From positions 1 to 21,722 of the IMG/VR virus record IMGVR_UViG_3300047508_000079: a stretch of DNA of 21,722 nt, one strand, 5' to 3'. The notes under the pieces are model-generated. The model was not told the origin of the DNA. It saw only the letters and a program-made list of their open reading frames with translations, and did not search any database. This stretch comes from a virus. Positions within the stretch are counted from its first letter, which is position 1. Each line of letters starts with the position of its first letter. Both the position numbers and the translations under genes were made by a program. Shown in pieces: positions 1 through 21,722 of this stretch.

Positions 1-1
1 G

Positions 2-736
2 AACAGCGATGCGGCTCAAGAGATCGGTGCCAAGCTCGACCAGCTGCGCGATATGATTAAGCTGGATCCGGCCACCGGCAACCCGATCGTTGCTGGTCCC
101 CAGTATCGGACGCTGCTTAGCGAACTACGAGACAGCATCACGGGTGCGACGGGCGACGCGCGTCGGGGGATGGCCCAGTTCCGCGACATGTTGCGCACGC
201 AGATGGAAAGCTCCATGGCGCCGGACGATGCTGCGAAGTGGCGCTCGTTGAACCGGCAATACGCCAATCTAGCCGTCATCAAGGACGCGATGGGTGGTGC
301 CGGAGCCAGTGTCGCTGAGGGCAATATCTCTCCCCTCGCGTTGCGTGGTGCAGTCGGCCGCTCGCTGGGCGGCGATGCCTATGCCATGGGCTACGGCGAC
401 CTCAATGATATCGCGCGTGTCGGCCAGAGCGTGCTGCGCAAGCCCCCGGACAGCGGGACGGCGGGGCGGACTTATATCAACAAACTGATGAGCCTTGGTG
501 CCGGGGGCAGCGGTGGAGTTATCGGCACAATGATCGGCGGTCCCGTCGGTGGGGCACTCGGCGCCGCGGCTGGATTGGCCGGTCCTCGCCTCACGCAGAT
601 GGCGATGCAGTCAGGTCCCGGCCGGGCCTATCTCACCAACCAACGGGCTACTGAGTTAGACGACCGCGTCCTGCGGGCGCTGGCTGCGAGCGGCGGGGAG
701 TTCGGAGCGCGCCGCAATCCACTTCTCAATCAGTGA
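2..736 (+). CDS. C-terminal part of a phage virion (ejection-type) protein, 5' truncated
   Basis: The reading frame is open from base 2, so the true start lies before the window and only about 244 C-terminal residues are present. The first half is helical and polar. It is followed by a Gly/Ala-rich hydrophobic stretch (GGVIGTMIGGPVGGALGAAA, around residues 175-195 of the visible part) that could be membrane-active. The tail is short and basic and ends at TGA 734-736. This layout, a long helical body with a late glycine-rich hydrophobic segment, resembles DNA-ejection or internal virion proteins of P22-like podoviruses, which fits the portal type at the other end of the window. The assignment to ejection proteins is inference from composition and context. 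It could also be another large structural protein. The gene converges on the minus-strand gene at 726-830 and overlaps it by 11 bp. Confidence 0.6.
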   Translation, partial: NSDAAQEIGAKLDQLRDMIKLDPATGNPIVAGPQYRTLLSELRDSITGATGDARRGMAQFRDMLRTQMESSMAPDDAAKWRSLNRQYANLAVIKDAMGGAGASVAEGNISPLALRGAVGRSLGGDAYAMGYGDLNDIARVGQSVLRKPPDSGTAGRTYINKLMSLGAGGSGGVIGTMIGGPVGGALGAAAGLAGPRLTQMAMQSGPGRAYLTNQRATELDDRVLRALAASGGEFGARRNPLLNQ

Positions 737-830
737 GCAGAGGAACGATCAGGGCAATCATCAGCGCGATTGGCAGGCTCACATAGCCGGTTGCCCAGGC
801 GACAGAGATGGCGGTGCCGATCAAATACAT
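726..830 (-). CDS. 34-residue single-pass membrane protein
   Basis: The minus-strand ORF starts at ATG 830-828 and ends at TGA 728-726. The product is MYLIGTAISVAWATGYVSLP followed by IALMIALIVPLLTD. Almost the whole peptide is hydrophobic, enough for one long or two short membrane segments. The start overlaps the stop of the upstream gene (830-1024) in an ATGA arrangement, which supports coupled translation. The 3' end overlaps the end of the virion gene by 11 bp. It is the last of four tiny genes read leftward. Such peptides are often holin or antiholin candidates, but nothing in the sequence proves a lysis role. Confidence 0.5.
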   Translation of the reverse strand: MYLIGTAISVAWATGYVSLPIALMIALIVPLLTD

Positions 831-1024
831 CACAGTCGTCCGGTCAGATGCAGTATGAGCCCCAGGATGGCGGCGCCTCCTGCCATTGAGGCGGCGATGG
901 CCGCGAGGAACTGGACGAGGAACTTCCTATTCTCCAGCCGTATCTCCTGCCGCAACCGCTCGATCTGAATCATCGTCAGGTCTTTCCTGAGTTCGAGGAA
1001 CTCGTGGTCATCTAGGTCCGGCAT
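830..1024 (-). CDS. 64-residue protein with N-terminal coiled coil and C-terminal membrane segment
   Basis: The start is ATG 1024-1022 and the stop TGA overlaps the ATG of the next gene. Residues 5-32 are highly charged and heptad-like (LRKDLTMIQIERLRQEIRLE). Residues 36-60 form one strong transmembrane helix rich in Ala, Gly, Ile and Leu. The architecture matches the gene just upstream (1087-1305): a cytosolic coiled coil anchored by one C-terminal helix. The two may be distant paralogues or subunits of one membrane complex. The ribosome site before the ATG is weak. The function is unknown; a phage holin, spanin or superinfection-exclusion role is possible but not shown. Confidence 0.6.
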   Translation of the reverse strand: MPDLDDHEFLELRKDLTMIQIERLRQEIRLENRKFLVQFLAAIAASMAGGAAILGLILHLTGRL

Positions 1025-1077
1025 AGGCCAGCCGCTGGCGGTCAGTGTCGGTCATGTGTGGAACAGCCAGAAGCGGC

Positions 1078-1091
1078 CGATGGCGGTCATG
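1078..1091. repeat. 14-bp direct repeat (copy 1; copy 2 at 1325-1338)
   Basis: The sequence CGATGGCGGTCATG occurs at 1078-1091 and again at 1325-1338. On the minus strand each copy straddles the stop of a small gene and opens a new ATGA-coupled frame that starts MTAIGR. The frame is 12 codons after the 1087-1305 gene and 11 codons after the 1334-1564 gene. The copies may mark a past duplication of the gene-junction unit. Confidence 0.6.
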
Positions 1092-1305
1092 CCGGCCACC
1101 CAAAGGCATGCAACAGTTCCGGCAGTCGAGCCACGATGGCGGCGAGCAGCGCACCGAGCACGGTCACGGGGATCACCCAGCGCTCTCTGTCGAATTTCCT
1201 CGCCTCGGCCCGTAACTTCCCCGCCTCATCAATGGCTTTGTCGATGCGGGTCAGCTGCTCGCGCAGATCAAGCCGGTCTCGGTAATCGCTGGGTATATCG
1301 CTCAT
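1087..1305 (-). CDS. 72-residue coiled-coil membrane protein
   Basis: I chose ATG 1305-1303 (MSDIPSDYRDRLDLREQL) because GGAGG lies just upstream in the message. A longer reading would start inside the previous gene and lacks such a site. Residues 10-42 are charged and helical (RIDKAIDEAGKLRAEARK). Residues 45-66 form a hydrophobic helix. The tail is HAFGWPA. This is the same N-helix plus C-terminal membrane segment plan as the next gene (830-1024). The stop overlaps an ATGA that opens a 12-codon frame beginning MTAIGR. The spacer upstream of this gene also opens with a frame beginning MTAIGR, carried by a repeated 14-bp sequence. Function unknown. Confidence 0.65.
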   Translation of the reverse strand: MSDIPSDYRDRLDLREQLTRIDKAIDEAGKLRAEARKFDRERWVIPVTVLGALLAAIVARLPELLHAFGWPA

Positions 1306-1333
1306 GTGGCCCTCCGCGGCCGTCCGATGGCGG

Positions 1334-1564
1334 TCATGGCCCGACGTCGATAGCCTCGACGCGGCGCGTGAGGTCGTCGAGCTGATGCTGGATCTCGGTG
1401 TCGGCCTGCGAGCGATCCAGCAGCAGCCGCTGGCCTGCCAGCAACGCGCGCTCAACGCGGCCTAGCCTGGCTTCGACCAACTGAAGCCGGCCGTTCGTTT
1501 GGCGCTGGGTTTCGATCATCCGCTCCATGAGCGTCTGCAGCAATTCCAGGCTGGGCTCTGCCAT
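1334..1564 (-). CDS. 76-residue coiled-coil protein
   Basis: The start is ATG 1564-1562 (MAEPSLELLQTLMERMIETQ), with GGAG 8-11 nt upstream in the message. The product is almost entirely amphipathic helix. Heptad-like Leu, Val and Met spacing runs through residues 5-70, with Arg, Glu and Gln on the polar face, which suggests an oligomeric coiled coil. No membrane segment or catalytic motif is visible. It is the first gene of the four-gene leftward cluster that ends at 726. It lies just downstream, on the same strand, of the CRISPR-like mini-array and a strong hairpin (1578-1607), so it could be read from either side of that structure. No family recognised. Confidence 0.6.
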   Translation of the reverse strand: MAEPSLELLQTLMERMIETQRQTNGRLQLVEARLGRVERALLAGQRLLLDRSQADTEIQHQLDDLTRRVEAIDVGP

Positions 1565-1577
1565 GTGGTTCTCCGAA

Positions 1578-1607
1578 GGGGGCGCCAGCTGCGAGGCCGG
1601 CGCCCCC
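1578..1607 (-). terminator. Perfect 9-bp GC hairpin between mini-array and leftward genes
   Basis: GGGGGCGCC (1578-1586) and GGCGCCCCC (1599-1607) are perfect inverted repeats with a 12-nt loop. In leftward transcription the hairpin lies 6 nt after the last CRISPR-like repeat and just before the GGAG ribosome site of the gene at 1334-1564. No U-tract follows, so it may end or process the mini-array RNA, or limit expression of the gene behind it. The terminator label is a guess. Confidence 0.4.
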
Positions 1608-1613
1608 TCTCGT

Positions 1614-1703
1614 TAGGTCATCCCCGCGTCTGCGGGGAACACGTTCGGTAGCTACCCTAGTTCTGCCTGGTCAACGGGTCATCCCCGCGTCTGCGGGGAA
1701 CAC
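1614..1703 (-). CRISPR. Mini-CRISPR array: two type I-E-like repeats, one 32-nt spacer
   Basis: Two identical 27-nt blocks lie at 1616-1642 and 1677-1703, exactly 61 nt apart. Read on the minus strand each begins GTGTTCCCCGCAGACGCGGG and ends GATGACC. Each holds the palindrome CCCCGC-GTCT-GCGGGG. This closely resembles the 29-nt type I-E (E. coli / CASS2 group) repeat consensus. 29 plus 32 gives the 61-nt period expected of that subtype, which makes the spacer 1643-1674. The copy at 1675-1703 continues with CG as in full I-E repeats. The copy at 1614-1642 ends TA instead, as terminal repeats often degenerate. That implies minus-strand orientation with the leader side at 1704 and above. No third repeat occurs 61 nt further on either side, and no cas gene is in the window, so the host's Cas proteins would have to act in trans. 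The spacer has no second match that I can see in this window. Confidence 0.85.
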
Positions 1704-1784
1704 TGTCAGTATACGCCTCCAACCCCGCACGGCATGGCGCCATTCCGCGCATAGTCAGTATGCATGGGGGGACAATTCCACCAG
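1704..1784 (-). promoter_or_regulatory. Leader-side region of the mini-array
   Basis: This non-coding stretch lies upstream of the array in its inferred orientation. On the minus strand the octamer ATACTGAC occurs twice (1705-1712 and 1754-1761), once directly against the first repeat. A weak sigma-70-like pair, TTGTCC and TATGCG with 16 nt between, is present on the minus strand (about 1746-1775). Neither is strong enough to call a promoter with confidence. Confidence 0.25.
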
Positions 1785-1808
1785 GCGCGATAAGGACCGT
1801 TATCGCGC
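1785..1808 (-). terminator. Perfect hairpin at the end of the leftward early operon
   Basis: GCGCGATAA (1785-1793) and TTATCGCGC (1800-1808) form a perfect 9-bp inverted repeat with a 6-nt loop. It begins in the stop codon of the leftward gene 1808-2152. Its position suggests an operon-end hairpin that would separate that operon from the mini-array. No U-run follows, so factor-independent termination is uncertain. A protein-binding palindrome is the alternative. Confidence 0.45.
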
Positions 1809-2152
1809 TAAGCTCGCTTCTTACCCAAATTTTCCAGCAGCTTAGGCGGTTCCACGCCGATAGCCGCCGCAATCTGCCGAAACAGCCCTGTTCGTAGCCA
1901 TGCCGGCATCTGCTCAATGAGCGGTGCTAGCTTCGCGGCCCGCTCCAGGGCGTCAATCGCGTTGTTTGACGTGCCAGACGTCGGCTCGTCGTAGTGCCGC
2001 AGGACGATCGCCGTCAGCAGATCACCCACCGTGACCCGCCCGGCATGGGCCTCGTCGATCAGGCGCTCTCGCAGCCCCTTGGGGAACGCGCGGATCTGCC
2101 ACGGCTCCATCGGCCCCAGGTTCTCGTCCATACGTTTGACCCGTTGTTGCAC
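1808..2152 (-). CDS. Small protein, possible ribbon-helix-helix DNA-binding fold
   Basis: The start is either GTG 2152-2150 (114 residues) or ATG 2131-2129 (MDENLGPMEPWQIRAF, 107 residues). A stop lies two codons above the GTG, and neither start has a clear ribosome site. Residues 16-50 run WQIRAFPKGLRERLIDEA, then a GRVTVGDLL turn and helix. This is the strand-helix-helix order of Arc/MetJ-type regulators. The rest is helical with a basic end (LLENLGKKRA). The gene is the last of the leftward early operon and the protein gene nearest the mini-array. The RHH assignment is a pattern impression, not a firm match. No catalytic residues are apparent. Confidence 0.55.
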   Translation of the reverse strand: MQQRVKRMDENLGPMEPWQIRAFPKGLRERLIDEAHAGRVTVGDLLTAIVLRHYDEPTSGTSNNAIDALERAAKLAPLIEQMPAWLRTGLFRQIAAAIGVEPPKLLENLGKKRA

Positions 2153-2195
2153 GAGTCAATCGCATGGCACGCTGCTCCGTGGCCGCGTCAATCAC

Positions 2196-3122
2196 CTATC
2201 CTGCACCGAGCTTCTCCTCGCCGTGGATCACCAGGTCGTCGGTCGGCTCATCGGCCTCCGGCTTAGGCTCAGGCTCCGCGGCGAGTTCTGCGTGGGTGTG
2301 GGCAATCTGGCGGTCGATGTCACGCCGCACACCCGCCGGGGCGGCAGCAATGACATCACTGACTGCTGGTCGCCCGATGTATTCCGCCAGGTCGGAGCGT
2401 GTGGGCATCGACACGCAGGCCAGTTGGAAATCGTCCATCCAGGTCTCCCACTCTTTGTCAGTGCGCGGGATGCGCGTGGGCCGCTTTACTGGCGGCTTTT
2501 CCGTGACCTTGGGCGCCCGCTGCATGTCAGCAGCGGCGGCCTTCAGGGGCACCGAGGCATTCAGCGCCTCCCTCTCGTCCGGCACCTCCTCGCTCTGCCC
2601 CTCGATGATCGGCCCCATCTCCTCCCGCGAGTAGACGCCAAGGATGACCGATGGCGTCCAGCGGCGCGCCCATACCCTGACGCCGTGGTAGGCCAGTTGC
2701 TGATCCGGCTGGCGCTTCCACATCTCGTTGTTGGTCTTCGCCTCCTTGAGCGTCACTGTGACGGTGCGGGGATTGGTCTCACCGCGGCGCGTGGCGCTGA
2801 CCGTGATCGCCCTGGCCTCGCCCTCACCGGCATACGAATAGTCTATGTGCCCAACGATGGCGCCGCTGGTCTCGACCGCTGCGGCGACCATCTTCCCCTC
2901 CAGCATCAGCTTGCCGGATATCACGCTGGTCCCCTGGGCTACGGCGAAGGGAGACATGCCCCAACGCATAGCCAGCTCGACCACCATGAGGCAGTCGCCA
3001 GGGCTGTCCTGCAGGTGCTTCGGCACGGTGCGGGCCTTGGCCATGAACTCGGCGAGGCGCAGCGCCTCATCCATGTTCTTGGGCACCAAGCCGCCGGCGG
3101 CTACGGGAACGAGTTCATTCAT
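2196..3122 (-). CDS. recT: RecT-like single-strand annealing recombinase
   Basis: The product has 308 residues from ATG 3122, which overlaps the stop of the Gp157 gene (ATGA). After a short lead, residues about 18-165 match the RecT-type core I recognise from phage recombinases. They include a helical start (LAEFMAKARTVPKHLQDSPG), AMRWGMSPFAVAQGTSVISG, GKLMLEGKMVAA, SYAGEGEARAITVSA, and NNEMWKRQPDQQLAYHGVRV before a SREEM segment. The C-terminal 140 residues are Pro, Glu and Lys rich and variable, as is usual. Proteins of this family anneal complementary single strands during phage recombination and replication, usually with a partner exonuclease. No exonuclease partner is adjacent here; a VRR-NUC protein is encoded at 8290. 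Family call fairly sure, exact subfamily not. Confidence 0.75.
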   Translation of the reverse strand: MNELVPVAAGGLVPKNMDEALRLAEFMAKARTVPKHLQDSPGDCLMVVELAMRWGMSPFAVAQGTSVISGKLMLEGKMVAAAVETSGAIVGHIDYSYAGEGEARAITVSATRRGETNPRTVTVTLKEAKTNNEMWKRQPDQQLAYHGVRVWARRWTPSVILGVYSREEMGPIIEGQSEEVPDEREALNASVPLKAAAADMQRAPKVTEKPPVKRPTRIPRTDKEWETWMDDFQLACVSMPTRSDLAEYIGRPAVSDVIAAAPAGVRRDIDRQIAHTHAELAAEPEPKPEADEPTDDLVIHGEEKLGAG

Positions 3123-3595
3123 CGGGATAGGATCCTCAACACAGGGGCGCCGTTGCTCAGTTCCGCACCGCTCACCGGTCCAGCCTTCAGCGCGCGTAGC
3201 AGCTCGGTCTTATCAATCGCGCGTCGCCAATAGACATCGGGAATGGCTTGGGAGTCGGTGACGTGCGCGGACTTCGGCCCAGCGCTGACTGACAGCGTGG
3301 CGAGGCTGCGATCCAGCTTGGCCACACCCAGCGCCTCCATCATCTTCTGCACGATGGCGCGCGCCCGATCCTCACGGGCTTCGATGCGTTTGAGGCGCTC
3401 CTTGCCACGCTCCACCAGCAGCTTGTCGGCCAGCGCGCGTTCGGCGAGGCGGTCGATCAGAGAGAACACATCGGTCTCGCCCTCGATCGTATCTGCGAGC
3501 AACTGCGCGTCTTCGTCGCCGACCAACTCGCGCAGCTTCATGGCCTCGGCCATCGCCTGCTCGATGCGGCGGGGCGATACGGTCACGTCAGCCAT
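3119..3595 (-). CDS. Siphovirus Gp157-family protein
   Basis: The product has about 158 residues. I chose ATG 3595 because it forms a TGATG overlap with the upstream stop and lies 7 nt after GGAGG. A GTG one codon earlier is possible. The sequence opens with acidic helices (ELVGDEDAQLLADTIEGETD), then a long charged helix with ERLKRIEAREDRARAIVQKM. Next comes GVAKLDRSLATLSVSAGPKS, IPDVYWRR and a KTELLRALKAG segment. That order, DTIEGETD then coiled coil then T(L/I)SV then P..(Y/F)...IDK..L...LK.G, is the hallmark of the Gp157 family (Pfam PF05565), usually found beside RecT or single-strand-binding genes. Its biochemical role is not established; a link to recombination or replication is inferred from its neighbours. 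Confidence 0.8.
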   Translation of the reverse strand: MADVTVSPRRIEQAMAEAMKLRELVGDEDAQLLADTIEGETDVFSLIDRLAERALADKLLVERGKERLKRIEAREDRARAIVQKMMEALGVAKLDRSLATLSVSAGPKSAHVTDSQAIPDVYWRRAIDKTELLRALKAGPVSGAELSNGAPVLRILSR

Positions 3596-3834
3596 CACGC
3601 GGCCTCCGCAGCGGGCACATCCTCGAGGGATGGCGTAGCGCGCGGTTTGCGCTTCGGGCCGGGCTTGGTGCGCGTTTCGTTGACGGCGAACGTGACCTCG
3701 CTGGAGCCCTCATACTGCTGGAACTCGCCGAGGAAGTTGGACCAAGCCTGCGCGATATCCGCAAGCGCGCCGGCCATCTCCGAGTGGCCTTCAGGCAGGA
3801 CGACGCGCAAAGATGCGATCACTTCATGCGGCAC
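3595..3834 (-). CDS. Small early protein of unknown function
   Basis: Two starts are plausible. GTG 3834 (VPHEVIASLRVVLPEGHSEM, 79 residues) follows AGGAG by 7 nt. ATG 3861 (88 residues) follows GGAG by 7 nt but overlaps the upstream gene by 38 bp. I prefer the GTG. The first half is helical and slightly acidic, with aromatic residues (AWSNFLGEFQQY). The C-terminal third is basic and proline-rich (TRTKPGPKRKPRATP), a possible nucleic-acid-binding tail. The stop overlaps the Gp157 start. No family recognised; co-expression with Gp157 and RecT suggests a recombination or replication accessory. Confidence 0.6.
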   Translation of the reverse strand: MPHEVIASLRVVLPEGHSEMAGALADIAQAWSNFLGEFQQYEGSSEVTFAVNETRTKPGPKRKPRATPSLEDVPAAEAA

Positions 3835-4006
3835 GTTGGTTCTCCTCGATAATACCGGCATCGATCATCTCCAGCAGCACGCGGGCTTCGAAGCGCCAGT
3901 GCGGCTCGCCGGCTAGGGCATGGCGCAGGGCGCGCACTAGATCGCCGGAGCGCATGTCCGCTGCTATCTCACGCATCCGCTTCAGGTCGTCGTCAGTGTG
4001 GGTCAT
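3824..4006 (-). CDS. 60-residue protein of unknown function
   Basis: The start is ATG 4006 (MTHTDDDLKRMREIAADMRS), in ATGA overlap with the preceding stop and 8 nt after GGAGG. An ATG five codons earlier lies inside that ribosome site. The product is helical with a mixed-charge surface (DLVRALRHALAGEPHWRFEA, then RVLLEMIDAGIIEENQRAA). No motif or membrane segment is present. It belongs to the run of overlapping small genes that feeds the recombination operon. Confidence 0.6.
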   Translation of the reverse strand: MTHTDDDLKRMREIAADMRSGDLVRALRHALAGEPHWRFEARVLLEMIDAGIIEENQRAA

Positions 4007-4167
4007 GCTGCGTTCCTCCATGTCTCTGGCTCGAGGTCGTCTTCAACGAAGCCGCGCGCTTCATCGAGCATCAGCGCCAGCTCGAAGCTCATGGCCCGCA
4101 GCATGGCCTCCATGGTTCTGATCTCGACGCGGATCATCTCGACGCGGGCGATCTGCTCGGGGTTCAT
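4003..4167 (-). CDS. 54-residue helical protein of unknown function
   Basis: The start is ATG 4167 (MNPEQIARVEMIRVEIRTME), in ATGA overlap with the zinc-protein stop and about 8 nt after AAGGAG. Longer readings in this frame are Arg/Pro/Gly-rich and look non-coding. The product is one amphipathic helix rich in Met, Glu and Arg (MLRAMSFELALMLDEARGF) with an acidic, aromatic tail. It could be a dimerising helix. Function unknown. Confidence 0.6.
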   Translation of the reverse strand: MNPEQIARVEMIRVEIRTMEAMLRAMSFELALMLDEARGFVEDDLEPETWRNAA

Positions 4168-4367
4168 TCCGCCCACTCCTTGCGGAGCATCTCGCGCTCG
4201 ATCGCGTCGTCGCGTAGGCGGTCCGGGTCCAGCTCCTCGGCCTCGAAGCCGGTCCCCTCGCACAGCTCGCATTCGTAGAGCTTGCCGTATGGATCGAGGG
4301 AGTAGGCGATGGACCAGAAGCCTGCCCCGTCGCACTCGGGGCACTTGGTCCGGGTTCTGATGCTCAT
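4164..4367 (-). CDS. Small zinc-finger protein with two CxxCxGxG motifs
   Basis: The product has 67 residues from ATG 4367, with GGAGG 5 nt upstream. Two motifs, CPECDGAG (residues 9-16) and CELCEGTG (residues 33-40), repeat the DnaJ-type CxxCxGxG pattern and would bind one zinc ion. Residues between them are aromatic and polar. The C-terminal 25 residues form a charged helix (LDPDRLRDDAIEREMLRKEW). Such mini zinc proteins are common in phage early operons, but their partners are unknown. It is the first gene of the leftward early operon. Its ribosome site is part of a predicted hairpin (4372-4391). Confidence 0.7.
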   Translation of the reverse strand: MSIRTRTKCPECDGAGFWSIAYSLDPYGKLYECELCEGTGFEAEELDPDRLRDDAIEREMLRKEWAE

Positions 4368-4371
4368 GAAA

Positions 4372-4391
4372 GCCTCCGATCTCGTGGAGGC
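4372..4391 (-). promoter_or_regulatory. Hairpin that sequesters the ribosome site of the first early gene
   Basis: In the leftward message GCCTCC pairs perfectly with GGAGGC across an 8-nt loop. GGAGGC is itself the Shine-Dalgarno sequence of the gene at 4164-4367. Only 4 nt separate the stem from the ATG. The stem could make translation of the first gene in the operon conditional. Confidence 0.45.
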
Positions 4392-4397
4392 ATTTCT

Positions 4398-4418
4398 ACA
4401 CGGGGAGTAACCCGGTGT
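4398..4418. promoter_or_regulatory. Operator-like imperfect palindrome
   Basis: ACACGGGG and CCCGGTGT form an inverted repeat (7 of 8 bases) around AGTAA. It lies in the 82-bp gap between the repressor gene and the leftward early operon, where an early leftward promoter and its operator would be expected. No convincing -35/-10 pair is visible. Confidence 0.35.
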
Positions 4419-4449
4419 CCAGAGGAATACTGCGTCGAGGGTAAATTAG

Positions 4450-4830
4450 TTAGTCTGCCGCTTCGCCGGTGGCTTGATCGGACGTCTTTTGTGCAAGCGA
4501 AATGCCAATATCCAGCCAGCGGCGCAGATCATCAGCTGACATACGATCAGCAATAACGTTGGCCTCACGGAGCGCGGCTGCGCGCTTTGCGGCGTGTGGC
4601 GGGAACAGCAGATGGCCTGGCGTTTCAGCGTGAAAGAGCTTCGCCAGGAGGACGAAATTTTCCACGGTTATCGGGGCCTTCCCGGTTTCCCAGCGGTGTA
4701 TCGTTACATCGCTTACTCCGAAGTAAGCCGCAACCGCAGCTTGCGTCAACCCGGTTATTTCTCGCCACGACGACAGAAACGCATAGGCGTGCGGGCCGCT
4801 CGCCGGGAGCTTGGTCGCTTTACGTGTCAT
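4450..4830 (-). CDS. XRE-family HTH repressor (CI-like)
   Basis: ATG 4830 gives a 126-residue protein (MTRKATKLPASGPHAYAFLS). An upstream ATG at 4872 would add 14 residues; neither has a clear ribosome site. Residues about 22-80 form a typical helix-turn-helix of the Cro/CI type: WREITGLTQAAVAAYFGVSD, VTIHRWETGKAPI, then VENFVLLAKLF. The C-terminal 50 residues are helical (MSADDLRRWLDIGISLAQKT). There is no S24 peptidase domain, so LexA-like self-cleavage is not expected. It diverges from a Cro-like gene across a short intergenic region and lies at the head of the leftward genes, as cI does in lambdoid phages. The repressor role is inferred from this arrangement. Confidence 0.7.
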   Translation of the reverse strand: MTRKATKLPASGPHAYAFLSSWREITGLTQAAVAAYFGVSDVTIHRWETGKAPITVENFVLLAKLFHAETPGHLLFPPHAAKRAAALREANVIADRMSADDLRRWLDIGISLAQKTSDQATGEAAD

Positions 4831-4934
4831 CGCGAATGATTGCCGCGATGCAGGGGGGTGCCGCCATATCATCTGGGGTAATCCGAATTGAACTTACTTG
4901 ACCTGTTGGTTGCGCTCGGCGTAAGTATGGCTCT
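4831..4934. promoter_or_regulatory. Divergent control region between repressor and Cro-like genes
   Basis: ACTTAC (4892-4897) and GTAAGT (4921-4926) are inverted half-sites that could bind the HTH proteins encoded on each side. Rightward, TTGACC (4898-4903) with a 17-nt spacer leads to GTAAGTAT (4921-4928), only 7-8 nt before the ATG at 4935. This suggests a promoter giving a leaderless or nearly leaderless message. The -10 box is poor. No clear leftward promoter was found. Confidence 0.4.
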
Positions 4935-5186
4935 ATGGTTACCGCACCGCTGCCAAACCGCACGCCGGGGGCCGCCCTGCTCGGGGCTTTCCTCGAAGGT
5001 CGACGACAAACCCAAGAGGCATTCGGTGCGGTGGTCGGCGTGAGCGGTGTCACCGTTCATCGCTGGGTCAAAGGCAAAGCCCGCCCGACGTTCGCCACGG
5101 CGCGGCTGATTGAACGAAGCACTGGAGGGACCGTGCCGGCTGTCACGTTCTTTCCTGAACTGATCGACCAGCAGGAGGCCGCGTAG
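4935..5186 (+). CDS. Cro-like HTH transcriptional regulator
   Basis: The product has 83 residues from ATG 4935. Residues 14-62 carry the helix-turn-helix: LLGAFLEGRRQTQEAFGAVV, GVSGVTVHRWVKGKARPTFA, then TARLIERSTGG. This is the XRE/Cro pattern, with recognition helix SGVTVHRW. The short tail (VTFFPELIDQQEAA) resembles the end of other phage Cro proteins. It is transcribed away from the repressor gene and opens the rightward early operon. The message may be leaderless, because no ribosome site precedes the ATG. A Cro-like role is inferred from size and position. Confidence 0.75.
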   Translation: MVTAPLPNRTPGAALLGAFLEGRRQTQEAFGAVVGVSGVTVHRWVKGKARPTFATARLIERSTGGTVPAVTFFPELIDQQEAA

Positions 5187-5273
5187 CCATGCACGCCCAC
5201 GACGGAGGCACGACAGCGGCCCAACGCTGAGACAATGGCGCCTGGGGAGGCGCTAATCGGGGAGAACGTCACC

Positions 5274-5420
5274 ATGGATCTATCCGACACCTGTCTAGGC
5301 ATCCTGGCCTTCGTGGCGTGGGGGCTCATCGCACTTCCTGTCGGCACGGTGGTGGGCATGGCGATCCATCTTGCCAACCGTGACACGGACGACTCCCCGT
5401 GTCAGTCGCAATGTTGTTGA
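5274..5420 (+). CDS. 48-residue single-pass membrane protein
   Basis: ATG 5274 (MDLSDTCLGILAFVAWGLIA) is preceded by GGAG at 9 nt. Residues 7-33 form one hydrophobic helix. The tail is polar and ends in SQCC. An in-frame ATG at 5235 would add 13 residues but has no ribosome site. It lies between two HTH genes in the rightward early operon. No family recognised; small membrane proteins here sometimes affect superinfection, which is speculation. Confidence 0.5.
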   Translation: MDLSDTCLGILAFVAWGLIALPVGTVVGMAIHLANRDTDDSPCQSQCC

Positions 5421-5426
5421 TCTGAC

Positions 5427-5801
5427 ATGAACCGCCTGGACATCCTCACCGACGCCCTGCGCGCCTCGTTCGCGTCCCCTCGGCAGCTGGCCGAGGCATG
5501 CGGCTGCACCCCCCAGTCGGCATGGCGATATCTGCGGGGCGATTACGTCCCCAACGTCGTGACGCTGGCCCAGCTGATGCGCCGGTCACCCGCCCTGCTG
5601 GCAGCCTTCATCGAATATGTCGGCCTCGATGACGCCTCGCTGGAGCGAGAGACCGCCCGACTGACCCGGCTACTCGCTGAACTCCACGAGCAGAAAGCCG
5701 CCGCCGATGCGCGTCTGGACCAAGTTTCGCCAGCTGCTGACCGCCATGAGCCTGCGGGTCGCCAGCTGGCTGGTGCCCAAGCCCAAGGAGCCGCCCGATG
5801 A
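5427..5801 (+). CDS. Phage regulatory protein with HTH and coiled coil
   Basis: ATG 5427 gives 124 residues. Residues 15-60 form a helix-turn-helix: FASPRQLAEACGCTPQSAWR, YLRGDYVPNVVTLAQLM. Residues 68-100 form a charged coiled coil (LERETARLTRLLAELHEQKA). Its position after the Cro-like gene recalls CII-type activators of lambdoid phages, but sequence alone does not show that. From about 5707 the frame loses its G/C preference at third codon positions and the product becomes Gly/Ala/Gln-rich. At the same point another frame (5707-5820) gains that preference. The true functional end may be near residue 95, or a frameshift may be present. Confidence 0.65.
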   Translation: MNRLDILTDALRASFASPRQLAEACGCTPQSAWRYLRGDYVPNVVTLAQLMRRSPALLAAFIEYVGLDDASLERETARLTRLLAELHEQKAAADARLDQVSPAADRHEPAGRQLAGAQAQGAAR

Positions 5802-5820
5802 CGGGCCGCACCCCCACTGA
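5707..5820 (+). CDS. Overlapping 37-residue small protein
   Basis: ATG 5707 opens a frame that overlaps the end of the 5427-5801 gene and the start of the 5798-6073 gene. The product is MRVWTKFRQLLTAMSLRVAS followed by WLVPKPKEPPDDGPHPH. It is a basic amphipathic segment with three Trp/Phe residues, then a proline-rich tail. Nearly every codon ends in G or C, as in real genes of this phage. The annotated frame across the same bases does not. No good ribosome site is visible, so translation by coupling or by frameshift from the upstream gene is possible. Function unknown. Confidence 0.45.
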   Translation: MRVWTKFRQLLTAMSLRVASWLVPKPKEPPDDGPHPH

Positions 5821-6073
5821 CGGCCGGATGGACGCCTGCCTGGCCGTGCTGGACGACGGCGGCAGCACCTCCACCGAGGTCGCCGCCCGGATCTACGGCC
5901 AGCCGACATACGCGGCGATCGCGCGGTCGCATGGCGCGCTGCTGCGGCTGCAGAAGGCCGGGCTGGTCCGCTCCGAACGCGGGTCGGTGCGGGTGGTGTG
6001 GTTCCGCGTCGATGACGTGGCCGATCCCGGCCGGGTCAAATATGGGGCTGGGATGATTGATTATGGCAACTGA
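5798..6073 (+). CDS. Small winged-helix-like protein
   Basis: ATG 5798 gives 91 residues and overlaps the preceding stop (ATGA), with AAGGAG 9 nt upstream. The order DACLAVLDDGGSTSTEVAAR, then SHGALLRLQKAGLVRSERGS, then VRVVWFRV is helix, helix, helix, then a two-strand wing. This is the plan of MarR/ArsR-like winged helices used as small phage regulators. The match is to fold pattern only. It ends 10 bases into the next gene. A DNA-binding role in early control is plausible from its neighbours. Confidence 0.6.
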   Translation: MTGRTPTDGRMDACLAVLDDGGSTSTEVAARIYGQPTYAAIARSHGALLRLQKAGLVRSERGSVRVVWFRVDDVADPGRVKYGAGMIDYGN

Positions 6074-7757
6074 GGTCAAAGCCGGCGTGGCACCGCCCGT
6101 CATCAACGCGCCGGAGGCAGTGTCGGCCACCACCGTGCCCATACCCGGCTGCTCGGTGACCGACCCCTATGCCGCCACCGCCGGCGGCACCATGGCGCTG
6201 AACCTGTCCTGCGACCACGGCGACGTGCAGATCAGCGACCCGCTCAAGAGCGGCAAGAAGGTCCGCGTCGACGCGCCGCTGGCGGGCATCAACGCAGCCC
6301 TCGCCACGCTGACCTACCTGCCACCGGCCACGCCGGTCGCTGACACCGTCTCGATCAACGTGTGGAACCAGGCCGGGCAGGAGAGCACCAAGCGCATCGC
6401 CGTGTCGGCGAATGGCGGCGTCACGGTCCCGCCGCAGCCCGTCGTCCCTCCGGAGACCATCACCCCGCCCGATCCTGGCCCAGGACCATCACCCGGCACC
6501 GGTGTGCAGGCTGGCCGCATCGCCGACTTCCTCTGTAACTACAGCGGCTGCGACATGTTCCCGAGCATGGACGAGGGCAACGTGTGGGGCAGCTGGCCGG
6601 CCGACTACCGCCCAGACACCGTCATCGCCGCCTATGACTGGCTGATGAACGGCTCGACCAACTACCCGATCAACCGCGTCTATACCGCGTCATACCGCAT
6701 GGAGATCCTGCGGCCGTGGCTGCCGCTGCTCGCCGCCAAGGGCCATCGCTTTACCGCCGGCGTCGCAGCCAATGGCAATGTCGACGACGCCAAAGCCACC
6801 TTGGAACTCGCGCGCGATCCGGCGAACGGCATCGTTATGATTGAAGGCGTCAACGAGTCTAACACGAATTTTGGCTCCGGCGAGGTGTCGCCACAGATCA
6901 CGCGCGACGTTCAGAAGACGCTATGGGACGGTAGGGTCGACGGCATTCCAGTGGCTGGTCCGTCCATCGTTTTCGGTCTGCCGTATCCGGAAGGCTACAT
7001 CACGCCGGGCTATTGCTCCGCTGAGGACATAGCCGACCTCAACGCCCACATGGACATTATCAATGGCCATTTCTATCCGCCGAATGTTTGCGATCTAGAT
7101 CCTGGCTCCAACCGCGGTGGCGCGTTTGACGACGTGGTGATCGGGCTGCGCAAAGCCTACGGCAGCGACAAGCCGATATCGATGACCGAGTGGCAAACGA
7201 CGCTCTACGGTCAGAACGGCACCGATGATTACCTCGACGGCTACTACACGCCGTGGATGATGCTGTCGGCGTGGCGGCTGAAAATCCACAGCATGATGTG
7301 GTATCCCTTATTCGACTATGGCGAACACCACCCGTGTGGCTTCTTCCCCAAGGATGCCAACAACCCACGTCCGAGCGCCTACGCGATGCGTGCCATGCAC
7401 ACGCTGGCCGGCGACCACGGCGCCAACGCACGCACGTTCCAACCCGGCAAGCTGGATTACACCGTCGAGGGCGGCCACGACCCGATCAATGCCGCCTCGC
7501 CGAACAGCGGCACACAGCACCAGTTGTTCCAGCGATCAAACGGCGACTTCCTGCTGTTCGTCTACAACGAGCAGATCGAGCCTGAGGGCACATCGCGGGA
7601 CGTGACGGTGACCTTTGGCACCGCGCCGAAGCGGATCGCCGAGTTCGAGATCCGGCCGGATGCCAGCTTCGACCAGCCGGTGCAAACTACATCCTCACAA
7701 GCCGTCCACCTGACCTCGATGCACGCGACCACGAGGCTGCTGGTGATCGAGCCGTAA
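6063..7757 (+). CDS. Glycoside-hydrolase-like protein with N-terminal Ig-like domain
   Basis: ATG 6063 gives 564 residues; an in-frame TTG at 6057 is also possible. Residues 1-120 are beta-rich and repetitive in the manner of an Ig or cadherin-like domain. Residues about 122-145 are a Pro/Gly linker. Residues about 150-455 look like a TIM barrel of the GH-A type: IVMIEGVNESN places an acid/base Glu at 265 on a strand end, HFYPPN follows, and SMTEWQTT places a candidate nucleophile Glu at 376. The last 100 residues look like a C-terminal beta domain. No signal peptide is visible. It should cleave a polysaccharide, substrate unknown. The surprise is its place: an early region between regulators, not beside tail genes. 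The exact GH family cannot be assigned by eye. Confidence 0.65.
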   Translation: MATEVKAGVAPPVINAPEAVSATTVPIPGCSVTDPYAATAGGTMALNLSCDHGDVQISDPLKSGKKVRVDAPLAGINAALATLTYLPPATPVADTVSINVWNQAGQESTKRIAVSANGGVTVPPQPVVPPETITPPDPGPGPSPGTGVQAGRIADFLCNYSGCDMFPSMDEGNVWGSWPADYRPDTVIAAYDWLMNGSTNYPINRVYTASYRMEILRPWLPLLAAKGHRFTAGVAANGNVDDAKATLELARDPANGIVMIEGVNESNTNFGSGEVSPQITRDVQKTLWDGRVDGIPVAGPSIVFGLPYPEGYITPGYCSAEDIADLNAHMDIINGHFYPPNVCDLDPGSNRGGAFDDVVIGLRKAYGSDKPISMTEWQTTLYGQNGTDDYLDGYYTPWMMLSAWRLKIHSMMWYPLFDYGEHHPCGFFPKDANNPRPSAYAMRAMHTLAGDHGANARTFQPGKLDYTVEGGHDPINAASPNSGTQHQLFQRSNGDFLLFVYNEQIEPEGTSRDVTVTFGTAPKRIAEFEIRPDASFDQPVQTTSSQAVHLTSMHATTRLLVIEP

Positions 7758-8293
7758 TGGACGCCTGGCACTGCCACATCTGGCGCGGTGACAAGCTCGT
7801 CGAATGGGAAAGCCGCGTCTGGGATGCGGACGACGACGCCCGGCTGACGCTGCTGTGGGCCGAGGGGATGTCGACCGTCCAGATCGGGCTGCGGATCGGG
7901 CGCACCAAGAGCGCCGTGATCGGCCGTGCGCGGCGCCTGGGCCTGCTGCCGCGGCCCTCGCCACTGCCGGGGCCACCCAAGCCCCGCGCCGTCCAGGCGG
8001 CTCCCAGGGCGCCGCAGACGTCGTCGCCAGAGCCCCAGGCCTGCATCGTTCCGCCTCACCCTCCGGCATCCGGACCGTCGCCGGAGACACTCCCACCGGC
8101 CGCGCGGACACCGAATCCACCCACAACGCGGCCGGTGGCTTTCTCTATCCCCAAGACGTGCCAATGGATCGAGCCGAACTGTGACGGGCCGCCATGGCTG
8201 ATGTGTGGGGCGCCTACGGTCGAGCACGGGCCGTGGTGTGCTGAACACCGCCGGCGCTGCTGGGCGAGCAACCCTAGGGCGTTGGCCGCATGA
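7757..8293 (+). CDS. gcrA: GcrA-family cell cycle regulator homologue
   Basis: The product has 178 residues from ATG 7757, overlapping the previous stop (TAATG). Residues 19-63 carry the GcrA DNA-binding helices: DADDDARLTLLWAEGMSTVQ, IGLRIGRTKSAVIGRARRLG. A proline-rich linker (about 65-130) follows. The C-terminus has the GcrA-type cysteine cluster: CQW, then LMCGAP, then GPWCAEH. In Caulobacter GcrA works with sigma-70 at GANTC-methylated promoters. A phage copy could redirect host transcription. The family is restricted to Alphaproteobacteria and their phages, which is the best host clue here. The gene is followed by the VRR-NUC gene with ATGA overlap. Confidence 0.85.
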   Translation: MDAWHCHIWRGDKLVEWESRVWDADDDARLTLLWAEGMSTVQIGLRIGRTKSAVIGRARRLGLLPRPSPLPGPPKPRAVQAAPRAPQTSSPEPQACIVPPHPPASGPSPETLPPAARTPNPPTTRPVAFSIPKTCQWIEPNCDGPPWLMCGAPTVEHGPWCAEHRRRCWASNPRALAA

Positions 8294-8700
8294 GCATTGC
8301 GACAGCCACGCTCTGGGAGAAGCAGCGGGCGCCACGGCAGCGGCCGGAATCGCTTGTCCAGCGCAGCGTGAATCAATACCTCCGCTGGGCGCTGCCGCCT
8401 GACGCTGTCCACTTCTCCATACCCAACGGGCTGATGCGCTCCAAGAAGGCGGGTGCCGCTGCGGTGGGCGAGGGGCTGCTGGCTGGTGTCCCAGACCTCT
8501 GCATCGTGTGGCGCGGCAGGGCCTTCTTCCTCGAACTCAAGGCGCCGCATGGCGTGGTGTCGGCGGCCCAGCGCGAGACGCAGCGTCGGCTGATCTATGC
8601 CGGCGCCGAGGTGATGGTCTGCAAGTCAGCGGAGCAGGTGGAGGCGGCACTGCGTGAGGCCGGTATGCGGCTGCGCGGCAGCGTTCAGGTGGCGGCTTGA
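8290..8700 (+). CDS. VRR-NUC domain nuclease
   Basis: The product has 136 residues from ATG 8290 (ATGA overlap with gcrA). Residues 38-120 show the VRR-NUC / PD-(D/E)xK pattern: HFSIPNGLMRS, GVPDLCIVWRGRAFFLELKA with Asp69, Glu82 and Lys84, then SAAQRETQRRL with Gln94, and a final AGAEVMVCKSAEQVEAAL. Stand-alone phage VRR-NUC proteins are thought to act as structure-specific or Holliday-junction nucleases. The family call is strong. Its exact substrate, and any partnership with the RecT-like protein, is inference. Confidence 0.85.
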   Translation: MSIATATLWEKQRAPRQRPESLVQRSVNQYLRWALPPDAVHFSIPNGLMRSKKAGAAAVGEGLLAGVPDLCIVWRGRAFFLELKAPHGVVSAAQRETQRRLIYAGAEVMVCKSAEQVEAALREAGMRLRGSVQVAA

Positions 8701-8716
8701 GAAAGGGAGGGATTGT

Positions 8717-9385
8717 TTGACACAATTAGCGACTGCATTGCGTGGCGCGGGTTTTGGAACAACGAAAGAGCGGCTCCGCAACATTGCCGTCGAACTGCTC
8801 GGTGTGCATAACGCGAATGACACCGCCACGCGAGAGGCGCTCTTTGCCAGAGTCCAGCCTCACGCTGACCTGTTGTGTGAGTTGTTCGCGCCCTATCGCG
8901 AGCAGGCGCTGAAGCGATACCTGGACTTTATCTCGGATTGTCTGGCCGAGGAGAGCAGAAAGCAGGAACCGAGGCCACCAAAGGCGCGGACTACAGCCGC
9001 ACCATCAAAGCCATCGGGCGGTGCCGGGTCGGCGCCATCCAGGCAAGGCTTCGGCTCATTGATCGAGGACAACCGGCCAACGACCGCCAGGGCGCTGCTC
9101 GCCAAGGCAGACGCAAGACGTGCGGCACAGCGGCAGGCGCAGCGAAATGTCGGCGCCGTGCTGAAGATGAGCATGCTGGAAGAGTTCAAACTCAATGGCA
9201 TGCCGATTGGCAAGATGACCGCTGGCGCTGCGCTGTCATGGGCACGCAGGACCGGCCAGCATGTGCGGTTCGTGACGATGCTGGCAGCGAACCTGCCGCA
9301 AACTGAGCCGATCGAGAATTACATCAAGCCTGAGGAGGCCAACGAACTGTGGCGCCGCTCACTCGCGGAGGGCGCCGATGCCTAG
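8717..9385 (+). CDS. Unknown early protein, TTG start
   Basis: I chose TTG 8717 because GGGAGG (8705-8710) sits 6 nt upstream and the preceding gene ends at 8700. An ATG at 8654 would overlap the nuclease gene and give an odd Cys-rich lead. The 222-residue product starts TQLATALRGAGFGTTKERLR. Residues about 75-130 are a Pro/Lys/Ala linker. The C-terminal helices include LLAKADARRAAQRQAQRNVG, MLEEFKLNGMPIGKMTAGAA and EEANELWRRSLAEGADA. No family recognised. The gene overlaps the next start by 8 bp. A replication or recombination accessory is possible from context only. Confidence 0.6.
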   Translation: MTQLATALRGAGFGTTKERLRNIAVELLGVHNANDTATREALFARVQPHADLLCELFAPYREQALKRYLDFISDCLAEESRKQEPRPPKARTTAAPSKPSGGAGSAPSRQGFGSLIEDNRPTTARALLAKADARRAAQRQAQRNVGAVLKMSMLEEFKLNGMPIGKMTAGAALSWARRTGQHVRFVTMLAANLPQTEPIENYIKPEEANELWRRSLAEGADA

Positions 9386-10397
9386 AAAGAAAACGCAGAT
9401 TGCCGGCCAGTCTTGTGGTGAAGCCCAGGCTACCATTGCCGGCAATGCGGAGGGGGCCAGTAGTCCGCTGAAACCCAATATCGTGCTGCCCCCTCCGCAC
9501 ATCTTTGCCTTGTGCGAGTGGGCCAAGCGTCGGTCCCATGCGATCGGCATGCAGTCGAAGTGCGACCGCGGCTGCGACAGCTACGTTGCGCGCGCTCTTG
9601 GCTACCATGCAGGACTACCGGAGGCAGAACGCAAGGCGCTGTTCAAGCGGGCGGCGACGATCCGCAAGAGCGTCGAGAAGAGTATCGAGAAAGAGAGGTC
9701 CAGGGGCCCAAGTGGGAGTGGCAACCACGCAGGACTTGCCCCGGATGCGGTGGACGGAGAGGGCCATGATAGGTTTGAACGCCAAGGAACAAGTGCCCTC
9801 TCCGCCTGTCTGCCCATCATCGTCGCAACCATCGAATCGCGCCGCTGCTGGGACGTGATCCGTGCCGACGCTGAGCGAGACATGCGGTCCATCGCGCGCT
9901 CGCTCGCAGTCTGGCCGCGCTGTGAACAGGTCGCCGGGTTTGGCGACATCAGCCTGGCGTGCCTGGTGGCCGAGGCTGGCAACGAACTGTCGGCATATAC
10001 GCACTATTACAAGCTGTGGAAGCGCCTCGGCTTGGCGCCCTACAAAGGCAAAGCCGTGTCCTCGATCAAGAAAGGCGCGCTGTCTGCTGCTGAATGGACA
10101 GAGGCGGGCTACAGCCCGATGCGGCGTGGCCGGGTAGCCGGCGACATCGGCGCGCCGCTGTTCTTTGCCAAAGCCAAGAACGACTATGGGGCCGTCTATA
10201 CAACGCGCCGTGAGCGGACCGCGCTGACGCACCCGGACTGGACGCCGGGACACAGCGACAACGATGCGCGGCGGATCATGTTGAAGGAGCTCGTCGCCGA
10301 CGTGTGGCGATGGTGGCGGGCGGCCGAGGGGGCCACAAACGGATTGAGCACCGTCAACCGCCTGCCCCCTCTGCCGCTTGCTGAGGCGGCTGACTGA
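9378..10397 (+). CDS. Phage protein with IS110-transposase-like C-terminal (HhH) domain, carrying hairpin inserts
   Basis: The product has 339 residues from ATG 9378. Residues about 180-310 contain VAGFGDISLACLVAEAGNEL, LWKRLGLAPYKGKAVS, GYSPMRRGRVAGDIG, YGAVYTTRRERTALTHPDW and a closing LVADVWRWWR. These fit the helix-hairpin-helix (Transposase_20) part of IS110/IS116 recombinases, as in many alphaproteobacterial phages. I see no N-terminal DEDD/RuvC-like catalytic domain, so it is unlikely to be an active transposase. Residues 8-41, 108-143 and 315-334 are encoded by the palindromic elements described separately. The middle pair sits in a Gly/Ser-rich linker (SRGPSGSGNHAGL). Function unknown; DNA junction binding is a reasonable inference from the HhH. 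Confidence 0.6.
   Translation: MPRKKTQIAGQSCGEAQATIAGNAEGASSPLKPNIVLPPPHIFALCEWAKRRSHAIGMQSKCDRGCDSYVARALGYHAGLPEAERKALFKRAATIRKSVEKSIEKERSRGPSGSGNHAGLAPDAVDGEGHDRFERQGTSALSACLPIIVATIESRRCWDVIRADAERDMRSIARSLAVWPRCEQVAGFGDISLACLVAEAGNELSAYTHYYKLWKRLGLAPYKGKAVSSIKKGALSAAEWTEAGYSPMRRGRVAGDIGAPLFFAKAKNDYGAVYTTRRERTALTHPDWTPGHSDNDARRIMLKELVADVWRWWRAAEGATNGLSTVNRLPPLPLAEAAD
9399..9446 (+). repeat. Palindromic 30-nt-loop element 1
   Basis: ATTGCCGGC (9399-9407) and GCCGGCAAT (9438-9446) pair perfectly over 9 bp. The 30-nt loop (9408-9437) starts CAGT, carries GGTGAAGCCCAGG in its middle and ends in T. It abuts element 2 directly and is translated in frame. Confidence 0.75.
9447..9498 (+). repeat. 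Palindromic 30-nt-loop element 2
   Basis: GCGGAGGGGGC (9447-9457) and GCCCCCTCCGC (9488-9498) pair perfectly over 11 bp. The loop (9458-9487) is 30 nt, starts CAGT and contains GCTGAAACCCAATAT. The stem differs from element 1 but stays self-complementary. Confidence 0.8.
9699..9745 (+). repeat. Palindromic 30-nt-loop element 3 (degenerate)
   Basis: GGGGC (9703-9707) pairs with GCCCC (9738-9742), and TCC pairs with GGA outside a bulged A. The loop (9708-9737) is again 30 nt, with GTGGCAACCA at the core position and a final T. It is the weakest member and lies 9 bp before element 4. Confidence 0.5.
9755..9804 (+). repeat. Palindromic 30-nt-loop element 4
   Basis: CGGAGAGGGC (9755-9764) and GCCCTCTCCG (9795-9804) pair perfectly over 10 bp. 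The 30-nt loop (9765-9794) starts CA and carries TTTGAACGCCAAGG at the core position. Confidence 0.75.
10320..10377 (+). repeat. Palindromic 30-nt-loop element 5
   Basis: GCGGCCGAGGGGGC (10320-10333) pairs with GCCCCCTCTGCCGC (10364-10377) over 14 bp with one mismatch. The loop (10334-10363) is 30 nt, starts CA, has ATTGAGCACCG at the core position and ends in T. It encodes the tail of the IS110-domain protein. Confidence 0.65.
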
Positions 10398-10534
10398 TGG
10401 CCGGGGCCAATATCCCTGTGAAACCCAATCATGCGCTGCCCCGGCCTGGGCGGGTGGAGGGGGCCAGATCCGCCATGGATCATCCCATCGATCGCTTGCC
10501 CCCTCTGCTTGCTCACCGCTGGATGGTGTCATGA
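10397..10534 (+). CDS. 45-residue ORF built largely from palindromic elements
   Basis: ATG 10397 overlaps the previous stop (TGATG), and the frame ends at TGA 10532-10534, overlapping the next ATG (ATGA). The product begins MAGANIPVKPNHALPRPGRV and is proline-rich. About 70% of its bases belong to elements 6 and 7, and its IPVKPNHALPRP resembles SPLKPNIVLPPP encoded by element 2. The coupling signals suggest it can be translated, but it may simply be repeat DNA that happens to stay open. Function unlikely to be assignable. Confidence 0.35.
   Translation: MAGANIPVKPNHALPRPGRVEGARSAMDHPIDRLPPLLAHRWMVS
10399..10446 (+). repeat. Palindromic 30-nt-loop element 6
   Basis: GGCCGGGGC (10399-10407) and GCCCCGGCC (10438-10446) pair perfectly over 9 bp. 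The 30-nt loop (10408-10437) starts CA and carries GTGAAACCCAAT, shared with element 2. Confidence 0.8.
10457..10505 (+). repeat. Palindromic element 7 (33-nt loop)
   Basis: GAGGGGGC (10457-10464) and GCCCCCTC (10498-10505) pair over 8 bp. The loop (10465-10497) is 33 nt, starts CAGATCCGC like element 2, and contains TGGATCATCCCAT, which fits the core with a 3-nt insertion. The right flank (CTCTGC then TTGCT) matches that of element 5. Confidence 0.6.
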
Positions 10535-10782
10535 CCCCGACCGAGGTCACCCTGCCCGACGGCTGGGACCGCGACAGCAGCATCCCCGACGACGTGCTCG
10601 ACGTGCTGGTGGCGGCCAACTGCCCCTGGCTCCAGGCGATCACCGAGGTGGCCTACGTGCTGGCTCAGATGCTGCTGGCCGAGGAGGACGCCGACTACCG
10701 CGTGGCGGTGGCGCAGACGATCGGCGAGGGGCTGCTCAAGGCCGCCCGTGACGGCCGGATTCCGGGCGAGGTGGTGCAGTGA
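10531..10782 (+). CDS. 83-residue acidic protein of unknown function
   Basis: ATG 10531 (MTPTEVTLPDGWDRDSSIPD) overlaps the upstream stop. The product is acidic and helical: DVLDVLVAANCPWLQAITEV, AYVLAQMLLAEEDADYRVAV, then AQTIGEGLLKAARDGRI. Codon third positions are strongly G/C, in line with real genes here. No catalytic or membrane motif is present. It ends the early rightward gene run before a structured intergenic region. Confidence 0.6.
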   Translation: MTPTEVTLPDGWDRDSSIPDDVLDVLVAANCPWLQAITEVAYVLAQMLLAEEDADYRVAVAQTIGEGLLKAARDGRIPGEVVQ

Positions 10783-10818
10783 CCTTGCGCCAGCGTCACG
10801 AGATGGCTGAAAATGGAA

Positions 10819-10844
10819 GAGCCGGAGGGATTGGCCTCCGGCTC
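10819..10844 (+). promoter_or_regulatory. Perfect 10-bp hairpin upstream of a micropeptide frame
   Basis: GAGCCGGAGG (10819-10828) and CCTCCGGCTC (10835-10844) pair perfectly around GATTGG. No U-run follows. A strong ribosome site and an ATG come 5 and 20 nt downstream. It could be a terminator without a tail, an RNA-stabilising 5' hairpin or a control element. Confidence 0.5.
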
Positions 10845-10863
10845 AACCGAGGAGAAAGAGGTG

Positions 10864-10947
10864 ATGAAGCACCTCGGACTCCTGCCGCGGATATTGGTTG
10901 TGCTCAGGATCAGCGTCAAGATCCTGGTCACGATACGCCGCAGGTAG
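10864..10947 (+). CDS. 27-residue basic hydrophobic micropeptide
   Basis: ATG 10864 is preceded by GAGGAGAAAGAGGTG, a very good ribosome site. The product is MKHLGLLPRILVVLRISVKI followed by LVTIRRR and ends at TAG 10945-10947. It is an amphipathic, Leu/Ile/Val-rich helix with regular Arg/Lys, similar in style to type I toxin peptides or small membrane-active phage peptides. It lies between two strong hairpins in a stretch with no other convincing gene. The role is unknown. Confidence 0.45.
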   Translation: MKHLGLLPRILVVLRISVKILVTIRRR

Positions 10948-11025
10948 GGTTGGGCGCCAGTCCTGCGGGATTGGCGTCCTTCCCCGGGAAGAAGGATTGG
11001 CGACTCAACACGTTACACGCTACAC

Positions 11026-11112
11026 ATGAAAACCCCGCCCGTGTTGGAAGCACGGACGGGGCTGAACTGGTTCAACTGGCCAAGGGCCAGCGAGATAGGA
11101 GCTATGGAGTAG
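11026..11112 (+). CDS. 28-residue micropeptide frame (tentative)
   Basis: ATG 11026 to TAG 11112 encodes MKTPPVLEARTGLNWFNWPR followed by ASEIGAME. The middle is rich in Trp and Phe, and third codon positions there are mostly G or C. No ribosome site is visible, and the first third lies in the hairpin at 11033-11061. It may be chance. Confidence 0.25.
   Translation: MKTPPVLEARTGLNWFNWPRASEIGAME
11033..11061 (-). terminator. Hairpin with minus-strand U-run
   Basis: CCCCGCCCGTG (11033-11043) pairs with CACGGACGGGG (11051-11061) with one mismatch on the plus strand. On the minus strand that position becomes a G-U pair, and the stem is followed by TTTTC. It therefore looks like a factor-independent terminator for leftward RNA, although no leftward gene is near. 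In rightward RNA it is still an 11-bp hairpin. Confidence 0.45.
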
Positions 11113-11194
11113 CCCCGATTTCGCATGCCCGACGCCTTAACGCAAGAGGCATGCCTTGTTCATCAGTCAACAACCCACCCCTGGCAGGGCCGCC

Positions 11195-11617
11195 ATGACG
11201 GTCGCCCTGTTCGCCCCCGAGCGTGCCTATGCCGCTGCGCTGCGTGCCTACGGCGCTCACGATGCCCTGCGGCTGGCCCTCGCTGTTGCCTGGGGCCGCT
11301 ACGGCGAGGACGACGCCCGCGCTGAGCTGGCCACGACCCTGGCCTGGCACGCCGAGCAGGCCGGCATCCGCACCGTCTCCTGCCGCGCCCTCGCCGCCGC
11401 CATGCTCGAGGAGCAGATCGACATCATCGAGGCACGCCACCGCCGCGTCCTCCAGCAGATGGTCGCCGCCATCGAGGCAGCGCCGACAGCCAACCCCCGC
11501 GACCTGCGGGAAGCAGCCCGCCTCGCCGCTGAAATCTGCAAGGAAAACGGGGCGCCGGCCGACCTCATTGAATCCGCCCTCCGCATCGCGCGCTGGCGCA
11601 CCAGCAAGAGGGCGTAA
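11195..11617 (+). CDS. 140-residue helical protein upstream of the AAA ATPase
   Basis: ATG 11195 (MTVALFAPERAYAAALRAYG) follows CAGGG by 6 nt. A TTG at 11156 could add 13 residues. The product is Ala/Arg/Glu-rich and helical throughout: LRLALAVAWGRYGEDDARAE, then IDIIEARHRRVLQQMVAAIE and DLREAARLAAEICKENG. No motif recognised. It lies 4 bp before the RepA-like ATPase gene, so the two are probably co-translated. A replication accessory role, such as initiator or loader, is inferred from that pairing only. Confidence 0.55.
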   Translation: MTVALFAPERAYAAALRAYGAHDALRLALAVAWGRYGEDDARAELATTLAWHAEQAGIRTVSCRALAAAMLEEQIDIIEARHRRVLQQMVAAIEAAPTANPRDLREAARLAAEICKENGAPADLIESALRIARWRTSKRA

Positions 11618-11621
11618 GGTC

Positions 11622-12857
11622 ATGAGAAACCAGGATTATGATGCCACTGTAGACAAGGTCGTCAGGCTCAACGCCCCGCGTCAGGAGCAGAAAATCAATG
11701 GGAAACTGGTGCTGCGCCCAGCGCGGCTGCCCAACCCAGAAACCCTCCAACCCCGCCAGTGGCTCTATGGCACCCAACTCATCCGGGGCTTCGTCACCGT
11801 CCTTGTGGCCCCAGGCGGCACCGGCAAGTCGGCCTACGCCATGGCGATCGGCGTCTCGCTTGCCGCCCGACGTGCGTTCCTTGGCGACCATATCTTTGCG
11901 CCCGTCAACGTGGCGGTAGTCAACCTAGATGACCCAATGGATGAGTTAGAGCGGCGCGTCGCGGCCGTTATGATCGCTCACCGCATCCGGCGGGAAGATC
12001 TGGACGGCAGGTTGTTCCTCGAGGATTGCGACGGCCACGGCCTCACACTCGCCGCCCCGGCTCGCGACGATAATGGCTTCTACGTAGCCAACCCGGACGA
12101 GGAGGCCCTAACCGAACTCATCAAGGAAAACGGCATCGGCCTGATCGTCTGCGATCCGTTCGCCGAAAGTCACACCCTCGAGGAGAACAGCAACCCGCAG
12201 ATGGTGCAGGCCCTGGCGGTGTGGCGGCGGATCGCCCGCGCCACAAACTGCGCCGTGCTCCTCGTCCACCACGTTCGCAAGGGTGACGCCGCCGGTATCG
12301 ATGCAGCCCGTGGTGCCAAGGCCCTAAGCGACAGCGCGCGCGTCGGCCTGCTCATGACCGTCATGACCGAGGCGGAGGCGGAGCAGTTCGGTATCCAGGA
12401 TGATGACCGGCTTAGCTACGTGCGGCTGGATGACGCCAAGCGCAACATGGCTCCCGCCGCCAAAGCCAGCTGGTTCCATCTCCGCTCGGTCAAGCTCGGC
12501 AACACCTTCGACCCAACCTACCCCAATGGGGACAGCGTCGGCGCCATCGTTCGCTGGCAACCGCCCGACGACGAACTGGCTACCGCACCAAATGTCGAAC
12601 TCAACGCCGCCTTGGACGCCATACGCGACGGCCCAGAGCCCGGTATCCTCTACACCGCGTCCAGGCGAGGGAAGTCCTCCGGTCGATGGTGCGGCCACGT
12701 CCTCTGCCAAATGTTCGACACCAGCGAAAAGCGGGCCGCCAAAATGATCGATGACTGGCTCAAGTCAGGCACCCTCAACGTCACGGAATACCGCCATCCG
12801 AAGTTCCGCAAGAACGTCTCCGGCGTCACCGTCAACGACACCCTGAGGCCATCCTAA
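11622..12857 (+). CDS. RepA-like AAA ATPase / replicative helicase
   Basis: ATG 11622 (MRNQDYDATVDKVVRLNAPR) gives 411 residues. Longer frames upstream run through the previous gene and are shadows. The RecA-fold core has Walker A APGGTGKSAYAMA (Lys69), a strand-Asp pair VAVVNLDDPMDEL, Walker B GLIVCDPFAESH (Asp178) and a LLVHHVRKG switch segment. This is the AAA_25 / RSF1010 RepA layout. The C-terminal 100 residues resemble a winged-helix tail (TSEKRAAKMIDDWLKSGTLN). Such proteins unwind DNA as hexamers at phage or plasmid origins. The cluster of 9-bp repeats just downstream fits an origin. Confidence 0.8.
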   Translation: MRNQDYDATVDKVVRLNAPRQEQKINGKLVLRPARLPNPETLQPRQWLYGTQLIRGFVTVLVAPGGTGKSAYAMAIGVSLAARRAFLGDHIFAPVNVAVVNLDDPMDELERRVAAVMIAHRIRREDLDGRLFLEDCDGHGLTLAAPARDDNGFYVANPDEEALTELIKENGIGLIVCDPFAESHTLEENSNPQMVQALAVWRRIARATNCAVLLVHHVRKGDAAGIDAARGAKALSDSARVGLLMTVMTEAEAEQFGIQDDDRLSYVRLDDAKRNMAPAAKASWFHLRSVKLGNTFDPTYPNGDSVGAIVRWQPPDDELATAPNVELNAALDAIRDGPEPGILYTASRRGKSSGRWCGHVLCQMFDTSEKRAAKMIDDWLKSGTLNVTEYRHPKFRKNVSGVTVNDTLRPS

Positions 12858-13045
12858 TGTGCGCCAATTCACCAGAAACCCCATTTGTTTTGGCGCGCAA
12901 TTGGCGCGGCGGAGGACGGGGTGCGCCAATTAGGGGCCCTAAAGGGCCCCATAAATTAGCGCAGTGCCCTCCGTCCATAGCCGATAAATTAGCGCGAATT
13001 AGCGCAATTGGCGCAAACCCAATTGGCGCAGGAGCCGCACCGTGA
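12857..13045 (+). CDS. Doubtful 62-residue ORF across the repeat region
   Basis: ATG 12857 overlaps the ATPase stop (TAATG) and the frame runs to TGA 13043-13045. The product (MCANSPETPFVLARNWRGGG and on) is Gly/Ala/Pro-rich and irregular. Third-position base use does not match neighbouring genes, and the DNA is full of short repeats and palindromes. It is more likely a non-coding control or origin region that happens to be open. Confidence 0.2.
   Translation: MCANSPETPFVLARNWRGGGRGAPIRGPKGPHKLAQCPPSIADKLARISAIGANPIGAGAAP
12861..13029. repeat. Iteron-like cluster of eight 9-bp repeats (candidate origin)
   Basis: AATTGGCGC or AATTAGCGC occurs in direct orientation at 12899, 12954, 12987, 12997, 13006 and 13021. 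The inverse GCGCCAATT occurs at 12861 and 12923. Three copies at 12987-13014 are nearly head to tail. The cluster is relatively AT-rich for this genome and directly follows the RepA-like helicase gene, as phage and plasmid origins often do. An operator array is the alternative. Confidence 0.6.
12914..12976. repeat. Long imperfect palindrome inside the repeat cluster
   Basis: The core GGGGCCC-TAAA-GGGCCCC (12933-12950) is perfect. The arms extend outward: an inverse repeat copy at 12923 faces a direct copy at 12954, and GGACGG (12914-12919) matches CCGTCC (12971-12976). The structure is cruciform-like and consistent with an origin or a structured RNA. Confidence 0.55.
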
Positions 13046-13209
13046 CCCTGATCATCATCCTCCTCGTGATCCTGCTGCTGTTCGGCGGCGGGGGGTATTA
13101 CGGCTATAACCGTGGCTATTATGCCGGCGGTGGCTTCGGCCTCATCGGCCTGCTGATCGTCGTCCTCCTCGTCGTCGCCCTCTGGGGCGGACGCGGATAC
13201 TGGCCGTGA
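13042..13209 (+). CDS. 55-residue glycine-rich membrane protein
   Basis: GTG 13042 follows AGGAG by 8 nt. The product starts MTLIIILLVILLLFGGGGYY, then GYNRGYYAGGGFGLIGLLIV and VLLVVALWGGRGYWP. Two hydrophobic helices flank a Gly/Tyr-rich loop. Similar tiny proteins are common in Rhizobiales and their phages (DUF3309-like style), with no known function. Its GTG-start ribosome site and its GTGA overlap with the next gene support it as real. Confidence 0.65.
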   Translation: MTLIIILLVILLLFGGGGYYGYNRGYYAGGGFGLIGLLIVVLLVVALWGGRGYWP

Positions 13210-13358
13210 CCCACGACTGGCTGCCCATAGCCGCCCCCAACGGCGAACGCGGCTTCGTCTGCAGCCGCTGCAGGCTCGCCGCCGTTCGCCTGCCGGTTCC
13301 GAAGAGCCTCAAGGATTGCCCCTACAGGCCACTCCGCGCCGATGCTCCCAATGCTTGA
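13206..13358 (+). CDS. 50-residue putative zinc-binding protein
   Basis: GTG 13206 overlaps the previous stop (GTGA). The product begins MTHDWLPIAAPNGERGFVCS and contains CSRC (residues 19-22), then a third Cys near residue 38 (DCPY), with basic residues between. This may be a small metal site, though a fourth ligand is not obvious. It overlaps the start of the NusG-like gene by 17 bp. Function unknown. Confidence 0.5.
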   Translation: MTHDWLPIAAPNGERGFVCSRCRLAAVRLPVPKSLKDCPYRPLRADAPNA

Positions 13359-13953
13359 CACCGCCGCTAACCCAGCGTTAGACACACCCCAACAGGTTGC
13401 GGGCAAAGCCGGCCCCACGCCTAGCGGTAGCCGTCCCCAAGGACCACGCTGGCACGTCGTCGCAACCCACTCCCAAGCCGAACGACGCGCCACCTACAAC
13501 CTCGCCCAGCAGGGCTACGAAACCTACCTCCCGCTCGTCACGGTGCGCCGCCGCGACGCCGCCATCCGCTCGCTCCTCCACCGCGTCGAAGTCCCGCTCT
13601 TCGCTGGGTATGTGTTCGTCCGCTTCGATGCCACGCGCGATCCATGGCGACCCATCACCAACACGCCCGGCGTCTACGCCCTGCTTCGCTCCTCCAGCAC
13701 CGGATTACCCCACCCCTGCCCAGACGCCGCTGTGGACGCGCTGAGAGCAGGCGACGCCCTCCGCCGCACCCTCACCCATCCGGGAGCCGCCTGGGCCGCT
13801 GGAGCCGCCTGCAAAGCCGCGCACGGGCCATTCAAGGGGCATGAGGCCGTGGTGATCTCAGTCACCGGAGCCAAAGCCACCGTCGCACTGCCGCTGTTCG
13901 GCGGATTGCGCGAGATGACCGTGCCAGTCGAATGGCTCACAGCTCGCGAATAG
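13342..13953 (+). CDS. NusG/RfaH-like transcription antitermination protein
   Basis: ATG 13342 or 13351 gives about 200 residues. After a Pro/Gln lead, residues about 36-118 form the NusG N-terminal domain: WHVVATHSQAERRATYNLAQ, GYETYLPLVTVRRRD, VPLFAGYVFVRFD, and ITNTPGVYALL. The end (GPFKGHEAVVISVTGAKATV, then MTVPVEWL) is KOW-like. This order is that of RfaH/NusG paralogues that bind RNA polymerase and suppress pausing or termination. Its place just before the methyltransferase and terminase genes suggests a late-gene antiterminator, the job Q does in lambda. The role is inferred; the family is clear. Confidence 0.8.
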   Translation: MLPMLDTAANPALDTPQQVAGKAGPTPSGSRPQGPRWHVVATHSQAERRATYNLAQQGYETYLPLVTVRRRDAAIRSLLHRVEVPLFAGYVFVRFDATRDPWRPITNTPGVYALLRSSSTGLPHPCPDAAVDALRAGDALRRTLTHPGAAWAAGAACKAAHGPFKGHEAVVISVTGAKATVALPLFGGLREMTVPVEWLTARE

Positions 13954-13968
13954 GTATGCTCTCGGCGC

Positions 13969-15240
13969 ATGGCTAGAACGTTGGAATTCCACCCGAACTT
14001 ATTGGTCAAAACCACTGATATCGTTCCCTATTCGCGCAATGCGAGGGAACATTCTGCAACCCAAATAGCCCAGATCGTTGCATCGATCCGTGAGTTTGGC
14101 TTCACCAATCCGGTTCTTCTCGACGAAAGCAATGTGCTAATCGCAGGGCACGGCCGCCTCGAAGCAGCGCGCTACCTCAACATGCCGCAATTGCCCGCGC
14201 TCATGCTGCCCGGCCTCAGCGATGCACAGAAAGCCGCGCTCCGCATCGCCGACAACAAGCTGGCACTCAACGCCACCTGGGACGACGACCTGCTGCGCAC
14301 CGAACTCGCCGACCTGCGCGACGTGGGCTTCGACCTGTCGTTGACGGGCTTCGGTGACGAGGAACTCGGCGCGCTGTTCGCCGACCGCACCGATGGCCTC
14401 ACCGATCCAGACGACGTGCCGGAACCGCCGGCCGAACCCATTACGCAACTCGGCGACGTGTGGCTGCTCGGACGCCATCGGCTGGTGTGCGGCGATGCAA
14501 CGAGCGAGGCTGACGTGTCGCTGGCGCTGGATGGCGTGAAGCCGCACCTCATGGTTACGGATCCGCCGTATGGGGTGGATTACGACCCGGACTGGCGCAA
14601 CGACGCGTTGCAGGCCGGCGTCGGGGCACGTGGCGCTCCAGGTGGTCGGGCGGTCGGTCGCGTCACCAACGATGAGCGTGCTGATTGGACGGATGCTTGG
14701 GCGTTGTCACCGTCCGACGTAGCCTATGTCTGGCATGGCGCGCTGCATATGACGACGGTGCTCGATAGCCTGCGGTCTGCTACATATGAGCCTCGTTCGT
14801 TGATCATATGGGCAAAGCAGCAGTTCGTCATTTCGCGCGGTCACTATCACAACCAGCATGAGCCTTGCTGGTATGCTGTGCGCAACGGCAAGACGGCACA
14901 CTGGGCCGGAGACCGAAGCCAGACCACGCTGTGGCAGATCGACAAGCCGCACAAGTCCGAAACCGGCCACAGCACCCAAAAGCCAGTCGAGTGCATGAAG
15001 CGCCCGATCGAGAACAACAGCAGCCCAGGCCAAGCCGTCTACGACCCGTTCGTCGGCTCCGGCACCACCATCATTGCCGCCGAAATGACCGGGCGCACGG
15101 CGCATTGTATCGAGATTAGCCCCACGTATTGCGATACCTCGATCATCAGGTGGCAGAACTTCACAGGACAGCAGGCAACCACTCCCGATGGGATTCCATA
15201 CCAAGAACATGCACACCGGGAAGCTGTTCCGGCCAACTGA
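13969..15240 (+). CDS. DNA methyltransferase with N-terminal ParB-like domain
   Basis: ATG 13969 gives 423 residues. Residues 15-95 are ParB/Srx-like: VPYSRNAREHSATQIAQIVA, SIREFGFTNPVLLDE, VLIAGHGRLEAARYL. Residues about 165-405 are an N6-adenine/N4-cytosine methyltransferase with DPPYGVDY (Asp198 to Tyr201) before the SAM-binding DPFVGSGTT (Phe361). That is the beta-class order, and the DPPY motif fits amino-group methylation. This fusion is common in prophages of Alphaproteobacteria. No restriction partner is adjacent, so it is likely an orphan enzyme that protects the phage or marks DNA. Its target sequence cannot be read from the protein. Confidence 0.85.
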   Translation: MARTLEFHPNLLVKTTDIVPYSRNAREHSATQIAQIVASIREFGFTNPVLLDESNVLIAGHGRLEAARYLNMPQLPALMLPGLSDAQKAALRIADNKLALNATWDDDLLRTELADLRDVGFDLSLTGFGDEELGALFADRTDGLTDPDDVPEPPAEPITQLGDVWLLGRHRLVCGDATSEADVSLALDGVKPHLMVTDPPYGVDYDPDWRNDALQAGVGARGAPGGRAVGRVTNDERADWTDAWALSPSDVAYVWHGALHMTTVLDSLRSATYEPRSLIIWAKQQFVISRGHYHNQHEPCWYAVRNGKTAHWAGDRSQTTLWQIDKPHKSETGHSTQKPVECMKRPIENNSSPGQAVYDPFVGSGTTIIAAEMTGRTAHCIEISPTYCDTSIIRWQNFTGQQATTPDGIPYQEHAHREAVPAN

Positions 15241-15610
15241 CGATCAGCGCCGCCAGGTCCTCACCATGACCGGATTCGGCATCCGCCAGGACGAGATCGC
15301 CATGGCGCTGATGATCGACAAGAAGACGCTGCACAAGCACTTCCGCCGCGAACTCGATACCGGCATGACCGAGGCCAACGTCCGCGTCGCCCAGGCGCTC
15401 TATACCAACGCCACCAAGCACATGAACGTGGCCGCGCAAATCTGGTGGACCAAGGTCCGCATGGGCTGGAAGTCATACGAATCGCTCGACGTCACCACCA
15501 ACCAGCCGTTCGCCATATTCGTGCCCACCCCCATCACCAACACCGCAGAATGGCTCGCTCATCACGCCCCCGCGCAGCTCGACCACGATCCGACGACGAC
15601 GGAGGAGTAG
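15209..15610 (+). CDS. terS: Small terminase subunit-like HTH protein
   Basis: ATG 15209 (MHTGKLFRPTDDQRRQVLTM) gives 133 residues. ATG 15188 would add seven. Both overlap the methyltransferase end. Residues 8-50 contain a helix-turn-helix (MTGFGIRQDEIAMALMIDKK, TLHKHFRRELDTG). The NVRVAQALYTNATKHMNVAA and WWTKVRMGWK segments follow. This pattern is typical of proteins encoded just before the large terminase in phages of Alphaproteobacteria, which recognise the packaging site. The C-terminus is acidic. The large-subunit gene begins inside it. Assignment rests on family style and position. Confidence 0.65.
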   Translation: MHTGKLFRPTDDQRRQVLTMTGFGIRQDEIAMALMIDKKTLHKHFRRELDTGMTEANVRVAQALYTNATKHMNVAAQIWWTKVRMGWKSYESLDVTTNQPFAIFVPTPITNTAEWLAHHAPAQLDHDPTTTEE

Positions 15611-17034
15611 CTGCACTCCTCAAGCCGCCTAAGGTCGCCTCGGCCTGGACGCCGCAGGCCGGGCCACAGCGCTCGTTCTGCGACTGCCCTGTGTTCGAGG
15701 TATTCTTCGGCGGGGCGCGCGGTGGAGGGAAGTCCGACGCAGTCCTCGGCGAGTGGGCGGCACACGCACAGCAGCACGGCGCCAATGCGATCGGCCTCAT
15801 GGTGCGACGCTCGCGGACGGAACTGCTGGAGTTGTTCGAGCGCGGCCGGGTGATCTACAGCAAGGTCAACGCGCAATTCACCGTCAACCCGATGCGCGTG
15901 CTCATGCCGAACGGCGCACGCCTGACGTTCGCCTATCTGGAGCGGGATGCGGACGCCGAGGTCTACCAGGGAGCGAGCTACACGCGGGTCTACGTCGAGG
16001 AGGCCGGCAACTTCCCCTCGCCGTCGCCGATCATGAAGCTGATGGCGACGCTGCGGTCAGGCTCTGGTGTGCCGGTTGGCATCAGGCTCACTGGCAACCC
16101 TGGCGGGCCTGGGCACCAATGGCTACGCGCCCGCTACATCGATCCAGCGCCACAGGGATGGAAGGTGCTGCGCGATCCTACGGGGCTGGAGCGCATCTAC
16201 ATCCCGAGCCGGGTGAGCGACAACAGCTACCTTGGCCCAGACTACGTGCAGCGACTTCGCGCATCCGGTTCACCTGAGCTAGTGCGCGCTTGGCTGGAGG
16301 GCGACTGGTCGGTCGTTAGTGGCGCTTTCTTCCCCGAATTCACCATGGACCGCCACGTCATCGCCCCCTTCACCATCCCAACGCACTGGCCGCGCTTCCG
16401 CTCGTTCGACTGGGGATCGGCTCGGCCATTCGCATGCCATTGGTGGGCGGTGAGCGACGGCAGCATCCACAGCATCGCACGCGGCGCGCTCGTGAACTAT
16501 CGCGAGTGGTATGGCATGAAGCCGGGCGAACCTAACGTCGGGCTGCGCATGACCGCCGAAGCCATCGCCGCCGGCATCCGTGATCGCGAGCAGGACGACC
16601 CATTGCCGATGATCGGTGTCGCCGATCCAGCGATGTTCGCAGAGGACGGCGGGCCTAGCATTGCACAGCGCATGATCGGTAGCGGCATCGTCTTCCGGCC
16701 GGCGGACAACAAGCGTGTCGCAGGGCGCGGTGCCATGGGCGGCTGGGACCAACTGCGCCAACGCCTCACAGGTGATGCAGACGAGAGACCGATGCTGCTT
16801 TTCTTCGCCACGTCCCGTGACATCATCCGCACGCTGCCGGCGCTGCAGCACGACGACGCACGGCCAGAGGACGTCGACAGCGACATGGAAGACCACGCAC
16901 CTGATAGCGTGCGCTATGCGTGCATGAGCCGGCCGATGGTGCTTGATCTGGAGAAGCCGAAGCCCAAGGACACCTGGGCCGATGCCTTCAACCGCGCGAG
17001 TCGTGAGCCGGTGGAAGACTGGAGGGTCGCGTGA
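15550..17034 (+). CDS. terL: Large terminase subunit
   Basis: ATG 15550 is the last start in frame before the conserved core and gives 494 residues. It overlaps terS by 61 bp. The ATPase domain has Walker A FFGGARGGGKSDAVLGEW (Lys61) and Walker B RVYVEEAGN (Glu150-Glu151). The nuclease domain has FRSFDWGSARPFACHWW (Asp287), GVADPAMF (Asp359) and MEDHAPDSVRYA (Asp452), the acidic triad of RNase H-like terminase nucleases. This is the motor that cuts and packages phage DNA into the prohead through the portal. The portal gene is 3.4 kb downstream, with small genes and lysis genes between. Confidence 0.9.
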   Translation: MARSSRPRAARPRSDDDGGVAALLKPPKVASAWTPQAGPQRSFCDCPVFEVFFGGARGGGKSDAVLGEWAAHAQQHGANAIGLMVRRSRTELLELFERGRVIYSKVNAQFTVNPMRVLMPNGARLTFAYLERDADAEVYQGASYTRVYVEEAGNFPSPSPIMKLMATLRSGSGVPVGIRLTGNPGGPGHQWLRARYIDPAPQGWKVLRDPTGLERIYIPSRVSDNSYLGPDYVQRLRASGSPELVRAWLEGDWSVVSGAFFPEFTMDRHVIAPFTIPTHWPRFRSFDWGSARPFACHWWAVSDGSIHSIARGALVNYREWYGMKPGEPNVGLRMTAEAIAAGIRDREQDDPLPMIGVADPAMFAEDGGPSIAQRMIGSGIVFRPADNKRVAGRGAMGGWDQLRQRLTGDADERPMLLFFATSRDIIRTLPALQHDDARPEDVDSDMEDHAPDSVRYACMSRPMVLDLEKPKPKDTWADAFNRASREPVEDWRVA

Positions 17035-17297
17035 CCGACGAGCCACAGTCCATGTCCGGTGCGCAGTTCAGCCGAGAGGTTGGCGCCGATCCGGCGAAGT
17101 GGGCACGCGAGTTCCTCGCCGCCTACGCCCAGGCCGAGGGCGTGCGGACGGATGCGGACAGGCTGGCGTTCGTCACCGACTGGTTCCGTGATGCGATGAA
17201 CGCTGCAGCCCGCGATGCCATGGGCCTCGCCGTGCAGGCGTTGCGCAATCCGCCCGATGATCCAGACGACAGCCGCGAACCTGGGATGCGAGCATGA
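17031..17297 (+). CDS. 88-residue protein of unknown function
   Basis: GTG 17031 overlaps the terminase stop (GTGA), with GGAGGG 5 nt upstream. The product is acidic and helical (MTDEPQSMSGAQFSREVGAD, then RTDADRLAFVTDWFRDAMNA). It has no motif. Similar small genes often follow terL, but their roles are unknown. It overlaps the next start by ATGA. Confidence 0.6.
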   Translation: MTDEPQSMSGAQFSREVGADPAKWAREFLAAYAQAEGVRTDADRLAFVTDWFRDAMNAAARDAMGLAVQALRNPPDDPDDSREPGMRA

Positions 17298-17698
17298 GCG
17301 ACAACGGCCACGAGCCATACGCCTACAACCCGTTCGTCTCCGACATGACAGCGCGCCAGCAGGCGAGGCACTACGAGGAATGCTACGTCACGGCGCAGGC
17401 CAACTCACTGGCGCAGCAACAGGGCCACCAGAAGCTCAACACCTATCCGATGCAATGGACCGAGGCCGAGCTAGACATCCTCCGGGCACGCGGCAAGCCA
17501 CCACCGACCGCCACCAACAAGATCGTCGCTGCGCACACTCCGGGGTTGGACTCTACTGACGCCCTGCTCGAGGCGGTGCGGGAGATGACGCTGCAAGTGA
17601 CCGCACTGCGCACGCTCATCACCGCGCTGCGCGAGCACATGGGCGACAAGCCCAGCGTCGTGGCGTTTCCTGGCAATGCGCTGCGCCACAGCCGGTGA
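17294..17698 (+). CDS. 134-residue protein sharing a segment with the portal N-terminus
   Basis: ATG 17294 overlaps the previous stop. The segment MQWTEAELDILRARGKPPPT followed by ATNKI (residues about 53-77) closely parallels NQWTKPELDALKARGQPPIV followed by INKI in the portal protein encoded at 20436. No portal core follows. Instead a helical, coiled-coil-like region (LLEAVREMTLQVTALRTLIT) completes the protein. It may be a captured or duplicated portal N-terminal arm, perhaps competing for or assisting a portal partner. That role is inference. Confidence 0.6.
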   Translation: MSDNGHEPYAYNPFVSDMTARQQARHYEECYVTAQANSLAQQQGHQKLNTYPMQWTEAELDILRARGKPPPTATNKIVAAHTPGLDSTDALLEAVREMTLQVTALRTLITALREHMGDKPSVVAFPGNALRHSR

Positions 17699-17901
17699 GC
17701 GATTGGCCTTCTATGACCGGGAACATAACCCACGCCAAGCTCGATGCGCTGATCTGCGAGGTGGCCGAGCTACGTGCGATGGTAGCCGAATTGCGGCAGG
17801 GTATCCAGGAACACCGTGAAATAGAGGCCAAAAGACAGGCCTCCCGGGACGAAATGAACAAGTGGCTGTGGCCTGCCACTGCGCCACAGCCGGTGACGTG
17901 A
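17695..17901 (+). CDS. 68-residue coiled-coil protein
   Basis: GTG 17695 overlaps the upstream stop (GTGA); ATG 17713 is an alternative. Residues 14-50 form a coiled coil (KLDALICEVAELRAMVAELR, then QGIQEHREIEAKRQASRDEM). The last 12 residues are Trp/Pro-rich. A hairpin (17864-17891) is encoded in its 3' end. Function unknown. Confidence 0.5.
   Translation: MSDWPSMTGNITHAKLDALICEVAELRAMVAELRQGIQEHREIEAKRQASRDEMNKWLWPATAPQPVT
17864..17891 (+). other. Perfect 9-bp hairpin at a gene end
   Basis: GGCTGTGGC (17864-17872) and GCCACAGCC (17883-17891) pair perfectly around a 10-nt loop. It lies in the last codons of the 17695 gene, just before the GTG of the next. No U-run follows. It could affect translational coupling. 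Confidence 0.35.
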
Positions 17902-18161
17902 ACGCCGCCAACTGGTTCGGCGTCCGCTGCCTGCTGCGTAGTTGCCCGTTCCGCCCCGACAGCCTTGGCGCCTACTGCACGCTCGGTAGCTGTAACCGCC
18001 GCATCACCATCCACACATCCCAGACCGGCTACTGGCAGACGCTGTCGAGCTACAACCCAGGGCCTGGGGATCTGGCCACCCCGATGCCGCAGCACACGGT
18101 CGACGAACTGGTGGCAACGCTGCCGATCAAGCCAACCAACGCACAGAATACACAGGAGTAG
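17898..18161 (+). CDS. 87-residue cysteine-containing protein of unknown function
   Basis: GTG 17898 overlaps the previous stop (GTGA). The product begins MNAANWFGVRCLLRSCPFRP and has cysteines at positions 11, 16, 27 and 32 (RC, SC, YC, SC). Their spacing, Cx4C and Cx4C, could hold a metal or disulphides. The second half is polar and Pro/Thr-rich. It ends 4 bp before the next gene. No family recognised. Confidence 0.5.
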   Translation: MNAANWFGVRCLLRSCPFRPDSLGAYCTLGSCNRRITIHTSQTGYWQTLSSYNPGPGDLATPMPQHTVDELVATLPIKPTNAQNTQE

Positions 18162-18165
18162 AGAC

Positions 18166-18747
18166 ATGCCCCTCGCATACATCAACTTCGTCAGTGGCGG
18201 TCATCCAGATCAGGGCCTGCCGCCGGGTTCGCCTGGAATGCCGGACCAGGGCCTGCCGGGAAGCCAGCCTGGCATCGACAACAGCCTACCGATGCCGCCG
18301 CCGGGCGTTTGGCCGCCGCCGACCGTCAGCCATCCGATCGTGCCGGCGCCGCCCGGAGTGCCGCCTGGCACCATCTGGCCGTCTCCGGGTCGTCCGCCGC
18401 ACCCGTCTCAGGGGTTGCCGGGCAGCCCCGGCCATCCGTCGCAGGGCCTTCCTGGAAGCCCAGGGCATCCCTCACATGGCCTGCCAGGCGCGCCGCCGCA
18501 TCCGTCAGGCCAGCCTGTGCCGCCGCCCACCGGTGGGACGCCCAGCCAGCCGATCGCCACGCCACCACCAAAGCCCGATCAGGGGCTGCCATCCAGCACG
18601 TTCTGGGTTGTGGCAGGCATTCCAGGGCTTGGCTGGCGCTATGTGGCCGTCGACCCGTCGTTGACGCCCGACAACTCGCTACCGGCCACACCGCCGCCGA
18701 CCGCTGGCACACCGCTGCCGCCGACGCCTGCACCAAAGCCGGCGTAA
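18166..18747 (+). CDS. Proline/glycine-rich repeat protein
   Basis: ATG 18166 (MPLAYINFVSGGHPDQGLPP) has AGGAG 7 nt upstream. The product has 193 residues, with Pro, Gly and Ser dominating. Tandem units based on HPSQGLPGSPG occupy residues about 78-110, with the related DQGLPGSQPG earlier. A more ordered patch, STFWVVAGIPGLGWRYVAVD, follows near residue 145, which may be the only folded part. It resembles other low-complexity phage proteins between terminase and portal. It could be a flexible virion or scaffold-like component. Function unknown. Confidence 0.55.
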   Translation: MPLAYINFVSGGHPDQGLPPGSPGMPDQGLPGSQPGIDNSLPMPPPGVWPPPTVSHPIVPAPPGVPPGTIWPSPGRPPHPSQGLPGSPGHPSQGLPGSPGHPSHGLPGAPPHPSGQPVPPPTGGTPSQPIATPPPKPDQGLPSSTFWVVAGIPGLGWRYVAVDPSLTPDNSLPATPPPTAGTPLPPTPAPKPA

Positions 18748-18748
18748 C

Positions 18749-19123
18749 GTGCCGTTCATCGCCGACAACCCGAAGCTGCACATAGGGACAGTGGTTTCGA
18801 ACGGGCACTGTCTCCGTCATGTGCAAGTCGTCGCGGGGGTAACGCATTCCTCCACCCTGCGACGCGGCGACCCGGTGCGTGGCTCCAACTGCGCACCGGG
18901 CACCGTCATCGGCACGTTCGACGAGGATGGCCGGTATGCCAACGCAACCGACGGCTCGTCGCATGTGGCGATACTGCTGGCAGAAACTGACGAGGGGCTG
19001 CTCGTCGTGGATCAATGGGTCGGCCAGCCGGTGCATGAGCGGCTGATTCATTATCGAGATGGCGAAGGCAGCGCGGTGAACGATGCATCGCGTTACCACG
19101 TCGTCGAGAGCGCTACCGCATGA
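18749..19123 (+). CDS. BPSL0067-family cell-wall hydrolase (likely endolysin)
   Basis: GTG 18749 gives 124 residues. The layout matches the BPSL0067 family of small NlpC/P60-like proteins: PFIADNPKLHIGTVVSNGHC with Cys21, then RRGDPVRG, APGTVIGTFDEDGRYANATD, SSHVAILL with His72, and VVDQWVGQPV with Asp88. Cys, His and Asp in this order form a papain-like triad that would cut peptide bonds in peptidoglycan. A holin-like gene follows directly, which supports a lysis role. No signal peptide is seen, so export would need the holin. Family call confident, lysis role inferred. Confidence 0.75.
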   Translation: MPFIADNPKLHIGTVVSNGHCLRHVQVVAGVTHSSTLRRGDPVRGSNCAPGTVIGTFDEDGRYANATDGSSHVAILLAETDEGLLVVDQWVGQPVHERLIHYRDGEGSAVNDASRYHVVESATA

Positions 19124-19360
19124 ATGCGGCCTCCGTTCAACATCCTCCGCGCGGCGTTCTTTTTGCTGGCGACAGTTATCCTCGCGCAGTTGGTCTCCAT
19201 CCTGGGCGGCGCGGCAACCTGCTACTGGCTGTTCATCACAGGTAGCGCTGAACCAGGCGCCTGCTCCAGCTTCCTCGGACAAGCGCGCGAGATGTGGGCT
19301 GAGGTGCTGGCAGCGATTCTGGCGTTGCTGCTGGCAGCACGCACACCACCAAGCGAATGA
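19124..19360 (+). CDS. Holin-like two-helix membrane protein
   Basis: ATG 19124 is right after the hydrolase stop. The product has 78 residues. The first transmembrane helix lies at about residues 8-37 (AAFFLLATVILAQLVSILGG), then a short loop with Cys, then a second helix near residues 59-73 (WAEVLAAILALLLAA). The tail is short (RTPPSE). Size, two helices and position after a peptidoglycan hydrolase fit a class II-type holin. No sequence family was recognised, so this is inference. Confidence 0.6.
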   Translation: MRPPFNILRAAFFLLATVILAQLVSILGGAATCYWLFITGSAEPGACSSFLGQAREMWAEVLAAILALLLAARTPPSE

Positions 19361-19363
19361 ACC

Positions 19364-19933
19364 ATGAGCGGCACGAACAGCCTCTTTAACGCCAACCCCT
19401 TCGGCAACTGGCAAGGTCAGCCGCAGAACGCGCTGGCGCCGGTTAATGATGCCTCGGCGGTGAACTCCATCTACAACGTCAACACGGCGTCGCCCCAAGG
19501 AACGTTCTATGGTGAGCCGGGCTACCAGTATCCCACCACAGTCCAGCCGCAGGCAGCCGCTCCAGCAGCGCCACAGGCCGCACCAGCGCCACCGCAGGCA
19601 CCGACCTACACGTCGCCCTATCCCGCATCACCGGCATACCAGGCCGCCTACAACACGCAGATGGGCCTCAACCAGAACGTCTACGGCACCACCGACACCA
19701 CGAAGCTCGGCATGCTCGGCACGGCGGGGTTCCCGCTCTACACCGATCCCCGACTGATGCAGGACCGCCTCGCGCAGACCTATCAGGCCGGCGGTCCCGA
19801 CGCCCAGGCAGCCTACGACGAACTCATGCGGCAGTTCGCGCGCGCGAGTGGTAGCGGTGCCGGTGGTGAGGGCGGCGGCGTTAGCGGCGGTGGCTCCGGT
19901 GGCCATGGCCAAGACGCCAGCGGGCAGTGGTAA
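19364..19933 (+). CDS. Low-complexity probable virion-associated protein
   Basis: ATG 19364 (MSGTNSLFNANPFGNWQGQP) gives 189 residues. It holds an Asn/Gln/Tyr-rich start, a Pro/Ala stretch (PQAAAPAAPQAAPAPPQAPT), a more regular middle (NTQMGLNQNVYGTTDTTKLG, then LYTDPRLMQDRLAQTYQAGG) and a Gly/Ser-rich tail ending QDASGQW. Such proteins precede portals in several short-tailed phages, but no function is established. It overlaps the next start by TAATG. Confidence 0.55.
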   Translation: MSGTNSLFNANPFGNWQGQPQNALAPVNDASAVNSIYNVNTASPQGTFYGEPGYQYPTTVQPQAAAPAAPQAAPAPPQAPTYTSPYPASPAYQAAYNTQMGLNQNVYGTTDTTKLGMLGTAGFPLYTDPRLMQDRLAQTYQAGGPDAQAAYDELMRQFARASGSGAGGEGGGVSGGGSGGHGQDASGQW

Positions 19934-20439
19934 TGAGCGGATCACTCAACCAACTTCTGGTGCCGCCCAGCACCTTCGATGACTACCAGCAGCAGCAGTT
20001 GAACGCGCTGGCGCCGGGCTATAGCGGCTCGCAACTATCCTCGCTCAATCCGGCACTTAGCCGCGTCGAACCGGGACCGCGCGCGAACTACATGGGCGAG
20101 GCGGATGCCGCGATGCAACTGACGCCGCAGGAGAAGTATCTCTACAACACCCACCTGCAAAACCTCTACGGCACCGGCAAGATCGTGCATCCGAACGGGG
20201 CCATCTCCAGCCTGTTGCAGATGTCGTTCGAGGGGCCTGGCGGTAAGGTCTACAACATCCCGACCGTCTGGGGTGGCAGGCAACTCAACCCAGACGATGC
20301 AATCGCGGCGGCTGACCGGGTCGGCCTGGACAAGTTCCCCTCCTACGCCAGCGAGGACGAGGCCGAGGCGCGATACTCGCAACTGCACGACTATCTCGAG
20401 AAGGATACCGCCGACTTCATTCGTCGGTCAGGCCTATGA
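19933..20439 (+). CDS. 168-residue phage protein with conserved virion-type domain
   Basis: ATG 19933 (MSGSLNQLLVPPSTFDDYQQ) gives 168 residues. Residues about 55-165 contain YLYNTHLQNLYGTGKIVHPN, ISSLLQMSFEGPGGKVYNIP, TVWGGRQLNPDDAIAAADRV, then GLDKFPSYASEDEAEARYSQ. I recognise this (L)YG.GK..HP...IS.L..MS.E..G..YNIPTVW pattern from large internal or structural proteins of many phages, where it is a domain of unknown function. Here it is nearly free-standing. It overlaps the portal start by ATGA. A virion role is inferred. Confidence 0.65.
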   Translation: MSGSLNQLLVPPSTFDDYQQQQLNALAPGYSGSQLSSLNPALSRVEPGPRANYMGEADAAMQLTPQEKYLYNTHLQNLYGTGKIVHPNGAISSLLQMSFEGPGGKVYNIPTVWGGRQLNPDDAIAAADRVGLDKFPSYASEDEAEARYSQLHDYLEKDTADFIRRSGL

Positions 20440-21722
20440 GCGCATCCGTCTCCATCACCAAGGCCAACGTCCGCATTCCTGACCCGGAGGACTACGGCAA
20501 GCGCGGCGTTACCATCGATGCCTATTCCGGCGACGTCGACAAGCAACACGAGCAGATGGTGCGCTGGTTCGAAGAGTCGGAAATGGCGCGGATGGACGAG
20601 ATCGAACTCGCCCAACGCGACCGCGAATACTATGACCACAACCAATGGACTAAGCCGGAACTCGACGCACTCAAGGCGCGCGGTCAGCCACCCATCGTCA
20701 TCAACAAAATCCACGACAAGGTCTCGCTGCTGTGCGGCCTGGAACGGAAAGCGCGCACCAACCCCAAGGCGTTTCCGAGGACCCCGAACGAAGACGACCG
20801 CGCCGATGCGGCAACCCAGGCGCTGCGGTTCATCTCCGACGACAACAACTTCGACGTCATCCGCAGCCAGGTGTTCGAGCACATCCTGGTCGAGGGCGCG
20901 GGCGGGGCAGAACTCGGCCTCGAGGACGACGGCAAGGGCGGCGCGGATATCACCATCACCACAGTCCCGTGGGACCGCATCTGGTATGACCCACACAGCC
21001 GCAGCTACGACTTTGCCGACGCGCGGTATTGCGGCCTGGTCATATGGATGGACCGCGACCAGCTGGAGGACCTGTATCCGAACGCCACCGACGTCATCGA
21101 GACCACGTTCAGCAGCACCGTCGACTGGGCCTACAACGACCGGCCCGATAACGTGCTGTGGACCGACAACCGGCGGCAGCGGGTGCGCATTGCGCAGTGC
21201 CACTGGAGCGAACGCGGAACGTGGTGGACGGCGACGTTCAGCAAACACGGCATGCTGACGGATATTCAGCCGTCCCCGTTCAAGGACCGTCGCGGCAAGT
21301 CAGCGTGTGGGCTGATCCTGCAGTCGGCCTACATCGACCGCGAGAACCGCCGTTACGGCATGGTGCGTGGGCTGATCTCGCTGCAGGACGAGATCAACAA
21401 GCGCCGCAGCAAGGCGTTGCATCTGCTGAGCGTGCGGCAGGTCATTGCGGAGCAGGGCGCCGTCAAGGACGTGGACAAGGCACGGCGTGAGGTCGCGCGG
21501 CCAGATGGCTACGTCGAGGTGACGCCGGGGATGCGCTTCGAGATCGAGCCAGGCGGGGACTTGGCGCAGGGCCAGTTCAACTTATTGACCCACGCTACGA
21601 ATGAGATGCAATTGAGTGGCCCCAACGCGGCCATGAGCGGCACCGATAGCCGGGAACTCAGCGGCCGGGCGATACTCGCACAACAGGCCGGCGGGGCGGT
21701 CCAGAATGAGCCGCTGGCGGAC
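20436..21722 (+). CDS. Portal protein (P22-like), 3' truncated by window end
   Basis: ATG 20436 opens a frame with no stop before the end, giving 429 visible residues. The order matches P22-type portals of podoviruses: EFYDHNQW-like start (REYYDHNQWTKPELDALKAR, then GQPPIVINKI), RKARTNPKAFPRTPNEDDRA, a QALRFISDDNNFDVIRSQVF and EHILVEGAGGAEL core, TVPWDRIWYDPHSRSYDFAD, SAYIDRENRRYGMVRGLISL and QDEINKRRSKALHLLS. The portal forms the dodecameric ring at the capsid vertex through which terminase packages DNA. The missing part would be several hundred residues. Its N-terminal motif recurs in the protein encoded at 17294. Confidence 0.85.
   Translation, partial: MSASVSITKANVRIPDPEDYGKRGVTIDAYSGDVDKQHEQMVRWFEESEMARMDEIELAQRDREYYDHNQWTKPELDALKARGQPPIVINKIHDKVSLLCGLERKARTNPKAFPRTPNEDDRADAATQALRFISDDNNFDVIRSQVFEHILVEGAGGAELGLEDDGKGGADITITTVPWDRIWYDPHSRSYDFADARYCGLVIWMDRDQLEDLYPNATDVIETTFSSTVDWAYNDRPDNVLWTDNRRQRVRIAQCHWSERGTWWTATFSKHGMLTDIQPSPFKDRRGKSACGLILQSAYIDRENRRYGMVRGLISLQDEINKRRSKALHLLSVRQVIAEQGAVKDVDKARREVARPDGYVEVTPGMRFEIEPGGDLAQGQFNLLTHATNEMQLSGPNAAMSGTDSRELSGRAILAQQAGGAVQNEPLAD

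Follow-up and report, generated by a model that had tools for sequence, protein, structure and literature searches.

A two-repeat type I-E array in a tailed phage

What a phage could do with two CRISPR repeats, a single spacer and no cas genes of its own is the question raised by a short locus in a soil phage, whose IMG/VR virus record (21,722 bases) is analysed here at its full length (hereafter, the window). The window encodes a terminase large subunit, a P22-like portal fragment, a DNA ejection protein, RecT, a Gam-like protein and a NusG-like antiterminator, and these genes mark it as a fragment of a P22-like tailed phage genome. No cas or defence genes were detected among the tested genes of this 21.7-kb fragment, and Cas7e was found neither in the window phage nor in the sibling phages tested (described below).

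Two type I-E repeats and one 32-nt spacer, with a period of exactly 61 nt, occupy positions 1703-1614 of the minus strand. Read along that strand, the locus comprises:

1808-2152, minus strand: phage gene upstream of the array, with a homologue in another phage (L082), 54% identical
1713-1708, minus strand: TATACT, a -10-like box of a putative promoter, with the predicted transcription start near the first base of repeat 1
1703-1675, minus strand: repeat 1 (promoter-proximal), GTGTTCCCCGCAGACGCGGGGATGACCCG, 29 nt, folds as a 7-bp I-E hairpin
1674-1643, minus strand: spacer, TTGACCAGGCAGAACTAGGGTAGCTACCGAAC, 32 nt
1642-1614, minus strand: repeat 2 (terminal, leader-distal), GTGTTCCCCGCAGACGCGGGGATGACCTA, 29 nt, folds as a 7-bp I-E hairpin
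1608-1577, minus strand: strong G+C hairpin immediately 3' of the array, with a stem of 13 bp, dG -33.8 kcal/mol, z -4.8
1334-1564, minus strand: phage gene downstream of the array, an open reading frame for a small coiled-coil-like protein

Each repeat consists of GTGTTCCCCGCAGACGCGGGGATGACC followed by CG (repeat 1) or TA (repeat 2). As the initial annotation had reported, identical 27-nt blocks (GGTCATCCCCGCGTCTGCGGGGAACAC, at 1616-1642 and 1677-1703) are spaced exactly 61 nt apart and enclose one 32-nt spacer at 1643-1674. The array is read on the minus strand. The degenerate end that it noted at 1614 corresponds to the final two bases of the leader-distal repeat; repeat 2 is degenerate in these two bases alone, and both lie outside the predicted crRNA. 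By analogy with known type I-E systems, the last 8 nt of repeat 1 (AUGACCCG) would form the crRNA 5' handle.

A 20-nt core of the repeat occurs at only two sites across the window with up to three mismatches permitted, and is absent from all 100 dinucleotide shuffles of the window. The repeats have the features of type I-E repeats (28-29 nt, a CCCCGC-N4-GCGGGG hairpin, and the ends GTGTTC/GATGA-CCG), and the array has the two to three repeats and one to two spacers of constant canonical length that define a mini-array. Rfam gave no match. The I-E geometry, the hairpins and the lack of detected cas genes support the earlier description of a Cas-less type I-E mini-array in a phage.

The array lies in a minus-strand gene run

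The array sits in the gap between the genes at 1808-2152 and 1334-1564 and is co-directional with both. Homologues of the downstream gene, 60-67% identical, are found near the terminase in related phages. The initial annotation had placed the array between two phage operons without cas genes. The absence of cas genes stands, but the operon arrangement does not: both flanking genes are on the minus strand, and the array is thus within a minus-strand gene run and not between divergent operons.

No -35 consensus accompanies the TATACT box of the window array, and a promoter scan gave no full sigma-70 site. The hairpin at 1608-1577, which lacks a clear T run, probably serves as a terminator or marks the 3' end; a strong hairpin is also found immediately 3' of several other phage mini-arrays. 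With the TATACT box directly upstream and the 13-bp hairpin directly downstream, the array looks like a complete, leaderless unit.

A motif, TACTGACA, is present near the arrays of the window (1705-1761) and of two other phages, L198/G433 (3577-3595) and L083 (3453-3470). In G433 and L083 it is part of a longer common promoter-like stretch, TTATTGACGG ... CTACTGACA-CATACTGACATT. It has the look of a phage promoter element, yet it is not enriched in the window or in the fetched phage set, and we did not retain it as one.

Terminase relatives of the window phage were found in 125 IMG/VR contigs, and its relatives are about 40 kb long. The mini-array is not present in 22 larger relatives with the same terminase, and neither the repeat nor the gene pair that flanks the array in the window occurs in any of the larger relatives. 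This absence from close terminase relatives is as expected for an accessory element.

Sibling phages with near-identical repeats target each other

Exact repeat scans found no match in the viral and genome collections, and the repeat pattern was therefore relaxed. A repeat-pair scan of 2.9 million viral contigs detected I-E mini-arrays in 36 contigs. The nearest by repeat are the phages G433/G434 (L198/L199) and G444/G448 (L222/L228), which carry GTGTTCCCCGCAGGCGCGGGGATGACCCG. This repeat is one loop base off that of the window and likewise ends in GACCCG, an ending thus common to the window, G433 and G448. In L198 and L222, too, a TATAC box similar to that of the window stands directly in front of the repeats. 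The terminase of the window is absent from the sibling mini-array phages. About half of the G433 and G448 genomes align with each other, at 80% identity, and their arrays have the upstream flank CCGGTTGGAGTATATACGAAG in common while their spacers are different, which indicates that spacers turn over at one locus.

Spacer 2 of G433 is a perfect match to the start of the major capsid gene of G448, with an ATG PAM, and the copy of this target in G433 itself is four bases off the spacer. Conversely, spacer 1 of G448 has a perfect match in G433, also with an ATG PAM. Spacer 1 of G433 matches the NusG-like antiterminator gene of a further phage (G005) with one mismatch and an AAG PAM; its site in G448 has four mismatches. 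The terminase of G005 is 81% identical to that of the window and belongs to the same terminase family. Shuffled spacers gave 0.6 matches per set at up to six mismatches, none with AAG or ATG. Judged by these sequence matches, G433 and G448 target each other reciprocally, with I-E PAMs and with avoidance of self. Given that the terminase family of the window is among the sibling targets, a common host is probable for these phages, in which the window phage, its terminase family and G433/G448 appear to trade CRISPR attacks via the host Cascade.

The survey also detected several other phage arrays. G444/G448 have a second mini-array on the opposite strand (L222, minus strand, ~3685) with slightly degenerate repeats, and the spacer of this array in G448 differs at five positions from a G433 site that has an AAG PAM. 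A spacer of L195 (G430, at 5392) and one of L213 (G440, minus strand, 13296) match the genomes of their own carriers with eight and six mismatches, respectively, each with an AAG PAM, as if each had been acquired from the corresponding sequence of a relative. Perfect or near-perfect spacer matches within the same contig were found in L206 (minus strand, 1844 and 2215) and in L201, L203, L205, L208 and L209, where ACG or TGA occupies the place of the I-E PAM. One further contig (L261, IMGVR_UViG_3300049218_000129) has a one-spacer array at ~547-640, ATGTTCCCCGCACACGCGGGGATGACCCA, with a degenerate terminal repeat. Saccharomonospora phage PIS 136 (L129, JX006077.1, region 11000-17000) has two arrays, each with four I-E-like repeats (ATCCGCCCCGC...GCGGGGATGAACC, 61 nt apart; record positions 12845-13049 and 15685-15889), with 32-nt spacers in the one array examined closely. 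These arrays have no CRISPR annotation in the part of JX006077.1 consulted, and a literature search found no paper on them. An unannotated 2,652-base 'Salmonella phage' record, OR851156.1, matches the window array at 73% and may be a host CRISPR array deposited under a phage name.

Acetobacteraceae are the likely hosts

The closest terminase relatives in bacterial genomes are those of Rhodovarius lipocyclicus (72%) and of an Acetobacteraceae metagenome-assembled genome (70%), and on this basis Acetobacteraceae are the likely hosts. Repeats within three mismatches of the window repeat were found in 31 of 397 Acetobacteraceae genomes. They include GTGTTCCCCGCAGACGCGGGGATGAACCG, which is one base off the window repeat, and GTGTTCCCCGCAGGCGCGGGGATGTCCCG. 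Cas7e (PF09344) was detected in 10 of the 11 tested genomes with such arrays. The comparison with host arrays that the initial annotation proposed gives a divided answer. The exact 26-nt repeat core was detected in none of 84,980 species genomes, so the absence of any host with a matching repeat, which the annotation held to count against a true array, applies in its strict form, while the nearest Acetobacteraceae repeats differ by a single base.

The window and host arrays differ in two respects. Repeat position 26 is C in the window and A, T or G in nearly all sampled host arrays; a repeat ending in GACCCG was found in one host genome (G307), and all other listed host repeats differ. In addition, repeat 1 of the Acetobacteraceae arrays is immediately preceded by a conserved leader, GGTAGATCTTTGACA ... 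GGAAGA, of which nothing is present in the phage unit. We also compared ~330 Acetobacteraceae array spacers with the window and its relatives, and the best match had seven mismatches, about chance level.

A probable guide for the host Cascade

The window array is probably a guide for the host Cascade against competing phages. The initial annotation had offered two functions, the borrowing of host Cascade or a decoy crRNA. The former is clearly favoured because siblings with nearly the same repeat target each other and the terminase family of the window, with AAG or ATG PAMs; no specific support was found for the latter. This argument extends to the window because its repeat is one loop base from that of the siblings, has the same handle and is probably used in the same host.

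In type I-E systems, Cas6e cleaves after each repeat hairpin. The array is a minimal, leaderless I-E mini-CRISPR carried as an accessory unit of a P22-like phage, from which a phage promoter would produce a short RNA extending from repeat 1 to the hairpin after repeat 2. Cleavage of both repeat hairpins by host Cas6e would then release one 61-nt crRNA that, by analogy, would consist of the 8-nt handle, the 32-nt guide and a 21-nt hairpin (GUGUUCCCCGCAGACGCGGGG). Loaded with this crRNA, the host Cascade and Cas3 would destroy a competing phage with a matching protospacer, resulting in heterotypic superinfection exclusion.

A tentative extension, to which we give only a small chance, is that the GACCCG repeats form a phage-specific lineage (the host ending being GAACCG) in a transferable unit passed between unrelated phages of one host. 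Such a unit would comprise its own -10 box, the repeats and the terminator hairpin. If this is true, guides of phage origin would be recognisable by the GACCCG handle, which would also prevent recombination of the unit with host arrays.

Solitary phage repeats have been described as RNA anti-CRISPRs (Racrs), also against type I-E, and I-E systems can be inhibited by phage-borne repeats of this type that lie behind a promoter (PMC10651486). Like a Racr, the window has a host-like repeat hairpin behind a putative phage promoter, and the C at handle base 26 is unlike nearly all sampled host arrays. The repeat RNA could accordingly act as a decoy that occupies host Cas6e/Cas7e or forms an unproductive Cascade and shields the phage. 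We consider this unlikely, as Racrs are described as solitary repeats without a functional spacer-repeat pair and the window has two full repeats and an intact spacer of canonical length (32 nt). Moreover, the spacers of the sibling GACCCG arrays have PAM-flanked matches in rival phages and spare the carrier, suggesting that the handle is compatible with targeting. Exchange of spacers at the sibling locus and the GACCCG-ending repeat of host genome G307 also argue against a decoy.

It is quite improbable that the array is a relic without function that was once part of a host array, was gained by recombination and is now decaying. The degenerate last two bases of repeat 2, the lack of a leader and the lack of a known target are consistent with decay. 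However, only bases outside the crRNA have decayed, the two 27-nt blocks remain identical, and the unit is bracketed by a -10-like box and a strong hairpin. The missing host leader indicates that the unit is not a simple copy of the end of a host array, and many phages keep such units.

Searches for the target of the spacer

The guide reading predicts a protospacer, and the initial annotation had proposed a search of phages and plasmids with PAM analysis. This search found no target in the collections tried. In the fetched phage sequences, ~2.7 Mb in all (5.5 Mb on both strands), the window spacer matched no target, and blastn against GenBank phages and plasmids gave matches of 17-20 nt at best (E 3 or worse). 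No target was found in IMG/VR with the patterns tried (flipped positions free, or the PAM-proximal part); the PAM-proximal search gave two matches, with 9 and 11 mismatches over the full spacer. One of these two, in a virus (L230), has 22 identical nt in the seed part, but the PAM is CAA and the virus has no detectable gene in common with the window or sibling phages, and we thus treated the match as chance. No full-length match was found in the 397 Acetobacteraceae genomes at up to three mismatches with flipped positions free. This last result and the sibling spacers, which match phages instead, make it very improbable that the array is a regulatory guide whose partly complementary crRNA makes Cascade repress a host promoter, such as that of the cas operon, even if the same anatomy would serve for this and no spacer target was found.

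Relation to known virus-borne mini-arrays

The window element belongs to a known kind, the virus-borne mini-array. The mini-CRISPR arrays of SPV1 and SPV2 mediate reciprocal targeting between related viruses (Medvedeva et al. 2019, PMC6858448). The window array, with its single spacer, falls within their range of one to two spacers and likewise has no cas genes, and the sibling phages have spacers aimed at each other, with the carrier's own orthologue mutated so as to escape self-targeting. Unlike SPV1 and SPV2, which are archaeal, non-lytic and have host-like leaders, the window is a tailed bacterial phage with a type I-E array, no host leader and no target found for its spacer. Leaderless phage mini-arrays that hit neighbouring genes of close relatives and not of the carrier are also known (PMC6858448 discussion, PMC11656645), and the window array resembles them in being Cas-less and leaderless with few spacers. 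According to PMC11656645, the repeats of such arrays are identical to those of the host, whereas the nearest host repeat found for the window is one base off. Some huge phages have arrays whose repeats resemble those of the host and whose spacers are directed at core genes of other phages, and they may use host Cas proteins (PMC7162821), as we propose for the window array. Their genomes exceed 200 kb with a median of six repeats, compared with two repeats in the window and relatives of ~40 kb.

The features that may be new are the network of tailed phages that surrounds the window element and a GACCCG ending that is shared by these phages and rare in the sampled hosts. Reciprocal viral CRISPR targeting is documented in archaeal viruses; for tailed bacterial phages, we found few described cases with intact PAMs, self-avoidance and spacer turnover. 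Phage-phage warfare by means of borrowed immunity would be directly testable in Acetobacteraceae or in a surrogate I-E host.
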